Positions 1 to 64,000 of a DNA stretch of 64,000 nt are shown piece after piece. The notes beneath the pieces were generated by a model. It was not told the origin of the DNA. It saw only the letters and a program-made list of their open reading frames with translations, and searched no databases. Positions within the stretch are counted from its first letter, which is position 1. Every line of letters starts with the position of its first letter. The translations under genes and the position numbers were made by a program. The DNA is from Sphingobacteriaceae bacterium (GTDB lineage: Bacteria; Bacteroidota; Bacteroidia; Sphingobacteriales; Sphingobacteriaceae), in NCBI GenBank assembly GCA_947460875.1, contig CANHGR010000002.1, positions 124,001 through 188,000 of the forward strand, read 5' to 3'.

Positions 1-1343
1 AATTGTAAACCCCGATAATAGGTGACACGCTGATATATTGCGCGCGCTTCTGCATTCCTATTCGGAATGGACTCCATAATATCAACAGCTTCTTGATAAT
101 CTTTGGTTGACAGCAGCACTTGTCCAAGAAGAATTTTCGCTTCTGTTATTTTTTTTGATGAGGGAAATGTCCTTATGAATTCCTGTGTAGCATCAAGTGC
201 AACTTCGTGGAACTCCAACTCATAAGAAAGCTTAGCATAATTAAAAAGACCTTCTTCTTGTAGGCTCTTGTCAAAAGCAAGCTTTGAAGCTCTAAAAAAT
301 GCATTTCGTGCACCTTGTTTATTGTTTGTTTGTAAAAATGAAGCTCCAAGAGCTATCATGCCATTTTGATAGTATAAATCAGGTTCATTCATTTTTTCGA
401 ACTCTGAAATGGCGGCGACAAAGTTCTTAAGTTTAAAGTTGCTGTAGCCAATTTGGTAACTGTCCTGAGTGTTCTGACTTCGGCCCAAATCGCGCTGTTG
501 AAACTGATTGTAATAATTGCCGGCCTGTGGATAATTCTCTTTGGCAAAATAGGTTGCGCCAACAATTCTGAGCATCTCTGTTTTGTACTGATCGTCGATC
601 GTTGATAATGCCGGAATTGTGTATATTAAAATATCATCATATCGCTGATCAAGGAAATATAAGGTGGATACATAATAAGGGTAACTGGATGAATATTTTG
701 TCGATCCTTTAAGTCTCTCAAATTCGTTGAGAGATGTCTTATAATCTGCATTGAGATAACTGATATAAGCGTAATAATATATTGCTTCTTCCTGATGATC
801 GCTTTTTATATCCTTTAATTTACTAAATAAAGGCTCGGAAGTATTATAATCTTGCTGGGAAAAATAGGAATAGGCCTGCATATACAAAAATTCGTTGTGG
901 TCTCTATTGGCAAGGCTCTGGGCGTTAATCTTACTCAGCCATTCGATGGTTTTTGGATAGTCTCTCTTATCGAAATAAGAGCTCGCAACATAGAAGTAGG
1001 CTAGGTCAGAATTAGTGCTAATTGGATATTCTTCAACAAAAGCCAGTAATAATTTCTCTGCATCCTGGTTTCCAAGCTTTAAGGCACAAACTGCTCGGTA
1101 ATATTCTGAATTCTCTTGTAGAAGGGACAGTTTTTGCAGATTGTCGGTAAATGTTATAGCGGACATCCGACTTTCAGAAACTTGTCTGAAATGTTCGCTG
1201 GCAGCTGCATATTTTCCCTTATTAAAAAGTTCTATCGCAGTGTTGTAAGTATTGTTTGTTGTAAACCATGCCGTTTGTTGACCAAAGGATGTTGTAGATA
1301 TCAGTAAAAAAAGAATGAGTAGGGGAATATAATTCTTAAACAT
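1..1343 (-). CDS. TPR-repeat secreted protein, N-terminal part (runs off window)
   Basis: Translating the minus strand from an ATG at 1343 gives at least 447 residues without a stop up to the window edge. The start, MFKNYIPLLILFLLISTTSFG, has a lysine, a hydrophobic core and an SxxFG end, so it looks like a signal peptide for export to the periplasm. The rest is helical and repetitive with a spacing near 35 residues (for example 'AIELFNKGKYAAASEHF' and 'YYYAYISYLNADYKTSLNEF'), as in tetratricopeptide arrays of cell-envelope scaffold proteins. Large exported TPR proteins of this style are common in Bacteroidota and are usually annotated only as TPR proteins. No enzymatic motif is visible. The C-terminus, and therefore any further domain, lies outside the window. 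The start is supported by the signal peptide directly after it. Confidence 0.85.
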   Translation of the reverse strand, partial: MFKNYIPLLILFLLISTTSFGQQTAWFTTNNTYNTAIELFNKGKYAAASEHFRQVSESRMSAITFTDNLQKLSLLQENSEYYRAVCALKLGNQDAEKLLLAFVEEYPISTNSDLAYFYVASSYFDKRDYPKTIEWLSKINAQSLANRDHNEFLYMQAYSYFSQQDYNTSEPLFSKLKDIKSDHQEEAIYYYAYISYLNADYKTSLNEFERLKGSTKYSSSYPYYVSTLYFLDQRYDDILIYTIPALSTIDDQYKTEMLRIVGATYFAKENYPQAGNYYNQFQQRDLGRSQNTQDSYQIGYSNFKLKNFVAAISEFEKMNEPDLYYQNGMIALGASFLQTNNKQGARNAFFRASKLAFDKSLQEEGLFNYAKLSYELEFHEVALDATQEFIRTFPSSKKITEAKILLGQVLLSTKDYQEAVDIMESIPNRNAEARAIYQRVTYYRGLQ

Positions 1344-1483
1344 ACTTAACCAGAATATATAATATAGCTAATATAGCGGTCTAGGTTTGTTTGCAAGTTC
1401 AATAGAAACTAACATATGTTGAAAAACTGCATATTTAACGCATACAGCCTTTGGAATGGTATTAAGCTGGGATAAAAAATAGA

Positions 1484-2431
1484 TTAAGCCGGACTTCGCT
1501 GACTGGCGAGAAGGTACAAAACAGCCATTCGGATAGCTACTCCATTTTCAACTTGATCAAGTATGACAGACTGTTGACTATCCGCCACATCACTGGTAAT
1601 TTCTACGCCGCGATTGATGGGGCCCGGGTGCATAATCATGATCTCTTTGTCTAAAGAGTCAAGGATTTGTTTATCGAGTCCATAGAGCATTGAATATTCT
1701 CTAAGCGAGGGGAAATATTTTATTTCCTGGCGCTCGAGTTGAATTCGTAACATATTTGCGACATCACACCAATTTAATGCTTTTAACAGGTTGTATTCAA
1801 TTTTTACTCCCAGCGTATGAATATACTTTGGAATGAGTGTTGTTGGTCCGCAAACCATCACCTCCGCGCCCAGTTTCTGCAGGCAGATGATATTTGATAG
1901 CGCGACGCGCGAATGCAGAATATCACCAATGATAACCACCTTCTTTCCTCGTACTTCGCCATATTTCTCTTTTATCGAAAATGCGTCGAGCAGTGCCTGT
2001 GTGGGATGCTCATGTGCGCCGTCGCCCGCATTGACAATCTGTGCATTTACGTGTTTGCTCAAAAATACGCCTGCTCCAGGATAGGGGTGGCGCATAACAA
2101 CCATATCCACTTTCATTGCTAGAATGTTGTTTACAGTATCAATAAGCGTTTCCCCCTTGCTCACTGAGGATGAAGCAGCAGAAAAATTCACAACATCAGC
2201 CGAAAGTCGCTTTTGTGCCAATTCAAATGATAAGCGCGTACGTGTAGAGTTTTCAAAAAATATATTGGCAATGGTAATATCTCGAAGAGAGGGAACCTTT
2301 TTAATCGGTCGATTTAGAACATCCTTGAACGTATTGGCGGTTTCAAAAATAAGCTCAATATCTCTGACAGTTAGGTCTTTAATACCCAAAAGGTGTCTGG
2401 TACTGAGTTTTTTGGATTTTGACTGGCTCAT
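1484..2431 (-). CDS. pyrB: Aspartate carbamoyltransferase catalytic subunit
   Basis: Transfers the carbamoyl group from carbamoyl phosphate to L-aspartate, the committed step of pyrimidine synthesis in the cytosol. At 315 residues it has the usual length of a catalytic chain. The carbamoyl-phosphate loop STRTRLSF lies at residues 62-69, HPTQALLDAF near 140, and the C-terminal HPGPINRGVEI near 268; all key Ser, Thr, Arg and His residues are present. It lies 61 bp downstream of pyrR on the same strand, so the two probably form a pyrR-pyrB operon. No regulatory chain gene (pyrI) is adjacent. The spacer before pyrB contains short AACC-rich repeats (2439-2460), described separately. Confidence 0.96.
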   Translation of the reverse strand: MSQSKSKKLSTRHLLGIKDLTVRDIELIFETANTFKDVLNRPIKKVPSLRDITIANIFFENSTRTRLSFELAQKRLSADVVNFSAASSSVSKGETLIDTVNNILAMKVDMVVMRHPYPGAGVFLSKHVNAQIVNAGDGAHEHPTQALLDAFSIKEKYGEVRGKKVVIIGDILHSRVALSNIICLQKLGAEVMVCGPTTLIPKYIHTLGVKIEYNLLKALNWCDVANMLRIQLERQEIKYFPSLREYSMLYGLDKQILDSLDKEIMIMHPGPINRGVEITSDVADSQQSVILDQVENGVAIRMAVLYLLASQRSPA

Positions 2432-2492
2432 TTAGTTTCGTTGGTTCATTGGTTTATTCCTTCTGTCGTTGTCAAATTTCACTAGATGGTTT

Positions 2493-3032
2493 TTATTCAG
2501 TGATCAATGTTACCTTATCTTCTTCATCGGTTTCTTCCCAGCTCACTATTACTTTTTGTGAGTTTATTGAGTCCACTTCAATGCCAATATAATCAGGTTC
2601 AATTGGTAGTTGTCTTGCGAAGCGTCGATTCACTAGTACCAAGAGTTCCACTTTCTCTGGTCTGCCGAAGGCTTGTAAGGCATCCATCGCTGCGCGGATA
2701 GTGCGTCCGGTCCACAATACATCATCCACCAATATTACTTTTTTTCCTTCCACTATAAAATCAATTTCAGTGCTACTTGGAAATAAAGGCTCTTCGCCGC
2801 GACGAAAATCATCCCTAAAAAAGGTTATGTCGAGATTTCCACGGAGTATCTCAGCTTTGGGTAGAATTTTTTGTAGCTCTGCCGTAATGCGCTGAGACAG
2901 TATGATACCCCTTGGCTGAATCCCTAGGATTACTGAATCAGAAAAATCATTATGATTTTCTATTAATTGGTGGCAAAGCCGTTGAAGGGTGATTTGAAAT
3001 TTCTGACCGTTGAGGAGTATCAGGTTTTGCAT
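2493..3032 (-). CDS. pyrR: Bifunctional pyr operon regulator / uracil phosphoribosyltransferase PyrR
   Basis: PyrR-family protein of the type I phosphoribosyltransferase fold. The PRPP loop VILVDDVLWTGRTIRAA is near residues 98-114 and the N-terminal segment QNLILLNGQKFQITLQRLCHQ matches the family start. The reading frame is open up to 3122, but a TAnnTTTG promoter box lies at 3051-3058 and family members begin at MQNLIL, so I place the start at the ATG at 3032 (179 aa, the usual size). In Firmicutes PyrR binds pyr mRNA and controls attenuation; whether it does so here cannot be read from the sequence, and I saw no clear PyrR-binding anti-antiterminator before pyrB. It may act mainly in uracil salvage. 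Confidence 0.93.
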   Translation of the reverse strand: MQNLILLNGQKFQITLQRLCHQLIENHNDFSDSVILGIQPRGIILSQRITAELQKILPKAEILRGNLDITFFRDDFRRGEEPLFPSSTEIDFIVEGKKVILVDDVLWTGRTIRAAMDALQAFGRPEKVELLVLVNRRFARQLPIEPDYIGIEVDSINSQKVIVSWEETDEEDKVTLITE

Positions 3033-3050
3033 CAGTAGTGATGATTTGGG

Positions 3051-3058
3051 CAAAAATA
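3051..3058 (-). promoter_or_regulatory. -7 box of pyrR promoter (TATTTTTG)
   Basis: The minus strand reads TATTTTTG, an exact match to the Bacteroidota TAnnTTTG -7 element, 18 nt before the chosen pyrR ATG. It makes any start upstream of it unlikely. I did not find a convincing TTG -33 element. Confidence 0.6.
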
Positions 3059-3130
3059 TGAAAAATTTAGGGAATGATGAATGATTAATTAATGATCTAC
3101 GGCAATTAACCAGTCTTCTCAAAGGTCCCT

Positions 3131-3168
3131 AAACAAAAAAGCCGTTCTGATTTGTCAGAACGGCTTTT
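3131..3168 (-). terminator. Intrinsic terminator of rpsA
   Basis: Perfect 10-bp stem (3141-3150 with 3155-3164, GCCGTTCTGA/TCAGAACGGC), 4-nt loop, followed on the minus strand by six T residues. It lies 15 nt beyond the rpsA stop codon and separates rpsA from pyrR. Confidence 0.9.
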
Positions 3169-3183
3169 AAATAGATCAAATAA

Positions 3184-5157
3184 TTATTTAGCTTCCTCTT
3201 CTTCAGACTTCTTCGCTGCAGACTTCTTAGCCTTATTTTCAGCTCCTTCCATCTTCTCTTTCAATTGTGCTAACACATCAAGATCGCCAAGGGTTGATTT
3301 CTCAACTGAATCTTTGATTTTCTTAACAGCATTTGAAGCGGATTTCTGCTCTGTTTTCTTTTGATTTACTTCAACCGTTCTTGCTTCAGCCTTAGCCTCC
3401 TCCCAAATCCGTGAATGAGAAACAACGATACGCTTAGAATCTTTATTAAACTCAATAATTCTAAATTCAGCAGTTTCTTCCGCTTTCAGTGGTTGACCAT
3501 TTTCTTTAACTGTGTGTTTAACCGGAGCGAATCCTTCAACACCATAAGGTAAAGCAACGATTGAGCCCTTATCTGTTACCTTTAAAACGGTGCCTTCATG
3601 CACACTGTCTGTCATAAAGATGGTTTCGAAAGTATCCCAAGGGTTTTCTTCAAGCTGTTTGTGACCTAAGCTGAGTTTGCGATTTTCTTCGTCAAGTTCA
3701 AGAACAACAACGTCTAGTACTTCACCCACTTTAGTGAATTCGTTTGGATGATTTACTTTTTTAGACCATGAAAGATCTGAAATATGGATCAAGCCGTCGA
3801 TTCCTTCTTCGATTTCAACAAAGACACCGAAATTGGTCATGTTTTTTACGGTAGCGTTATACTTGCTTCCGATAGGATATCTTGCTGCAATGTTCTTCCA
3901 TGGATCTGGCATTAATTGTTTAATTCCGAGACTCATTTTACGTTCCTCACGATCAAGTGTTAAAACCTGAGCTTCAACTTCATCGCCAACTTTCATAAAA
4001 TCCTGTGGATTACGAAGGTTTTGAGACCATGACATTTCTGAAACATGGATTAATCCTTCCACTCCAGGAATAATTTCCAGGAATGCACCGTAATCTGCAA
4101 CAGTTACAATCTTGCCTTTTACTTTCGAACCTATTTCAAGAGTAGTATCTAGTGATTGCCAAGGATGGGGGGTTAATTGTTTTAATCCTAAGGCGATACG
4201 TTTTTTCTCATCATCAAAATCAAGTACTACCACATTGATCTTTTGATCTAATGCAAGTACTTCTCTCGGATGCTCTATACGTCCCCAAGAAATATCAGTG
4301 ATGTGTAATAGACCATCTACACCGCCAAGATCTATAAATACACCGAAGTCAGTGATGTTTTTCACTGTACCTTCAAGTACCTGACCTTTTTCAAGTTTCG
4401 CAACGATCTCTGTTTTTTGATTTTCTAAATCGTCTTCGATCAGAACTTTATGAGATACCACAACGTTTTTAAATTCGTGGTTGATCTTAACTACTTTAAA
4501 CTCCATCGTCTTGCCTACGTAAATATCGTAGTCGCGAATGGGTTTTATGTCAATTTGAGAACCTGGAAGGAATGCCTCAACGCCCATAATATCAACGATT
4601 AAGCCGCCTTTTGTACGACTTTTAACGTAACCATTAATAATAGTGTCGTTATCAAGAGCTGCGTTAATGGTTTCCCAGGATTTTTGAGTTTTTGCACGTT
4701 TTCGAGACAAAACTAACTGACCGTTAGCGTCTTCTTGCGATTCAACAAATACATCCACTTCATCGCCAATCTTAAGATCAGGTGTGTCGCGGAATTCAGA
4801 AAGAGAAACTAAACCGTCAGATTTAAATCCGACGTTTAATACGACATCTTTATTGTTAATCGATACTACAACGCCAGAGATTATCTCGCCTTGGTTGATT
4901 GAATGAAAAGTCTCGGCATACTGATCTTCGAGTTTTTTACGCTCTTCTTTGCTGTAATTGCCAAATCCTTTGTCGTCAGAATCCCAATCAAAGTCACCTG
5001 AAGGGGTAACCATAGATTTAGATTTGATTTCTTCAATCGATAATGAATCAGCTTCTGATTCAATGTTTTCTTTTTCTTTAACCGATACGGTTTCTGTGCC
5101 TTGAAGTTCAGCTTCTGTAGCTTGTAACTCTTTTTCTGCTTCTTGTTTTTTAGCCAT
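3184..5157 (-). CDS. rpsA: 30S ribosomal protein S1
   Basis: Ribosomal protein S1, the RNA-binding protein that helps the 30S subunit capture mRNA. The 657-residue product has an acidic N-terminal extension (about 1-85) followed by six S1/OB-fold repeats. Repeats 3-5 are the clearest, with the recurring signature GxVxxxxxFGxFVxxxxGxDGLxHxSDxSW (for example near 275-300 and 450-475). The tail, from about 610, is rich in Lys, Glu and Ala. S1 matters in Bacteroidota because most of their mRNAs lack a Shine-Dalgarno sequence. This gene itself has GGAG 13 nt before its ATG and a 5' hairpin (separate entries). It is followed by a strong terminator, so it is probably monocistronic. Confidence 0.96.
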   Translation of the reverse strand: MAKKQEAEKELQATEAELQGTETVSVKEKENIESEADSLSIEEIKSKSMVTPSGDFDWDSDDKGFGNYSKEERKKLEDQYAETFHSINQGEIISGVVVSINNKDVVLNVGFKSDGLVSLSEFRDTPDLKIGDEVDVFVESQEDANGQLVLSRKRAKTQKSWETINAALDNDTIINGYVKSRTKGGLIVDIMGVEAFLPGSQIDIKPIRDYDIYVGKTMEFKVVKINHEFKNVVVSHKVLIEDDLENQKTEIVAKLEKGQVLEGTVKNITDFGVFIDLGGVDGLLHITDISWGRIEHPREVLALDQKINVVVLDFDDEKKRIALGLKQLTPHPWQSLDTTLEIGSKVKGKIVTVADYGAFLEIIPGVEGLIHVSEMSWSQNLRNPQDFMKVGDEVEAQVLTLDREERKMSLGIKQLMPDPWKNIAARYPIGSKYNATVKNMTNFGVFVEIEEGIDGLIHISDLSWSKKVNHPNEFTKVGEVLDVVVLELDEENRKLSLGHKQLEENPWDTFETIFMTDSVHEGTVLKVTDKGSIVALPYGVEGFAPVKHTVKENGQPLKAEETAEFRIIEFNKDSKRIVVSHSRIWEEAKAEARTVEVNQKKTEQKSASNAVKKIKDSVEKSTLGDLDVLAQLKEKMEGAENKAKKSAAKKSEEEEAK

Positions 5158-5178
5158 TAATTAATTTATCTCCTTTTT

Positions 5179-5194
5179 CCCAATTTGAATTGGG
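5179..5194 (-). promoter_or_regulatory. 5'-terminal hairpin and Shine-Dalgarno in rpsA leader
   Basis: Perfect inverted repeat CCCAATT-tg-AATTGGG directly downstream of the -7 box and upstream of GGAG (5170-5173) and the ATG at 5157. If transcription begins 5-7 nt after the -7 box, the stem forms the very 5' end of the mRNA. Autogenous control of S1 is known in Proteobacteria; a role for this hairpin is inference. Confidence 0.45.
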
Positions 5195-5198
5195 ACTG

Positions 5199-5206
5199 CA
5201 AAGGTA
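5199..5206 (-). promoter_or_regulatory. -7 box of rpsA promoter (TACCTTTG)
   Basis: The minus strand reads TACCTTTG followed by CA, one of the most typical Bacteroidota -7 sequences. It lies 41 nt before the rpsA ATG. No clear -33 TTG is visible. Confidence 0.65.
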
Positions 5207-5370
5207 GGAAAATACATTTTTAAATAGAAAGATTTTTTAGTATTAGATTTCAATAGTTTTTTATGTATCAGGCAGTTCTGAATTTAACGCCTATTTATCC
5301 TTCTTAAAGGAGCAGCGCTTGATGCAGATTAGAATTGAATGGATTCACGGAAAGACAGTCGGAGTCGATT

Positions 5371-5559
5371 TTATCCTGCATTTTTCACAATCCAAATATT
5401 TTCAGAAGTGATACTGCCATGGTCCCAGTTTCCTCGCCTTTTTACAAGGATAAATCGCTGGTCGAGATGTGTTGTTGCATAATTTATTAAAACAGGAAGA
5501 TCTCCTTTAAAGGGAATTCTGCCAAACGTAATCACAATCGGGGCCGGACCACATAAAGT
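5371..5559 (-). pseudogene. Remnant of an unidentified coding sequence
   Basis: In the otherwise empty 500 bp between cmk and rpsA the minus strand has an open stretch of about 62 codons ending at TAA (5371-5373). It is bounded upstream by an in-frame TAA and contains no ATG. The translation looks like real protein (GRIPFKGDLPVLINYATTH, then DQRFILVKRRGNWDHG) with balanced composition and no low complexity. I read it as the C-terminal remnant of a gene whose 5' part is lost. I do not recognise the family. The rest of the gap (5207-5370 and 5560-5657) shows nothing further. Confidence 0.45.
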
Positions 5560-5657
5560 TTAGAAATTCTTCATAAGATCAATAAAAATGCTCAATTAAA
5601 GTGCTTTAACGGAACGTTGACCCCTATTTTTCTCAAAAATGGAAGGAGAATCTTCTT

Positions 5658-6332
5658 TCATTTTAGTAAGGGTTTAATTAGTTGAAGTATAAACTTAAGT
5701 TGTTCTCGCTCCGTAAGCTCAGTATTATCTAAAATTATAGCTTCTTCAGCGCGAGTCAAGGGGCTTTCTTTTCTGGTAGTATCTTGATAGTCACGATGAG
5801 CAAGGTTGTCAACTATTTCTTCAAATGAGACGTCTTCTTTTTTCGCAATTAGCTCGTTATATCGACGCTGCGCACGGACATTTGGATCTGCTGTCATGAA
5901 GATCTTTACTTGTGCATCTGGAAATACTGCAGTGCCAATATCTCGTCCATCCATTACGATGTTTTTAGATTTGCCCATCAGCTGCTGCTGTTTTACCATT
6001 GCAGCTCGTACCGCTCTATTTGTGCTTACATCACTCACCCTTTCTGAAATATACATTTGCCGAATTTCTTCAGATACTTCCTCGCCATTAAGACTGATGT
6101 GAGTTTGGTAATCGCGAGAATGGAAATTAAGCTGTATATGTTGAAGTGCCTCGGTAATTTTTTGATTATCTGAAGGATCGATTTTATTTCTAAGAAAATA
6201 AAGTGTGACTGCCCTGTACATTGCTCCACTGTCTATATATACAAAGTGAAGATGTTTTGCAAGCGCCTTTGCGAGTGTGCTTTTGCCACAAGAAGAATAA
6301 CCGTCAATCGCTATCACAAAGTTTTTATCCAT
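5658..6332 (-). CDS. cmk: Cytidylate kinase
   Basis: Phosphorylates CMP and dCMP to the diphosphates in pyrimidine salvage and nucleic-acid precursor supply. The 224-residue product starts with the P-loop IAIDGYSSCGKST (residues 7-19), followed by the CMP-binding segment IDSGAMYRAVTLYF near 34-47, the MDGRDIGTAVFPDA motif near 126-139, and a C-terminal lid rich in Arg (HRDYQDTTRKESPL). All catalytic elements are intact. The ATG at 6332 lies only 5 nt after a TACATTTG promoter box, so the mRNA is probably nearly leaderless. It is divergent from arfB. Confidence 0.95.
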   Translation of the reverse strand: MDKNFVIAIDGYSSCGKSTLAKALAKHLHFVYIDSGAMYRAVTLYFLRNKIDPSDNQKITEALQHIQLNFHSRDYQTHISLNGEEVSEEIRQMYISERVSDVSTNRAVRAAMVKQQQLMGKSKNIVMDGRDIGTAVFPDAQVKIFMTADPNVRAQRRYNELIAKKEDVSFEEIVDNLAHRDYQDTTRKESPLTRAEEAIILDNTELTEREQLKFILQLIKPLLK

Positions 6333-6337
6333 TGCGA

Positions 6338-6345
6338 CAAATGTA
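6338..6345 (-). promoter_or_regulatory. -7 box of cmk promoter (TACATTTG)
   Basis: Exact TAnnTTTG match on the minus strand ending 5 nt before the cmk ATG, so initiation would give a leaderless or nearly leaderless transcript. Confidence 0.55.
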
Positions 6346-6380
6346 ATATTTCAGCGTAAAATTAGAACCAACCAATTTCT

Positions 6381-6388
6381 TAATTTTG
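6381..6388 (+). promoter_or_regulatory. -7 box of arfB promoter (TAATTTTG)
   Basis: Exact TAnnTTTG match. It overlaps the in-frame TTG codon at 6386, which therefore cannot be the translation start if this box is used; the GTG at 6392 is then the first available start. Confidence 0.5.
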
Positions 6389-6391
6389 TCT

Positions 6392-6790
6392 GTGGAATTT
6401 AGTAAAGAAAGTCTTTTGCCTTTTATTTCGTTCAAGACATCCAGAAGTGGAGGTAAAGGTGGACAACATGTAAATAAAGTTTCAAGTAAAGTGGAACTGA
6501 ATTTTGACTTCGAAGCTGTCTCTTTTTTAACCGAAATTCAAAAGGACATAATTCGGCATAAGCTTTCAAATACAGGGCAGATTCAAATTATCACGGAAAA
6601 GGATAGGAGCCAACTTAGAAATAAGGATCGAAGTATCGAGAAGCTTTTCGACTTGCTAAAATTAGCAACGCATCAACCCAAAATCAGGAAAGCTACTATA
6701 CCGAAAAAATCAGTTACTGAGAAGCGCCTATTAGAAAAGCAGAAACAAGCAGTTAAAAAGATTTTCAGAAGGAAAAATTTCTTAGATTAA
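6392..6790 (+). CDS. arfB: Alternative ribosome-rescue factor ArfB (peptidyl-tRNA hydrolase)
   Basis: Codon-independent release factor homologue that hydrolyses peptidyl-tRNA on ribosomes stalled at mRNA ends. The catalytic GGQ loop is in RSGGKGGQHVNKVSSKVEL near residues 21-39. The C-terminal tail is strongly basic (KRLLEKQKQAVKKIFRRKNF), as needed to enter the empty mRNA channel; there is no codon-recognition domain. The length, about 132 aa, fits the ArfB/YaeJ family. The frame has no ATG near its beginning: possible starts are TTG 6386 and GTG 6392. I chose GTG because a -7 box covers the TTG. The gene faces lpxR convergently and is divergent from cmk. Confidence 0.88.
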   Translation: MEFSKESLLPFISFKTSRSGGKGGQHVNKVSSKVELNFDFEAVSFLTEIQKDIIRHKLSNTGQIQIITEKDRSQLRNKDRSIEKLFDLLKLATHQPKIRKATIPKKSVTEKRLLEKQKQAVKKIFRRKNFLD

Positions 6791-6807
6791 AAGCTTAGCA
6801 AAGAAAT

Positions 6808-7776
6808 TTAATTGAATTTATAGTACAAACTAATTGAACCATATTGATGGGACTTAGCAGTGCTTTTGATCTCTTTCGATTTGAAGGTCATGGAGAAATC
6901 AGCGGTCCATCTGCGCTTTGCATACATTGCCCCGATTTCTGAAGAAATAACAGTAGTTTTTACGTCATAAGTTACAGGCCCCTTATCGTTACTTAGTAAT
7001 CCGCCCTGCACTGTAGCGTCATAGGCAACGAAATTCACCATAGGCTTAATAAAGAAGAAAAATTCCGGTCCCGTTTCTAACCTTCCCTGTGATCTATTTA
7101 CTACGCGACTATTGTTTATCGCCGAATTATAAAGTGGATTGAGTCTTCCCGTTCTGATTATTAATCCTGCGCCACCTCCAGAATAAGTTGTGCCGACATT
7201 GACATATGCTATTGCAGAAAAATCAGCCTTGCTATTGCCGCTTCTTTTTAAAAATCGCATGTATTCCAAGCTGGTATTTAGGCCAACTTCATCATTTACC
7301 TGATATTGCCAGCCCTCTAGTTCATAAAATCCGACGCTTTTATGGAGAAATTCCTGTGCATCCTGAGCAAGGGATGAACGTCCGATGGTGCCAACTTGTA
7401 AATTCGCTTTTAAACTGTTCTCAGAGTCATATAACCAAGCCATATTAAAACCTCCAAAAAGGTATCCGGCAAATGGTCTATCGACAAACGCTATATCAGG
7501 GATGCTTCCTGATTGCGCATTGTAAATCCGCTGCCCAGCCTCGATTTCCCAAATTTTCTTATGTATGCTGCCATGTAGTTTGCTTTGATCTGTCGCATGC
7601 CGGAAAGTGATAAACAAACCGTTGGTATAGTAGCGATCCTGACCCTGAGCCAGGTAAGAATCATTGTCGCTTCTGAAGCCGAATTCATTTTTGTAATCTG
7701 CCTTCTGCGAGAAGGCAGTGAAAGTCTGAACAATAAAAAATGCGCAAATAGCAGGTTTAATTATCTTTATGTACAT
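6808..7776 (-). CDS. LpxR-like outer-membrane lipid A deacylase (DUF2219)
   Basis: Outer-membrane beta-barrel of the LpxR/DUF2219 family, whose characterised member removes the 3'-acyloxyacyl chain of lipid A. The 322-residue protein has a signal peptide ending at TAFSQ (about residue 23). The family motif follows directly: an Asn-Asp pair inside GFRSDNDSYLAQGQDRYYTNGL near 33-54. Amphipathic strands continue to a C-terminal strand ending in aromatic YYKFN, as expected for barrel insertion. It is 44 bp downstream of lon on the same strand and could share its transcript. Actual deacylase activity in this organism is inference from the family. Confidence 0.82.
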   Translation of the reverse strand: MYIKIIKPAICAFFIVQTFTAFSQKADYKNEFGFRSDNDSYLAQGQDRYYTNGLFITFRHATDQSKLHGSIHKKIWEIEAGQRIYNAQSGSIPDIAFVDRPFAGYLFGGFNMAWLYDSENSLKANLQVGTIGRSSLAQDAQEFLHKSVGFYELEGWQYQVNDEVGLNTSLEYMRFLKRSGNSKADFSAIAYVNVGTTYSGGGAGLIIRTGRLNPLYNSAINNSRVVNRSQGRLETGPEFFFFIKPMVNFVAYDATVQGGLLSNDKGPVTYDVKTTVISSEIGAMYAKRRWTADFSMTFKSKEIKSTAKSHQYGSISLYYKFN

Positions 7777-7820
7777 GTTGATAAATCGATAGGATTAACT
7801 GAAATTCTGAAAAGATTTGG

Positions 7821-10295
7821 TTAATTCAATATAGCTTGAATAGGTTCTTTTATGGTTAGATCTAAAGCATCCTTCACTTTTTGTTGAGTTAAAGCCAAAT
7901 CGATCACTTCCCTCATTTCTTTTACATAATGAAAAGTCATGTCTTTGATATAATCTTCTTTTATTTCAAGAATATCTTTTTGATTTGATTTGGAAAGAAT
8001 AATCTCTTTAATATCTGCACGTTTTGCGGCAAGAATTTTTTCTTTAATGCCACCTACCGGGAGCACTTTTCCGCGGAGTGTAATCTCTCCGGTCATGGCT
8101 AGATGCGTTTTTACTTTGCGCTGAGTAAACGCAGAGATCAAAGAAACGAGCATGGTAATGCCCGCAGACGGACCGTCTTTTGGTGTCGCACCTGCCGGCA
8201 CGTGAATATGAACATCCCATTGATTAAAAATACGATGATCAATGTTAAATTTGCTTGCATGTGCACGTAGATACGCCATCGCAATAGTAGCAGATTCTTT
8301 CATTACGTCGCCCAAGCTGCCTGTCATTGTGAGTTTGCCTTTTCCTGGGCTTAAGCTTGATTCTATGAATAATATGTCGCCACCAACTTGCGTCCATGCA
8401 AGCCCAGTTACCACTCCGGCTACATCATTCCCCTCATACATATCTTTATCGAAAAGAGGGGCACCTAGATAAGTTTCCACATCGGTTTTACTTACAACCG
8501 GGTTGTATTCCTCTTCCATTGCAATTTTAGTGGCGATACCCCGAACCAATGATCCTATCTTTTTTTCCAAGCCCCGCACGCCTGACTCACGAGTATAGTC
8601 TTCAATTACTTTTTCGATGACTTGCGTTTTCAATGCGATATTCCTGTTTTTCAGGCCATGCTGCTCGTTTTGTTTTGGAAGTAAATGTCTTTTTGCGATT
8701 TCAATTTTTTCTTCGATTGTGTAGCCGTTTACTTCAATAATTTCCATGCGATCTAACAATGCAGGTTGTATAGAACTCAATGAGTTGGCAGTTGCAATAA
8801 ACATGATACGAGAAAGGTCGAAATCCATCTCCACATAATGATCATAGAATGCACTATTTTGTTCAGGGTCAAGTACTTCTAGTAAGGCTGACGATGGGTC
8901 TCCACGAAAATCTGTTCCAACTTTATCGACCTCGTCGAGCACAAAAACAGGATTAGATGTACCTGCTTTCTTAAGCGACTGTATGATCCGACCGGGCATT
9001 GCGCCGATATATGTTTTGCGATGCCCGCGAATTTCTGCTTCATCCCGGATTCCACCTAATGCCATGCGAACATATTTTCTGCCGAGGGATTTAGCAATCG
9101 ACTTGCCAAGCGAAGTCTTTCCAACACCAGGAGGGCCGACCAAGCAAAGAATTGGCGCTTTCATATCGTTTTTTAGCTTCAAAACTGCGAGATATTCGAT
9201 GATGCGGCGTTTAACTTTATCTAGGCCATAATGATCTTTTTCTAGGATCTTTTTCGCTCGTTTAAGATCAAAATTGTCTTTTGTAAACTCATTCCAGGGG
9301 AGGTCAATTAATAATTCTAAATAATTGATCTGTACCGAATAGTCTGCTGCTGCAGGATTCATCCGGGCTAACTTGTCAAGTTCTTTATTGAAGTGCGTGT
9401 TGACTTCTTTAGACCATTTTTTCTTTATTCCGCGTTCTCGAAGATTTTCGATCTCAAGATCTGGAGAATTTCCGCCAAGTTCTTCCTGTATTGTTTTTAG
9501 CTGTTGATTAAGGAAATAATCACGCTGTTGTTTATCAAGATCCGTGCGGACTTTAAACTGAATCTGATTTCTCAACTCCAGCATTTGTAGTTCTGATGTG
9601 AGATGCTCAAGCACTAATTTTGCCCGATCGCGTAGGTTGGCAACTTCGAGCATCGACTGTTTTACCGCAACGTCGGCATTCATGTTCGATGATATGAAGT
9701 TGATCAAAAAGGAGGTACTTTCGATATTTTTTATCGCGATAGCGGCTTCACTGGGGATATTATGCGAGAGTTGAATGATCTGCATAGCCATCTCTTTGAT
9801 GGAAGCGACCATGTTTTTGAATTCTTTATCTACTTTGGGTTTAATCTCTTTGAACTTGTCGATTGACGCTTTTATATAAGGTTCACTTTGAATCTCTTCG
9901 CGTAAACGAAAACGTTGTTTGCCTTGTATAATGACAGTGGTACTGCCATCGGGCATTTGTAACATTTTGATGATAAAGGCGATAGTTCCAACATTATTTA
10001 GTTGTTCATAGGTCGGGTCTTCGATGGCAACATCGCTTTGAGAAACCACACCGATGATTTTATCGCCACGGTACGCTTCTTTTATTAGTTTAATGGATTT
10101 ATCACGCCCGACAGTAATTGGTATTACAACACCGGGAAACAAAACCGTATTTCGAAGCGGCAGGATCGATAATATTTCTGGAGTCTGCTCATTATTCATT
10201 TCCTCTTCGTCTTCTTGAGACATCAAGGGAAAGAACTCAGTATCTTCATTGATGACGGAAAGGGCCTTATTAAAATCAAACAGGTCGTTATACAT
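7821..10295 (-). CDS. lon: ATP-dependent protease La (Lon)
   Basis: Cytosolic AAA+ serine protease that degrades misfolded and regulatory proteins. The 824-residue chain has an N-terminal substrate-binding domain (about 40-240), a coiled-coil linker, the AAA+ module with Walker [10 protein letters not shown] near 390 and Walker [10 protein letters not shown] near 455, and the C-terminal protease domain. The catalytic dyad is Ser710 in DGPSAG and Lys753 in GGIKEKI. The length agrees with Bacteroidota LonA. A palindrome overlaps the -7 box in its promoter, which may be an operator (see findings). Confidence 0.97.
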
Positions 10296-10323
10296 TAAAA
10301 ATAGTTTTCATTGACAGGGTCAT

Positions 10324-10340
10324 TTTGACAGTCAAATTTA
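10324..10340 (-). promoter_or_regulatory. lon promoter -7 box with overlapping palindrome
   Basis: The minus strand reads TAAATTTG at 10333-10340 (exact TAnnTTTG). The perfect palindrome TTTGAC-a-GTCAAA occupies 10324-10336 and overlaps its 3' half. A second TTGACA lies close by at 10308-10313. The arrangement suits a repressor or stress-regulator site for lon. The rest of 10296-10589 holds only the hairpin at 10424-10451. Confidence 0.4.
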
Positions 10341-10423
10341 GTGGATTTATTAATTAAAATTTCTCAATTAGGGTTTACAAGCAATATGCCAACATGGGTT
10401 TTCGATCTAAATTAGTTTAAAGA

Positions 10424-10451
10424 AGCACTAAAAGGCTTAATTTTTAGTGCT
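10424..10451. repeat. Inverted repeat between lon and TPR gene
   Basis: AGCACTAAAA (10424-10433) pairs with TTTTAGTGCT (10442-10451) around an 8-nt loop. It lies between the divergent lon and TPR genes. There is no T run on either side, so I do not call it a terminator; its role is unknown. Confidence 0.4.
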
Positions 10452-10589
10452 TTGCTGTTAAAACGGCAGTCTTATGAAAGATATCAACATTCCATTTTTG
10501 TTAGATATTTATTTTTATAATTGTTAAGCTAATGGAGAATAATAATTACCAGACGGCGTTATCTTTACTTTAGTTATAATGTAAATCAA

Positions 10590-11234
10590 ATGAAATTAAT
10601 CACTTTATTTTTATGTTTTTTGTTTGCCTTTTCGGGCTATACAATTGCTCAATCCAATAAGGAAGTTTCTAACCCGTATGCAGAAATGGGGCAAACGGCT
10701 GTTCTAGAAGGGAATTTCAAATTAGCGGCTAGTCACTTGGAGAAAGCAGCTGTTGCGGACGCGAATAATGGAGATATACATTTTACGCTCGGATATTCTT
10801 ACTTCCATTCTGGCGAATATGCAAAAGCGATCGGATCATTAAGCAAAGCGGTTTCATTGAAGCCGGAGCGTGCCAATGCTTACTACTATCGGGGTAAAGC
10901 ACGCAATATCTTGGCAACACAGATGAATAGTATCCTGTCTGCTCTTGAAAAGGAAAAGTTACTGCAAGCAGGAATTCGTGATTTTTCTAAATGCATTGAG
11001 ATCAACGCAGAACAGAATATGGAATATTATCAAAACCGCGCCATGGCCTACTTTGATTACGGTATTTTAAAGGAGCAGCAAACAGGCGGCACCTATGATA
11101 AAGCAGCGTCTGAGTTGGCTTACAAGTCTTGTATCAATGATTTGCAGCACATTCTAGATGTCAATCCATCCCGAAAGGACATTTCAGATGTGATGAAAAA
11201 AGCCAGAGTCTATATCGCGAATCTTAATAATTAA
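10590..11234 (+). CDS. Exported TPR-repeat protein
   Basis: A 214-residue protein with a signal peptide (MKLITLFLCFLFAFSGYTIAQ, cleavage after about residue 21). Three to four tetratricopeptide repeats follow, for example GNFKLAASHLEKAAVADANN, GDIHFTLGYSYFHSGEYAKA and PERANAYYYRGKARNI. TPR arrays mediate protein-protein contacts; no enzymatic residue is visible. It stands alone on the plus strand between lon and a convergent lipoprotein gene, with only 15 bp to the latter's stop. The partner and pathway are unknown. Confidence 0.85.
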   Translation: MKLITLFLCFLFAFSGYTIAQSNKEVSNPYAEMGQTAVLEGNFKLAASHLEKAAVADANNGDIHFTLGYSYFHSGEYAKAIGSLSKAVSLKPERANAYYYRGKARNILATQMNSILSALEKEKLLQAGIRDFSKCIEINAEQNMEYYQNRAMAYFDYGILKEQQTGGTYDKAASELAYKSCINDLQHILDVNPSRKDISDVMKKARVYIANLNN

Positions 11235-11249
11235 TCAATCAAATTTATT

Positions 11250-11780
11250 TTATTGGATACTTCCTCGTATCAGATAATTGCTTTCACCCAAAAAGAGAAT
11301 TTTTTGTGTTTTCTTAATTGAGTACAAGGAATCATGGAAGTAATCGAGCTCTTCTATTGACGAATATAGCTTGTTACTTACTTCGTTGAGGATATAAATG
11401 TGCGAGGGCTTGCCATTAGAATCTTGTTCGATTGTAATTTTTCTTGTTTTCAGGGCACTATCTATTGCTAAATAACTAATTGTACTTCCAATTAAGCTAA
11501 TCTGATAACTTTCTTTCCAGGCAGGCTTATTAATATCGGCCTTCCAAAAGAGCTCGAGTTCTTTTTCCCAATTATCAATTTGTAAGCGTTTGCTTTCTGT
11601 TTCACTATTCGTTGTGGCGGTTTTATTCACCAGGGGGTTTCTCGATTGAAGACGAACTGCCTGTTTCTTGAAGAATCCATCGAAATCGAAATATTTTTTT
11701 GACGAATTGGCAGGATTTCCAGTCGTTGTACACGCCAATAAGAACAGCGAGCAAATTGAAACGGCGATACGACTTTTCAT
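11250..11780 (-). CDS. Hypothetical lipoprotein
   Basis: A 176-residue protein with a lipobox, LFLLAC, at residues 12-17, so it should be lipidated at Cys17 and attached to the inner or outer membrane. The mature part is hydrophilic and moderately charged, with no motif that I recognise. Its ATG is the base next to the gpmI stop codon, so it is translationally adjacent to, and almost certainly co-transcribed with, gpmI. Nothing in the sequence suggests a role in glycolysis; the link may be only transcriptional. Confidence 0.75.
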   Translation of the reverse strand: MKSRIAVSICSLFLLACTTTGNPANSSKKYFDFDGFFKKQAVRLQSRNPLVNKTATTNSETESKRLQIDNWEKELELFWKADINKPAWKESYQISLIGSTISYLAIDSALKTRKITIEQDSNGKPSHIYILNEVSNKLYSSIEELDYFHDSLYSIKKTQKILFLGESNYLIRGSIQ

Positions 11781-13301
11781 TTAAATCAGTACCCTGCCCG
11801 TCATTTTCTTAGGAATATTGAGACCCATGACTTTTAAAATTGTCGGTGCAACATCACCGAGCTTGCCATCTGCTAACTGCTTATACTGACTATCGATCAA
11901 AATACATGGAACAAGGTTTGTGGTATGAGCGGTGTTGGCAGAACCATCTTCGTTTATCATATAGTCGGCATTTCCATGATCGGCAATGATAATTAACGAG
12001 TAATTATTTCTTAGCCCGCATTCCACAACTTGTCCTAAACAGCTGTCAACAGTCTCTACAGCTTTAATAACAGCCTCGTAAACACCGGTATGGCCAACCA
12101 TATCAGGATTTGCAAAGTTTAGGCATACAAAATCTGGTCTGCCCTCATCAAGCTCCTTGCAAATGGCATTTGCAATTCCATTTGCACTCATCTCAGGCTG
12201 TAAATCATAAGTGGCTACCTTCGGTGAAGAAATCATAATACGTTTTTCGCCAATAAATTCTTTTTCGCGTCCCCCGGAAAAGAAAAAAGTAACATGGGGA
12301 TATTTTTCTGTTTCTGCAATACGGACCTGAGTTCTATGATTATTTTCAAGCACTTCGCCTAACGTCTGACTAAGATCATCCTTCGTAAAGACAACATTTA
12401 CGTTATTAAATGTTTCATCGTAAGACGTCATGGTTACATAATGAAGCGGCAAAGGCTGCATCTGGTATTCGGGAAATGCTTTTTGCGTTAGTGCCGTAGT
12501 GATTTCGCGGCCCCGATCGGTGCGAAAATTAATGCATATTACCACATCGCCTGGTTCAATTACTGCAACAGGCTTTCCCGCACTATCTACTTTTACAATT
12601 GGTTGGATAAATTCATCAGAAACACCATCCGCATACGAAGATTTAATCGCATCCGAGATGTCTAAAACAGGTTTTCCTGTGCCGTGCACCATCAAATCAT
12701 ATGCTAACTTAACACGTTCCCAACGATTATCCCGATCCATTGCATAATAACGCCCAACGGCAGATGCCAAAGTGCCGGTAGAACGTTCTAAATAGGCTTG
12801 CAAATTGTTAATAAAGCCTAATCCAGAGTTTGGATCGGTATCACGACCATCAATGAAAGCATGAATAAATAATTTCTGAACTTGTTTTTCATGTGCAGCA
12901 TCGCACAGGCCATACAAATGTTTTACATGAGAGTGAACTCCGCCGTCAGACACTAAACCGATTATATGTACTTGTTTATTCTCACGTTTTGCGTAGTCAA
13001 ATGCCTCAGATAAAACCGGATTGGTTTTAAACTCGCCATCTTGTACCGCTTTGTGGATGCGCCCAAGTTCTTGATAAACCACACGCCCAGCGCCAAGGTT
13101 CATATGCCCTACTTCCGAGTTTCCCATTTGTCCTTTGGGGAGGCCGACTGCTTCGCCTGAAGCTTCCAGTTTTGAATTTGGATATGCTTTAATTAGACGA
13201 TCGAAAACAGGCGTATTAGCCGCTTCAATCGCGTTAGAGTGATCATGTCGTCCATATCCCCAACCGTCAAGAATAAGAAGTATCGTTTTTTTATTTTCCA
13301 C
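11781..13301 (-). CDS. gpmI: 2,3-bisphosphoglycerate-independent phosphoglycerate mutase
   Basis: Interconverts 3- and 2-phosphoglycerate in glycolysis, using two metal ions and a phosphoserine intermediate. The N-terminal metal site ILLILDGWGYG is at about 6-16 and the catalytic serine is in GQMGNSEVGHMNLGAGRV near 57-74. The second metal cluster, IIADHGNADYM, is near 430. The frame is open to TTG 13307, but a TATATTTG promoter box covers that codon. The GTG at 13301 gives MENKKTILLILDGWGYG, which matches the family start, so I use it (506 aa). Transcription would then start within a few bases of the GTG, giving a leaderless mRNA. Confidence 0.93.
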   Translation of the reverse strand: MENKKTILLILDGWGYGRHDHSNAIEAANTPVFDRLIKAYPNSKLEASGEAVGLPKGQMGNSEVGHMNLGAGRVVYQELGRIHKAVQDGEFKTNPVLSEAFDYAKRENKQVHIIGLVSDGGVHSHVKHLYGLCDAAHEKQVQKLFIHAFIDGRDTDPNSGLGFINNLQAYLERSTGTLASAVGRYYAMDRDNRWERVKLAYDLMVHGTGKPVLDISDAIKSSYADGVSDEFIQPIVKVDSAGKPVAVIEPGDVVICINFRTDRGREITTALTQKAFPEYQMQPLPLHYVTMTSYDETFNNVNVVFTKDDLSQTLGEVLENNHRTQVRIAETEKYPHVTFFFSGGREKEFIGEKRIMISSPKVATYDLQPEMSANGIANAICKELDEGRPDFVCLNFANPDMVGHTGVYEAVIKAVETVDSCLGQVVECGLRNNYSLIIIADHGNADYMINEDGSANTAHTTNLVPCILIDSQYKQLADGKLGDVAPTILKVMGLNIPKKMTGRVLI

Positions 13302-13304
13302 GCA

Positions 13305-13312
13305 CAAATATA
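13305..13312 (-). promoter_or_regulatory. -7 box of gpmI promoter (TATATTTG)
   Basis: Exact TAnnTTTG match on the minus strand, ending 3 nt before the GTG start. It overlaps back-to-back with the divergent plus-strand box at 13311-13318. Confidence 0.5.
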
Positions 13313-13318
13313 CATTTG
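13311..13318 (+). promoter_or_regulatory. -7 box of divergent DUF4783 promoter (TACATTTG)
   Basis: Exact TAnnTTTG match on the plus strand, 52 nt before the ATG at 13371. It shares two bases with the gpmI -7 box, so the two promoters probably exclude each other. Confidence 0.5.
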
Positions 13319-13370
13319 TCGATGGAAAATGTCTAAATTTAGTGTCGTAAGTCTAGTTTATTTTAATCAC

Positions 13371-13775
13371 ATGTATAGACATTTTAACTGCTTATTGTTT
13401 GCTATTTGCTTTTTTCTCTGTTCGATGGCATCCACCGCAAAGGCCGATATTTTAGACGACATAAACTCTTTTTTGAGGTCGGGAAATATTGCAGAAATTA
13501 GTAAGCATCTTGCCGCGAATGTAGAACTTGAAGTGTTATCTAAACAGAATAGTTATACCAAAGCTCAAGCTGTAGCTGTTTTGGCTGATTTTTTTAAGAA
13601 AAACCAGCCTAAATCATCAAAAATTGTTCACAAGATATCTTCCAATCCCGCGCATCTTTTTGGAGTCATGATCTTAGATACAAGTAACGGTGAATTTAGA
13701 ACATCAGTGTCTGTCAGTAATAGTTCAGGCAAACTGCTCATCACTGAAATCCGATTTGAGCTAAATAAAGACTAA
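13371..13775 (+). CDS. DUF4783 domain exported protein
   Basis: A 134-residue protein starting with a signal peptide (MYRHFNCLLFAICFFLCSMASTAKA). The mature domain follows, DILDDINSFLRSGNIAEISK, with a compact alpha+beta body ending ISEIRFEL-like (ITEIRFELNKD). This matches DUF4783, a small SnoaL/NTF2-like domain widespread in Bacteroidota and of unknown function. The frame is open further upstream (to 13239, inside gpmI), but the signal peptide and the -7 box at 13311-13318 support the ATG at 13371. It lies 35 bp before nadC, which has its own promoter box. Confidence 0.8.
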   Translation: MYRHFNCLLFAICFFLCSMASTAKADILDDINSFLRSGNIAEISKHLAANVELEVLSKQNSYTKAQAVAVLADFFKKNQPKSSKIVHKISSNPAHLFGVMILDTSNGEFRTSVSVSNSSGKLLITEIRFELNKD

Positions 13776-13792
13776 GCTAATCTGCTAATTGT

Positions 13793-13800
13793 TATTTTTG
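13793..13800 (+). promoter_or_regulatory. -7 box of nadC promoter (TATTTTTG)
   Basis: Exact TAnnTTTG match ending 10 nt before the nadC ATG, predicting a leader of only a few bases. Confidence 0.5.
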
Positions 13801-13810
13801 CAGCCATTAT

Positions 13811-14680
13811 ATGGAAGCAGACAAAAAATTACTTACCCAGTTTATAAAAAATGCGCTTGCCGAAGATATTGGTGATGGCGACCATACTTCTTTGTCAACG
13901 ATCCCTAAGGGAAAGCAGGGAAAAGCAAGGCTAATTATCAAGGAAAGAGGGGTCCTTGCAGGTATTACTGTGGCTAAGGCGATTTTTAACGAGGTTGATC
14001 CGCAGCTAAACGTCACGATTCTAATCAATGATGGTGCAGAAGTTGAATATGGAGACGTGGCTCTGTTTGTCTCCGGGCGTGCGCATTCTATATTAGTGGC
14101 CGAGCGACTTGTCCTTAATACGATGCAGATGATGAGTGGAATCGCATCCACAACGAAGCGAATATCAGATTTAATTAAAGGAACGGGCACTAAAGTTTTG
14201 GACACTAGAAAAACTTCGCCAAATTTGCGGTTTCTTCAAAAGTTAGCGGTGAAAATTGGGGGTGGAGAGAATCACCGTATCGGTTTATTTGATATGATTT
14301 TAATAAAAGATAATCATGTGGATTATGCCGGAGGAATAGCTGAAGCAATTAAATCTGCGACCGATTATCGTAATAAGCTTAAAAATAAAAAGCATTTAGA
14401 GATCGAAATAGAAGTAAGGACGCTGAATGAGCTGGACACAGTGCTAGAAGCAGGGGGAGTCGACAGGATTTTGTTGGATAACTTCAGTTATGAAAATTTG
14501 AGAGAGGCCGTGAGAACTGTAGCTGGAAGATTTAAAACTGAAGCGTCGGGAGGAATTACGGAAGAGAACGCTCTAGAATTCGCAGCATGCGGAGTCGATT
14601 TCATCTCTATGGGGGCACTAACACACTCTGTTAAAAGTCTGGATATGAGCCTAAAAGCCTTTGACGGCGATTTAAAATAA
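13811..14680 (+). CDS. nadC: Nicotinate-nucleotide pyrophosphorylase (carboxylating)
   Basis: Quinolinate phosphoribosyltransferase: converts quinolinate and PRPP to nicotinate mononucleotide, CO2 and PPi in de novo NAD synthesis. The 289-residue chain has the N-terminal signature AEDIGDGDHTSLSTIP near 16-31, the substrate-binding VLDTRKTSPNLR near 131-142 followed by GGGENHRIGLFDMILIKDNH near 150-169, and the C-terminal ASGGITEENA near 248. All the Arg, Lys and His residues typical of the active site are visible. Neighbours nadA and nadB are not in the window. plsY follows 35 bp later and may be co-transcribed. Confidence 0.96.
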   Translation: MEADKKLLTQFIKNALAEDIGDGDHTSLSTIPKGKQGKARLIIKERGVLAGITVAKAIFNEVDPQLNVTILINDGAEVEYGDVALFVSGRAHSILVAERLVLNTMQMMSGIASTTKRISDLIKGTGTKVLDTRKTSPNLRFLQKLAVKIGGGENHRIGLFDMILIKDNHVDYAGGIAEAIKSATDYRNKLKNKKHLEIEIEVRTLNELDTVLEAGGVDRILLDNFSYENLREAVRTVAGRFKTEASGGITEENALEFAACGVDFISMGALTHSVKSLDMSLKAFDGDLK

Positions 14681-14715
14681 TTCAGAATTTCTTTTTTTAG
14701 TAATATTGCGTCCCA

Positions 14716-15363
14716 ATGATATCCGTCTATTCGATTTCAGCATTAATTGCCGCCTACCTGTTTGGTTCAATTCCTGCAGCTGTTTGGATTGGGCAGGCTT
14801 TTTTTGGAATTGACGTGCGTGAATACGGTAGTGGGAATGCAGGTGCAACAAATGTCTTTAGAGTACTCGGTAAAAAGGCCGGAATCGCTGTCATGACGAT
14901 TGATATTTTTAAAGGCTGGACGGCAACAAATTTGGCCGTAATAATTGGCCTTTCAGTTACCGGTCCACAAAACTCAGTGCAATTCGTTAATTATCAACTA
15001 GCACTCGGTGTGGTCGCTGTTATGGGTCACCTTTTCCCGATTTTTGCCGGTTTTAGAGGGGGAAAGGGAATCGCAACATTATTTGGAATGATATTAGCGA
15101 TACACTTCGAGGCAGCGATGCTCTGTGTTCTTGTTTTTGTTTTATTCTTGCTGATATTCAAATATGTTTCGCTTGGGTCTATAGCGGCCGGTTTTACGTT
15201 TCCACTTAGCGTTATATTCATTTTTCAGTCGCCAATACGTTCTGTTGTATTATACGGCATGTGTATATGTATACTCATTCTCGTTACGCATCAAAGAAAT
15301 ATCGAAAGGTTAATTCGAGGAAAAGAAAGCAAAGTAAATCTGTTCAGGAAACCAACAGTTTAA
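14716..15363 (+). CDS. plsY: Glycerol-3-phosphate acyltransferase PlsY
   Basis: Integral inner-membrane enzyme that transfers the acyl group from acyl phosphate to glycerol-3-phosphate, the first step of phospholipid synthesis. The 215-residue protein has five hydrophobic segments. It carries the family motifs: GSIPAAVWIG (residues 17-26), the glycine-rich SGNAGATNVFRVLGKK (38-53), and GHLFPIFAGFRGGKGIAT near 104-121. The last 15 residues form a basic cytosolic tail. Its acyl-phosphate supplier PlsX is not in the window. Confidence 0.95.
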   Translation: MISVYSISALIAAYLFGSIPAAVWIGQAFFGIDVREYGSGNAGATNVFRVLGKKAGIAVMTIDIFKGWTATNLAVIIGLSVTGPQNSVQFVNYQLALGVVAVMGHLFPIFAGFRGGKGIATLFGMILAIHFEAAMLCVLVFVLFLLIFKYVSLGSIAAGFTFPLSVIFIFQSPIRSVVLYGMCICILILVTHQRNIERLIRGKESKVNLFRKPTV

Positions 15364-15391
15364 ACTTGAACCTTTTCTAGTAAATCAACCT

Positions 15392-16005
15392 ATGAAAAGA
15401 TTAAAGCTGTTTTCAATTATCTTATTATCTGTATGTTGAGTACTTGCGCTACTGTTCCTTTAACAGGTGGGAAGCAAATTAGCTTGATCGATGAATCGCA
15501 GATGCAGCAACAAGCTGTTCAAGCTTACTGTGAATTTTTAAATACCGCCGCAACCAACGTTATTTCCAATTCAGGAGATGCGCCACTGGTTAACCATGTT
15601 GGCGGAAATATCGCTAGCGCCATAACGTGGGATATGCAACAGAATGGATACGGTGGTACATACAGTTATGCTGATGAATTTAATCTAATTGATAGCAAAG
15701 ATGTTAACGCATGGTGTATGTCTGGCGGTAACGTAGCCGTTTATACCGGAATTTTACCCGTTACTCAATCTGAAGCAGGCCTGGCGGTTGTTATGGGACA
15801 TGAAATTGCTTATGCTCTTGCAGGGTACTCCTCAGAACAGGCTTCATCTGGGGCACTTGCCCAACTTGGAAGTAGTGTCGTTGGAGGTGTTGAATCCCTA
15901 ATTAATCATTCGGCTGCAAGGACTCAGGCATCCATCCCTAAAGATGAACGTGAAAGCGTAGCTGATAATTTATTGAGACTGAGCGTTGGGATAAAGGATA
16001 TATAG
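15392..16005 (+). pseudogene. Decayed M48-family metallopeptidase lipoprotein
   Basis: An ATG at 15392 begins a signal sequence (MKRLKLFSIILLSVC) that hits TGA at 15437-15439. The following lipobox region and mature protein continue in another frame, from about 15433 (MLSTCATVPLTGG), so an indel separates the two. The body clearly belongs to the M48 (LoiP/YcaL-like) family: AWCMSGGNVAVYTGILPV, then VVMGHEIAYAL. The zinc motif HExxH has Tyr at its second His (TAT at 15811-15813, one step from CAT). The third ligand, normally Glu in ESEADN, is Val (GTA at 15958-15960). The frame then ends early at 16005. Frameshift, loss of two zinc ligands and truncation together indicate a dead gene. Confidence 0.85.
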
Positions 16006-16125
16006 GATTTGTTGCAGAACTACCTGGTGTTTGTTATACTCCAATGAAGAGTTTAATGATTGTGTTGTATTCGGATGTTGTCCATTTAAATATTGAACTT
16101 TAAGCCTACTTTATTGTGTCAAAAA

Positions 16126-16150
16126 TCTCAAATCTCACATCTCTCATCTA
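16126..16150. repeat. Heptanucleotide tandem repeat
   Basis: Three and a half imperfect 7-bp units: TCTCAAA, TCTCACA, TCTCTCA, TCTA. The array ends at the start codon of the TIGR02757 gene. About 145 bp of otherwise featureless sequence separates that gene from the M48 remnant. Confidence 0.6.
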
Positions 16151-16987
16151 ATGACGCATTCTCGAAATTCTATTATTCAGATCCCCGACCTAAAATCCTT
16201 TCTCGACGCTAAAGCCGATCACTATAACCGTCCAGACTTTATTGAGAACGACCCTATTAGTATCCCTCATTTTTTTGAAAAAAAGCAAGACATCGAGATA
16301 ATGGGCTTTTTTGCCGCTATTCTTGCCTGGGGTCAGCGGAAAACGATAATCAATAAATGTAGGGAACTGACGCAAAGGATGGGTGGCTCGCCCTACGATT
16401 TCGTGATGAATCATTCTGAACATGATTTAGCGGTCTTAAGTGGTTTTAAACATCGAACTTTTAACGATACAGATCTATTATATTTCATCTATTTTTTTAA
16501 GGAACATTATAGTCAGTATACATCATTGGAAGACGCCTTTAATCCCGAGATAACTGGTTTGAAAAGCAATATTACCTACCGGGATGAGCTACTCAAGGGG
16601 GCAGAAAAGGTAGAACAATCGTTGAATCACTTCAGAGCCTATTTTTTCAGTTTTCCTGATTTTCCTCCGCGTACCGTCAAGCACGTTAGCTCGCCAATGC
16701 AGAAATCTACTTGTAAACGCTTAAATATGTTTTTGCGTTGGATGGTAAGAAAGGGCGATGAAGGCGTAGATTTCGGTATATGGAGCCATTTAAAGCCCTC
16801 AGAGCTCATTTGTCCCTGCGACCTTCATGTAGACCGGGTGGCACGCAAACTTGGACTGATTAATCGCAAACAAACGGATTGGCAAACAGCGCTTGAATTA
16901 ACATCCAGGCTCAGAGAATTTGATCCTTTGGATCCCGTTAGGTATGATTTTGCGCTGTTTGGGATGGGGATTGATGGAATTGAGTAA
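16151..16987 (+). CDS. TIGR02757 family protein (DUF2400)
   Basis: Cytosolic protein of 278 residues matching the TIGR02757/DUF2400 family of Bacteroidota. Conserved landmarks: ADHYNRPDFIENDPISIPHFF near 17-37, FFAAILAWGQRKTIINKC near 54-71, NMFLRWMVRKGDEGVDFGIW near 193-213, and a C-terminal PCDLHVDRVARKLGL near 224-238 followed by DPLDPVRYDFALFGMGI. The C-terminal half resembles helix-hairpin-helix DNA glycosylase folds. The function of the family is not established. The ATG directly follows a 7-bp tandem repeat. Confidence 0.88.
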   Translation: MTHSRNSIIQIPDLKSFLDAKADHYNRPDFIENDPISIPHFFEKKQDIEIMGFFAAILAWGQRKTIINKCRELTQRMGGSPYDFVMNHSEHDLAVLSGFKHRTFNDTDLLYFIYFFKEHYSQYTSLEDAFNPEITGLKSNITYRDELLKGAEKVEQSLNHFRAYFFSFPDFPPRTVKHVSSPMQKSTCKRLNMFLRWMVRKGDEGVDFGIWSHLKPSELICPCDLHVDRVARKLGLINRKQTDWQTALELTSRLREFDPLDPVRYDFALFGMGIDGIE

Positions 16988-16990
16988 TGC

Positions 16991-17088
16991 GTATTGTGAT
17001 ATCCATGTTTTTGGAGACTTGTTGAATTTAAGAAAAAATTGGCATCTTGCCGGGTAATCATTCTGTCTCAATACGCATATCGCAATAC
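16991..17088. repeat. Dispersed inverted repeat before mnmE
   Basis: GTATTGTGATAT (16991-17002) and ATATCGCAATAC (17077-17088) are inverted copies with one mismatch, separated by 74 bp. The right copy is preceded by a related piece, CAATACGCAT. It looks like an intergenic REP- or MITE-like element; its identity is unproven. Confidence 0.4.
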
Positions 17089-17094
17089 TAATAG

Positions 17095-17102
17095 TACCTT
17101 TG
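17095..17102 (+). promoter_or_regulatory. -7 box of mnmE promoter (TACCTTTG)
   Basis: Exact TAnnTTTG match ending 5 nt before the ATG at 17108. It excludes the upstream in-frame ATG at 17039 and predicts a leaderless mRNA. Confidence 0.6.
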
Positions 17103-17107
17103 CATGT

Positions 17108-18469
17108 ATGTCCCCCACGTTCGACACCATTATTGCCCTCGCAACTCCATCCGGAACAGGTGCTATAGCAGTTATTCGACTTTCCGGGCCGGAAGCGATT
17201 TCGATTGCCAATAAAGTATTCAGAGGGAAAGATCTCGAAAAGCAGGCTTCGCATACCATTCATTTTGGCACCATCCGCGATGGCGAAATTATTTTGGATG
17301 AAGTCTTGGTATCACTTTTTATAGCTCCACATTCATACACTAAAGAGAACGTATTAGAGATATCTACGCATGGTTCGAAATATATTATTGAGAGCATTAT
17401 TAAACTTCTAATAGGGGAGGGCGCACGTCCTGCCAATCCTGGTGAATTTACCTTACGTGCCTTTTTAAATGGCGGATTGGACCTTTCTCAGGCCGAGGCC
17501 GTTGCGGATCTGATCGCGTCGGGCTCAAAAGCTGCGCATCAGCTTGCGATGCAGCAGATGCGGGGTGGCTTTTCTAATGAACTGAAGAAATTAAGGGAGC
17601 AACTAATTTACTTCGCATCGATGATTGAGCTCGAGCTTGATTTTGGTGACGAGGATGTAGAGTTTGCCAATCGCGATGATCTCAAAAACTTAATCTTTCA
17701 GCTTAACAAGGCTTTAGACAGATTGATTAACTCTTTTGAACAGGGCAACGTGATGAAAAATGGTGTTCCGGTAGTCATTGTAGGTAAGCCCAACGTGGGT
17801 AAATCTACTCTGCTAAATGCGTTATTGAATGAAGATCGTGCCATCGTTTCGGAAATTGCCGGTACTACAAGAGATACCATTGAGGATGAAATTAGTATCA
17901 AAGGAATTCTGTTCAGGTTTATTGATACGGCAGGTATTCGAATCACACAAGATGTTATCGAAGCAAAGGGCGTTGAAAAGACCCTTGAAAAAATGAAACA
18001 GGCGAAGCTCATTATGTATTTGGTTGATCCTTTCCAAGAATTTAAAGAAATTGAACTTCATCTCCAGGAAATAGCTGTACCGGATGTTCCCCTTATGCTG
18101 GTAATGAATAAATCGGATTTACTAACAAACGAAAAAAAAATAGAATTTAATTCTATCAACCCTCTTTACATCTCAGCAATGAATTTGGCCGGCATCGAAG
18201 AACTAAAAGATGAGATAGTGCATAAAGTTAATCTCCATAACATCAATACCGATGATGTTTTAGTCAGTAATATCCGACACGCGGAAGCATTACAAAAAAC
18301 ACAGGATGCGCTTGAGCGGGTACTCGAAGGCCTCGATCGTCGGGTTACGTCTGATTTTCTTGCAACGGATATCAAACAGGCTTTATATTATCTGGGCGAA
18401 ATAACTGGAGAAGTTACTACTGATGATTTGCTGAAGACGATATTTAGTAAATTTTGTATCGGAAAGTAA
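17108..18469 (+). CDS. mnmE: tRNA uridine-5-carboxymethylaminomethyl modification GTPase MnmE
   Basis: With MnmG it modifies the wobble uridine of several tRNAs; a cytosolic, GTP-dependent dimer. From the ATG at 17108 the 453-residue chain shows the N-terminal folate-binding domain (FDTIIALATPSGTGAIAVIR), a helical domain, the inserted G domain with P-loop GKPNVGKSTLLNALL near 226-240, DTAG near 272 and NKSD near 336, and the C-terminal CIGK whose cysteine is essential for modification. An ATG lies further upstream at 17039, but the family start MSPTFDTI and the -7 box at 17095 favour 17108. mnmG is not in the window. Confidence 0.96.
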   Translation: MSPTFDTIIALATPSGTGAIAVIRLSGPEAISIANKVFRGKDLEKQASHTIHFGTIRDGEIILDEVLVSLFIAPHSYTKENVLEISTHGSKYIIESIIKLLIGEGARPANPGEFTLRAFLNGGLDLSQAEAVADLIASGSKAAHQLAMQQMRGGFSNELKKLREQLIYFASMIELELDFGDEDVEFANRDDLKNLIFQLNKALDRLINSFEQGNVMKNGVPVVIVGKPNVGKSTLLNALLNEDRAIVSEIAGTTRDTIEDEISIKGILFRFIDTAGIRITQDVIEAKGVEKTLEKMKQAKLIMYLVDPFQEFKEIELHLQEIAVPDVPLMLVMNKSDLLTNEKKIEFNSINPLYISAMNLAGIEELKDEIVHKVNLHNINTDDVLVSNIRHAEALQKTQDALERVLEGLDRRVTSDFLATDIKQALYYLGEITGEVTTDDLLKTIFSKFCIGK

Positions 18470-18658
18470 CCACCACAAAATGTAATCTATTCATATGTGT
18501 ATTATTGCAGACAAGAAAACATCTTAGGGAAAATAGCACAAATTAAACTATAGCCACTAAAAAGACAGAAAGCGGTATTTTGAAAATGCAAAAATTTTAG
18601 GTTGAAACATCGAAACTCTCCTTTTTTTTGACGACATACACTATTAAGGCAGCACTTT

Positions 18659-21427
18659 ATGAGAAACTTTATATTCTATTTATTCAATTTTATTTGGGCA
18701 AGCATCATTTCGGTGACTGCATTTGCTCAAAGCGTAACTATCAGCGGCAATGTTGTCAATAGTTTATCCAAAGAGGCTGTCGAAGCAGTATCAATTACTG
18801 TTAAGGGAGCATCGTTTGGTACTTTTACTAACAAAAACGGGGACTTTAAAATAGTTGTTTCTAAAAAATTACCTATCACGCTTTTAATTTCATCTATTGG
18901 ATTTAGTTCTCAGGAATTGTTGGTTGAAAATTCTGTACAACCTTTGACTATACATTTGATGCCAAAGAATATACTTGGTCAGGAAGTAGTAGTATCGGCT
19001 TCCAAAATGCCACAAAAAATATTGGAATCTCCTATCTCAATTGAAAGACTAAGTTCCGCAAACATCAGAAATTCTGCTGTTTCATCATATTATGATATAT
19101 TAAGTAGTCTTAATGGAGTAGATTTCACTACATCCTCTTTAACCTTTAAAACCCCATCTACTCGGGGTTTCAACGGAAGCGGTAGCACCAGGGTTAATCA
19201 GATCGTAGATGGAATGGACAATCAGGCTCCCGGCCTTAATTTTGCTGCCGGCAGTATTTTTGGCCTTTCTGAAGTAGATGTAGATAACATCGAATTATTA
19301 CCAGGGGCATCCTCTGCTTTATATGGACCCGGAGGTATGAATGGCACCATTGTGATCAATAGTAAGAACCCATTTAAATATCAAGGGCTTTCCTATCAGG
19401 CAAAAGCAGGTCTTATGAATGTTGATAGCCGTTATCGGGAGCCTTCTGCATATCATAACTGGTCTTTTCGTTGGGCCACAAAGGTTTCAGAAAAATTAGC
19501 ATTTAAAATTGGTGCTGAAATTATTGTTGCCAAGGATTGGTTAGGCTATGATAGAAGAAATTATGCTCGCACTGGAACTTTGGGGAACATAGCACCGGGA
19601 GACAGAGCCACTGATTCTAACTATGATGGAGTTAATGTGTATGGTGATGAAACTACTACAGATATCAGGAGCGCAGTTTTAAATACTATTGGTTCATCGG
19701 CCGCTCCTTTTTTGAAAAATTTTATTGATAATTTAAGTAATGGCCTCCCCATCAATGTTTCTAGAACTGGATATTCTGAAAATGAAATCATTAATCCAAA
19801 TACTTCTACTTATAAAATGTCTGGAGCAGTCCATTACAAATTATCTCCTGAAATAGAGGCAGTTTTATCGGGTCATTGGGGAACAGGTAATACCGTATAT
19901 ACCGGAAGTGAGCGTTACAGCTTGCGTAATTTGAAAATGGGGCAATATAAATTACAACTTAATCATAATAACTGGATGGTTAAAGCGTATACCACTCAGG
20001 AAAATTCTGGAGAAAGTTATAACGCAACAGTAACAGCGCGTTTATTTAATGAAAACTGGCAACCAAGTGGAGGTTCAACCGGATGGTTTTCTCAGTATGC
20101 ACAGTCTTATTTAGCGAGTCGCTTGGGCGGGATGACCGATATGGATGCCCATGCCTTAGCAAGAAGTACTGCTGACGTTGGAAGGCCAATTGCTGGAAGC
20201 GCTGAGTTTAAAGAAGGCTTTGATAAAATTAGAAAAATCCCAATAGGCGCTGGCGGAGGTTTGTTTGTTGATAGAAGTGATTTATATATGCTTGAAGGGC
20301 AGTATAATTTATCCGACCTTACCAATAAATTTGCAGATATATTGGTGGGAGCCAACTATAAAAAATATAACTTAAATAGCCAGGGGACACTTTTTGCAGA
20401 TGGAGGGGGTGTTATCGGCATTCAAGAATATGGTACCTATATTCAGGCCAGCAAAAACCTTTTTAAAGAGTTTTTAAACCTATCACTAACTGGCCGATAT
20501 GATAAAAATGAGAATTTTAAAGGTCGATTTACCCCAAGAGCTACTGCATTATTTAGGGTGGCGGAAGATAAGAATATACGATTTAGTTTCCAATCAGCTT
20601 ATCGTTTTCCAAGTACTCAGCAACAGTGGATTGATCTAGATATTGGATCCAATACAAGGTTATTAGGCGGTGTGCCTTACTTTCAGCAAAAATATAATCT
20701 AAATGGGAATAGCTATCAGTTGAGTTCTTTGCCGTCGGCAACTACACCATATACTATTACTCCTTTCAAGCCCGAGTCTGTAAATACTTTGGAATTTGGT
20801 TACAAGGGGCTTGCAATGGATAGCAAACTATTACTTGATTTATACGCCTATTACGGTCAATATCAAAACTTTTTATCCCGTATTTTGTTAGCGAAGCCTA
20901 AATCTACCTATACATTGGCAAGTATAAACAATGCGATAGCTACTAATACAAGCGTAAGCAATGTGGCTGACATCTATTCGATCCCGGTTAATTCTACTGA
21001 AAAAGTTAAAACTTCAGGATTTGGAGCTAGTTTAGGTTATCAATTACCTTATGGATTTTTGTTAAACGGCAACTTCTCCTCTGATAATCTGAACAATGTG
21101 CAAACAGGCTTTGTCGCTTATTTTAATACTCCAAAATATAGAGCCAATGTTTCATTAGGCAATACAGGTTTTGGGGCAAAAAAACTGGTCGGATTTAATG
21201 TTTCCTATCGTTGGCAGGATGCATTCTCTTTTCAAGGTGATTTTGCAAATGATAATTTACCTGAAATTTATACGGTGGATGCTCAGATTAGTTTGAAGCT
21301 CCCTTCAACAAAAGCAATCGTGAAAATAGGTGCTAATAATTTACTGAATCAGTATTATGTTAATGCAGTTGGTAATTCAATTGTAGGGGGCTTGTATTAT
21401 GTAAGTTTTGGTTATAATGTACTGTAG
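18659..21427 (+). CDS. TonB-dependent outer-membrane receptor with CarboxypepD_reg-like domain
   Basis: A 922-residue outer-membrane active transporter. It begins with a signal peptide ending at TAFAQ (residue 24), then the carboxypeptidase-regulatory-like beta domain (VTISGNVVNSLSKEAVEAVS to about 105). A TonB plug follows (about 115-235, including QIVDGMDNQAPG and the VDNIELLPGASSALYGPGGMNGTI motif), then a 22-strand barrel ending LYYVSFGYNVL. The substrate cannot be read from the sequence. No SusD partner follows; instead a FAS1-domain lipoprotein starts 30 bp downstream, probably in the same transcript. The 190 bp before it show no clear promoter box. Confidence 0.92.
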   Translation: MRNFIFYLFNFIWASIISVTAFAQSVTISGNVVNSLSKEAVEAVSITVKGASFGTFTNKNGDFKIVVSKKLPITLLISSIGFSSQELLVENSVQPLTIHLMPKNILGQEVVVSASKMPQKILESPISIERLSSANIRNSAVSSYYDILSSLNGVDFTTSSLTFKTPSTRGFNGSGSTRVNQIVDGMDNQAPGLNFAAGSIFGLSEVDVDNIELLPGASSALYGPGGMNGTIVINSKNPFKYQGLSYQAKAGLMNVDSRYREPSAYHNWSFRWATKVSEKLAFKIGAEIIVAKDWLGYDRRNYARTGTLGNIAPGDRATDSNYDGVNVYGDETTTDIRSAVLNTIGSSAAPFLKNFIDNLSNGLPINVSRTGYSENEIINPNTSTYKMSGAVHYKLSPEIEAVLSGHWGTGNTVYTGSERYSLRNLKMGQYKLQLNHNNWMVKAYTTQENSGESYNATVTARLFNENWQPSGGSTGWFSQYAQSYLASRLGGMTDMDAHALARSTADVGRPIAGSAEFKEGFDKIRKIPIGAGGGLFVDRSDLYMLEGQYNLSDLTNKFADILVGANYKKYNLNSQGTLFADGGGVIGIQEYGTYIQASKNLFKEFLNLSLTGRYDKNENFKGRFTPRATALFRVAEDKNIRFSFQSAYRFPSTQQQWIDLDIGSNTRLLGGVPYFQQKYNLNGNSYQLSSLPSATTPYTITPFKPESVNTLEFGYKGLAMDSKLLLDLYAYYGQYQNFLSRILLAKPKSTYTLASINNAIATNTSVSNVADIYSIPVNSTEKVKTSGFGASLGYQLPYGFLLNGNFSSDNLNNVQTGFVAYFNTPKYRANVSLGNTGFGAKKLVGFNVSYRWQDAFSFQGDFANDNLPEIYTVDAQISLKLPSTKAIVKIGANNLLNQYYVNAVGNSIVGGLYYVSFGYNVL

Positions 21428-21457
21428 TATATATCATTATATTAATAATTAATAGAT

Positions 21458-22633
21458 ATGAAATTATTTAACTCAATAAAAATTTCAAGCTTATTGTTCG
21501 CTTCTAGCTGCCTAATCATCTCAGCTTGTAATAAGGCTCCACTTGAACCTGAGCCAATTGTATTGCCTGCACAGGCAGTATCTCCTACTCTGGCATCACT
21601 ACTAGATAATAACGAATTTTCATTTTTTAAAGCAGCGGTCATAAAGGCAGGTTTATTACCCAATTTGGCTTCTACTACGGCTCGCTATACTGTTTTTGCA
21701 CCTACTAATTCCGCTTTTATTTTGTCGGGAATCCCGAGTGTCGATGTAATAAATTCATTGCCTACAGCAACGTTAGCGGGATTGATCAGTTACCATATTG
21801 TTCCTCAAACATTGCTCGCTCAAAATATTTCCGAAACATTTCCTAATTATGAGTATCCAACGGTTTTAAATCCTACTACCGGAACTGCGGGATTTAACCC
21901 ATTGTTAAGGTTAACAACTTATCCTAGCCGACGTGGAGCAGGTGCCTGGGTTAATAATATACCTGTTACTGAAACGAATGTAAATGCTGTTAATGGGGTA
22001 TTACATAAAGTTTACACGTTAATTTCTCCCCCAAGTAAATATTTGTGGGATTCTATTTCTGAAAGTAGTGATCTAACCTACCTGAAGGCTGCAGTTATTC
22101 GAGCAGATAGTGGTGTTGTTGTCGCCGGTCGATTGCAAACTGCTTTAAGTTCTTTTGGGGTTAATCTAACTATTTTGGCCCCCACTAATCTTGCATTTCA
22201 AACCATGCTGACTCGGAGCATTTATCTGGTTTTGGTTAGGCAAGGAATGCCGGCAGCTACTGCTTATCCAACGGCCCAATACTTGGCATCAACACCTGAC
22301 GTGTTCTCTAACCCAGCATTATATGGCGCGTTGTCATCTCAAAATGTCAAAGGGATTTTGCTATATCATATTTTAGGTACTTCCATTCCAGGTATACGGG
22401 TATTTTCCGTCAACTTGCCAACTACAACAACTTCTATTAAAACACTCTTAAATAAAGACGTAGCTGCCCAAGCAACTTTCACAGGCCCATTTGTAGGGGC
22501 AGCAACCTTTAAGGGGGCCGCTAATCCTACCGCATCTAAAGTTATTATCAATCCTCTCAATCCATTCGCTACAGATCAAAATTATATAAATGGTGTGATA
22601 ATGAAAATAGATCAGGTTCTCTTGCCTCAGTAA
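21458..22633 (+). CDS. Lipoprotein with two fasciclin (FAS1) domains
   Basis: A 391-residue protein with a lipobox ending at Cys24 (LIISAC), so it is probably anchored at the cell surface or periplasmic face. Two FAS1 domains follow. The first, about 43-185, has YTVFAPTNSAFI, LISYHIVPQTLL and NAVNGVLHKVYTLI. The second, about 190-390, has LTILAPTNLAFQTML, GILLYHILG and NYINGVIMKIDQVLLP. FAS1 domains usually mediate adhesion or ligand binding. The 30-bp distance to the preceding TonB receptor suggests that it serves as a surface partner of that receptor; this is inference. Confidence 0.88.
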   Translation: MKLFNSIKISSLLFASSCLIISACNKAPLEPEPIVLPAQAVSPTLASLLDNNEFSFFKAAVIKAGLLPNLASTTARYTVFAPTNSAFILSGIPSVDVINSLPTATLAGLISYHIVPQTLLAQNISETFPNYEYPTVLNPTTGTAGFNPLLRLTTYPSRRGAGAWVNNIPVTETNVNAVNGVLHKVYTLISPPSKYLWDSISESSDLTYLKAAVIRADSGVVVAGRLQTALSSFGVNLTILAPTNLAFQTMLTRSIYLVLVRQGMPAATAYPTAQYLASTPDVFSNPALYGALSSQNVKGILLYHILGTSIPGIRVFSVNLPTTTTSIKTLLNKDVAAQATFTGPFVGAATFKGAANPTASKVIINPLNPFATDQNYINGVIMKIDQVLLPQ

Positions 22634-23103
22634 GATTGTAAATCGTCAGCAAAAAGGAGGCTAAATTTAGCTAAACTAAGCCCGTGTTTCCGCAAACTTT
22701 TAAATTAGAATGGAAACGAGAACGATGCTATTGGCAATGCAATACCCGTTACGTACAGGTTGTCAGTATCTCATAGAATGGCAGATGAAGCACTAAGATA
22801 TCACTATATCCGGTGAACAATAGGTAAATTTAGAATAAGTATTGATAAAAAAGCATCCACATACCCCTTAGTTTTGTTAGGATTAGAATGAGAAAATTAG
22901 TGCTATAAACCAGTTATCGATGATTTTATCGGCGACCGTGTATCCACTAAGCCAACAGTAAACCAAAACAGAAAATATTCAGCTAGTAATCACTGCAATA
23001 AGTATTAAATCATAAAATTAACGTGATGATAAACGCTGAGCAGATAGTATTAGCCTGTATGGTTTGATTTCCAGTAGCTGTATTCCGCTAAACAGGCGCT
23101 TAG
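22634..23103. other. Intergenic stretch without recognisable genes
   Basis: About 470 bp between the FAS1 lipoprotein and the GH95 remnant. The only structure I see is the 12-bp palindrome GCTAAATTTAGC near 22662-22673. Short open stretches occur in several frames, but none has a family signature. Confidence 0.4.
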
Positions 23104-23289
23104 CTCTGGTATTCCAAGCCTCCCAAAGTTTGGACCGAAGCACTTCCACTTGTAAATGGGCGCTTGGTAGCTATGGTTTTTGGTGGTATTGAAGAGGGAT
23201 CGAACGAATTTGGTCAAGACCATAATGGGTGGCAAAAAGGCTGTTGTCAAATGCATTTTACTGCTAACTTAGCAGGATGGATACTTTAA
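23104..23289 (+). pseudogene. N-terminal fragment of a GH95 alpha-L-fucosidase
   Basis: The plus-strand frame starting right after a TAG at 23101-23103 reads LWYSKPPKVWTEALPL, then VNGRLVAMVFGGIEEG. This is the conserved N-terminal opening of glycoside hydrolase family 95 (typical form: LWY-KPA-WTEALPLGNGRLGAMVFGG-EE). Further matches become weak after about 23200 (NEFGQDHNGWQ, where the family has an N-E-D-T-L-W segment). There is no start codon, Gly-to-Val changes occur at two conserved positions, and the frame ends at 23287-23289 inside the crp start. It is a relic of a second fucosidase, 3.5 kb upstream of the GH29 fucose operon. Confidence 0.7.
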
Positions 23290-23909
23290 GTGTTTTTGAT
23301 TTGGCATTTGAACCGGCACTTCTACAAGAAATTAAGGAGTTTGGAGAGCTAAAATATTTTAAAGATGGCGATGTGATTATGGATTATGGCAATTACATCA
23401 ACATGATGCCTATTGTCTCAAAAGGAACCATTAAAGTTTTAAGAATGGACGAGGGTGGTAAGGAGATTCTTTTATACTATCTATCCAGCACTGAAAGCTG
23501 CTCTATGGCCTATAGCTGTTGCCTAGAGGCAAAGAAAAGTGAAGTTAGAGCTATTGCAGAAGGCGATGTGGAGTTGCTCGCTATTCCACATGCCAAATTG
23601 GATGAGTGGTTATGTCGCTATCCAAGTTGGAAAAATTATATTATGCGTAGCTTTAATATCAGGTTTTTGGAGTTGCTGAAGTCTATAGAAAGTATTGCTT
23701 TTCATAAACTGGACGACCGACTTATTGCATACCTGAAAGAAAAGCAGCGAATGTCTGGATCTAGTGTTATCAAATCTTCTCATTATCAGATTGCTGATGA
23801 ACTGGCAACTTCGCGAGTGGTTATTTCTCGGTTACTAAAACACCTTGAAAACGACGGAAAACTCATACTCTACAGAAGTGAAATTAAGCTTTTAGCCGAT
23901 TTTCATTAA
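23277..23909 (+). CDS. Crp/Fnr-family transcriptional regulator
   Basis: A 210-residue regulator with an N-terminal cyclic-nucleotide-binding-like beta roll (about 18-130; FKDGDVIMDYGNYINMMPIVSKGTIKV) and a C-terminal winged helix (about 150-205; SHYQIADELATSRVVISRLLKHLENDGKL). Three cysteines, in SCSMAYSCCLEA near 76-87, could sense redox state or metals, but a full Fnr iron-sulfur cysteine pattern is not evident, and cAMP-binding residues are not conserved. Genes of this type often sit beside P-type ATPase or thiosulfate/redox genes in Bacteroidota. Here the next gene is a broken P-type ATPase, so the regulator may have outlived its target. Confidence 0.9.
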   Translation: MDTLSVFDLAFEPALLQEIKEFGELKYFKDGDVIMDYGNYINMMPIVSKGTIKVLRMDEGGKEILLYYLSSTESCSMAYSCCLEAKKSEVRAIAEGDVELLAIPHAKLDEWLCRYPSWKNYIMRSFNIRFLELLKSIESIAFHKLDDRLIAYLKEKQRMSGSSVIKSSHYQIADELATSRVVISRLLKHLENDGKLILYRSEIKLLADFH

Positions 23910-24036
23910 AACAATCACATTACTGGGTAGCCTGAAAGGGTTTTAAATTGAAAGACATTTTCTTTTTATATTGATCATTAACGTTAATTCTTTGAATGTC
24001 TAACCTTGACATCTTTTTAGAGTTATACGGATAACC

Positions 24037-24417
24037 ATGAATCAACAGGAGAATTAGTTTACCCTGTCTGTCGAAAAAACTGCTGAGCGTCTAAAAACAA
24101 ATGTAGAACAGGGCTTAAGTATTTTAGAGGCAGATCGTAGATTAATGGCATACGGCCCCAATACACTCGAAAATAAAAAACAGAAAAGTCTTTTTCTGAT
24201 CCTTGTTCAACAATTTAATAATCCCATTGTATGGATTCTTCTTGCTGCGACAATACTTGCTTTTTTTACGGGTGAACATATTGAAGGGATAGCGGTTGTA
24301 ATCGTAATCGCAGTCAATGCATCAATTGGCTTGTTTATGGAGATGCTAATCCTTTTAACACACTCTGTATTCTGCCGATGCGTGCAACGAATCGACAACG
24401 ACAATATTTTAAGTTGA
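24037..24417 (+). pseudogene. Truncated N-terminal fragment of a cation-transporting P-type ATPase
   Basis: An ATG at 24037 starts MNQQEN and is followed by TAG (24055-24057). The same frame then continues with the typical cation-ATPase N-terminus: SVEKTAERLKTNVEQGLSI, RRLMAYGPNTLENKKQKS, then QFNNPIVWILLAATILAFF and HIEGIAVVIVIAVNASIGL. The match ends at about 24345 (FMEM), where unrelated sequence begins, and the frame stops at 24417. The actuator, phosphorylation (DKTGT) and transport domains are missing. A nonsense codon plus loss of about 85 percent of the gene makes it non-functional. Translation from the internal ATG at 24145 would give only a 90-residue membrane fragment. Confidence 0.85.
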
Positions 24418-24455
24418 AATCTGGAGAAAAGACAGTGATTTACCTCTCCCGTTAG
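24333..24455 (+). pseudogene. C-terminal remnant of an unidentified gene
   Basis: Where the P-type ATPase similarity ends, a different frame reads GDANPFNTLCILPMRATN, then RQYFKLKSGEKTVIYLSR, and stops at TAG 24453-24455. The composition is protein-like and it resembles the end of a secreted enzyme: a final beta strand after a Gly-Glu-Lys-Thr turn. I cannot name the family. It may have been joined to the ATPase by the deletion that truncated it. Confidence 0.3.
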
Positions 24456-24511
24456 TCTGCAAAAATAAAATCAGGGTTAAACTATACCAACATTTTTTCT
24501 TGCAGCCAATC

Positions 24512-24519
24512 TATTTTTG
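24512..24519 (+). promoter_or_regulatory. -7 box (TATTTTTG) upstream of small exported protein gene
   Basis: Exact TAnnTTTG match 46 nt before the ATG at 24566. Confidence 0.45.
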
Positions 24520-24565
24520 AATATTCTTAAAAACAGTTATCTTTAAAGACTAAAACAACAAAAAA

Positions 24566-24922
24566 ATGAGAAAAAAGATTGGATTTACAACTTTTCTTAT
24601 GGGGATGGCAGTGTTCGCAATTGCAGCCATAGCGGATCTTACAGGTAACTGGGTGGGCTCTCTGAGTATGGGAGATGGCAACCAAATTACGCTTACTTAT
24701 AATTTTAAAGTAGAAGGCGATAAGCTCACAGGTTCAGTCGTTTCCCCTCAAGGCGAAATTCCAATCACAAACGGGAAGTTCATTGGCTCGGATTTTTCAT
24801 TTAATTTGGATGTAAACGGAATGTCAATCGCTAATACAGGAAAATATTACGGTGATTCAGCGACTATTTCCATTGATTTTCAAGGAAATAAACTTGTTTC
24901 AATAATTAAAAGAGCTAAATAG
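24566..24922 (+). CDS. Small exported beta-rich protein of unknown function
   Basis: A 118-residue protein with a signal peptide (MRKKIGFTTFLMGMAVFAIAAIA). A beta-strand-rich domain follows: DLTGNWVGSL, ITLTYNFKVEGDKLTGSV, SPQGEIPITNGKFIGSDFSF and ANTGKYYGDSATIS. Small proteins of this pattern (xLTGxWxG ... YxFKxxGxxLTGxV) are frequent in Bacteroidota and Acidobacteria as conserved hypotheticals; the fold is probably a lipocalin-like small barrel. It has its own promoter box and a terminator, so it is monocistronic. Confidence 0.75.
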   Translation: MRKKIGFTTFLMGMAVFAIAAIADLTGNWVGSLSMGDGNQITLTYNFKVEGDKLTGSVVSPQGEIPITNGKFIGSDFSFNLDVNGMSIANTGKYYGDSATISIDFQGNKLVSIIKRAK

Positions 24923-24928
24923 ACGAAA

Positions 24929-24962
24929 ACTTCCTTGAGCGTACTCAGGGAGTAGTTTTTCA
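24929..24962 (+). terminator. Terminator after the small exported protein gene
   Basis: CTTCCTTGAG (24930-24939) pairs with CTCAGGGAGT (24944-24953) with two G-T wobbles around CGTA, followed by TTTTT. It starts 7 nt after the stop codon. Confidence 0.6.
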
Positions 24963-25366
24963 TTTTTACCTACCCTGGAATCGAGTATTTTCCTGAATAG
25001 GAGATGTTGTTTTTTTTTTTCACTTATGCCGTCTGTTGATTGTTTAAATTCATTCACGTCTTTTCCAAGTCGGTGCTACCTTTCTTCCAAAAATAGAAGA
25101 ATTGCACCTGCAATTCCCATTATTTCTGTAGCACCTGGTTCCATAATTTTAGCTGTAGTATGTAAAACTGTACGGCTGAGTAAGAAATAAAGTTTACTGT
25201 GATCTGTTTCCTGCGTATTGCAGGCTTGGTAATATCGCTGCAGATTAGCTTCATATCATCGCTCGTTACTATCATTCAATATATAGTTGCCCAATCTCTA
25301 TTTGTAAGTTAGACCTAAATGGTTAAAAATAAATGTGATATTTTAATGAAAAGTCCGCTTTATATT
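24963..25366. other. Intergenic stretch without a confident gene
   Basis: About 400 bp. It holds an 11-T run (25010-25020) and a short minus-strand frame (25120-25275, 51 codons) with no recognisable family; a second minus-strand frame nearby reads MEPGATEIMGIAGAILLF before a stop. These may be remnants, but I cannot support a gene. Confidence 0.4.
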
Positions 25367-25374
25367 TATTTTTG
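25367..25374 (+). promoter_or_regulatory. -7 box of GH5-like gene (TATTTTTG)
   Basis: Exact TAnnTTTG match ending 19 nt before the ATG at 25394. Confidence 0.5.
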
Positions 25375-25393
25375 ATCTCATAAAATTCAAAAA

Positions 25394-26446
25394 ATGAGAT
25401 ATAAATTAGTAGTTCTTATCCTCTTTATAGGATGTAATTCCTATTCACAATCGCGCTGGACGGAAACAAAAGCAACTACATGGTATAGCGCTCAGCCTTG
25501 GTTACGGGGCGCAAACTTCCAGCCCAGTACCGCGATTAATCAACTGGAGATGTTTCAAGCCGCCACTTTTGATCCGCAAACGATCGACAAAGAGCTTGGC
25601 TGGGCCGAGGGACTTGGAATGAACGCCATGCGCGTTTATTTGCATCATGCTGCATGGACTAGTGATAAAGTCGGTTTTAAAAAGAGACTCGATGACTACC
25701 TGACAATTTCAACTAAACATGGAATCAAAACTATTTTGGTGTTTTTTGACGATTGCTGGAACGATGAGTATCTTCCCGGTAAGCAACCGGAGCCGAAAGT
25801 CGGTATTCACAATAGCGGTTGGGTGCGCGATCCGGGAACTGCAATTCGAAGTAACCCTGATAGTCTTAAAATGCTTGAAGCATATGTAAAGGATGTTATG
25901 ACCACTCATAAGGACGATAATCGCGTGATCATGTGGGATCTATATAATGAGCCTGGGAATAGTGGATATGTAGATAAAAGTATGGATTTGCTGAAGGCCG
26001 TTTTTAGCTGGGCACGAGCAGTAAATCCCTCGCAGCCCATAACTTCGGGAGTTTGGAACTATAGCGAGAGCTTTAATAACCTGAACAATTTTCAATTGGA
26101 AAATTCTGATGTGATCACTTATCACCATTATAATTATATTGACGATCATAAAAAGCGGATAGATATTTTAAGGAAATATAGCCGCCCTTTGATTTGTACC
26201 GAATATATGGCGCGTAGAAATGGAAGTATCTTCCAAACAATTATGCCGCTATTAAAACAAGAAAATATAGGTGCTATTAATTGGGGCTTTGTTTCAGGTA
26301 AAACCAATACTATTTATGCATGGTCTAGTCCGATGCCTAATGGTAGAGAACCTGAATTATGGTTCCATGATATCTACCGTAAAGACGGCTCGGTGTTTAG
26401 TGAAGATGAAATAAGAGTAATTAAAAGCCTGACTGGCAAGAAGTAA
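25394..26446 (+). CDS. Exported cellulase-family (GH5-like) glycoside hydrolase
   Basis: A 350-residue secreted TIM-barrel hydrolase of clan A. The signal peptide MRYKLVVLILFIGCNSYSQ includes a Cys at 14, but I favour cleavage after YSQ. The N-terminal WLRGANFQPSTAINQLEMF and LGMNAMRVYLHHAAW segments fit family 5-like retaining enzymes. The acid/base Glu186 is in WDLYNEPGN and the nucleophile Glu270 in ICTEYMAR. The substrate is not determinable; a beta-linked oligosaccharide is expected. It has its own promoter and terminator, so it is not part of the fucose operon, although its place next to it suggests a shared role in plant or host glycan use. Confidence 0.87.
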   Translation: MRYKLVVLILFIGCNSYSQSRWTETKATTWYSAQPWLRGANFQPSTAINQLEMFQAATFDPQTIDKELGWAEGLGMNAMRVYLHHAAWTSDKVGFKKRLDDYLTISTKHGIKTILVFFDDCWNDEYLPGKQPEPKVGIHNSGWVRDPGTAIRSNPDSLKMLEAYVKDVMTTHKDDNRVIMWDLYNEPGNSGYVDKSMDLLKAVFSWARAVNPSQPITSGVWNYSESFNNLNNFQLENSDVITYHHYNYIDDHKKRIDILRKYSRPLICTEYMARRNGSIFQTIMPLLKQENIGAINWGFVSGKTNTIYAWSSPMPNGREPELWFHDIYRKDGSVFSEDEIRVIKSLTGKK

Positions 26447-26470
26447 TTTTTTGAATTTTTTATATTGTAT

Positions 26471-26503
26471 AAAAGCATCTGCGACTAAAGTAGGTGCTTT
26501 TTT
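26471..26503 (+). terminator. Terminator after the GH5-like gene
   Basis: AAAAGCATCT (26471-26480) pairs with AGGTGCTTTT (26492-26501), with one wobble, around an 11-nt loop and continues into TTTTTT. It separates the hydrolase from the fucose operon. Confidence 0.7.
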
Positions 26504-26600
26504 GTGTTGAATACCTGATACATAATTATTTTTAATAAGATCCTTAATTGTCTTCTTTTCGTGTTATTATCAGAAATATTAATATAAATTTATGCCTGTG

Positions 26601-26630
26601 TTGGTTTCTCCAATGAACCAAATAAACCAA
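26601..26630 (+). promoter_or_regulatory. Candidate operator before the fucose operon
   Basis: TTGGTT (26601-26606) and AACCAA (26616-26621) form an inverted repeat with a 9-bp spacer, followed by a further AAACCAA (26624-26630), 10 bp before the GH29 ATG. It could bind a sugar-responsive regulator. The same AACCAA words also occur elsewhere as short repeats, so the operator reading is uncertain. Confidence 0.3.
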
Positions 26631-26640
26631 AGTTCTTAAC

Positions 26641-28299
26641 ATGAAAAGACGAAGTTTAATAAAAGGACTCGCGGCGGCCTTGCCGGCGGCACTTTTATCA
26701 AAGGGCGTGGCGGCAGAAACAATCTATTCGATTTTAGCCGACGGCGAATCGGTAGCTAGAGGTCCGTTTAATCCCACATGGGAATCGCTTAAACAATATA
26801 AAGTGCCCGAATGGTATCAAAACGCAAAATTTGGAATCTGGGCACATTGGGGTCCGCAATGCCAACCCGAAAGAGGCGATTGGTACGCACGCGGCATGTA
26901 CCAGGAGGGAAGCGGGCAAAATAAATTTCATGTGGAAAAATACGGACATCCCTCAAAATTTGGCTTTAAAGACGTTATTCATGAGTGGAAAGCCGAGCAA
27001 TGGGAGCCGGACACCTTATTGGAATTATATAAACGTGCTGGCGCGCAGTATTTTGTAGCGCTGGCAAACCATCATGATAATTTCGACAATTATAATAGTA
27101 AATACCAAAGCTGGAATTCTACAAAGCTTGGCCCCAAAAAGGATTTGATTGGGGGTTGGGCAAAAGCAGCACGCAAGCATGGACTTCGTTTTGGAGTAAG
27201 TGTCCATGCGGCACATGCATGGAGCTGGTTAGAGCCGGCGCAACTTTCAGACAAAAACGGAGCAATGGCGGGTATTCCGTATGATGGTATGCTGACCAAA
27301 AAGGAGGGGAAAGGAACATGGTGGGAGGGGTTGGACCCTCAGGAATTATATGCGCAGAATCATGCACTGAGTGAGAAAGCCGATAATCCGAACACTATTC
27401 ATTCGCAATGGAATTGGGGCAACGGAGTTACCGTGCCGGATAGAGACTACATTGAAAAGTTTTATAATCGTACGGCAGATCTTATCAATAAATACGAACC
27501 TGATCTTCTTTATTTTGATGATACTGCTTTACCACTGTCGCAGATTAGCGATGTGGGACTGCGAATTGCGGCCCATTTTTACAACAAGAACATAAAAGTT
27601 AATAAAGGGAGTTTGGAGGCTGTACTAAACGGAAAGATTCTGGACGAAGAACAGCGTAAATGCATGGTATGGGATATTGAAAGAGGTCAGAGCAATCGCA
27701 TAGAGCCGTTTGTTTGGCAGACAGATACCTGTATAGGTAGTTGGCATTACGACCGCAGGATTTATGATCGGAAGGGCTATAAAACTGCAAAAACAGTTAT
27801 CCATACCCTCGCGGATGTGGTCAGCAAAAATGGCAACTTGTTGCTTAGTGTACCTCTCAGGGGAGATGGTTCAATCGATTCTGAAGAAAGAATCGTGGTA
27901 GAAGGTGTGGCTGATTGGATGGCTATCAACAAGGAATGCATTTTTGATACCCGACCCTGGAAGATATTTGGTGAAGGCCCTGCTATTGCGGCTGCTGCCC
28001 CGCTTTCGGCACAGGGCTTTAATGAAGGCCGCGGAAAGCCTTTTGGTGCGGAAGATATCCGTTTTACCGTTAAAGGCGATACAATCTATGCAATTCCACT
28101 TGGGTGGCCGGAAACTGGTAAAGTAATCATCAAGTCGTTATCTGCAGGCAATGCTAATTATCCTGGAATCATTCAACGCGTCGAACTGCTCGGATCAGGA
28201 GAAGCGCTTATCTTTGAACGAACATCAGAAGGCCTATCGGTAAAACTTCCAGGTTCTAGGCCGAAGAACGATTTTGCTTACGCTTTAAAAATCTCATAA
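26641..28299 (+). CDS. Alpha-L-fucosidase, glycoside hydrolase family 29
   Basis: Retaining exo-fucosidase that releases L-fucose from glycans; first gene of the fucose operon. The 552-residue protein begins with a twin-arginine-like signal (KRRSLIKG) and an Ala-rich hydrophobic stretch, cleavage near AAA/VAAE at about 24, so it is probably exported folded by the Tat system. The GH29 barrel follows: WYQNAKFGIWAHWGPQ near 58-73, QYFVALANHHDNFDNY near 136-151, and the nucleophile Asp293 in PDLLYFDD. A C-terminal beta domain runs from about 430. The fucosidase and FucP genes are separated by only 2 bp. Confidence 0.93.
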   Translation: MKRRSLIKGLAAALPAALLSKGVAAETIYSILADGESVARGPFNPTWESLKQYKVPEWYQNAKFGIWAHWGPQCQPERGDWYARGMYQEGSGQNKFHVEKYGHPSKFGFKDVIHEWKAEQWEPDTLLELYKRAGAQYFVALANHHDNFDNYNSKYQSWNSTKLGPKKDLIGGWAKAARKHGLRFGVSVHAAHAWSWLEPAQLSDKNGAMAGIPYDGMLTKKEGKGTWWEGLDPQELYAQNHALSEKADNPNTIHSQWNWGNGVTVPDRDYIEKFYNRTADLINKYEPDLLYFDDTALPLSQISDVGLRIAAHFYNKNIKVNKGSLEAVLNGKILDEEQRKCMVWDIERGQSNRIEPFVWQTDTCIGSWHYDRRIYDRKGYKTAKTVIHTLADVVSKNGNLLLSVPLRGDGSIDSEERIVVEGVADWMAINKECIFDTRPWKIFGEGPAIAAAAPLSAQGFNEGRGKPFGAEDIRFTVKGDTIYAIPLGWPETGKVIIKSLSAGNANYPGIIQRVELLGSGEALIFERTSEGLSVKLPGSRPKNDFAYALKIS

Positions 28300-28301
28300 T
28301 A

Positions 28302-29552
28302 ATGACAAAAGCTACGAATAATATTTTTGCCATCAGTCTTATTACCAGTTTGTTTTTTCTTTGGGGATTTGCGCTTAACTTAAATCCGATATTAATACCG
28401 CACTTAAAAGAAGCTTGTCGCTTAAGTGATACTCAATCAGCGTTTATTGACTCTGCGTCCTATATCGCTTACTTTCTCTTTGCCATCCCCGCAGGGAAAT
28501 TTATGTATAAGTTTGGCTACAAAGGCGGAATTATTTTAGGCTTGTTGCTTTTTGCTTTTGGTGCCTTTTTGTTTTATCCTGCAGCAGAGGCAAGATCTTT
28601 TCCATTTTTTCTGGGGGCCTTGTTTATCATTGCCAGCGGACTGACTTTTCTCGAAACAGCGGCAAACCCCTACATGACGGTGCTTGGCGATCCTGAAACC
28701 GGAACCCAACGATTAAATTTTGCCCAGTCCTTTAACGGTCTAGCGGCCTTTGCCGCGCCGCTCATTGGCGGGAGATTTATTTTATCGGGTGATGTTTTGT
28801 CGGCCGAAAAAGAGGCTGCCATGACTCCGGACCAAATAAATGATTACTTAAATAATGAAGCTCTTTCTGTTCAAATTCCGTATCTGGTTATAGGTATTGT
28901 AGTCTTAACGGTTGCTATGTTCTTATGGAAAACTCCTTTGCCCGAAATAAAGGAAGATGATTCATTAGAAGTAGAAGGATCGATTTTTAAAGAAAAAAAC
29001 CTCGTTTTGGGGGTTTTGGCTCAATTTTTCTATGTTGGCGCCCAGGTATGCATCAGTAGCTTCTTCATTCGATTCCTCGGTAACGTTTCAGGCATTGATC
29101 AGGTTTCATCCGCCTATTATCTTTCTGGTGCGCTGCTTTGTTTCATGATTGGACGATTTGTTGGAACGTTCTTGATGAAATTTATAACACCAGCTCGCTT
29201 ACTAGCAAGTTACAGCGTGGTTGTTTTCATGTTGCTAAGTTTGGCGATTTCGTCGAACGGACTTTCAGCTGTCTACTCATTGGTGGCGGTTCAGTTTTTT
29301 TTGTCGATCATGTTTCCAACAATCTTTGCGATGAGCGTGCGCGGATTGGGTACCAAAACGAAGGAGGGATCTTCGCTAGTCATCATGTCGATTGTGGGTG
29401 GAGCGATTTTTCCCGTTATAATGGGCGCAATATCAGATGCTAGCAATATTCAAGCAGCTTATATTGTTCCTGCTCTTTGCATGATTATGATCCTTTACTT
29501 TGCTGTAAAGAATATTAATATTAAAAAACTAGATCAGACAGCTTCACATTAA
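28302..29552 (+). CDS. fucP: L-fucose:H+ symporter (FucP family)
   Basis: Inner-membrane major-facilitator transporter, 416 residues with 12 hydrophobic segments. The N-terminus SLFFLWGFALNLNPILIPHLKE near 16-37 and the motif GLTFLETAANPYMTVLG near 110-126 carry the conserved acidic residues of the fucose/glucose-galactose symporter group (in E. coli FucP, Asp46 and Glu135 serve sugar and proton coupling; the Glu of LETAANPY corresponds to the latter). Its position between the fucosidase and the mutarotase supports L-fucose as substrate. It is co-transcribed with the flanking genes. Confidence 0.92.
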   Translation: MTKATNNIFAISLITSLFFLWGFALNLNPILIPHLKEACRLSDTQSAFIDSASYIAYFLFAIPAGKFMYKFGYKGGIILGLLLFAFGAFLFYPAAEARSFPFFLGALFIIASGLTFLETAANPYMTVLGDPETGTQRLNFAQSFNGLAAFAAPLIGGRFILSGDVLSAEKEAAMTPDQINDYLNNEALSVQIPYLVIGIVVLTVAMFLWKTPLPEIKEDDSLEVEGSIFKEKNLVLGVLAQFFYVGAQVCISSFFIRFLGNVSGIDQVSSAYYLSGALLCFMIGRFVGTFLMKFITPARLLASYSVVVFMLLSLAISSNGLSAVYSLVAVQFFLSIMFPTIFAMSVRGLGTKTKEGSSLVIMSIVGGAIFPVIMGAISDASNIQAAYIVPALCMIMILYFAVKNINIKKLDQTASH

Positions 29553-29560
29553 TATGTAAG

Positions 29561-29896
29561 ATGAAGAGATATTGCCTGGCACTTGATTTGATAGATGATC
29601 CACTTTTAATAGCCGAATATGAACATTGGCATAAAGCGGAAAACGGTTGGCCGGAAGTTAAAAAGGGTATTATTGATGCCGGTGTTGCGTTAATGGAAAT
29701 TTACCGCACCGGAAACAGGTTATTCATGATTATGGAGACTCAAGATGGTTTTAGCTTTGCACATAAGGCTAAGATGGATGGAACTAATGCGCGGGTTGCG
29801 GATTGGGAACAGCTGATGTGGAAATTTCAACAGCCCTTAGCTTGGGCGAAAGAGGGTGAGAAGTGGATAGTGATGGATAAAATCTTTTCGCTATAA
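29561..29896 (+). CDS. L-rhamnose/L-fucose mutarotase (RhaM family)
   Basis: Small cytosolic protein (111 aa) of the RhaM (DUF718) ferredoxin-like fold that interconverts alpha and beta anomers of 6-deoxy sugars. The family features are LDLIDDPLLIAEYEHWHKAENGWPEV near 8-33, with the catalytic His region, IYRTGNRLFMIMET near 47-60, and the WEQLMWKFQQPL segment near 86-97. RhaM acts on L-rhamnose, but in this operon the likely substrate is L-fucose, presenting the anomer that the dehydrogenase oxidises. That assignment rests on context. It starts 9 bp after fucP. Confidence 0.88.
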   Translation: MKRYCLALDLIDDPLLIAEYEHWHKAENGWPEVKKGIIDAGVALMEIYRTGNRLFMIMETQDGFSFAHKAKMDGTNARVADWEQLMWKFQQPLAWAKEGEKWIVMDKIFSL

Positions 29897-29929
29897 CTAG
29901 AATCTCTATAAAAGGATAATTAAAGCTAG

Positions 29930-30691
29930 ATGTTTAGTTTGAAAAATAAAATCGTTGTCGTCACCGGGGGAGGAAGTGGCATTGGGAAAGCGATTTCGAT
30001 TCTGTTTGCGCAACAAGGGGCAATTCTGAATATCGTTGATCGGGATGAGGCATCTGCAGAGCGAACATGCTCTGAAATACAAGATTTGGGCGGAGTAGCC
30101 TTAGTTTATCTTATAGATGTCAGTAAACAAAGCGATGTAATTCGAGTATTTGAAAAGATAGGGCCTATCGATATTTTGGTCAATAACGCTGGCGTAGCAC
30201 ATATTGGAACTGCAGAAAACACGATAGAAGCAGATTTTGACCGTATCTATTCTGTAAATGTAAAAGGGGTTTATAACTGTTTGCATGCTGCCATCCCAGC
30301 GATGAAAATAAAAGGAGGAGTGATTTTAAATATGGCCTCAGTAGCAGCACTGGTTGGCATCACAGATCGTTTTGCATACTCGATGAGCAAAGGTGCTATT
30401 TCCGCCATGACGCTGTCTGTAGCGCGCGATTTTATGAATGATCGTATTCGCTGCAATAGTATCTCTCCCGCAAGGGTTCATACTCCGTTTGTGGATGGAT
30501 TCATTGCTAAGAATTATCCCGGTAGGGAAGAAGAAATATTTGAAAAGCTTTCTAAGGCACAACCTATTGGCAGAATGGCAAAATCCGAAGAAGTTGCCTC
30601 ACTGGCATTATATCTTTGTTCAGACGAAGCAGAATTTATAAGCGGATGCGATTATCCGCTCGACGGGGGATTTGTAAAACTTAACAATTAA
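29930..30691 (+). CDS. SDR dehydrogenase, probable 2-keto-3-deoxy-L-fuconate dehydrogenase
   Basis: Short-chain dehydrogenase of 253 residues with an intact catalytic set: TGGGSGIG (12-19), NNAG (85-88), Ser137, Tyr150 and Lys154 (YSMSK). Asp37 after the second strand (VDRDE) points to NAD. The sequence and its place directly before an FAH-family hydrolase match the enzyme that oxidises 2-keto-3-deoxy-L-fuconate to the 2,4-diketo acid in the non-phosphorylative L-fucose route known from Xanthomonas and others. The next gene starts 4 bp later. Confidence 0.82.
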   Translation: MFSLKNKIVVVTGGGSGIGKAISILFAQQGAILNIVDRDEASAERTCSEIQDLGGVALVYLIDVSKQSDVIRVFEKIGPIDILVNNAGVAHIGTAENTIEADFDRIYSVNVKGVYNCLHAAIPAMKIKGGVILNMASVAALVGITDRFAYSMSKGAISAMTLSVARDFMNDRIRCNSISPARVHTPFVDGFIAKNYPGREEEIFEKLSKAQPIGRMAKSEEVASLALYLCSDEAEFISGCDYPLDGGFVKLNN

Positions 30692-30694
30692 AAA

Positions 30695-31552
30695 ATGAAA
30701 TTATTCAGATTCGGACAAGCAGGCATAGAAAAGCCAGGGGTTATTATTGACGACAAATATTACGATGTGTCTGCTTTCGGTGGCGACTATAATGAAGAAT
30801 TTTTTGAAAATAACGGTCTTGCGCGATTAGAGGAATTCGTAAAGGCAAATCAAGGGAAACTGATCGAAGTGCCGGCAGATGCGCGAATTGGTTCGCCTAT
30901 TGCTCGACCTTCAAAAATTATTTGTATTGGCCTTAATTATGCCAAGCATGCACAGGAAACGAACTCTCCGCTTCCTGCAGAGCCCATTATTTTCTTTAAA
31001 TCAACCACAGCACTTGTCGGTCCATTTGACGATATTACCATTCCTAAAGATTCCGTAAAGACCGACTGGGAAGTAGAGCTCGCTGTTGTAATTGGTAAGA
31101 AAGCAAGTTATGTTACTGAAAGCGATGCGCTTAACTATATCGCAGGGTATAGTCTTTTGAATGATGTCTCTGAACGCGAATTTCAAATGGAACGCGGCGG
31201 TACCTGGGATAAAGGCAAAGGTTGCGATACGTTTGCGCCCCTCGGACCCTTTCTGGCTACGAAAGACGACGTGGCAGATGTTAACAATTTAAGACTTTGG
31301 CTTAAAGTTAACGATCGAATGATGCAAAACGGAAATACGGATGATATGATCTTCCGCGTTCCATTTTTAGTTTCTTACGTGAGCCGATTTATGACGCTAT
31401 TACCTGGAGACGTGATTTCTACCGGAACACCATCAGGCGTAGGCGCTGGTTTTAAACCTCAGATTTTTCTTAAAAACGGCGATGTGGTGGAGCTGGGTAT
31501 TGAAGGGCTTGGAAGTTCGAAGCAAGCTGTAAGAGCTTATGCAAAAGATTGA
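30695..31552 (+). CDS. FAH-family hydrolase, probable 2,4-diketo-3-deoxy-L-fuconate hydrolase
   Basis: Fumarylacetoacetate-hydrolase-fold enzyme (285 aa). It has the short N-terminal domain (KLFRFGQAGIEKPGVIIDD) and the catalytic core: KIICIGLNYAKHAQET near 74-89, the metal ligands in DWEVELAVVIGKKA near 127-140, and PFLVSYVSRFMTLLPGDVISTGTPSGVGAG near 215-245. In the L-fucose route this family cleaves 2,4-diketo-3-deoxy-L-fuconate to pyruvate and L-lactate. The gene overlaps the next one by 14 bp, which suggests coupled translation. Confidence 0.85.
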   Translation: MKLFRFGQAGIEKPGVIIDDKYYDVSAFGGDYNEEFFENNGLARLEEFVKANQGKLIEVPADARIGSPIARPSKIICIGLNYAKHAQETNSPLPAEPIIFFKSTTALVGPFDDITIPKDSVKTDWEVELAVVIGKKASYVTESDALNYIAGYSLLNDVSEREFQMERGGTWDKGKGCDTFAPLGPFLATKDDVADVNNLRLWLKVNDRMMQNGNTDDMIFRVPFLVSYVSRFMTLLPGDVISTGTPSGVGAGFKPQIFLKNGDVVELGIEGLGSSKQAVRAYAKD

Positions 31553-32369
31553 TTCCCATCAACATTTTTGGAAGTTCGATCCGATAAGAGATAATTGGAT
31601 AGATGAGTCGATGAGAATTATTCGGCGCGATTACATGCCTACAGATCTCCTGCCAGAGCTAGAGAAAAATGGAATAAATGGATGCGTTACGGTACAATCC
31701 GATCAGTCGGAATTTGAAAATACCTTTCAACTCGACCACGCGTCCAAACACGATTTTATCAAAGGAGTGGTGGGATGGGTGGATTTACGTGCCGGGAATA
31801 TCGAGGAGCGCCTTGAGTATTACAGCAGCTTTGAAAAAATGAAAGGCTTCAGACATGTTCTTCAGGGCGAAACTGATCGTGCTCTAATGCTCAATCCTAA
31901 CTTTATCCGGGGAATCGCGGCCTTAAAAAAGCACAATTTTACGTACGATATATTGATATTCCCTGATCAGTTAGAATACGCCTGCGAGCTAGCCGCACGT
32001 TTTCCGGATCAGAAATTTGTAATTGATCATTTAGCTAAGCCTTTAATAAAGGTAGGAGATATAATATCTTGGAAAAAAGATATTTATGAATTATCAAGGC
32101 AGGACAATGTCTATTGTAAAGTGTCGGGTATGGTGACAGAAGCCGACTGGTTACAATGGAAGATAGAAGATTTTTTACCCTATCTGAATGTGGTTTTTGA
32201 AGCTTTTGGCGCAAAGCGATTGATGTTTGGTTCAGATTGGCCGGTATGTTTGGTTGCGGGCGGCTACAGCAAAATGATTTCTATCGTTGAGAATTATGTT
32301 TCGAACCTATCAAACACCGAACAGAATTATTTTTGGGGTAAAACGGCAGTCGGTTTTTATAATTTATAA
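31539..32369 (+). CDS. Amidohydrolase-family L-fuconolactonase
   Basis: TIM-barrel metal-dependent hydrolase (276 aa, COG3618 type) expected to open L-fuconolactone to L-fuconate. The metal motif HxH is at 7-9 in DSHQHFWKF. The family segments YMPTDLLPELEKNGI, FVIDHLAKP near 164-172 and the aspartate of LMFGSDWPVC near 227-236 are all present. The start codon lies inside the end of the FAH gene. It fits the lactonase step that follows sugar oxidation; sequence alone does not exclude L-rhamnonolactone as substrate. Confidence 0.86.
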   Translation: MQKIDSHQHFWKFDPIRDNWIDESMRIIRRDYMPTDLLPELEKNGINGCVTVQSDQSEFENTFQLDHASKHDFIKGVVGWVDLRAGNIEERLEYYSSFEKMKGFRHVLQGETDRALMLNPNFIRGIAALKKHNFTYDILIFPDQLEYACELAARFPDQKFVIDHLAKPLIKVGDIISWKKDIYELSRQDNVYCKVSGMVTEADWLQWKIEDFLPYLNVVFEAFGAKRLMFGSDWPVCLVAGGYSKMISIVENYVSNLSNTEQNYFWGKTAVGFYNL

Positions 32370-32378
32370 TGAAAAAAT

Positions 32379-33167
32379 ATGGATCTGGATTTAAGAGATA
32401 AGGTAGTAATTGTGACGGGCGGCGCCAAGGGTATTGGTCGCGGTATTGCGCTGGTGCTCGCAGCCGAGGGCGCCATTCCGGTAATTGTCGGTCGTAAAGG
32501 GTTTGATAATCAACTGGTTGTTGATGAAATAGCTAAATTTGGTGGCACAGCCGGACAAGTTATTGCGGAGCTATCAAATCCTCAGGAATGTGAAAAAGCG
32601 GTGAAAGAAGTGATCAGCAAATTTGGGCGCATCAATGCCTTAGTGAATAATGCAGGAGTAAATGATGGCGTGGGCTTAGAGAATGGAAACTATGCCGATT
32701 TTATGGCAAGTCTTCATCGAAATGTGGTGCATTATTATTTAATGGCGCATTATGCCCTCCCTGAACTGAAGAAATCTAAAGGAGCAGTTGTTAATATTTC
32801 CTCTAAGACTGCCGAAACAGGGCAAGGAAACACGTCCGCTTATGCGGCTGCAAACGGCGGAAGAAATGCACTTACCCGCGAATGGGCAGTTGAATTGCTG
32901 AAGTATGGAATCCGTGTCAATGCTGTTGTGGTAGCCGAATGTTGGACCCCGGCTTATAGCGCCTGGATAAAGACGCTTGACAATTCGGAAGAAAAGTTAA
33001 GTGAGATCACAAGCATGATTCCCCTTGAAAACAGAATGACATCTGCGGAGGAGATCGCAAATGCAGTTGTATTTCTTCTGTCAGAACGCTCAAGTCATAC
33101 AACGGGACAAATAATTCACGTAGATGGTGGCTATGTTCATCTGGATAGAGCTCTGGCAAACGCCTAA
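32379..33167 (+). CDS. SDR oxidoreductase, L-fucose dehydrogenase candidate with altered active site
   Basis: Short-chain dehydrogenase (262 aa): TGGAKGIG (13-20), NNAG (90-93) and Ser141/142 are normal. The catalytic YxxxK reads Tyr155-Ala-Ala-Ala-Asn159: the lysine codon has become AAC (32853-32855), a one-base step from AAA or AAG. Arg39 after the second strand (VGRK) favours NADP. The C-terminal HTTGQIIHVDGGYVHLDRAL matches the group often linked with L-fucose dehydrogenase activity in Bacteroidota. Lys-to-Asn normally cripples SDR catalysis, so the protein may be weak or inactive. The rest of the reading frame is intact. Confidence 0.8.
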   Translation: MDLDLRDKVVIVTGGAKGIGRGIALVLAAEGAIPVIVGRKGFDNQLVVDEIAKFGGTAGQVIAELSNPQECEKAVKEVISKFGRINALVNNAGVNDGVGLENGNYADFMASLHRNVVHYYLMAHYALPELKKSKGAVVNISSKTAETGQGNTSAYAAANGGRNALTREWAVELLKYGIRVNAVVVAECWTPAYSAWIKTLDNSEEKLSEITSMIPLENRMTSAEEIANAVVFLLSERSSHTTGQIIHVDGGYVHLDRALANA

Positions 33168-33170
33168 ACT

Positions 33171-34184
33171 ATGAAAGCACTAGTTTGTACGGAACCGGGA
33201 TGTTTCGCCTATCAAAGTAAGACCTATCCGGAAAAGCGGCAAGGTTATGCCATCATTAAAATTAAAAGAATTGGCGTCTGTGGAACAGATCTCCATGCTT
33301 TTAAAGGGGTGCAGCCTTTCTTCTCGTACCCACGTACGCTAGGTCATGAACTTGCGGGCGAATTAGTTGAGTTTACAGACGCCCCTGGCTTTTCTATCGG
33401 CGAGACGGTCACGTTCATTCCTTATTTCAATTGCGGTACATGTATTGCATGTCGTACCGGAAAGCCTAATTGTTGTACTCAAATCAACGTTTGCGGGGTA
33501 CATTCAGATGGCGGAATGGTGGAGTATTTATCCGTCCCTTCCTATTCACTCATTCATGGAGAAGGATTAAGTTTTGATGAGTTGGCGCTCGTTGAACCAT
33601 TGGCCATCGGTGCACACGGAATCCGTCGTGCCGCCGTACAAAAAGGAGAATATGTGCTCGTGATAGGAGCAGGTCCGATCGGCCTTGGTATCATGGAATT
33701 TGCACGTATCGCTGGGGCTACGGTAATCGCGATGGATATTAACGAGGCTCGCCTGCAGTTCTGTAAAGAAAAGCTAAATATTGAGTATGTAATCGATGCC
33801 GCCAGCGTCGATGTAGGGGATCAGCTCATGGAAATCACGTCAAATGATATGCCAACAATAGTGATCGATGCAACAGGCAATCGCAAAGCGATGGAAAATG
33901 CATTTCAATACATGGCAAATACCGCCCGATTTGTACTCGTTGGCCTCCAAAGAGAGCTGCTCAGTTTTAGTCACCCTGAATTCCATAAGCGCGAAGCTAC
34001 CTTGATGAGCAGTAGAAATGCTACCCGGCAGGATTTTGAGCATGTAATAGCCTGTATGAAAGATGGATTAATAAATCCCAAAACGTATATCACACACCGC
34101 GTGGCCTTTGATGATGCTGCCAATCAGTTTGAATCGTGGCTAGACCCCTCTGCTGGGGTTATTAAGGCGATGATCGAAGTATAA
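33171..34184 (+). CDS. Zinc-dependent medium-chain alcohol/sugar dehydrogenase
   Basis: MDR-superfamily enzyme (337 aa) of the sorbitol/threonine dehydrogenase type. Catalytic-zinc ligands are Cys37 (GVCGTDLH) and His59-Glu60 (GHELAG). The structural-zinc cysteines are Cys88, 91, 94 and 102. The coenzyme loop VIGAGPIGLG and an Asp in AMDINEARL indicate NAD. It is the last gene of the fucose operon. Its exact step is open: it might oxidise L-fucose (taking over from the SDR with the altered active site), or act on a related polyol or aldehyde. It stops 10 bp before a convergent gene. Confidence 0.87.
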   Translation: MKALVCTEPGCFAYQSKTYPEKRQGYAIIKIKRIGVCGTDLHAFKGVQPFFSYPRTLGHELAGELVEFTDAPGFSIGETVTFIPYFNCGTCIACRTGKPNCCTQINVCGVHSDGGMVEYLSVPSYSLIHGEGLSFDELALVEPLAIGAHGIRRAAVQKGEYVLVIGAGPIGLGIMEFARIAGATVIAMDINEARLQFCKEKLNIEYVIDAASVDVGDQLMEITSNDMPTIVIDATGNRKAMENAFQYMANTARFVLVGLQRELLSFSHPEFHKREATLMSSRNATRQDFEHVIACMKDGLINPKTYITHRVAFDDAANQFESWLDPSAGVIKAMIEV

Positions 34185-34193
34185 TACTTCGGA

Positions 34194-34820
34194 TTATTTT
34201 GACAGATGTCTAAAGCTGCAGAAAGTAAAATTTTGAACTGTGTTACGCGGAGTTTTATGGTCGACTTTGATACAGTTTATTTTTTCAAAATAAGCTTCTA
34301 TTGCCTTTGTCAAGGAGTTTTCAGAATATTGTTTAACCTCAATTCCGCTGCACTTTGTTGGACCTTGATCTGAAAACGCTCCAATAACTAAAATCCCATT
34401 TGCACTGATGTTTTGCTTAGCCGTTTCTAAATATTTCGAAATATCTTTCTGACTCGTCAAGAAGTGAAACGCTGCACGGTCATGCCACAAGTCGTACTTT
34501 TCGTTTGGATTGAAATCGGTCGCATCAGCTATAATCCAGTTTACAGATTTCGCGCGTTCGCCAAGACGGTGTTTAGCTTTTTCGATAGCTGTCGCTGAAA
34601 TGTCAAGTACCGAAATCTGCTGATATCCTTGATCGAGCAAGTGGTCCACTAAAAAGCTGTCGCCCCCGCCAACGTCAATAATTTTAGCTGTTTTCGGCAA
34701 ATTTAATTGTTTAATGAAATCTAGCGACGTTTCCGGATTTGCTTGAAACCAGCTAAGTTCTTCAAGTTTTTTAGTTTTATATATGGTCTCCCAATGCTGC
34801 TTCGTATTAAAATTATCCAT
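34194..34820 (-). CDS. Class I SAM-dependent methyltransferase
   Basis: A 208-residue protein with a Rossmann methyltransferase fold. Motif I, KIIDVGGGDSFLVDHLL (about 45-61), binds S-adenosylmethionine; motif II is in ISVLDISATAIEKAKHRL and the post-motif DLWHDRAAFHFL near 111-122. The N-terminus WETIYKTKKLEELSWFQ is typical of the thiopurine/thiol methyltransferase-like subgroup. The substrate is unknown. It is convergent with the fucose operon and appears unrelated to it. Confidence 0.85.
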   Translation of the reverse strand: MDNFNTKQHWETIYKTKKLEELSWFQANPETSLDFIKQLNLPKTAKIIDVGGGDSFLVDHLLDQGYQQISVLDISATAIEKAKHRLGERAKSVNWIIADATDFNPNEKYDLWHDRAAFHFLTSQKDISKYLETAKQNISANGILVIGAFSDQGPTKCSGIEVKQYSENSLTKAIEAYFEKINCIKVDHKTPRNTVQNFTFCSFRHLSK

Positions 34821-34969
34821 TCTGTTTTCTTAATTTGATTGGAGCCTACTTATACTAGTAAAATCGACACGAATAATTATGTACATGTTTTTTATTCTCT
34901 TTATTTTAGAGATCTACTTAAAAATTTGGCTTTCATCAATTTACAAAGATCATGTATTACTTTTGGTTT

Positions 34970-35569
34970 ATGATTGAATTCCCGACTATCGTTTTGCAGT
35001 TTAAAAATCAGGGCGAAAAAACCGGCGGGACGTATCGAAATTCCGTCGGATATCGCTCTAGATCTGAAGCCGGGCAACAAAAAGTCATTTAGGGTAAAAG
35101 GCGAGCTGGATCAATATGCTTTTTCAAGTTTAGCCTCAATGCAAAAGGAAATTTTATAATGGCATTGAACGCCGAGATTCGAAAGAAAAGTAAAAAAAGA
35201 AAAGGAGCGATGCTCCTGGAGAAGGTTGAGGAAGATACCGAGTACGAAGTGTACGTACAGAACGAGCTGCTCGAGCATTTTATGGATGATCCGCAAGCAA
35301 AAGATTTTTTTAATAGTCTCGCAAAATCACACCGAGATTATTTTATAAAATGGATAGAAATCGCCAAAACAGAATCAGCTAAAATTAGGCGCTTACTTCA
35401 AACAATCGAAGCCTTGAGCAACAGAATGGGCTATGGTGGGATGATAAGGATGAACGGAAGGAGGGACCTTTATAACATGAGTGACAAATTAATTAAACTC
35501 ATTTTACATTCAAACAAGATTCTTTTTCATAAAATTGCATTTTACAAGCCTCTGCCGGTTGGCATTTAA
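34970..35569 (+). pseudogene. YdeI/OmpD-associated family (DUF1905) gene with two frameshifts
   Basis: An ATG at 34970 opens the family start (MIEFPTIVLQFKNQGEKTGG). Near 35030 the similarity switches to the next frame (IEIPSDIALDLKPGNKKSF), and near 35140 it switches back (KGNFIMALNAEIRKKSKKRKG, frame of 35159-35569). Aligned to the expected protein, the changes look like a 2-bp loss (TATATC to TATC) and a 1-bp loss. The C-terminal part (DDPQAKDFFNSLAKSHRDYFIKW) is intact and could be translated from the ATG at 35159 as 136 residues. Either the gene is recently broken or the sequence has two indel errors. The family is of unknown function. Confidence 0.8.
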
Positions 35570-35577
35570 CTTTAGTT

Positions 35578-36390
35578 ATGGATAAAGAATTTTTTCTCCA
35601 GATTTTCGATAAGCATCAGCGTATTGAAGCGGTGCCTTCAAATAAGGAGTTGGCTGCATGGGCATCTGGTTTTATCCGTATGTTGTACCCAGAGCAAGCG
35701 GGTAATCTGTTTACGGATATCGACGAAGTGAAAAAGCAATTTGCACTATTAGAGGCTGAGCTTGTGAAGATTATGGATGCCACAACGGCATGTAACGATT
35801 GCAACAACGAAGCAAAAGCGAAACGTTTTTTTGAAAATGTTCCTGAGCTGTATCGTATTCTAAATACCGATATCGCTGCAATGCTTGAGGGGGATCCCGC
35901 TGCTAAAAGTGAGTTCGAAATTATTAGAGCTTATCCCGGGTTTTATGCCATTTCATTTTATCGGGTTGCACATGCTCTGCTGCAGTTAGAAATTCCGCTC
36001 ATCCCTCGTATATTAACAGAGTATGCGCACTCACGTACCGGGATTGATATCCATCCGGGAGCTCAAATAGGAGAGTACTTGTACATTGATCATGGTACCG
36101 GACTGGTCATCGGCGAAACGTCTAAGATTGGCAATCACGTAAAATTATATCAAGGCGTAACATTGGGTGCTTTAAGCGTTGAAAAAGACATGGCGCACTT
36201 AAAACGACATCCTACGGTAGAAGATCATGTAATTATTTATTCAGGTGCGACGATTTTGGGTGGCGAAACAATTATTGGCTCTAATAGTATTATCGGAGGA
36301 AATGTTTGGGTAATCAAAAGCGTTCCTCCATTTTCAACAGTTTACCACGAGGCCGAAATTAAGGTTGTAAAACGAAAAATTAAAAATTAA
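35578..36390 (+). CDS. cysE: Serine O-acetyltransferase
   Basis: Acetylates L-serine with acetyl-CoA to give O-acetylserine for cysteine synthesis. The 270-residue protein has an N-terminal helical region (1-145) and a C-terminal left-handed beta helix with hexapeptide repeats: GIDIHPGAQIGEYLYIDHGT near 157-176, GLVIGETSKIGNHVKLYQGV and HPTVEDHVIIYSGATILGG. The catalytic Asp-His pair is in IDHGTG and the second His in KRHPTV. It is 3 bp upstream of cysM, so both cysteine genes are one unit. Confidence 0.95.
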   Translation: MDKEFFLQIFDKHQRIEAVPSNKELAAWASGFIRMLYPEQAGNLFTDIDEVKKQFALLEAELVKIMDATTACNDCNNEAKAKRFFENVPELYRILNTDIAAMLEGDPAAKSEFEIIRAYPGFYAISFYRVAHALLQLEIPLIPRILTEYAHSRTGIDIHPGAQIGEYLYIDHGTGLVIGETSKIGNHVKLYQGVTLGALSVEKDMAHLKRHPTVEDHVIIYSGATILGGETIIGSNSIIGGNVWVIKSVPPFSTVYHEAEIKVVKRKIKN

Positions 36391-36393
36391 AGC

Positions 36394-37266
36394 ATGGCAA
36401 GTATTTTAGATCTGATCGGAAATACTCCTTTAGTAGAAATACAGAAGCTCAATCCCAACCCTGCAGTAAAAATTTACGCAAAGCTGGAAGGAAATAATCC
36501 AGGCGGTAGTGTAAAAGATCGCGCGGCATATAGCATGATTAAAAATGCTGTTGAAAGGGGAGAAGTGAAATCGGGTACTAAGCTTATTGAAGCTACCAGT
36601 GGCAACACTGGTATCGCATTAGCGATGATTGCCTGCTTGTATAATATTGAACTTGAAGTGGTTATGCCGTCTAATTCTACTCGCGAGCGCACGCTCGTGA
36701 TGGAGGCTTTCGGTGCGAAAGTTACTTTGCTTGATTCAATCGAACTTTGTCGCGATTATGCTGATGAAAAAGGCGCCTCAGAAGGCTATTTCTTGTTGAA
36801 TCAATTTGCTAACCCTGATAATTATCTTGCCCATTACCGCACTACCGGTCCCGAAATATGGAATGATACAGATCGCACGCTTACTCATTTTGTAAGTTCA
36901 ATGGGTACCACAGGTACTATTATGGGTACTTCTATGTTTTTGAAGGAGCAAGACCCGGCTGTACAAATTATTGGCTGTCAGCCAACTGAAGAGTCTTCTA
37001 TTCCCGGGATACGCCGATGGCCTGTAGAATATTTGCCTAAAATTTATGATCCTGCACGAGTAGACAGAATCATGGATATTTCTGCCGATGAAGCAACATC
37101 AATGGCAAGAAAGTTAGCAAAATCTGAAGGAATCTTCGCTGGAATGAGTAGTGGCGGTGCCGCCTCGGCCGCTTTTCGCTTAGCTAAGGAGCTTGAAAGC
37201 GGAGTGATTGTTTTTATCGCCTGTGATAGAGGCGACCGTTATTTGAGTAGTGATCTATTTGGTTAA
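36394..37266 (+). CDS. cysM: Cysteine synthase (O-acetylserine sulfhydrylase, CysM type)
   Basis: PLP enzyme that replaces the acetyl group of O-acetylserine by sulfide or thiosulfate. At 290 residues it has the shorter CysM-like length. PLP Lys41 is in GGSVKDRAA; the substrate loop TSGNTG is near 68-73, the phosphate-binding GTTGT near 171-175, and the C-terminal ACDRGDRYLSSDLF is typical of CysM. It is co-transcribed with cysE. It meets the convergent 37272 gene with a 5-bp gap. Confidence 0.94.
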   Translation: MASILDLIGNTPLVEIQKLNPNPAVKIYAKLEGNNPGGSVKDRAAYSMIKNAVERGEVKSGTKLIEATSGNTGIALAMIACLYNIELEVVMPSNSTRERTLVMEAFGAKVTLLDSIELCRDYADEKGASEGYFLLNQFANPDNYLAHYRTTGPEIWNDTDRTLTHFVSSMGTTGTIMGTSMFLKEQDPAVQIIGCQPTEESSIPGIRRWPVEYLPKIYDPARVDRIMDISADEATSMARKLAKSEGIFAGMSSGGAASAAFRLAKELESGVIVFIACDRGDRYLSSDLFG

Positions 37267-37271
37267 AACCT

Positions 37272-37778
37272 CTATTTTTTTTCTTGATTGCCTTTGTCTA
37301 TGCCTGCTCTGTCAGCTGGCGGTTTGGGCCTGCTCATCATCATGACTACCTGATGTATAATTTCATCAAATTTTCCTTTTTGAAGAGGCGTGCAGAGTGC
37401 GCGAATTTTCTGAAAATGATCAAAAGTTAATAAATCCAGACGTTCATTGGCCGCAGAAATCGCGGTAGCCGCAGTCAATTTATCCTGTTGCGTTGTTATT
37501 GTATCTTTCAATAAGTTAAAGAAGTGATCTTTTGCTTGGCTGATGCTATCTAAATATGCTCCGCTGATTTTTCTATGTTCCAGAACAAGTTTTTCGTATT
37601 GATACTGCTGATCCCCATCGAATTTCAGCTCTTTATTAATAAAATCTTTTGGCCTGCCTTCCATATTTCCTGGAGGTCTACCTGGTCGGTCATTCATTCT
37701 TCCAACCCAAAAGAGGGTTACCGTAGCGATATTCGCTAGCACCAATGTGATTAATAGTGCGATAGTTAATTTATTCAT
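37272..37778 (-). CDS. Periplasmic heavy-metal-sensor-like (Spy/CpxP/CnrX type) protein
   Basis: A 168-residue protein with one N-terminal membrane segment (about 4-24). A helical periplasmic domain follows, with an LTxxQ-like pair region (FDGDQQYQYEKLVLEHRK near 53-70 and FDHFQKIRALCTPLQKGKFDEI near 119-140), characteristic of the CpxP/Spy/CnrX/ZraP superfamily. The C-terminal tail is rich in Pro and Lys. It is the third gene of a unit: ECF sigma factor, small membrane protein, this gene. By analogy with Cnr/Zra systems it may sense envelope or metal stress and signal back to the sigma factor; this is inference. Confidence 0.75.
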   Translation of the reverse strand: MNKLTIALLITLVLANIATVTLFWVGRMNDRPGRPPGNMEGRPKDFINKELKFDGDQQYQYEKLVLEHRKISGAYLDSISQAKDHFFNLLKDTITTQQDKLTAATAISAANERLDLLTFDHFQKIRALCTPLQKGKFDEIIHQVVMMMSRPKPPADRAGIDKGNQEKK

Positions 37779-38081
37779 CTAATAACTCGTTACATTAAGG
37801 TTATAGGTCTCTGCAAATTCTGAAATTGAGTTATTGGCAGTCTCTTCTTGTTCTTGCGTTTTATTCTCTAGATTGACCATCTGGAAATTAATTATCAATA
37901 AAATTAACAGGATTGCAATTACATATGACGGGTTGAAAAGTACAGTACGTTGTTGGCTTTTTCTATCATTCATTCTACTTATAAGCCTCGAATAAAAAAA
38001 CGGACGGATTTCTACCACCTTGATGTTTTCTATACTAAGTAGAAGCTCATCTAAATTTGCTGGTTTATTTATCTCTTTCAT
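37779..38081 (-). CDS. Small single-pass membrane protein, candidate anti-sigma factor
   Basis: A 100-residue protein with one transmembrane segment (about 51-66, YVIAILLILLIINFQM). The N-terminal cytosolic half, about 50 residues, contains charged helices, and the Asn/Glu-rich C-terminal part should be periplasmic. It overlaps the end of the ECF sigma gene by 17 bp and its stop abuts the next ATG, so the three genes are translated together. The topology and position fit an anti-sigma factor, but there is no recognisable zinc anti-sigma motif. Confidence 0.65.
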   Translation of the reverse strand: MKEINKPANLDELLLSIENIKVVEIRPFFYSRLISRMNDRKSQQRTVLFNPSYVIAILLILLIINFQMVNLENKTQEQEETANNSISEFAETYNLNVTSY

Positions 38082-38661
38082 AGTAGTACTCTTTTAATTG
38101 ACGTTGAAGGTTCTCTTTTGCTCTACTCACCAATGATTCAATAGCTTTGACACTTTGCTCCATTACTTCCTCTGCGTCGCGATAGCTTATTTTTTCAACC
38201 TTTATTAGCGTAAATGCTATCCTTTGTCTCTCCGGCAGCTGACTTATTGCATTAAATAAAATGGCGGCCTGTTCTTTATTTTCAATTGCAATGCCTGGAT
38301 GATAAAAATCCACGCCCGGATATTTATCATCGCCTTGAATCCATGAAGGAAGCCATTTAGTTAAGGCTTGCCTGGTTTTCCTCTTCCTTAGAAGGTCAAG
38401 CGATTTCCGAATAGCAATTCTATACATCCAAGTGGACAAAGTTGAGTCAGCTCTAAAGCTGTTTATTGATTGATGAACAGAAATAAACACTTCCTGAGTC
38501 ACATCTTCTGCTTCATCCTCATTTTGAATTATATTTAATACAGTACGGTAAATTCTGTTTTTAAATGTTTCTACCAACCATCTAAATGCTTGCTCGTTGC
38601 CGCTTCGGAGCTTATGTATTAAATCTTCATCATCCCGCACTTGTCCATTTGACGTTTTCAC
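38065..38661 (-). CDS. ECF-family RNA polymerase sigma factor
   Basis: Sigma-70 of the extracytoplasmic-function group (198 aa). Region 2 spans about 20-95: AFRWLVETFKNRIYRTVLN, DEAEDVTQEVFISVHQSI (-10 binding) and STWMYRIAIRKSLDLLRKRK. Region 4 spans about 135-190: LPERQRIAFTLIKVEKISY and the recognition helix VMEQSVKAIESLVSRAKENL. A 40-residue linker separates them. It probably directs transcription of its own three-gene unit together with distant targets. Confidence 0.92.
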   Translation of the reverse strand: MKTSNGQVRDDEDLIHKLRSGNEQAFRWLVETFKNRIYRTVLNIIQNEDEAEDVTQEVFISVHQSINSFRADSTLSTWMYRIAIRKSLDLLRKRKTRQALTKWLPSWIQGDDKYPGVDFYHPGIAIENKEQAAILFNAISQLPERQRIAFTLIKVEKISYRDAEEVMEQSVKAIESLVSRAKENLQRQLKEYYYERDK

Positions 38662-38777
38662 CTTATAATTCCTTCGTTAGGTCTGACATTTTCCAAGTGA
38701 TCTTTAAAATTACTCTAATTGAATACAATATAATTTGAATGTCTTAATTAAGTGGAAATAGTTTAAGATTTGACATC

Positions 38778-38825
38778 GGTTCAGCAATCAATTGTTTTCT
38801 GAACCAAATAAACCTGCTATTTTTG
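38778..38825 (+). promoter_or_regulatory. ppc promoter with inverted repeat
   Basis: The -7 box TATTTTTG (38818-38825) is preceded by TTG (38792-38794) at a spacing of 23 bp. A perfect 7-bp inverted repeat, GGTTCAG (38778-38784) / CTGAACC (38799-38805), brackets the -33 region, as expected for a regulator site. The ppc ATG is at 38858. Confidence 0.45.
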
Positions 38826-38857
38826 CGTGTGGAATATGCCTGAATAATACCTAATAA

Positions 38858-41428
38858 ATGAAAGTAAGTCAGAAAGAAGCAGTATTTACCAGCGAAGTAG
38901 TAGCGAGATTTGAATTGTACAATAGTCTTTTTCTAACTTTGCCTTTTTATCAAATTAAATATACGGGTACTTTATTGCCTTTCTTTACATCGCATTGTGA
39001 AGAAAGCGTTAAAAATGAGCTTGAACCGGTAAAGATTATAGAAAGCTTTTTCAGTCAGTATAAACAGTATGTGAAAACGGCTGACAGGTATGATCTTTTG
39101 TTCAGGTTTATTAGATACATCGAAAGGCAGGTTGTCTTATTTGACGCTATAGAAGATTCAGCATTTAATAAAACAAGCCGAAACGAAGACATTGGATCCT
39201 TGAAGCTTTTGCTTCAACAGGCATCAGCGAACCCAGGCATGAAGGAACGTATCTATGAAAAAGTAAAAGATTTCTCGCTTCGATTAGTACTCACGGCACA
39301 TCCTACCCAATTTTATCCGGGACCTGTATTGTCGATCATCACAGACCTTACTGAAGCCCTTAAGACCAATGATATTAACTCGGTACACCTCTTGTTACAG
39401 CAGCTTGGAAAGACTCCATTCTTCAATAAGAAGAAGCCTACCCCGGTTGATGAAGCTGTAAGTCTTGCATGGTTTCTAGAAAACGTTTTTTATCAAGTTG
39501 CATCAAGTATGCAATCGCAGATAGAGAATGAATTTGATTTGCCGGTGTTTGATACGCATCAGCTTATAGAACTTGGTTTTTGGCCGGGAGGTGATCGCGA
39601 TGGCAATCCGAATGTTACGTCAGAAAGTACTAAAGCCGTTTCAGAATTGCTTAGAAAGATTTTATTCAGATGCTACTACCGAGATTTCAGAGTGTTAAAA
39701 CGCCGAATCACCTTTAGAGGAGTTGAGAAATTCATGAACGACCTTCAGGATATTTTCTATGAAAATAGCTTTAATAATCAACCTAAGCTGAAAAACTTGC
39801 AATCAGATATTCTTAACAATCTTGAATCTGTAAAAGGTGTTTTAATGGTAGATCATGATGGACTATTTGTAAGCACCGTTGAAGATCTAATTAGGAAGGT
39901 AAAACTATTTGGATGTTATTTTGCATCGCTGGATATTAGACAAGACAGCAGGGAGTTACGAAAAACACACTTTGCTTGCAGAAAGCATATAAAGTCTTTG
40001 CTGCCGAATGATTATGATGTTTTACCTGAAACAGAAAAACAGGCTGTTTTGACATTTAACGAAGAGGATCATCATGTGACAAAAGCCGACGATGATATTA
40101 GTAAGGACACTTTGCAAACCATTCGCTTGATGAAGGAAATACAGCTGATGGGTGGAGAAAAAGCTTCACATCGCTTTATAATAAGCAACTGTCAGGAAGC
40201 TTCTGATATTCTACAACTGATCAATCTTTTTCTTTGGAGTGGTTGGAAAAAGAGCAGTCTGAATGTCGATTTTGTTCCTTTGTTTGAAACAGTACAGGAT
40301 CTGAGTTCCGCTGGAGTTGTTATGAAAAGTTTATACACGCATCCTTTTTACAAAAAGCATTTACAACGCAGAGGCAATAAGCAGGTAATTATGTTAGGCT
40401 TTTCAGATAGCACAAAAGATGGGGGCTATTTAATGGCTAACTGGTCTATTTACAAAGCCAAAATTGAATTGACTGCTTTGGCTAGAGAACATAATGTTTC
40501 ACTGGCGTTCTTCGATGGAAGGGGTGGGCCACCTTCAAGGGGAGGCGGAAAAACACAAAAGTTTTACGCTACGATGGGCAAAGAGATTGCAAATGATCAT
40601 ATTCAGCTGACCATTCAGGGACAGACAATTAGCAGTCAATACGGATCCTTCGATACAGCTCAATACAATATCGAACAATTAATTAATGCAGGAATAGTAT
40701 CCTCACTTAAGGATAATGAAGATACATTATCGAACGAGCAGAAATCTTTGATTGAAACAATGGCCGTTGCTAGTCATAAATCTTTCGTTGAACTGCGTGA
40801 AGACCCATTATTCTTGAAATATCTGGAAAAATTTAGTCCGTTAACGCTCCTCTCTCAGATAAACATCAGCAGCCGACCTGTAAAACGGAATTCAACTTCT
40901 GAACTAAAGCTCGAAGATTTGCGAGCCATAAGTTTTGTAACCGCTTGGAGTCAGTTAAAGCAGAATATACCTGGATTTTACGGCGTTGGTACTGCTTTGA
41001 AGACTATAAAGCAGCAAGGCTTCTGGGCGGAAACAAAGGAATTATATGAAGTGTCCGGACAATTTAAAACAACGATAGATAATTGCATGATGTCTATGTC
41101 AAAGTCGGATTTTAGGGTTTTAGCATATTTGGGGAAAGACAAAGTCTACGGTAAGTTCTGGAAGAATTTAAAAAAAGAATTTGAATTAACCAAGTCGATG
41201 ATGCTTGAACTGACAGATACTCAAGGATTAATGGATCAATATCCCGTTGAACGGATGTCGATAGCTTTGAGAGAAAGGATTGTGTTACCATTAGTTATTA
41301 TTCAACATTATGCCTTACAGCAACTTCAAGAATTAAAGTCAAGTGACTCTGAAAGGATCGCAATCTATAATAAATTGGTGATTCGTACAGTATACGGTAT
41401 TGTAAATGCTGGCAGGAATTTAGCCTAA
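38858..41428 (+). CDS. ppc: Phosphoenolpyruvate carboxylase
   Basis: Carboxylates PEP to oxaloacetate, the anaplerotic supply to the TCA cycle. The 856-residue protein has LTAHPTQFYPG with the catalytic His near 146-156, WPGGDRDGNPNVT near 242-254, MLGFSDSTKDGGYLMANW near 511-528, and the catalytic FFDGRGGPPSRGGG near 552-565. The C-terminus reads GIVNAGRNLA rather than the more usual xxMRNTG, as in other Bacteroidota enzymes of this type. It has its own promoter and is followed by a bidirectional terminator. Confidence 0.95.
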   Translation: MKVSQKEAVFTSEVVARFELYNSLFLTLPFYQIKYTGTLLPFFTSHCEESVKNELEPVKIIESFFSQYKQYVKTADRYDLLFRFIRYIERQVVLFDAIEDSAFNKTSRNEDIGSLKLLLQQASANPGMKERIYEKVKDFSLRLVLTAHPTQFYPGPVLSIITDLTEALKTNDINSVHLLLQQLGKTPFFNKKKPTPVDEAVSLAWFLENVFYQVASSMQSQIENEFDLPVFDTHQLIELGFWPGGDRDGNPNVTSESTKAVSELLRKILFRCYYRDFRVLKRRITFRGVEKFMNDLQDIFYENSFNNQPKLKNLQSDILNNLESVKGVLMVDHDGLFVSTVEDLIRKVKLFGCYFASLDIRQDSRELRKTHFACRKHIKSLLPNDYDVLPETEKQAVLTFNEEDHHVTKADDDISKDTLQTIRLMKEIQLMGGEKASHRFIISNCQEASDILQLINLFLWSGWKKSSLNVDFVPLFETVQDLSSAGVVMKSLYTHPFYKKHLQRRGNKQVIMLGFSDSTKDGGYLMANWSIYKAKIELTALAREHNVSLAFFDGRGGPPSRGGGKTQKFYATMGKEIANDHIQLTIQGQTISSQYGSFDTAQYNIEQLINAGIVSSLKDNEDTLSNEQKSLIETMAVASHKSFVELREDPLFLKYLEKFSPLTLLSQINISSRPVKRNSTSELKLEDLRAISFVTAWSQLKQNIPGFYGVGTALKTIKQQGFWAETKELYEVSGQFKTTIDNCMMSMSKSDFRVLAYLGKDKVYGKFWKNLKKEFELTKSMMLELTDTQGLMDQYPVERMSIALRERIVLPLVIIQHYALQQLQELKSSDSERIAIYNKLVIRTVYGIVNAGRNLA

Positions 41429-41456
41429 ATTATTTAGCAGTAAAATTTTGGACAAT

Positions 41457-41486
41457 AAAAAAGCCGACTGAAAAGCCGGCTTTTTT
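41457..41486. terminator. Bidirectional terminator between ppc and small lipoprotein gene
   Basis: AAAAAAGCCGAC (41457-41468) and GCCGGCTTTTTT (41475-41486) form a stem with one mismatch around a 6-nt loop, with an A run on one side and a T run on the other. It can end both converging transcripts. Confidence 0.85.
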
Positions 41487-41506
41487 ATTAATTCAAATAA
41501 ATTGAA

Positions 41507-41692
41507 TTATTGTGCGATTGAATCAACTGAGTCAACTGCAGCAGTAGCAGTAGAATCAATTGTATCCATAGCAGAAATTGCTGTAGAGTCGATTGAATCA
41601 GTAGCAGTTTCTTCAGTCTGGTTTGAGCTACAAGCTGCAACTGAAAGAGAAATTGCAAGGGCTAAAAAGCCGAATTTAAATGAATTTTTCAT
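41507..41692 (-). CDS. Small lipoprotein with Asp-Ser repeats
   Basis: A 61-residue protein with a lipobox (SVAAC, Cys21) after a basic, hydrophobic signal. The mature 40 residues are made of about three imperfect 11-residue units, each with D-S-x-D-S-T-A (TATDSIDSTAIS, AMDTIDSTATA, AVDSVDSIAQ). No Lys or Arg is present in the mature part, so it is acidic and probably unfolded. Function unknown. Codon use and repeat structure argue for a real gene rather than the antisense frame that also happens to be open. It shares the terminator at 41457-41486 with ppc. Confidence 0.7.
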   Translation of the reverse strand: MKNSFKFGFLALAISLSVAACSSNQTEETATDSIDSTAISAMDTIDSTATAAVDSVDSIAQ

Positions 41693-41960
41693 GTGTTAAT
41701 TTTGACAGTTATTAATATTAATATCATCCTTTAATACTGTGATCAGTGAAAGGTAACCCAGTTTCAGAGAAGAAAAATGCTTTTTTTATTTTATGCTGCT
41801 ATATTATTATGTATGTCCCTGCTTTTTGCTTTGTCAAATTTACATATATCAACAAAATGAGCTCTGAAAATCAACGAATGTTTAGCTGAAAGTGCTATTG
41901 TAATCGTATAAAAGCCGAGTTTCGATAGTTATCTGGAAGAACTTGCAATCATTTTAAAAC
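41693..41960. other. Gap before the tRNA pair
   Basis: About 270 bp without a gene. The minus strand carries TAAATTTG at 41835-41842, a possible -7 box for the small lipoprotein 143 nt downstream. Nothing else is recognisable. Confidence 0.35.
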
Positions 41961-41961
41961 A

Positions 41962-41989
41962 ACAAAGCCGCTCATATGAGAGGCTTTGT
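41962..41989 (-). terminator. Terminator of tRNA-Leu
   Basis: ACAAAGCC (41962-41969) pairs with GGCTTTGT (41982-41989), enclosing the palindrome CTCATATGAG. The minus strand continues TGTTTT. The stem begins at the tRNA discriminator base. Confidence 0.65.
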
Positions 41990-42074
41990 ACAGAAAGCGG
42001 GAATCGAACCCGCACTCGCTTTAGGGCGAACAGGATTTTAAGTCCTGCGTGTCTACCAGTTCCACCATTTCTGC
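41989..42074 (-). tRNA. tRNA-Leu(UAA)
   Basis: An 86-nt class II tRNA. The acceptor stem GCAGAAA pairs with TTTCTGT, with A as discriminator. The anticodon stem CAGGA/TCCTG encloses loop CTTAAAA with anticodon TAA, reading UUA. A long variable arm (TTCGCCCTAAAGCGA) and GGTTCGATTCC T loop are present. CCA is not encoded. Confidence 0.95.
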
Positions 42075-42145
42075 AGATGGTTAATATTTACCAATTCCAA
42101 CTCCTGACGACTATCGGGATCTGCAAATGGCAGGTTTAAAAACTA

Positions 42146-42170
42146 AATCCCTTCCTAGTAGGAAGGGATT
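42146..42170 (-). terminator. Terminator of tRNA-Gly
   Basis: Perfect 10-bp stem AATCCCTTCC (42146-42155) / GGAAGGGATT (42161-42170) with a 5-nt loop. The minus strand continues TTAGTTTTT. It lies directly after tRNA-Gly. Confidence 0.75.
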
Positions 42171-42172
42171 AG

Positions 42173-42245
42173 AGCGAAAGACGAGGTTCGAACTCGCGAC
42201 CTCAACCTTGGCAAGGTTGCGCTCTACCAACTGAGCTACTTTCGC
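42173..42245 (-). tRNA. tRNA-Gly(GCC)
   Basis: A 73-nt tRNA. The acceptor stem GCGAAAG pairs with CTTTCGC, discriminator T. The D arm is TAGCTCAGTTGGTAGAGC. The anticodon stem CAACC/GGTTG encloses TTGCCAA with anticodon GCC, reading GGC and GGU. The T arm GCGAGTTCGAACCTCGT is intact. CCA is not encoded. Confidence 0.96.
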
Positions 42246-42250
42246 ATTTT

Positions 42251-42274
42251 CGGTTATCCCATTCGGGACAACCG
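42251..42274. repeat. Hairpin between recX and tRNA-Gly
   Basis: CGGTTATCCC (42251-42260) and GGGACAACCG (42265-42274) are inverted copies with one mismatch around ATTC. It lies 57 bp after the recX stop on the minus strand, but no T run follows, so it may be an RNA-processing or RNA-stability element rather than an intrinsic terminator. Confidence 0.4.
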
Positions 42275-42331
42275 AGCCACAAATATAGGGAGAAAAGCCA
42301 TTCCGTCAAGAAAATTTTCAAATTTCGATGA

Positions 42332-42811
42332 TTAAGCTAAATTATTTAAACATTCGATGACAATATCTCGTTCATATCCCTTAGCTACAGCATATTGCGA
42401 AAGGCTATAGTTCAACTTCGCTTTATCGAACGCATTAGAAGTAGCAGCCTTTTTTTGTAACAATTTGATCAATACTCGAACATATTCGTCGCCGTCTATC
42501 TGATTGAGTGCTTTCATAATCAACTTCTCGGGTACCTGTTTAAATTTTAGGCCTTGCTTTATTTTCTGTTTTCCCCAGTGTTTGATTCTAAACTTTCCGA
42601 GGGTATACGCAACAGAAAAACGTTCTTCATTTAGAAAATTTGATTGAATTAGATTAGAGATTATATTTTCAACATCGGCCGAATGGAGACCAAAACTATA
42701 TAGTTTGTCTCTGGCTTCCTGCTGAGAACGCTCTTGATAGGCACAAAAATGTTCTGCTTTTGCTTGTGCCCTATATTTATCTAAAATGATAATTTCTTTA
42801 GTTTTGCTCAT
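42332..42811 (-). CDS. recX: Regulatory protein RecX
   Basis: Small helical protein (159 aa) that binds RecA filaments and modulates recombination. It shows the three-repeat RecX organisation: ICxYxxRSxxEARDKL (CAYQERSQQEARDKLYSFGL near 23-42), SNFLNEERFSVAYTLGKFRIKHWGKQKIKQGLKFKQV near 57-93, and the C-terminal repeat AKLNYSLSQYAVAKGYERDIV. It is not next to recA here. It is divergent from murF-alr, with 60 bp between the start codons. Confidence 0.9.
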   Translation of the reverse strand: MSKTKEIIILDKYRAQAKAEHFCAYQERSQQEARDKLYSFGLHSADVENIISNLIQSNFLNEERFSVAYTLGKFRIKHWGKQKIKQGLKFKQVPEKLIMKALNQIDGDEYVRVLIKLLQKKAATSNAFDKAKLNYSLSQYAVAKGYERDIVIECLNNLA

Positions 42812-42871
42812 CGATCGGAATTTCGTAAAAATTCTCTCAAATCCTAAAAAAATAGTGGAAATTCGTAGTTA

Positions 42872-45334
42872 ATGGATTCCAAACTTTACAGCATTCAGGA
42901 AGTCGCTAAATTTATAAGTGCAGATGCTACAATTTCACATCCTGATGCGTTGATACGCACCCTATGTACAGATAGCAGGAAGCTAACGGATATTACCCGT
43001 GCCTTATTCTTTGCATTAACAGGAAGGAGAGACGGACATGAGTTTATTTCGGAGGTGTATAATGTTGGAATCCGAAACTTCGTAATAAGTGATCCTGAAT
43101 TCAATAAAACTGACTACAAAGGCGCTAATTTTCTCTTGGTTTCGGATACTTTAATGGCGTTGCAGAGACTTGCATTACGCCACCGAAAGCAATTTCAGTA
43201 CCCTGTTATCGCGATTACAGGAAGCAACGGTAAGACTATTGTTAAAGAATGGCTTTATCAACTTCTTGCTCCGGATTATAACGTGGTTAGGAGCCCGAAA
43301 AGTTATAATTCTCAAATTGGTGTTCCTCTATCTGTTTGGCAGATGAATGAAAGTAATACTATTGGGATATTTGAAACAGGTATATCGAGGGTAGGAGAGA
43401 TGAAGGCTTTAGCGGATATCATAGCACCAACAATTGGTATCCTTACTAATATTGGTGAAGCTCACAATGAAGGCTTTGCATCGAGACAGGAGAAAATAAC
43501 TGAGAAATTACTTCTGTTTAAAGATGTTGAGCTATTTATATATTCGCCCAAATATCTTGAGGGTTATGTTGGTGAGATTCCCGGTCGGAGGAAATTTACC
43601 TGGGGGTATGGCAAAGCGGATCTTGAAATTATCGATGAAGAGATCTTGGAGGCGAAGTTCCAATATTTAAGGGCGAAGTTCAAAGGGAAAGAGATCGAGT
43701 GCGTAATACCATTTGCCGATGCGGCCTCCGTAGAAAATGCAATTTGCTGCTGGGCAACTTTTCTTGCTTTGGATTACGATCCGAAGGAGGCTGACGTGCG
43801 CATGGAAAAACTGCACTCTATTAAAATGCGCCTTGAGTTAAAGAACGGAATTAATAATTGCTCAATTATTGATGATTCGTATAGTTCAGATCTTTCATCT
43901 CTTGCAATTGCTCTAGACTTTCTCAAGCAACAGAATCAACATTTAAAACGAACCCTGATTCTTTCTGATATACCGGAAGGAGGAAAAGATTCGACTCAAC
44001 TTTATGAACACGTTGCAAGTTTAATTGAAAGCAAGGGGGTAGATCGTCTAATTGGAGTAGGAACAGAGATTTTGAATCATAGAGAAAAATTCAAAATTGA
44101 AACTGAGTTTTTTAGCTCAACGGTAGAGCTTATTGCAAATGTTCAGAAGCTTAAATTTTCAAATGAAACAATTTTATTGAAAGGCGCACGTGTCTTTGAA
44201 TTTGAAAAGATAAGTAAGATTCTCACTCAAAAGATGCACGAAACTGTATTGGAGATCAACCTAAATGCTGTTGAGCAAAATCTGAACTATTATCGATCAA
44301 TTTTAAAGCCAAAAGTTAAAATAATGCCTATTGTAAAAGCATTTTCTTACGGCAGCGGAAGCTTTGAAATAGCCAATTTGTTGCAATTTAATAAAGTCGA
44401 TTACCTTGCGGTAGCCTATGCGGATGAGGGTATCGCCCTGCGAAAAGCAGGTATAACGGTGCCAATTATGGTGATGAATGCCGATGGTATGGCATTTGAA
44501 AATTTGATAGATAATCAACTTGAACCCGAGATTTACAGCTTTCGAATTTTGAAAGATTTTATTGATGCACTAAACTTAAAGAATAAAGAGAATTATCCTA
44601 TTCATCTTAAGTTAGATACCGGAATGCATAGACTTGGTTTTGTTCCGGATGAACTAGATGTCTTATGGCGCCTATTAGGTGATACCAAATCAATATATAT
44701 AAAAAGCGTATTTTCGCATTTGGTTGGAAGCGAAGACGCTGCATTCGACGATTTTACTAGATCTCAAATCATTCAGTTTACTCAAATGGCCGATAAGATC
44801 GAAAAATTCGTAGGATATAAGTCGCTCAGACATATAACAAACACTTCAGGCATAAGTCGTTGGCCAGAAGCACAGTTTGACATGGTTAGATTAGGAATCG
44901 GTTTATATGGTGTTGATCATGCTTTTGGAGAGAAGACGCCTTTGCAAACTGTGGCTACCTTAAAAACAAGCATTTCTCAAATCAAAGAGCTTCAGCCCGG
45001 AGAAACTGTTGGCTATGGCCGAAAAGGAAAACTTCCGAAGGGTGGTACAATAGCTACTGTTAAAATAGGATATGCAGACGGGTACAATAGAAGGCTAGGA
45101 AATGGCATTGGTAAAATGCTTATCGACGGTAAAATTGTGCCGACCATAGGAAATATCTGTATGGACATGTGTATGCTGGATATTAGCGGAGTTTCTGCAG
45201 CAGAAGGTGACGAGGTTATTGTCTTCAACGATGTTCTTAAAGTAGAAGAACTAGCTAAACAGATTGGCACAATTCCGTATGAGATATTAACCGGTATCTC
45301 ACAAAGGGTAAAACGCGTTTACTATTATGAATAG
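42872..45334 (+). CDS. murF-alr: Fused UDP-MurNAc-tripeptide:D-Ala-D-Ala ligase / alanine racemase
   Basis: An 820-residue bifunctional protein. The N-terminal MurF part (about 1-455) adds D-Ala-D-Ala to the peptidoglycan precursor; its ATP loop is ITGSNGKTIVKEW near 117-129 and the central GIFETGISRVGEM is near 165-177. The C-terminal part (about 460-820) is a PLP alanine racemase with Lys489 in VKAFSYGSG and the catalytic Tyr715 in TVGYGRKGK. Both activities supply D-alanine for cell-wall synthesis. The fusion is a recognised Bacteroidota trait. It overlaps the following DUF502 gene by 8 bp. Confidence 0.94.
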   Translation: MDSKLYSIQEVAKFISADATISHPDALIRTLCTDSRKLTDITRALFFALTGRRDGHEFISEVYNVGIRNFVISDPEFNKTDYKGANFLLVSDTLMALQRLALRHRKQFQYPVIAITGSNGKTIVKEWLYQLLAPDYNVVRSPKSYNSQIGVPLSVWQMNESNTIGIFETGISRVGEMKALADIIAPTIGILTNIGEAHNEGFASRQEKITEKLLLFKDVELFIYSPKYLEGYVGEIPGRRKFTWGYGKADLEIIDEEILEAKFQYLRAKFKGKEIECVIPFADAASVENAICCWATFLALDYDPKEADVRMEKLHSIKMRLELKNGINNCSIIDDSYSSDLSSLAIALDFLKQQNQHLKRTLILSDIPEGGKDSTQLYEHVASLIESKGVDRLIGVGTEILNHREKFKIETEFFSSTVELIANVQKLKFSNETILLKGARVFEFEKISKILTQKMHETVLEINLNAVEQNLNYYRSILKPKVKIMPIVKAFSYGSGSFEIANLLQFNKVDYLAVAYADEGIALRKAGITVPIMVMNADGMAFENLIDNQLEPEIYSFRILKDFIDALNLKNKENYPIHLKLDTGMHRLGFVPDELDVLWRLLGDTKSIYIKSVFSHLVGSEDAAFDDFTRSQIIQFTQMADKIEKFVGYKSLRHITNTSGISRWPEAQFDMVRLGIGLYGVDHAFGEKTPLQTVATLKTSISQIKELQPGETVGYGRKGKLPKGGTIATVKIGYADGYNRRLGNGIGKMLIDGKIVPTIGNICMDMCMLDISGVSAAEGDEVIVFNDVLKVEELAKQIGTIPYEILTGISQRVKRVYYYE

Positions 45335-45923
45335 GATATTTAAGGCATTGTTAACTTATTTGATAAAGGGCATTTTAGTGGTCATCCCGTTAGGAGCCGC
45401 TATATTTTTAATTTATTGGCTATTCACTACGTTTGATTCGGCTTTAAATCTGAGCGGTTCTTTATGGATAGATGCACAAACTGGGCAGTCGGTTTATATT
45501 CCGGGCCTGGGAATCGCTACCGTACTCTTTATTCTTCTAATGGTCGGTATAATAATTACCTATCTGGTCACAGAGCCTATTAAAAATTGGTTCGATCGCT
45601 GGATGAAGAAATTTCCTCTGTTTAATTTTTTTTATAGCTCAATAAAAGATCTTACAGAAGCTTTCGTTGGCGATGAGAAGAAATTTAACGAGCCTGTAAT
45701 TGTGGAAATCAATGAATCAGGTTTAAAGAAAATAGGCTTCCTTACTCAAAAAGACCTTACAGAGATTGGACTTGCCGGAGAAGTAGCTGTTTATTTTCCA
45801 TTATCTTATTCTTTTGCTGGACAGGTTTGCATCGTAAAAAAGGATCGTGTAAAGCCCCTTAAAATGAAAGGACCTGATGCGATGAAATTCGTTGTATCCG
45901 GAGGAGTCAGCGGCTTGGAATAG
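45327..45923 (+). CDS. DUF502 family membrane protein
   Basis: A 198-residue inner-membrane protein with two transmembrane segments (about 9-32 and 57-80). The soluble C-terminal domain contains the DUF502 landmarks PIKNWFDRWMKKFPLFNFFY near 85-104, SSIKDLTEAFVGDEKKF and GEVAVYFPLSYSFAGQVCIV near 149-168. The function is not established in bacteria. The start overlaps the murF-alr stop region, indicating translational coupling. Confidence 0.88.
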   Translation: MNRIFKALLTYLIKGILVVIPLGAAIFLIYWLFTTFDSALNLSGSLWIDAQTGQSVYIPGLGIATVLFILLMVGIIITYLVTEPIKNWFDRWMKKFPLFNFFYSSIKDLTEAFVGDEKKFNEPVIVEINESGLKKIGFLTQKDLTEIGLAGEVAVYFPLSYSFAGQVCIVKKDRVKPLKMKGPDAMKFVVSGGVSGLE

Positions 45924-45929
45924 GCTAAA

Positions 45930-46634
45930 CTAGAAATTCGGTTTCAAAACGTATTTATCATAGAAACGGAAAATGTGTTCCGTCGCTTCTTCAGCACTGT
46001 CTACAATGCGATAAAGATTTAGATCTTCAGGAGATATATTTTGTTCTTCAATCATCCTTGAAGTTATCCAATCGAACAGTCCTCCCCAATAGTCTTTGCC
46101 CACTAAAATAATCGGAAAGCGCGCTACTTTTCCAGTTTGTATCAGGGTAATGGCCTCGAAAAGTTCATCCATCGTTCCGAATCCGCCGGGCATAATAATA
46201 AAGCCCTGAGAATACTTCATAAACATCACCTTTCTTACAAAAAAGTAATCAAAACTTAATAGCTTATCGCGATCGATAAATTTATTGTGGAACTGCTCAA
46301 ACGGAAGTTCAATATTCAACCCCACCGATTTTCCGCCAACTTCAAAAGCTCCTTTATTTGCTGCTTCCATAATTCCAGGTCCACCGCCGGTAATTACACC
46401 ATACCCACGTTCAGTTAAAATTCGGGCAATATTTTCGGCTAATCCGTAGTATCTATGATCGTTTTTGGTTCGTGCAGAGCCAAATATCGAAACACAGGGT
46501 CCAATTCTGGCAAGTTTCTCAAATCCATCTACAAATTCGGCCATCAATTTAAAGATCTGCCATGAATCGGCTACTTTAATCTCATGCCAATTTTTATTTT
46601 CAAAAGCCTTCCGGATGGTTTCGTCGTTCGTCAT
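45930..46634 (-). CDS. LOG-family (TIGR00730) nucleotide phosphoribohydrolase
   Basis: Rossmann-fold protein (234 aa) of the LOG/lysine-decarboxylase-like group, whose enzymes release the base from nucleoside 5'-monophosphates (cytokinin-type or AMP). The motif PGGFGTMDELFEAITLIQTGK near 149-169 gives the catalytic PGGxGTxxE. GGGPGIMEAANKGAFEVGG near 85-103 is the nucleotide-binding loop. In bacteria the physiological substrate is usually AMP or a close relative. It starts 7 bp before the symporter stop and is probably co-transcribed with it. Confidence 0.87.
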   Translation of the reverse strand: MTNDETIRKAFENKNWHEIKVADSWQIFKLMAEFVDGFEKLARIGPCVSIFGSARTKNDHRYYGLAENIARILTERGYGVITGGGPGIMEAANKGAFEVGGKSVGLNIELPFEQFHNKFIDRDKLLSFDYFFVRKVMFMKYSQGFIIMPGGFGTMDELFEAITLIQTGKVARFPIILVGKDYWGGLFDWITSRMIEEQNISPEDLNLYRIVDSAEEATEHIFRFYDKYVLKPNF

Positions 46635-46641
46635 TTCTGAA

Positions 46642-48120
46642 TTAAAATATTGTTTGTTGTGTTGTTGTTCGACTGGTTGAAAGCAATAACATATATGTAA
46701 TGAAGCCGTTTAATATAATTAACTCGAAGCCAATAGCGTATCCTGTCCACTCGTATGAATAGCGATCTATTAAAAAGCATAATGCCGGAGATAATATACA
46801 TATCATAGGCACGAGGTAGTCAGACACAGCACGTTTTGTAAACATCCCGAAAGCGAAAAGTCCAACTAGAGGACCGTAGGTGTATCCTGCAGCTTTAAAT
46901 ATTGCATTTACTACAGAGTCATTGTTAATTAGTTTAAAGCCCATAATTACGAACAACATCAGTAAAGAGAAGGCGATATGGACAATATGTCTCGTTCTTA
47001 TCAGCGCGGCATCATTCTGATTTTCTTTTTTTGCGAATCCTAAAAAATCAACACAAAACGAAGTTGTAAGTGCAGTTAGAGCAGAATCGGTCGTAGCAAA
47101 CGTTGCCGCTGTCAACCCAAGCATAAATATAACTCCGGGAACAATGTTTAAATGGTTAAGCGCTATCTCCGGAAAGAGATGATCACGGGTACTTAATCCG
47201 GAAACATCGATGTTGTTTGCTGTTGCAAACATATAAAGCAAGGCGCCTACGCTTAAGAAAAACAGGTTCATTACTACGAAAATGGCTGTAAAAGTCAGCA
47301 TATTTTTTTGGGCTTCGCCAATATTCTTGCAGCTGAGGTTTTTTTGCATTAGATCTTGATCTAATCCCGTCATCGCTAGGGTTACCACCACCCCACCGAA
47401 GAATTGCTTTAAAAAATGCGCCTTGCTGCCCATGAAGTCTTCCCAAAAAAATATGTTAGAGTAGGAGCTCTCTTTAACCGCTTCGAATGCTTGTCTGATA
47501 TTGAAATTTAGACTATCAGAAATATAGTAAATTGATAGAATTACCGATAGCAAGAGAAAGACCGTTTGGAGCGTATCCGTGATTATAATTGTCTTTAATC
47601 CGCCCCTAAAGGTATAGGACCAAATTAGGGCGAGACAAATCACAATCGTCAGCCAAAATGGAATATTCCAAGCATCAAAAATGAACTTTTGCAAAACTAT
47701 TGCCACAAGATATAAGCGGAAAGATGATCCAATAGTTCTAGACAGTAGGAAAATAGCTGCCCCGCTTTTATAGCTCCAAAAGCCCAGTCTTTTCTCTAAA
47801 TAGGTGTATATTGAAAGAAGGTTCATCCTATAATAAAGCGGTAGGAGTACAGTAACGATAAGAATAAATCCAACAGCATTTCCAAGTATAAACTGAAAAT
47901 AGCCAAAACTGCTGACACCAACAGCGCCGGGTACCGAAATGAAAGTTACCCCTGATAGCGCCGTGCCGATCATTCCGAAGGCAACCAAGTACCATTTAGA
48001 GCTCCTGTTTGCAATAAAAAAACTCGAGTTGTCTGATGAGTTTCTTGAAGTCAAGTAAGATACTCCGATCAATAATATAAAATAACCGATAAGAAATGAA
48101 AGTAATAATATTGGCGACAT
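46642..48120 (-). CDS. Sodium:solute symporter family transporter
   Basis: Inner-membrane SSS-family transporter with 492 residues and about 13 hydrophobic segments. The N-terminal segment FFIANRSSKWYLVAFGMIGT near 33-52 and GVTFISVPGAVGVSSFGYFQ near 57-76 are the conserved TM2-3 region, where sodium binds, and the TAATFATTDSALTALTTSFC motif near 334-353 marks TM8-9. The substrate cannot be inferred. The only same-strand partner is the LOG-family gene downstream. Confidence 0.88.
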   Translation of the reverse strand: MSPILLLSFLIGYFILLIGVSYLTSRNSSDNSSFFIANRSSKWYLVAFGMIGTALSGVTFISVPGAVGVSSFGYFQFILGNAVGFILIVTVLLPLYYRMNLLSIYTYLEKRLGFWSYKSGAAIFLLSRTIGSSFRLYLVAIVLQKFIFDAWNIPFWLTIVICLALIWSYTFRGGLKTIIITDTLQTVFLLLSVILSIYYISDSLNFNIRQAFEAVKESSYSNIFFWEDFMGSKAHFLKQFFGGVVVTLAMTGLDQDLMQKNLSCKNIGEAQKNMLTFTAIFVVMNLFFLSVGALLYMFATANNIDVSGLSTRDHLFPEIALNHLNIVPGVIFMLGLTAATFATTDSALTALTTSFCVDFLGFAKKENQNDAALIRTRHIVHIAFSLLMLFVIMGFKLINNDSVVNAIFKAAGYTYGPLVGLFAFGMFTKRAVSDYLVPMICILSPALCFLIDRYSYEWTGYAIGFELIILNGFITYMLLLSTSRTTTQQTIF

Positions 48121-48324
48121 AGAAATTGTTTAGTTTATCAAATTGTAATCGCGAGGTTGGTTTTGCCGATCGAACGCGAAATGTCAATGAAAGTATGTAC
48201 AATAGTAGAATTAATGAAATATTTTTCTGGAAGTTTAAAAACTGAGTTAGTCAAAATAGGCAGCTCATATCAAAAAAGCAATCGCATTATCTCTTTTCCT
48301 TGATCAAATTATACTTTTATAGTA

Positions 48325-48332
48325 TAAATTTG
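48325..48332 (+). promoter_or_regulatory. -7 box of recR promoter (TAAATTTG)
   Basis: Exact TAnnTTTG match ending 4 nt before the recR ATG, predicting a leaderless mRNA. Confidence 0.55.
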
Positions 48333-48336
48333 CAAA

Positions 48337-48954
48337 ATGAATTTCTCTTCGCGTTTACTGGAAAATGCCGTAAATGAATTTTCTAAACTTCCAGGAATTG
48401 GCCAGAAAACTGCTCTGCGACTTGTTTTGCACCTTTTAAACCAGCCGGTTGCTGATGTCGATCAGTTCAGCAATACCATCGCGGACCTTAGAAGAGAAAT
48501 CAAATTTTGCACTGAATGCTTTAATATTTCTGATCAGGACATTTGTGCAATCTGCACGTCGGTAAAGCGAGACAGAACTGCAGTTTGTGTTGTCGAAGAC
48601 ACACAAGATGTTATGGCAATTGAAAATACTAGTCAGTTTAACGGCGTTTACCATGTTCTTAACGGACTTATTTCTCCAATGGATGGAATCGGACCTTCAG
48701 ATTTGAACATTGACGCTCTCGTTGAACGAATTAAGAAAGACGAGATTACCGAAGTGATACTTGCTGTAAGTGCAACAATGGAAGGCGACACGACCATATT
48801 CTATATTTATAAAAAGCTAAGACAGTATCCTGTTAAAATAACGACAATTGCGAGAGGCATCGCGTTTGGCGGAGAACTTGAATATGTTGATGAGATCACA
48901 CTTGGTCGATCGATAGTTACAAGAATACCATATGAAAACTCCCTGATCAAATAA
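48337..48954 (+). CDS. recR: Recombination protein RecR
   Basis: RecFOR-pathway protein that with RecO loads RecA at gaps. The 205-residue chain has an N-terminal helix-hairpin-helix (FSKLPGIGQKTALRLVLHLL near 14-33), a four-cysteine zinc finger (CTECFNISDQDICAIC near 57-72), a Toprim domain (TAVCVVEDTQDVMAIE near 80-95) and the C-terminal Walker-like GIAFGGELEYVDEITL near 177-192. All features are intact. The next gene begins 4 bp after its stop. Confidence 0.95.
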   Translation: MNFSSRLLENAVNEFSKLPGIGQKTALRLVLHLLNQPVADVDQFSNTIADLRREIKFCTECFNISDQDICAICTSVKRDRTAVCVVEDTQDVMAIENTSQFNGVYHVLNGLISPMDGIGPSDLNIDALVERIKKDEITEVILAVSATMEGDTTIFYIYKKLRQYPVKITTIARGIAFGGELEYVDEITLGRSIVTRIPYENSLIK

Positions 48955-48957
48955 ATA

Positions 48958-49773
48958 ATGGATCTAAAAAATAAATTGGTAATCATAACCGGTGCTTCTT
49001 CCGGTATTGGATTTGCATGCGCTGAGGAGTTCGCCAAAAGGGGCGCCAATCTGGTTCTTGGAGCTAGGCAATATGTTACTTTGTGCGAAATTACGGCAGA
49101 TCTGGAAAAGCGTTATGCGATAAAGGCCGTTGCAGTACAATGTGACGTTTCAAAAGAAGATCAGTGCGAACAACTAATAAAGCAAGCTGTATTAACTTTT
49201 GGAAGGATAGATGTACTAATTAATAACGCCGGACTCAGTATGCGGGCTCTTTTCAATGATCTTGATATTATTGTTTTAGAGGATTTAATGGCCGTAAATT
49301 TTTGGGGTGCAGTTTATTGTACCAAATATGCTTTACCTGAACTCTTGAAATCAGGCGGATCTGTTGTAGGAGTCTCATCCATCGCAGGCTATCATGGGCT
49401 TCCCGGCAGGACGGGCTACTCAGCCTCCAAATTTGCGTTGAACGGTTTTCTTCAAGCATTAAGAATCGAAAATTTAAAGACAGGCCTCCATGTGATGATT
49501 GCTGCGCCAGGCTTTACTGCATCGAATATCCGTAATACAGCCTTAGTGAAAGATGGTTCTGTCCAGGGCGAAAGTAGTATGGTTGAAGAAAAGATGATGA
49601 CAGCCGGCGAAGTTGCAAACAATATCGCAGATGGTGTTGTGAGACGTAGTCGCACGTTAATAATGACTGGACAGGGAAAATTGACTGTCTTTTTAAGCAA
49701 GTTTGTACCGGGTATTTTAGACGGGCTAGTTTATAAGCATTTTACAAAAGAGAAAGCCCCTTTAATAAAATAA
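48958..49773 (+). CDS. SDR-family oxidoreductase
   Basis: Classical short-chain dehydrogenase (271 aa): TGASSGIG (11-18), NNAG (89-92), Ser141 and the catalytic Tyr154-x3-Lys158 (YSASK). The residue after strand 2 is Arg (GARQ), which favours NADP. The C-terminal extension VPGILDGLVYKHFTKEK resembles membrane-associated SDRs such as the DHRS7/sterol-type group. The substrate is unknown. It is co-transcribed with recR, which probably has no functional meaning. Confidence 0.85.
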   Translation: MDLKNKLVIITGASSGIGFACAEEFAKRGANLVLGARQYVTLCEITADLEKRYAIKAVAVQCDVSKEDQCEQLIKQAVLTFGRIDVLINNAGLSMRALFNDLDIIVLEDLMAVNFWGAVYCTKYALPELLKSGGSVVGVSSIAGYHGLPGRTGYSASKFALNGFLQALRIENLKTGLHVMIAAPGFTASNIRNTALVKDGSVQGESSMVEEKMMTAGEVANNIADGVVRRSRTLIMTGQGKLTVFLSKFVPGILDGLVYKHFTKEKAPLIK

Positions 49774-49774
49774 A

Positions 49775-50659
49775 TTAATGTAGTGGTCTTTGTTTCACGA
49801 TACCGCCCTTGGTATCATTTATTGCACTCATTACGATAAAAGCCTTCCGATCTATTGTATCAATCTCTTCTCTTAATTTTGAGACTTCAAGGCGCGTAAC
49901 GACTGTAAATATGATATCCATATTCTTCTTGTGGCCAGTGCTTCCAAAACCGCCCTCTCCTTTATAAATTGTTACTCCTCGTCCTAGTTTATTAATTATG
50001 GCTTCGCGCACTTCCTTGCTTTTCGTAGAAACGATGGTTACCCCGGTATACTCTTCAATACCTTGAATGATAAAATCTACCGTTTTCGATGCCGACAGAT
50101 AGGTTAGAATCGAATAGAGAGCAGTTTCTATGCTAAGAATAAATGCCGCACAAATAAAGATTAGGAGATTGATTAGAAGAATAATGTCTCCAATACTCAG
50201 AATACTTTTACGGTTGATGTATAAGGCCATAATTTCGGTGCCGTCGAGTACGCAGCCACCACGCATCGCTAGTCCAATCCCGGCGCCAAGAAAGAATCCG
50301 CCGAAGATCGAAATCAGAAGTTTATCGTTAGTAATCGTCGGAAAATCAACAAAATAGATCGTAGTCGCGAGCAAAATAACTGCAAGTAAGGTAGTTACAG
50401 CAAAATTTCTACCTATTTGTCTGCTCCCCATAATTATAAAAGGGACATTTAATACAACTAACCAAACAGATACCGGGACTTTCGTAACATGGTTCATAAG
50501 AAGAGATACTCCAGTAACTCCTCCATCTATAAATCCGTTAGGCACCAAGAAGCCTTTTAATCCGAATGCTGCTAACAGCACGCCAGCCGATACGAATAAA
50601 AGTTTTATAATTTTCTTTCGAATGACTACTACTCGCCGATAATTTTTGTTGAATAACAT
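49775..50659 (-). CDS. YitT-family membrane protein (DUF2179)
   Basis: A 294-residue inner-membrane protein with five to six N-terminal transmembrane segments (about 13-190) and a C-terminal soluble DUF2179 domain (about 205-290; TGVTIVSTKSKEVREAIINK, GRGVTIYKGEGGFGSTGHKK and TVVTRLEVSKLREEI). The motif LRGCVLDGTEIMAL near 129-143 is typical of the family. Function unresolved; a transport or sensing role is assumed for the family. Its stop codon lies 1 bp from the convergent SDR stop. Confidence 0.87.
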   Translation of the reverse strand: MLFNKNYRRVVVIRKKIIKLLFVSAGVLLAAFGLKGFLVPNGFIDGGVTGVSLLMNHVTKVPVSVWLVVLNVPFIIMGSRQIGRNFAVTTLLAVILLATTIYFVDFPTITNDKLLISIFGGFFLGAGIGLAMRGGCVLDGTEIMALYINRKSILSIGDIILLINLLIFICAAFILSIETALYSILTYLSASKTVDFIIQGIEEYTGVTIVSTKSKEVREAIINKLGRGVTIYKGEGGFGSTGHKKNMDIIFTVVTRLEVSKLREEIDTIDRKAFIVMSAINDTKGGIVKQRPLH

Positions 50660-50682
50660 TTCCTAAAAATAGTTAAAAGGGG

Positions 50683-50713
50683 TTGCAGTTGAAGAAAAGA
50701 ATATTGATATTTG
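50683..50713 (+). promoter_or_regulatory. trp operon promoter
   Basis: TTG (50683-50685), a 20-bp spacer, then GATATTTG (50706-50713), which differs from TAnnTTTG only at the first base. The predicted start of transcription is about 5 nt before the leader-peptide ATG at 50724. Confidence 0.45.
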
Positions 50714-50723
50714 CCCCACTATT

Positions 50724-50789
50724 ATGAAATATCACTCTTTAAATACAGCCTGGTGGTGGCGTTCGAAATATCGATTGCAATCTAACTAA
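50724..50789 (+). CDS. trpL: trp leader peptide with three tandem Trp codons
   Basis: A 21-residue open frame: MKYHSLNTAWWWRSKYRLQSN. Three consecutive TGG codons lie at 50751-50759, a very rare codon run, in the short leader of a tryptophan operon. A ribosome short of charged tRNA-Trp would stall there. It would then leave free GCAATCTAA (50777-50785), just before the stop codon, which can pair with the attenuator stem. Spacing, Trp codons and the following terminator match classical ribosome-mediated attenuation as in Enterobacteria. It is below the size normally reported by gene callers. Confidence 0.88.
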   Translation: MKYHSLNTAWWWRSKYRLQSN

Positions 50790-50852
50790 TAGGTTTTTAA
50801 AATATTTATAACTAAGATTAGGGTTGCTTTTACAGCAGCCCTTTTTATTTTT
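50777..50852 (+). promoter_or_regulatory. trp attenuator: antiterminator and intrinsic terminator
   Basis: Terminator: GGGTTGCT (50821-50828) pairs with AGCAGCCC (50834-50841) over 8 bp with one wobble, 5-nt loop, then TTTTTATTTTT (50842-50852), 8 bp before the trpD ATG. Antiterminator: GCAATCTAA (50777-50785) pairs with TTAGGGTTGC (50818-50827), with two wobbles and one bulge. The two foldings share GGGTTGC and exclude each other, so transcription into trpD depends on ribosome position on the leader. Confidence 0.85.
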
Positions 50853-50860
50853 AAATTATA

Positions 50861-51847
50861 ATGAAGGATATTCTAAATCATCTGTTCGATCATAAGTCAT
50901 TCAACAGAATGGAAGCTAAGGTTATTTTAACCAATATTGCTTCTGGCAAATACAACCATTCTCAAATAGCTGCATTTATGTCAGTTTATTGTATGAGAAG
51001 TATTACAGTTGAGGAACTCGAAGGATTTTCCGATGCCATGATTGAGCTTTGCCTGAAACCGGGATTAGAGGATTATGAACTTATTGATCTTTGCGGAACT
51101 GGTGGAGATGGAAAAGATACATTTAATATATCAACGCTCGCTTCTTTTGTTGTGGCTGGGGCTGGATATAAAGTAGCAAAGCATGGAAATTATGGGGTGT
51201 CTTCTGGTTGTGGTTCTTCGAATGTAATGGAGCATCTAGGGTACACGTTTACTAATTCATCTGATGTACTGAGGCGAAGCCTAGATACAGCAAATATCTG
51301 CTTTTTGCATGCACCATTATTTCACCCGGCGATGAAAACCGTTGCGCCGATCAGAAAAGAATTGGGGGTAAAAACATTTTTCAACATGCTTGGTCCGATG
51401 GTGAATCCGGCTCAGCCCTCAAGTCAGATGGCTGGGGTATTTAGCCTTGAATTAGCCCGACTATACCATTATCTCTATCAAAAATCGAGTAAAAAATACA
51501 TGATCGTTCATGCCTTAGAAGGATATGATGAGATTTCACTCACTGGGCCATTTAAGATTTTCTCTAATTCCGGAGAGCAACTTTATCAGGTGAAAGATCT
51601 TGGATTTGAAGCCATCAAAGCCGCTACTATTGGCGGCGGAAGCACCGTTCAGGACTCAGCGGATATTTTTATTTCTGTTTTAAATGGTGAAAGTACGTTT
51701 GAACAGCGCAGCGTAGTACTTTGTAATGCTGCAATGGCGATCAAAACGATACATGCTGAAAGTAGTTTTGAACAATGTTTTGCAGAAGCTGAAGAGTCTT
51801 TACTCAGCAAACGGGCACTTAAAAGCTTTAGCGCATTGCTGTCATGA
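50861..51847 (+). CDS. trpD: Anthranilate phosphoribosyltransferase
   Basis: Transfers the phosphoribosyl group of PRPP to anthranilate, second step of tryptophan synthesis. The 328-residue protein has the PRPP/Mg signature DLCGTGGDGKDTFNISTLAS near 76-95, KHGNYGVSSGCGSSNVMEHLG near 107-127 and an intact C-terminal region (NMLGPMVNPAQPS near 176-188). It is a stand-alone TrpD with no TrpG fused. It is the first structural gene after the attenuator and overlaps trpF by 4 bp (ATGA). Confidence 0.95.
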   Translation: MKDILNHLFDHKSFNRMEAKVILTNIASGKYNHSQIAAFMSVYCMRSITVEELEGFSDAMIELCLKPGLEDYELIDLCGTGGDGKDTFNISTLASFVVAGAGYKVAKHGNYGVSSGCGSSNVMEHLGYTFTNSSDVLRRSLDTANICFLHAPLFHPAMKTVAPIRKELGVKTFFNMLGPMVNPAQPSSQMAGVFSLELARLYHYLYQKSSKKYMIVHALEGYDEISLTGPFKIFSNSGEQLYQVKDLGFEAIKAATIGGGSTVQDSADIFISVLNGESTFEQRSVVLCNAAMAIKTIHAESSFEQCFAEAEESLLSKRALKSFSALLS

Positions 51848-52476
51848 AAATTAAAATCTGTGGAATGAGACTGCCTGTTAATATCAAAGAAGTCGCATTG
51901 CTACAGCCTAATTATATGGGTTTGATATTTTATCGATCTTCAAAACGATATGTTAAAGATCTGGATCCTGAAATATTGAAGGAATTACCGGCAAGTATCA
52001 AGTTAACCGGGGTATTTGTTAATGTTGAATTTGACGAAATCACAAGAATAATTGAAAAATACGGTTTAAAAGCTGTTCAACTGCATGGCGAAGAAACTGC
52101 TGATTTATGCCAAAAATTGAGATATCATGGGGTAGAGGTAATTAAAGCGTTTGGTGTCGATGAGCATTTCGACTTTAAAACCTTAGATAAATATGACGGT
52201 AAAGTAGATCATTATTTGTTTGATACAAAAACGGCATTGTTTGGTGGATCAGGAATGCAATTTGACTGGAAATTATTGGATCGATACACTTATAAAACTA
52301 CTTTTTTTCTTAGTGGAGGAATAGGGCCTGATCAAATTAAGGAGTTGAAAAATATAAAAGACGATCGGCTGTATGCCATTGATCTCAATAGTAAGTTTGA
52401 GCTTGAACCTGGTGTAAAAGACACCTGTAAGGTAAATCAAGCAATTAATGATGTACGACTAATAGATACGCAATGA
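51844..52476 (+). CDS. trpF: Phosphoribosylanthranilate isomerase
   Basis: TIM-barrel enzyme (210 aa) converting N-(5-phosphoribosyl)anthranilate to the carboxyphenylamino-deoxyribulose phosphate. Landmarks: [15 protein letters not shown] (4-18) with the catalytic Cys, [12 protein letters not shown] near 27-38, AVQLHGEE near 77-84, and the phosphate-binding [19 protein letters not shown] near 126-144 and [11 protein letters not shown] near 155-165. The catalytic Asp is in DTKTA. Start and stop each overlap a neighbour by 4 bp (ATGA), so translation is coupled. Confidence 0.94.
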
Positions 52477-53654
52477 GTTACCATGTAAATGAAAAAGGGT
52501 ACTACGGTAATTTTGGGGGTGCTTATATCCCCGAGATGTTATACCCTAATGTAGAAGATTTAAGAATAAAATATCTTGAAGTGATAGGGGATCCAGTATT
52601 TCAGAAGGAATTTCAACAACTTTTAAAAGACTATGTCGGGCGTCCTTCACCTTTGTTTCTAGCAGAAAGGCTATCTGAAAAATATGGAACGACTATCTAT
52701 TTGAAAAGAGAAGATCTGAACCACACAGGTGCCCATAAGATAAATAATACAGTCGGACAAATATTGTTTGCTGAGCGTTTAGGTAAGAAGCGAATTATTG
52801 CAGAGACAGGAGCGGGGCAGCATGGAGTCGCTACTGCGACGGTTTGTGCGCTTAAAGGACTTGAATGTGTTATTTATATGGGTGAAGTAGATATAAAGAG
52901 GCAGGCACCGAATGTTGCGAGGATGAAAATGATGGGTGCAACTGTGGTTCCTGCGATGTCGGGAAGTAAAACACTCAAAGATGCTACGAATGAAGCAATG
53001 CGCGACTGGATAAATAATCCGGTCGATACACATTATATTATTGGATCGGTGGTAGGACCACATCCATATCCTGATATGGTTGCTCGATTCCAATCTGTGA
53101 TATCAGAAGAGACACGCTGGCAATTAAAAGAAAAAACCGGCAAAGAGAGTCCGGATTATGTCTTAGCATGTGTTGGGGGAGGTAGTAACGCCGCAGGTAT
53201 GTTTTATCATTTTCTAGATGATGTAGACACCCGATTAATTGCTGTTGAAGCGGCAGGTAAAGGCGTGAATTCCGGTGAATCAGCAGCTACTACGGTACTT
53301 GGAAAAGAAGGAGTTCTGCATGGAAGCCGCTCTCTCGTGATGCAAACTGAGGATGGCCAAGTGGTTGAGCCGTATTCCATTTCCGCCGGCTTAGACTACC
53401 CCGGAATCGGTCCACAGCACGCTTTTTTACATACTGAACACCGTGCAGAGTATGTTAGTGCAACGGATGATGAAGCAATGCAGGCAGGTTTACTTCTTGC
53501 TCGCCTCGAAGGGATTATCCCCGCTATCGAAACCGCACATGCTATCGCTCATCTTGAGAAAATGGTTTTTAACGGCGACGAGACGGTGGTAATTTGTCTT
53601 TCCGGCAGGGGCGATAAGGATCTGGAGAATTATATGCAATATTTCGATTTTTAA
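52473..53654 (+). CDS. trpB: Tryptophan synthase beta subunit
   Basis: PLP enzyme (393 aa) that condenses indole with serine. The PLP lysine is in [12 protein letters not shown] near 85-96, the substrate Glu in [11 protein letters not shown] near 109-119, and the phosphate-binding [13 protein letters not shown] near 231-243. [20 protein letters not shown] near 283-302 is the COMM-domain/allosteric region that contacts TrpA. All catalytic residues are present. It is the canonical TrpB1 type, in operon with trpA 86 bp downstream. Confidence 0.97.
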
Positions 53655-53740
53655 CCTAAAAGGCCTTTCTTTAAAATCCTTTGCCAGAACCCTTTTGCCC
53701 TATTACCCTATAGCTTAGATCTTACTCTTTAACCTCTGTC

Positions 53741-54508
53741 ATGAATCGATTAAAACATCTTTTTGAAACTAACAACGAACCAGTATTGTCAATATACTAT
53801 ACAGCTGGTTATCCGCAATTAGATGAAACATTGGAGATAGCCGAAGCACTTGAAAAAGCAGGTATTGATTTTCTCGAGATGGGATTTCCATATTCAGATC
53901 CTGTTGCTGATGGGCCAGTTATTCAAAACAGCTCGGAAAGGGCATTGCACAACGGGATGACGTTGAAGCTGCTTTTTGAACAATTAAAAGAGCTTAGAAA
54001 GCGAGTTTCAATCCCTGTTTTATTAATGGGTTATCTAAATCCGATGCTACAGTATGGCATCGAAAATTTCTGTAGGGATGCGGCTGCTGTCGGTGTAGAT
54101 GGTGTCATCGTGCCCGATCTTCCAATTTATGAATTCGAAGAATTATATCGTGGAATCTTCGAAAAATATGGCCTCAGCAATATCTTTTTAATTACGCCAC
54201 AAACCTCTGAAGATCGAATTAGAAAAATAGACAACCTAACGAGCGGATTTATCTATATGGTTTCCTCAGCTTCTACAACCGGAAAAAATCTCTCGTTGTC
54301 AGATCAAACAGAAGCATATTTTAGTCGCGTTAAAGCAATGAATTTAAAGCAGCCCTTGATTATTGGTTTTGGTATTTCTGATAAGCCAAGCTTTCAAAAA
54401 GCGGCGAAATACGCTAGGGGAGCAATCGTTGGTTCTGCCTTCGTTAAATTTCTTGAAGAGCCAAATGCAAAAAGCAGGATCGATGAATTTATTTCAAGGA
54501 TCAAATAG
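53741..54508 (+). CDS. trpA: Tryptophan synthase alpha subunit
   Basis: TIM-barrel enzyme (255 aa) that cleaves indole-3-glycerol phosphate to indole. The catalytic Glu and Asp are in FLEMGFPYSDPVADGPVIQ near 45-63. DGVIVPDLPIYEFEEL near 124-139, YMVSSASTTG near 170-179 and the phosphate-binding GFGISDKP near 208-215 are intact. The substrate is made by TrpC, which is not encoded in this window. The 86-bp spacer before it contains a C/T-rich segment but no second promoter that I can support. Confidence 0.95.
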   Translation: MNRLKHLFETNNEPVLSIYYTAGYPQLDETLEIAEALEKAGIDFLEMGFPYSDPVADGPVIQNSSERALHNGMTLKLLFEQLKELRKRVSIPVLLMGYLNPMLQYGIENFCRDAAAVGVDGVIVPDLPIYEFEELYRGIFEKYGLSNIFLITPQTSEDRIRKIDNLTSGFIYMVSSASTTGKNLSLSDQTEAYFSRVKAMNLKQPLIIGFGISDKPSFQKAAKYARGAIVGSAFVKFLEEPNAKSRIDEFISRIK

Positions 54509-54531
54509 CAGTGTTTAGTCTCTGTGGGCGA

Positions 54532-55152
54532 TCAACTTATCTCTGGTAAGTTTCCTTTTCCTTGTCGGATGATTTCGAAGTGCCCGGTTGTGCAGTCCAC
54601 TACTGTCGAAGGAATATTATCGCCATAACCGCCATCAATAACCAGGTCGACTAATTTTTCAAACTTCTCGTGAATAAGTTCTGGATCAGTTGAATATTCG
54701 ATGATGTCATCGTCATCATGAATAGAAGAAGAGATTATTGGGTGCCCCAACTCTCTCACAATATATCTAGCAATATTATTGTCCGGTACCCTGATTCCAA
54801 CTGTTTTCTTTGTTGAGCTTAACAGTTTAGGAACATTGTTGTTGGCATTGAGAATAAATGTGAAGGGGCCGGGTAGGCACTTTTTCAGAATCCGAAAGGT
54901 GGCAGTGTTAATCGGCTTAATGTAATCCGAGATATGACTTAGGTCATAGCAAATAAATGAAAAATTAGCCTTATCGGGATTTATTCCGCGTAGTTGACAA
55001 ATTCTCTGTATTGCTTTTTGGTTGGTTATATCACAACCTAATCCGTAAACGGTGTCTGTTGGATAGATGACAACGCCTCCCTTTTTAAGAACATCAACTA
55101 CCTGCGCAATTACTTTATCATTGGGGTTGTCTTCGTAAACGCGAATCAGCAT
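54532..55152 (-). CDS. Sua5/YciO/YrdC-family protein
   Basis: A 206-residue YrdC-fold protein. The N-terminal GGVVIYPTDTVYGLGCDI near 25-42 is the conserved nucleotide-binding motif, followed by KANFSFICYDLSHISDYI near 61-78 and GIRVPDNN near 118-125. The family includes L-threonylcarbamoyladenylate synthase (TsaC/Sua5), which makes the t6A precursor. The length and the KxNFSFICxDLS segment are closer to the YciO branch, whose members may have lower TsaC activity. It is not in an operon. Confidence 0.82.
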   Translation of the reverse strand: MLIRVYEDNPNDKVIAQVVDVLKKGGVVIYPTDTVYGLGCDITNQKAIQRICQLRGINPDKANFSFICYDLSHISDYIKPINTATFRILKKCLPGPFTFILNANNNVPKLLSSTKKTVGIRVPDNNIARYIVRELGHPIISSSIHDDDDIIEYSTDPELIHEKFEKLVDLVIDGGYGDNIPSTVVDCTTGHFEIIRQGKGNLPEIS

Positions 55153-55184
55153 AATTCGCTCAAGGTACGAAATCGCTATCTTTA

Positions 55185-55670
55185 ATGATGAATTATCAAA
55201 TACCGCCCTCAGTGAAAATCGGGCATGTCCATCTTAAGGTGGCAGATTTAGATCGTGCTCTTACTTTTTATCAGGATCTTCTCGGCTTTGAAATCACAAT
55301 TCGCTATGGCACACAGGCCGTTTTTATTTCTGCAGGCGGATATCACCATCACATCGGATTGAATACCTGGCATTCAAAGGGTGCCGGACCGGCACCTCAA
55401 CGAGCTGCAGGCTTATTTCATACTGCTATCCTATATTCTACGAGACGCGAACTGGCCGAAATATTTAAGCGTCTAACTGATGCTGGTTATCCGTTTACTG
55501 GTGCAGCAGATCATGGGGTTTCTGAAGCACTTTATCTGGACGACCCTGATGGCAATGGGGTGGAGCTTTATTGGGATCGACCAAAGGAAGACTGGCCTTT
55601 TGATGGAGATGGCAACTTGATGATGTTTACAGAAGCATTAGATTATAAATCCTTGTTAGAGGAATTGTAA
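55185..55670 (+). CDS. VOC-family (glyoxalase/dioxygenase-like) protein
   Basis: A 161-residue single-unit vicinal-oxygen-chelate protein. Two paired beta-alpha-beta modules are visible: KIGHVHLKVADLDRALTFYQDLLGF near 11-35 and GLFHTAILYSTRRELAEIFKRL near 76-97. Candidate metal ligands are the His of GHVHLKV, the His of LFHTAIL and the Glu of GNGVELYWDRP near 131-141, as in catechol 2,3-dioxygenase and related enzymes. The substrate is unknown. ATGATG at 55185 allows a start at either ATG. Confidence 0.82.
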   Translation: MMNYQIPPSVKIGHVHLKVADLDRALTFYQDLLGFEITIRYGTQAVFISAGGYHHHIGLNTWHSKGAGPAPQRAAGLFHTAILYSTRRELAEIFKRLTDAGYPFTGAADHGVSEALYLDDPDGNGVELYWDRPKEDWPFDGDGNLMMFTEALDYKSLLEEL

Positions 55671-55704
55671 TAAAATATAAATGAATTCAAAACCGCAAGG
55701 CGTA

Positions 55705-57138
55705 TTAAAAATCCGCGTTTTTTGGCGTCCTTGGAAAAGGAATCACATCTCTGATGTTCGTCATTCCGGTAACAAACAATACTAATCGCTCGAAGCCTAA
55801 TCCAAAGCCTGAATGTGGAACAGATCCATAACGACGGGTATCCAAATACCAGGACATGTCTTCTATAGGAATATGAAGGTTCTTCATTCTTGCTTCCAGA
55901 TGATCCAAACGCTCTTCTCGTTGCGATCCACCAATAATTTCGCCGATGCCCGGGAAAAGTATATCCATCGCGCGTACTGTTTTGCCGTCTTCGTTTAATC
56001 GCATGTAAAACGACTTAATGGCAGCAGGATAGTCTGTCAAGATAACGGGCTTTTTAAAGTGCTTTTCAACTAAAAATCGTTCATGCTCAGATTGTAGGTC
56101 GGTACCCCATTCTTCGACGAGGTACTTAAACTGCTTCTTTTGGTTTGGTTTGGAAGCTTTAAGTATTTCAATCGCCTCTGTATAGGTGATTCGTTCAAAA
56201 TCATTATCTAAACAGAATTTCAACTTCGCTAACAAATCAAATTCAGAGCGCTCATTTTGAGGTTTTTGCTTTTCCTCTTCTAATAACCGGGAATTCAAAA
56301 ATTCAAGTTCGTCAGAACAATTATCTATTGCATACTTTACGAGATACTTTAGCAGCTCTTCTGCTAAATCCATATTGTCTTGCAACTCATAAAAGGCCAT
56401 TTCCGGCTCAATCATCCAGAATTCGGCAAGGTGACGAGTTGTGTTTGAGTTTTCAGCTCTAAACGTTGGACCAAATGTGTAAATATCACTGAAGGCCATC
56501 GCCGCTAGCTCGCCTTCTAATTGGCCAGATACTGTTAGATTAGTAGCTTTTCCAAAGAAATCCTCTTTATAGTTTACACTTCCATCATCATTTCTTGGGA
56601 TGTTATTTGGATCGATTGTAGAAACTCTGAACATTTCACCTGCTCCCTCAGCATCAGATGCTGTAATTATAGGAGTATGTAGATATAAAAAGCCCTTGTC
56701 GTTGAAAAACTTATGAACAGCGAATGCCAGAGCGTGACGGATCTTAAAAACTGCGTTAAACGTGTTTGTTCTAAACCGGAGATGTGCAATCTCTCGTAAG
56801 AATTCGAGACTATGCTTTTTAGGTTGCAGTGGAAATTTCTCCGCATCAGAATCACCGATTATTGACAGATCTTTTACTTTAATTTCAACGCGCTGACCTT
56901 TTCCGAGAGACTCAACCAGCTGACCCGTAATGGAAATTGCTGCACCAGTTGTAACGCGCTTTAAGAGACTTTCGTCTGTTGAAGTAAAATCGACAACAGC
57001 CTGAATATTATTTATTGAGGAACCATCGTTGATGGCAATAAATTGATTGTTTCTAAAAGTTTTAACCCAGCCCTTGACAGTAACTTCTCCGCCGAAATCT
57101 GTAGAATTTAAAAGGTCTTTTATTTTAGTGCGCTTCAT
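55705..57138 (-). CDS. asnS: Asparaginyl-tRNA synthetase
   Basis: Class IIb synthetase (477 aa) charging tRNA-Asn. An N-terminal OB-fold anticodon-binding domain (about 15-105; [20 protein letters not shown]) precedes the catalytic core: [16 protein letters not shown] near 152-167, motif 2 [16 protein letters not shown] near 235-250, and motif 3 [16 protein letters not shown] near 450-465. The ending [15 protein letters not shown] is typical of AsnRS. Having AsnRS implies direct Asn-tRNA formation. The -7 box at 57147 gives a very short leader. Confidence 0.96.
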
Positions 57139-57146
57139 AATTAACG

Positions 57147-57154
57147 CAAAAATA
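57147..57154 (-). promoter_or_regulatory. -7 box of asnS promoter (TATTTTTG)
   Basis: Exact TAnnTTTG match on the minus strand ending 8 nt before the asnS ATG at 57138. Confidence 0.55.
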
Positions 57155-57256
57155 TAAACCTTTCTGTCATTTCAATAAATATTGGGCGCACCTTAGGCGA
57201 TATTGTAGTTTAGAACGGAGCGATTTGATATTTTGGGTCTATAATTTCATTTAGTA

Positions 57257-58558
57257 CTAATCAACTGAGAGGCTAAAAGCAGAGGACGCCGCTGTAGCCG
57301 CTTTTACATCCCCTAGATAAGTCCATTTAACGCCTGAGATATATTTCATAGCTACATCCCTAATTTTTTCTACTGTAGCCGCTTTCACTTTATTGACAAG
57401 CTCGTCTGCCAATTTCCAATCGCCCATTACCTCGGCCTGCCCTAACGTAACCGCCATGGCTGCAGAACTTTGTTCTCTCATATAATTATTGGTAATAAAA
57501 GATCCTTTAAGCTCTTCTAGGCCAACTTCAGAAATAGTTCCATCCTGAATATCTTTCAGCTCGTTAACGATCACTTCTACTGAAGCTTTTGGGTCGGTTG
57601 TACTCACATTGACGCTGGTATAAGAAATTCGGCCATTAACGATGTGTGCGTCGGGCGCATAAGATAAATTACGCTTTGTTCTGATTTCTCTGAAAAGATT
57701 GCTGCTTAAAACAGAAACAGCGAGTCGATAAGGAATATAATCCTCACTCGACATTATCGGAGCATTTAATATTCCAGTGATGTAATTAGTTGCTACTTCG
57801 CGCTGTTCAGTAACTAAACTGCTTCCTTTAAAACTTGTCAATTCAATGTTTTTGGGACTGTATGGTTTAACAGGAATAGAAGCAAGGGTGCTGTTTATTT
57901 TCTTTGTAAGCTCATCTTTAGATATTTTACCAACAACTACCAAAAACATTTGATTCTTGTTTAGGATCCCGGCATAGTAGTTTTTAACGTCTGCCGTAGT
58001 GAATTTCGATAAGGTGGTTTCTGTGCCCGCAGGCTGGGTTGCATACGGAGTATCTTTAAAGGCGTGTTTTAAAGCCATCTGTTCAAGATAATTTTCTGGA
58101 TCGCCTTCCTGTTGCTGAAGATCGCTGATCATTTTAGCTCTTAATAGGTCAAGCTCTCGAGCGTCAAAAATTGGGTTGACAATCGCTTCTGAGAAAAGAT
58201 CCCATCCCTCGTTGAAATATTTGGAAATGCAAGTCATGCTGATATTTCCAAAATCGCGACCGGATGATCCACCAATATCAATGCCGTAAGCATCTTGAAG
58301 GTCCTTGAAAGTGTTTTTATTATATTTTTTTGTACCGCATTCTACTGCAGCTACTAAAGCCATATCTTCAATGCCGGTTTGTTCCGGTGTATAATTGCTA
58401 ACGCCACCTCGGTAAAACATTCGCACGCTGATCACGTCTTTTACGGTTGGCTTTAGAATAACTTTCAACCCACCAACATTAAAAGATGTTGTAGTATTTT
58501 GAGCAACTATTGTACAGCTTGCTAGCGCTAAAAATATAGATAGAATAAAAAATCTCAT
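57257..58558 (-). CDS. M16-family peptidase, non-catalytic partner subunit
   Basis: A 433-residue exported protein (signal peptide to about VAQ, residue 20) with the two-lobed M16B fold. The zinc motif HxxEH is absent: the corresponding helix reads TGIEDMALVAAV near 61-72. The Arg/Tyr substrate-binding motif, EIRTKRNLSYAPDA, is intact in the C-terminal half (Arg296, Tyr300). This is the pattern of the R/Y subunit in two-subunit M16B peptidases, where the partner carries the zinc. The partner gene ends 4 bp upstream of this start, so the two are an operon and probably a heterodimer. Confidence 0.88.
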   Translation of the reverse strand: MRFFILSIFLALASCTIVAQNTTTSFNVGGLKVILKPTVKDVISVRMFYRGGVSNYTPEQTGIEDMALVAAVECGTKKYNKNTFKDLQDAYGIDIGGSSGRDFGNISMTCISKYFNEGWDLFSEAIVNPIFDARELDLLRAKMISDLQQQEGDPENYLEQMALKHAFKDTPYATQPAGTETTLSKFTTADVKNYYAGILNKNQMFLVVVGKISKDELTKKINSTLASIPVKPYSPKNIELTSFKGSSLVTEQREVATNYITGILNAPIMSSEDYIPYRLAVSVLSSNLFREIRTKRNLSYAPDAHIVNGRISYTSVNVSTTDPKASVEVIVNELKDIQDGTISEVGLEELKGSFITNNYMREQSSAAMAVTLGQAEVMGDWKLADELVNKVKAATVEKIRDVAMKYISGVKWTYLGDVKAATAASSAFSLSVD

Positions 58559-58562
58559 TTCG

Positions 58563-59930
58563 TTAGTTGGCTTTAAAGAATGCTTCGGGATTAATTTGAC
58601 TTTTCATTGTAGGGTTTATAAGCATTCCGGCAGTGTGGGGTTTATTTTTTATGTATTTGCTTACATAGGACTGCAAGTCTGTTTTTTGCACCTTTCTAAG
58701 GTTTTCACCATAAGTAGTAAAATAATCAAGTGATGCGGAAGCCCACCAAAAAGAGAGCGTCTGAACAAAATCGGAGGTGATTTCTTGTTCCTGAATAAGT
58801 TTTATCTCAAGTTTGCGTTTTGCAACTTCAATTTGTTCATTCGTAACATAATCTTCAGTATCCCATAGTGCAATTTGCTTTTTCATCTCGGCCAAACATT
58901 CTTTCACTTTTGATGGATGTGGTACTACGATCAAAGATATCGGGCCAACATGCTTTAATGTCAGATAACCGATGTCGAATTGTAGGGCAAGGCCTGCGTC
59001 TATTAGCGACTGACTAAGTTTTGATGAATTTTGGTTTAAAATGAATGAAAAAACGTCGGCTGCATATGTTGCCGGAACATCAGTACGCGTATCTGGACCA
59101 AACCAGCTAAACATTATCACCGGAACATTGGTCAGCTCGGATTCTGCTATGAAATAATCAGACTTTTCAAGCGGTTTAAATTCAGGCACCGGCCATTTTT
59201 TAAATGGATCAAAAGGGGAGGTCTTCCAGTTTCCGAAAATGCCGTCAACTTTTTCAAACACGTCATTGTGGTTTACATCACCAGCAACGGTAAGTAAAGA
59301 ATTATTAGGCCAATAATACTTGTTTTTAATACTGTCCATCAGGGCAGGAGTGGCATTCCGTAGCACATTATGATCGCCAATGGCATTTTTTCGGCTGTAA
59401 AGGTTGCCCCACATGTATTTACTGTTTTCATTCGTCAAAGCAAAAAATGGATTTGATTCTTGTCGCTGAAATTCTCCATCCACCACAATATTCTCTTTTT
59501 TCATCTCTTCTGCATCAAATGAAGGATATCTGATCGCAGAATTCATGAATTCTAAGCCCGATTTTAGATTAAAAGTTGGAAGAGTGAAGTAATAGTTTAC
59601 TTTTTCTTCTGATGTTGAGCCATTAAAACTCATGCCTAATTCGCTCACTCGGTCTAAAAACTTTTCCTGACTTGGATAGTCCTTATTGGCTTTAAAAAAC
59701 ATATGCTCATAAAGGTGACTCAATCCATTAAACTCGGGAGTTTCGGTATAAGAACCATTTTTAACGGTAATTTCGATAGTCACCAGGGGAACGCTACTGT
59801 CTTCAATGACCAAAAGATCCAATCCGTTTGCTAATTTACGGAAGAACATATTGTCCTGAAGTTTAGTTTGAGCAAAAACTGTTTGAACAGTGAAGCAGAT
59901 AAATAAGGCAAAGAAAGTCTTTCTTAGCAT
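58563..59930 (-). CDS. M16-family zinc peptidase, catalytic subunit
   Basis: A 455-residue exported zinc protease (signal peptide to TVFA, residue 20). The inverted zinc motif HxxEH is His72-x2-Glu75-His76 (SHLYEHMFF), and the distal Glu is in IVVDGEFQRQESNP near 146-159. The C-terminal half lacks a clear R/Y motif (SSKLSQSLIDAGLALQFD), complementary to the downstream subunit. It is expected to cut peptides in the periplasm together with that subunit. Confidence 0.9.
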   Translation of the reverse strand: MLRKTFFALFICFTVQTVFAQTKLQDNMFFRKLANGLDLLVIEDSSVPLVTIEITVKNGSYTETPEFNGLSHLYEHMFFKANKDYPSQEKFLDRVSELGMSFNGSTSEEKVNYYFTLPTFNLKSGLEFMNSAIRYPSFDAEEMKKENIVVDGEFQRQESNPFFALTNENSKYMWGNLYSRKNAIGDHNVLRNATPALMDSIKNKYYWPNNSLLTVAGDVNHNDVFEKVDGIFGNWKTSPFDPFKKWPVPEFKPLEKSDYFIAESELTNVPVIMFSWFGPDTRTDVPATYAADVFSFILNQNSSKLSQSLIDAGLALQFDIGYLTLKHVGPISLIVVPHPSKVKECLAEMKKQIALWDTEDYVTNEQIEVAKRKLEIKLIQEQEITSDFVQTLSFWWASASLDYFTTYGENLRKVQKTDLQSYVSKYIKNKPHTAGMLINPTMKSQINPEAFFKAN

Positions 59931-59985
59931 GCGGAGGATGATTTACAGGCAAAATAGAGAATTTTATTTAAAAATGATTTCTATC

Positions 59986-60293
59986 TCAGAAAAAATACAT
60001 TTTGAATAGTAGCAGGCAGTGTGGCGGATATTTTTTAATTCTTGACGAGAGAATTTTTAGAAATAAAATTGTTCCCGAGAGACTTGCAGTTACTCCATTA
60101 GCAACCGTTAATGGGATGTCTTCGATGTATAGGCCATAAAAAACCAGGTAATAGTTCCCAGGCAAAGCATAGAAAAAGTGACGAGAGAGAGGTCTTCAGT
60201 TGATTTTGTTTTAATCGTCTTAATTGCTTGGGGGATATACGCACCTGTTGTTAGCATTGCGGCGGCAATGCCCAAATCTCTAAAAGCCTCCAT
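59986..60293 (-). pseudogene. SemiSWEET-type sugar transporter with a frameshift
   Basis: The ATG at 60293 opens a PQ-loop protein: FRDLGIAAAMLTTGAYIPQA, then IKTIKTKSTEDLSLVTF. It reads out of frame after WFF and stops at residue 61. If one base is added in the A run at 60138-60143 (T run on the coding strand) the family sequence continues: YGLYIEDIPLTVANGVTASL, then SGTILFLKIL, to a TGA at 59986-59988. This is the third helix of a normal SemiSWEET of about 100 residues. Without it the transporter cannot form. A real mutation and a homopolymer sequencing error are both possible. It lies 16 bp downstream of sucC. Confidence 0.82.
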
Positions 60294-60309
60294 TTGCAGA
60301 TTGAACGGA

Positions 60310-61497
60310 TTAAAGAACTTGTTTAACTAACGCCGCAGCCTCTTTTAATAATATGGCAGAGTAAACCTTAAGACCAGACTCATCAATTAATTTTTTGGCT
60401 TCTTGTGCATTGGTTCCTTGTAACCGAACGATAATTGGTACAGGAATATTTCCAATTTCTTTATAAGCGTCGATTACTCCTTGTGCCACTCTATCGCAAC
60501 GAACAATCCCTCCAAAAATATTAATCAAAATTGCCTTTACGTTTGGATCTTTTAGGATAATGTTGAACGCTGCCTTTACAGTTTCAGCATTCGCAGTACC
60601 ACCAACATCCAGGAAGTTTGCAGGTTCGCCACCAGCTAACTTAATAATATCCATAGTTGCCATTGCTAGTCCCGCGCCATTTACCATACAGCCAACATTT
60701 CCGTCGAGCTTTACATAGTTCAGGTTAGATCTGCTTGCTTCAACCTCCATTGGATCTTCTTCACTTTCATCGCGCATAGCCGCAAACTCTTTGTGACGAA
60801 ATAGTCCATTATCGTCAAGATTTACTTTAGCATCAACGGCAAGTATCTTATTGTCAGAGGTTTTTAGAACCGGGTTGATTTCAAACATCGAAGAATCTGT
60901 TGCTTCATATGCCTGATATAGTGAAGCGACAAATTTTGTCATTTCTTTAAAAGCTTCGCCGCTAAGGCCAAAATTGAAAGCTATTTTCCTGGCTTGAAAT
61001 CCTTGAAGACCAACTTTTGGGTCGATTTCTTCTTTGAAAATGAGATGAGGAGTAGTTTCAGCAACGTGCTCGATATCCATCCCGCCTTCAGTAGAATACA
61101 TGATGATATTCCTTCCTTTCGCACGATCAAGAAGCACACTGATGTAAAATTCTTTTGTTTCACTTTCGCCTGGATAGTAAACATCTTGGGCAACGAGTAT
61201 TTTATTTACTTTCTTGCCTTCCGGTCCGGTTTGAGGAGTTATCAACTGCATCCCGATGATCTGCTCCGCTCTCTCTTTAACCTCATCAAGGTTTTTAGCA
61301 AGTTTTACACCACCACCTTTTCCGCGGCCCCCTGCATGAATTTGCGCTTTTATAACAACCCAGTCGGAATTATAATCTTCTTTTAATTTTTTTGCTGCTT
61401 CCACAGCCTCAGTAGGAGAGTTTGCAACAATCCCTTCCTGAATTCGCACACCGAAACTCTTTAAAATAGATTTACCCTGATATTCGTGAATATTCAT
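60310..61497 (-). CDS. sucC: Succinyl-CoA synthetase (ADP-forming) beta subunit
   Basis: TCA-cycle enzyme subunit (395 aa) that binds nucleotide and forms succinyl-CoA/succinate with SucD. The ATP-grasp domain runs over about 1-235: MNIHEYQGKSILKSFGVRI at the start, VIKAQIHAGGRGKGGGVKLA near 48-67 and FEINPVLKT near 206-214. The C-terminal CoA-ligase domain holds NGAGLAMATMDIIKLAGGEP near 269-288, FLDVGGTANAETVKAAF and INIFGGIVRCD near 333-343. sucD is not adjacent. SemiSWEET follows on the same strand. Confidence 0.97.
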   Translation of the reverse strand: MNIHEYQGKSILKSFGVRIQEGIVANSPTEAVEAAKKLKEDYNSDWVVIKAQIHAGGRGKGGGVKLAKNLDEVKERAEQIIGMQLITPQTGPEGKKVNKILVAQDVYYPGESETKEFYISVLLDRAKGRNIIMYSTEGGMDIEHVAETTPHLIFKEEIDPKVGLQGFQARKIAFNFGLSGEAFKEMTKFVASLYQAYEATDSSMFEINPVLKTSDNKILAVDAKVNLDDNGLFRHKEFAAMRDESEEDPMEVEASRSNLNYVKLDGNVGCMVNGAGLAMATMDIIKLAGGEPANFLDVGGTANAETVKAAFNIILKDPNVKAILINIFGGIVRCDRVAQGVIDAYKEIGNIPVPIIVRLQGTNAQEAKKLIDESGLKVYSAILLKEAAALVKQVL

Positions 61498-61646
61498 TTA
61501 TTTCGAAATTTGATGTAAAACTACCAAAATGCTTCATTTTCTAAAATGTTTATTGTGAATCTGATCAATTTTATGAATTATTGTTTTCGTAATTTCGTCC
61601 ACACACTTTAAAAAAGCAGAGATTTGCTGCGGAAATATCGATCTAC

Positions 61647-62393
61647 GTGAAAGTTTTAAAAACGGATACTATACCTGAATTATATATCATAGGAGCTGGT
61701 CCCGGCGATCCGGATTTAATTACAATCAAAGGATATAAAATACTGCAAAAAGCAAATGTCGTGTTGTACGACAATCTAGCGAATAAAGAATTACTGGATA
61801 TAGCGCCAGACGATTGTGAAAAAATCTATGTCGGCAAAAAGCCCTATGGCGATTATACTCCGCAAGAAGAGATTCATTTGCTAATCAAAGAGAAAGCATT
61901 TAGCAAGGGTTTGGTGGTACGTTTAAAGGGTGGAGATCCTTTTATTTTCGGACGGGGTTATGAAGAGATTATGTACGCACGTAGAAATGGAATCAATGCA
62001 TACTACGTTCCTGGCATAACAAGTATGCAGGCGGCTGGCTTAGATGATATTCCATTAACACACAGATCGTTAAGTGAAGGTATATGGATAATTACTGGTA
62101 CCAAAAAAAGTGGCGCGCTATCTGATGATCTTCGTTGGGCTACGAAAAGTAATGCCACCGTAGTGATTTATATGGGGATGAAAAAGGCTCAACAAATCTC
62201 AGATATATATATAGAAGAGGGCAAGGGGGAAATGCCTGTTACCGTGATCCAACATGCATCGCTTCCACACCAGAAATCGGCAGTAGGGAAGGTAAAGGAC
62301 TTAACAGACATGATTGAGCGTAGCAAGTTGACACACCCTGCAATAATAATTATCGGTGAAGTAATTTCGCTAAAGGAAACTGAACAGGATTAG
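61647..62393 (+). CDS. cobA: Uroporphyrinogen-III C-methyltransferase
   Basis: SAM-dependent enzyme (248 aa) that makes precorrin-2 for siroheme or cobalamin. Family signatures: ELYIIGAGPGDPDLITIKGY near 10-29, LVVRLKGGDPFIFGRGYEE near 90-108, YYVPGITSMQAAGLDDIPLTHRSL near 120-143 and TVVIYMGMKKAQQI near 171-184. It is a single-domain enzyme, without CysG-type dehydrogenase/ferrochelatase. The start codon is GTG. Its neighbours are unrelated, so the destination (siroheme for sulfite/nitrite reduction, or B12) cannot be told here. Confidence 0.93.
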   Translation: MKVLKTDTIPELYIIGAGPGDPDLITIKGYKILQKANVVLYDNLANKELLDIAPDDCEKIYVGKKPYGDYTPQEEIHLLIKEKAFSKGLVVRLKGGDPFIFGRGYEEIMYARRNGINAYYVPGITSMQAAGLDDIPLTHRSLSEGIWIITGTKKSGALSDDLRWATKSNATVVIYMGMKKAQQISDIYIEEGKGEMPVTVIQHASLPHQKSAVGKVKDLTDMIERSKLTHPAIIIIGEVISLKETEQD

Positions 62394-62441
62394 TACAGCG
62401 GATCTTCGCTGCACTCTCTCTTAAATATTTATCTTCGCGTT

Positions 62442-63095
62442 ATGTTACAGGCGATCGGAATTCAGAAATCGTATGGAAATCTTAAAATATTAAAAGGTGT
62501 ATCCCTTGAAGTTAAATCCCGAGAGATTGTAGCAATAGTTGGTGCGTCGGGAGCTGGAAAAAGTACTTTACTGCATATTATGGGCAGTTTAGACCAGCCA
62601 GATGCAGGTGAAGTTATCATTGAAGGAACTCAAATGAACATGCTCACGCAAAAAAAGCTAAGTGCGTTTAGAAATGAGCACATTGGCTTTATTTTTCAAT
62701 TTCACCATCTTCTTCCTGAGTTTACCGCGCTTGAAAATATTTGTATCCCCGCATGCATCGCTAAAAAAAACAAGAAGCAAGCTGAGCTTAGTGCGATGGA
62801 ATTGCTTTCCATGCTTGACCTTGCACACAGAGCCGGACATAAACCGGCAGAGCTATCCGGCGGAGAGCAACAACGCATCGCTGTGGCTAGAGCTTTAGTC
62901 AACAAACCTTCCATTATATTCGCTGATGAACCATCAGGTAATCTTGATTCTGCGAATGCCCATAGCATGCACAATTTATTTGTGGAGCTTAGAGATAAAT
63001 TTGATCAAACATTCATTATTGTAACGCACAACGATGAACTCGCAACTATTGCAGATCGGAAAATTGTAATGAAAGATGGACTAATAAGTGTTTAG
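62442..63095 (+). CDS. ABC transporter ATP-binding protein, LolD/MacB-like
   Basis: A 217-residue ATPase subunit: Walker [16 protein letters not shown] (35-49), Q-loop in [12 protein letters not shown] near 84-95, signature [15 protein letters not shown] near 138-152, Walker [13 protein letters not shown] near 158-169 and H-loop IVTHND near 192-197. The [14 protein letters not shown] segment is characteristic of the lipoprotein-release (LolD) and MacB/FtsE-like exporters. No permease gene is adjacent, so its partner must lie elsewhere. A TATCTTCG element (one mismatch to TAnnTTTG) lies just before the ATG. Confidence 0.88.
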
Positions 63096-63103
63096 GACTC
63101 CTT

Positions 63104-63715
63104 ATGATAAACTATAATGAGATCGACCCCAGCAAGAAGGCCTACATTTTTGAATTAGATGATGTGCTTTTTCCCGAGAAAGACTATCTGTTGCAAGTTT
63201 ATTATCTATTTGCCAACTTTATCGAGTACACGGAAACTTTTCCGCTATCAATAGATCTGACAGCATTTATGAAACTTTCATACGAAAGTATGGGGGCGGA
63301 CGGGATTTTCGAGCGCGCACAAGAGACCTTCGCGTTCGACGCAAAATATAAAGAGGAGTTTGAACGCTTACATCACACAGCTCGTTTGCCTTTAAAACTA
63401 TTGTTATACAAAGAAGCCCTTACGTTGCTCCAAGACATAGTGATTAACAGAAAAAATATTTTTCTTGTAACAAACGGTAAGCCTGAACAGCAGCTAAACA
63501 AAATACAGCAAATAGAGTGGAACGGACTTGAAGAATACTTGATAGTATATTTCGCAGAGGAATTAAAGCCAAAGCCTGATACTGAAGTTTTAGATTATAT
63601 TCTTGACAGATATGGTCTGAAAAGGAAAGAACTATTAATTATCGGCGGTACAGAAAGGGATCAGGAATTTGCTTCTGCCGCAGGAATAGACTATCTTGCT
63701 ATAAACGAACGATAA
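63104..63715 (+). CDS. HAD-superfamily protein with altered nucleophile
   Basis: A 203-residue HAD-fold protein. Motif I normally reads FDLDGTL; here it is Phe16-Glu17-Leu-Asp19-Asp-Val-Leu, with Glu at the nucleophile Asp position (GAA at 63152-63154). Motif II FLVTNGKPEQ near 126-135, Lys of KPKPDTE near 155-161 (motif III) and the acidic IIGGTERDQEFA near 175-186 (motif IV) are present. The cap is helical (about 25-100, VYYLFANFIEYTETF). Loss of the Asp nucleophile argues against phosphatase activity, though a weak or binding role is possible. It starts 9 bp after the ABC gene. Confidence 0.82.
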   Translation: MINYNEIDPSKKAYIFELDDVLFPEKDYLLQVYYLFANFIEYTETFPLSIDLTAFMKLSYESMGADGIFERAQETFAFDAKYKEEFERLHHTARLPLKLLLYKEALTLLQDIVINRKNIFLVTNGKPEQQLNKIQQIEWNGLEEYLIVYFAEELKPKPDTEVLDYILDRYGLKRKELLIIGGTERDQEFASAAGIDYLAINER

Positions 63716-63718
63716 AAA

Positions 63719-64000
63719 ATGTTAAACAAAGGGATCTGTATAATTATCGTACTTATCTCAGTATTTGCACTTGGCTGTAAGAAATACAAGGGTGCGCCGA
63801 GCGCTCCAATCAAATTGCCAACGCGCGAGGAATTAACCAAAGACTCAATCTTTCTTTATGCTAAAGAAATTTACTATTGGTTCGACGCTCTTCCTGACTA
63901 TCAGACCTTTATGCCTGGTGCTAAAGCCAATCCTGATTCGACAGTTTCGGCAATAAGCCGTTATAAGTTAAATCCAAAATTTAACCTTAACGATCCATAT
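63719..64000 (+). CDS. Lipoprotein, N-terminal part of a probable S41-family peptidase
   Basis: An ATG at 63719 opens 94 codons running off the window end. The signal is short and hydrophobic (MLNKGICIIIVLISVFALGC) with a lipobox at Cys20, so the protein is membrane-anchored. The following KDSIFLYAKEIYYWFDALPDY and the NPKFNLNDPY segment match the N-terminal region that precedes the PDZ and S41 (C-terminal-processing-like) peptidase domains in Bacteroidota. The peptidase domain is outside the window, so the assignment is tentative. It may belong to the ABC-HAD unit directly upstream (3-bp gap). Confidence 0.6.
   Translation, partial: MLNKGICIIIVLISVFALGCKKYKGAPSAPIKLPTREELTKDSIFLYAKEIYYWFDALPDYQTFMPGAKANPDSTVSAISRYKLNPKFNLNDPY

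What the first reader, a model, noticed from the sequence alone, without database searches (positions are those of the whole stretch)
50683..50861. Complete tryptophan attenuator with a WWW leader peptide in a Bacteroidota genome
Seen: a 21-codon frame with three consecutive Trp codons, a terminator hairpin with T tract ending 8 bp before trpD, and an alternative stem that uses the same bases (GGGTTGC). When a ribosome stalls at 50751-50759 the antiterminator strand 50777-50785 stays free; when it reaches the stop at 50787 it covers that strand. This is the full logic of ribosome-mediated attenuation. Known: the mechanism is best studied in Proteobacteria. Most Bacteroidota mRNAs lack Shine-Dalgarno sequences, and this leader would be nearly leaderless (transcription start about 5 nt before the ATG), so ribosome loading on trpL would differ from the E. 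coli case.
Basis: partly seen in the sequence, partly recalled or inferred. Interest (0 to 1): 0.85.

Follow-up and report, generated by a model that had tools for sequence, protein, structure and literature searches.

The report
Tryptophan attenuator before Bacteroidota trpD
This stretch is a genuine tryptophan-sensing switch, in which a ribosome pausing on three tryptophan codons decides whether the tryptophan genes are transcribed; it works by the textbook E. coli logic, and here it proves to be conserved across most of the phylum Bacteroidota, whose ribosomes use unusual start signals.

Summary
Window 50724-50789 encodes MKYHSLNTAWWWRSKYRLQSN. An intrinsic terminator (50820-50842 plus a T tract) ends 8 nt before trpD of a trpDFBA operon, and an 11-bp antiterminator (50777-50790 with 50817-50827) competes with it. 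That completes the classical 1:2, 2:3, 3:4 set. Comparative evidence is strong. 86 of 88 trpD upstream regions from Sphingobacteriaceae carry a leader with at least two Trp codons. Stems 1:2 and 3:4 show two-sided changes at 12 of 19 pairs. Stem 2:3 passes shuffle and swap tests, and masked folding gives the predicted switch. A -7 promoter box lies 2-13 nt before the leader ATG in about 80% of trpD leaders, so near-leaderless transcripts are conserved. In this family the pathway is split, and trpEGC has its own Trp attenuator, also in this genome (WCW). Intact trpEGDCFBA operons elsewhere in the phylum carry one before trpE. No Rfam family matches. Bacteroidota amino-acid leader peptides were only hinted at in the papers I could read. 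Verdict: a confirmed, classical ribosome-mediated trp attenuator; a new member of a known kind with unexpectedly wide distribution. Expression and translation are untested.

The parts
50683..50713 (+). Predicted Bacteroidota-type promoter: TTG(CA) at 50683-50687 and -7 box GATATTTG at 50706-50713; transcription start expected about 50717-50720
   Evidence: Consensus match; the same box (mostly CATATTTG) lies 2-13 nt before the leader ATG in 66 of 81 trpD leaders versus 40 of 375 other upstream regions. Not measured.
50724..50789 (+). Leader peptide ORF (trpL), MKYHSLNTAWWWRSKYRLQSN*
   Evidence: an equivalent Trp-rich ORF lies upstream of 86 of 88 trpD genes examined
50751..50759 (+). Three consecutive Trp codons (sensor)
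   Evidence: WWW leaders in 71 of 88 trpD upstream regions, 0 of 4400 shuffles
50759..50778 (+). Anti-antiterminator hairpin, stem 1:2 (GCGTTCGA-AATA-TCGATTGC), overlaps the start of region 2
   Evidence: the equivalent stem has changes on both sides at 7 of 9 pairs in 60 relatives
50777..50790 (+). Region 2, 5' strand of the antiterminator
   Evidence: in 170 leaders region 2 starts at a median of 17 nt after the last Trp codon and pairs with its own region 3 at z about -2.4
50817..50827 (+). Region 3, shared by antiterminator (with 50777-50790) and terminator
50820..50842 (+). Intrinsic terminator hairpin, stem 3:4
   Evidence: z = -4.2; the equivalent stem has two-sided changes at 5 of 10 pairs and 96% of cells paired in 60 relatives
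50842..50852 (+). T tract of the terminator
50861..51847 (+). trpD, first gene of the regulated operon
   Evidence: TIGR01245, 304 bits
51844..52476 (+). trpF
   Evidence: Phosphoribosylanthranilate isomerase models are the best matches, 158.8 bits, below the model cut-off
52473..53654 (+). trpB
   Evidence: TIGR00263, 577.8 bits
53741..54508 (+). trpA
   Evidence: TIGR00262, 235 bits

Best explanation
This is a ribosome-mediated transcriptional attenuator of the trpDFBA operon. RNA polymerase starts a few nucleotides before the leader ATG, and a ribosome loads without a Shine-Dalgarno sequence on a nearly leaderless 5' end. If charged tRNA-Trp is scarce, it stalls on the three Trp codons. It then covers region 1 and stops hairpin 1:2 from forming, so region 2 pairs with region 3 (antiterminator) and transcription reads into trpD. 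If tryptophan is plentiful, the ribosome runs to the stop codon and masks region 2; region 3 pairs with region 4 and transcription terminates 8-9 nt before trpD. With no ribosome, hairpin 1:2 holds region 2 and the terminator is again favoured. Shown by sequence and comparison: ORF, Trp codons, all three stems, their spacing and conservation, and the operon. Inferred: the start site, translation of the leader, and the response to tryptophan.
For: Elements present. Conservation of leader plus terminator upstream of trpD in Sphingobacteriaceae and upstream of trpE elsewhere in Bacteroidota. Covariation: stems 1:2 and 3:4 together have 12 of 19 pairs with two-sided changes, covariation score 0.291 versus 0.192 +/- 0.008 shuffled, 0 of 500 shuffles as high. 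Stem 2:3: in 170 leaders native pairing averages -12.3 kcal/mol versus about -8 with strands swapped between lineages, mean z -2.4 versus shuffles; 84% of cells paired versus 26-57% when slid. Spacing: region 2 begins at a median of 17 nt after the last Trp codon (5-95%: 11-21), just beyond a stalled ribosome's edge, while the stop codon varies freely. Masked folding: probability that region 3 pairs upstream before region 4 is made is 0.69 with a ribosome on the Trp codons versus 0.22 at the stop; shuffled control 0.44 versus 0.36. The window itself gives the antiterminator when stalled, nothing at the stop, and hairpin 1:2 when unoccupied.
Against: No expression, start-site, ribosome-profiling or termination data were available. 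Within the trpD set stem 2:3 shows little two-sided covariation because region 3 hardly varies, so its support rests on conservation, swaps and shuffles. For the window alone the 2:3 pairing is only moderately better than shuffles (z about -1.1 to -1.5). At equilibrium the terminator wins in every state, so the switch must be kinetic, as in E. coli.
Confidence: 0.94

Rival explanations
1. The short ORF encodes a functional small protein that acts in trans, and the hairpin is a plain terminator.
For: Leader peptides can act in trans in some bacteria (peTrpL of Sinorhizobium meliloti, PMC7298713, listed).
Against: Outside the Trp run the peptides share little (for example LNNNWWWLNE, VNKNWWWHNAIA, YTIWWWQMFKH), while distances and RNA stems are kept. 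Lengths and C-termini vary freely. A secondary role in trans is not excluded.
Confidence: 0.03
2. The terminator belongs to the neighbouring gene and the WWW frame is incidental.
For: Terminators often lie between genes.
Against: The upstream gene (49775-50659) is on the minus strand and transcribed away, so it needs no terminator here. WWW leaders with a terminator recur upstream of trpD or trpE in dozens of genera and almost nowhere else in the same loci.
Confidence: 0.01
3. A different Trp-sensing leader RNA: a T-box, a TRAP-type site or a Trp riboswitch.
For: These control trp genes in other phyla (established knowledge).
Against: No Rfam family matches the leader at gathering thresholds; only two tRNAs were found in the window. 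The conserved core is a translatable Trp-codon run at a ribosome-sized distance from region 2. TRAP sites were not scanned for separately.
Confidence: 0.02

Closest known systems
E. coli trp operon attenuator (trpL; Rfam Trp_leader RF00513)
   Same: Short leader ORF with adjacent Trp codons; regions 1-4 with stems 1:2, 2:3, 3:4; intrinsic terminator just before the first structural gene; default termination expected without translation.
   Different: No Shine-Dalgarno sequence and a predicted 5' end only 4-7 nt before the ATG; three Trp codons rather than two; controls trpDFBA of a split pathway, with a second attenuator on trpEGC; no match to any Rfam model at gathering threshold. The E. coli side of this comparison is from established knowledge.
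Leader-peptide attenuators suspected in Flavobacterium psychrophilum amino-acid operons (PMC9723704)
   Same: Same phylum; structured 5' regions with leader peptides upstream of amino-acid operons; pheA and hisG 5' elements named as conserved in the family.
   Different: The main text says 'strong clues' and does not name trp or give a four-stem analysis; its supplement was not readable here.
Actinobacterial trp leader attenuators (Corynebacterium glutamicum, Streptomyces venezuelae; cited in PMC4833913)
   Same: Trp-codon leader peptide with terminator before trpE, outside Proteobacteria.
   Different: Different phylum; no sequence relation tested.

Membership tests
Ribosome-mediated amino-acid attenuator (trp leader class) | Short leader ORF rich in codons of the regulated amino acid | tested here: met
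   WWW in a 21-codon ORF; conserved in relatives, absent from shuffles
Ribosome-mediated amino-acid attenuator (trp leader class) | Intrinsic terminator between leader ORF and the first biosynthetic gene | tested here: met
   50820-50842 plus T tract; covarying in relatives
Ribosome-mediated amino-acid attenuator (trp leader class) | Antiterminator that shares region 3 with the terminator and is mutually exclusive with it | tested here: met
   50777-50790 with 50817-50827; swap and shuffle tests on 170 leaders
Ribosome-mediated amino-acid attenuator (trp leader class) | Anti-antiterminator stem 1:2 adjacent to the sensor codons | tested here: met
   50759-50778; two-sided changes at 7 of 9 pairs
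Ribosome-mediated amino-acid attenuator (trp leader class) | Spacing that frees region 2 on stalling at the sensor codons and hides it at the stop codon | tested here: met
   Median 17 nt from last Trp codon to region 2; masked folding 0.69 versus 0.22
Ribosome-mediated amino-acid attenuator (trp leader class) | Leader is transcribed with the operon and translated | tested here: inconclusive
   Conserved promoter box upstream of the ORF; no transcript or ribosome data
Ribosome-mediated amino-acid attenuator (trp leader class) | Readthrough rises when charged tRNA-Trp falls | not testable with these tools
   Needs an experiment
Rfam Trp_leader (RF00513) | Match to the covariance model at or above gathering score | tested here: not met
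   No match in the window other than two tRNAs; homology to the Rfam family is therefore not claimed, only the same kind of mechanism
T-box riboswitch | Match to the Rfam T-box model | tested here: not met
   No match

The most novel reading that the evidence does not exclude
Across Bacteroidota, trp attenuation runs on nearly leaderless leader transcripts: the promoter is held within a few nucleotides of the leader ATG so that the first ribosome loads on the emerging 5' end without a Shine-Dalgarno sequence. When the operon split in the Sphingobacteriaceae ancestor, each half kept or gained its own four-stem Trp attenuator, giving one pathway two matched sensors.
Probability: 0.5. Interest if true: 0.6.

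Novelty: new member of a known kind. Interest (0 to 1): 0.45.

Why it matters
It extends the best-known model of transcription-translation coupling to a phylum whose ribosomes are reported not to recognise Shine-Dalgarno sequences (PMC9976891, abstract), and shows it is widespread there, not an isolated case. Attenuation needs a leading ribosome close behind RNA polymerase, so conserved attenuators imply close coupling in Bacteroidota and give a ready reporter to test it. Each genome of this family carries two independent leaders for one pathway, a natural comparison. A 2010 survey stated that, to its authors' knowledge, leader-peptide systems had not been shown outside Proteobacteria and Actinobacteria (PMC2965389), and no Rfam family covers this one, so annotation of trp leaders in this phylum is missing.

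Tried and rejected
Rfam scan of the window: no leader family. Own-genome pattern TTTG...ATG...TGGTGG: 72 matches, and as I read them only the trpD leader has the in-frame leader form. Covariance model R1 in the own genome: one strong hit, the window element; others at E > 0.1. R1 across the class: strong hits in the family, plausible ones upstream of trpE in Flavobacteriaceae-like genomes, but most weak hits are probably generic terminators, so the 40-of-119 tally was not used. A WWW frame before trpA in L029 is out of frame inside trpB. A third attenuator between trpB and trpA was looked for in the window and not seen. Three likely relevant papers (Merino 2008, Xie 2003, Lopatovskaya 2010) are not held, so a prior description of Bacteroidota trp leaders cannot be excluded. 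Structure prediction was not needed.

Full report
The observation. The sequence at 50683-50861 contains what was described. There is a 21-codon frame with TGG TGG TGG at 50751-50759 and an intrinsic terminator at 50820-50842 with a T tract. An alternative strand in the second half of the ORF can pair with the left arm of the terminator. The downstream genes are trpD, trpF, trpB and trpA. The upstream gene is divergent (49775-50659, minus strand), so the terminator does not serve it. In the same genome (2.21 Mb, 26 contigs) trpE, trpG and trpC lie elsewhere as a trpEGC cluster.

Anatomy. Folding gives three stems. 3:4 is the terminator, z = -4.2. 2:3 is an antiterminator of 11 pairs, 50777-50782/50822-50827 plus 50786-50790/50817-50821. 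This is the full four-region layout of a classical attenuator.

Chance and conservation. I collected 88 trpD upstream regions from Sphingobacteriaceae. A leader ORF with at least two Trp codons (usually WWW) is present in 83 within 350 nt, and in three more Pedobacter genomes further upstream beyond inserted repeats. One further genome has a single-Trp version and one has none. Shuffled regions gave 0 of 4400 WWW leaders. About 860 other upstream regions of the same loci gave one, which is out of frame inside trpB. In Cytophagales and Flavobacteriales with an intact trpEGDCFBA order, the same kind of leader precedes trpE. A survey of trpE across the GTDB class and phylum found leaders with a Trp run in most families sampled, including Cyclobacteriaceae-like and Flavobacteriaceae-like families and several families outside the class. 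None was seen in a few others (f10, f13, f15, f26, f53, f80, f82 in the tool's labels).

Two attenuators in one genome. All 30 Sphingobacteriaceae trpE upstream regions examined carry their own Trp leader and, where read in full, a different terminator (CCCGRCG type), including this genome: MTLTIYTNKWCWPANVLRNGIIC, TGG TGC TGG, L004 2362-2433. The split pathway is therefore under two separate Trp-codon leaders.

Tests of the mechanism. On 60 aligned trpD leaders, stems 1:2 and 3:4 are paired in 88% of cells (26-49% when slid), with two-sided changes at 12 of 19 pairs and a covariation score above all 500 shuffles. Stem 2:3 is paired in 84% of cells (26-57% slid) but varies little inside this set. 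Across 170 leaders of both kinds, native region 2 pairs with its own region 3 at -12.3 kcal/mol on average, against about -8 for swaps between lineages and a mean z of -2.4 against shuffles. Region 2 starts at a median of 17 nt after the last Trp codon, whereas the stop codon may lie before or after region 2. That is what a ribosome-footprint mechanism requires. Folding with a masked ribosome gives region 3 paired upstream with probability 0.69 when stalled and 0.22 at the stop. The shuffled control is 0.44 and 0.36, and the contrast is stable for footprints of 9-18 nt. In the window the three states give antiterminator, no upstream pairing, and hairpin 1:2. For this one leader the statistics are weaker than for the family (2:3 z about -1.1 to -1.5), and the equilibrium fold always favours the terminator, so the switch is kinetic.

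The nearly leaderless 5' end. A box close to the Bacteroidota -7 element lies 2-13 nt before the leader ATG in 66 of 81 trpD leaders and 45 of 87 trpE leaders, against 40 of 375 ordinary upstream regions. A TTG element lies about 20 nt further up in the window. In F. psychrophilum the median 5' UTR is 24 nt and 5.5% of mRNAs are leaderless (PMC9723704).

Relation to known systems. It works like E. coli trpL in every tested respect. It is not a member of any Rfam family at gathering threshold. A 2010 paper stated that leader-peptide systems were not known outside Proteobacteria and Actinobacteria (PMC2965389). A 2021 paper reported strong clues for them in Flavobacterium amino-acid operons (PMC9723704). 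Three older trp-operon papers could not be read, so novelty of the taxonomic statement is moderate and provisional.

Verdict. Interest 0.45.

Noticed in passing
L004 2362-2492 (G000:C9, upstream of trpE): A second Trp attenuator in the same genome before trpEGC: leader MTLTIYTNKWCWPANVLRNGIIC (TGG TGC TGG) and terminator AACCCGGCG...CGTCGGGTT with a T run; the same kind of leader is present before trpE in all 30 relatives examined.
   Followed up: yes
L209, about 35-134 nt upstream of the hisG match (G000:C1:259562): A His-rich leader-like ORF, MPVVFRHHAHLHHHRKSDENMICLFLRETVSIK, precedes hisG in the same genome; no clear intrinsic terminator follows it, so its mode of action is unclear.
   Followed up: partly
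L075 7647-7911 (Fulvivirga marina), also L079 and L083 (Rufibacter): Two Trp-rich leader ORFs in tandem upstream of one trpE. In Fulvivirga each WWW leader has its own terminator, apparently two attenuators of the same specificity in series.
   Followed up: partly
L020, L024, L025, L040 (Pedobacter), between terminator and trpD: 100-350 nt of repeat-like intergenic sequence inserted between the attenuator and trpD, moving the terminator far from the gene while the leader stays intact.
   Followed up: no
L070 (Sphingobacteriaceae MAG), upstream of trpD: The one trpD upstream region of the set with no Trp leader or recognisable attenuator.
   Followed up: no
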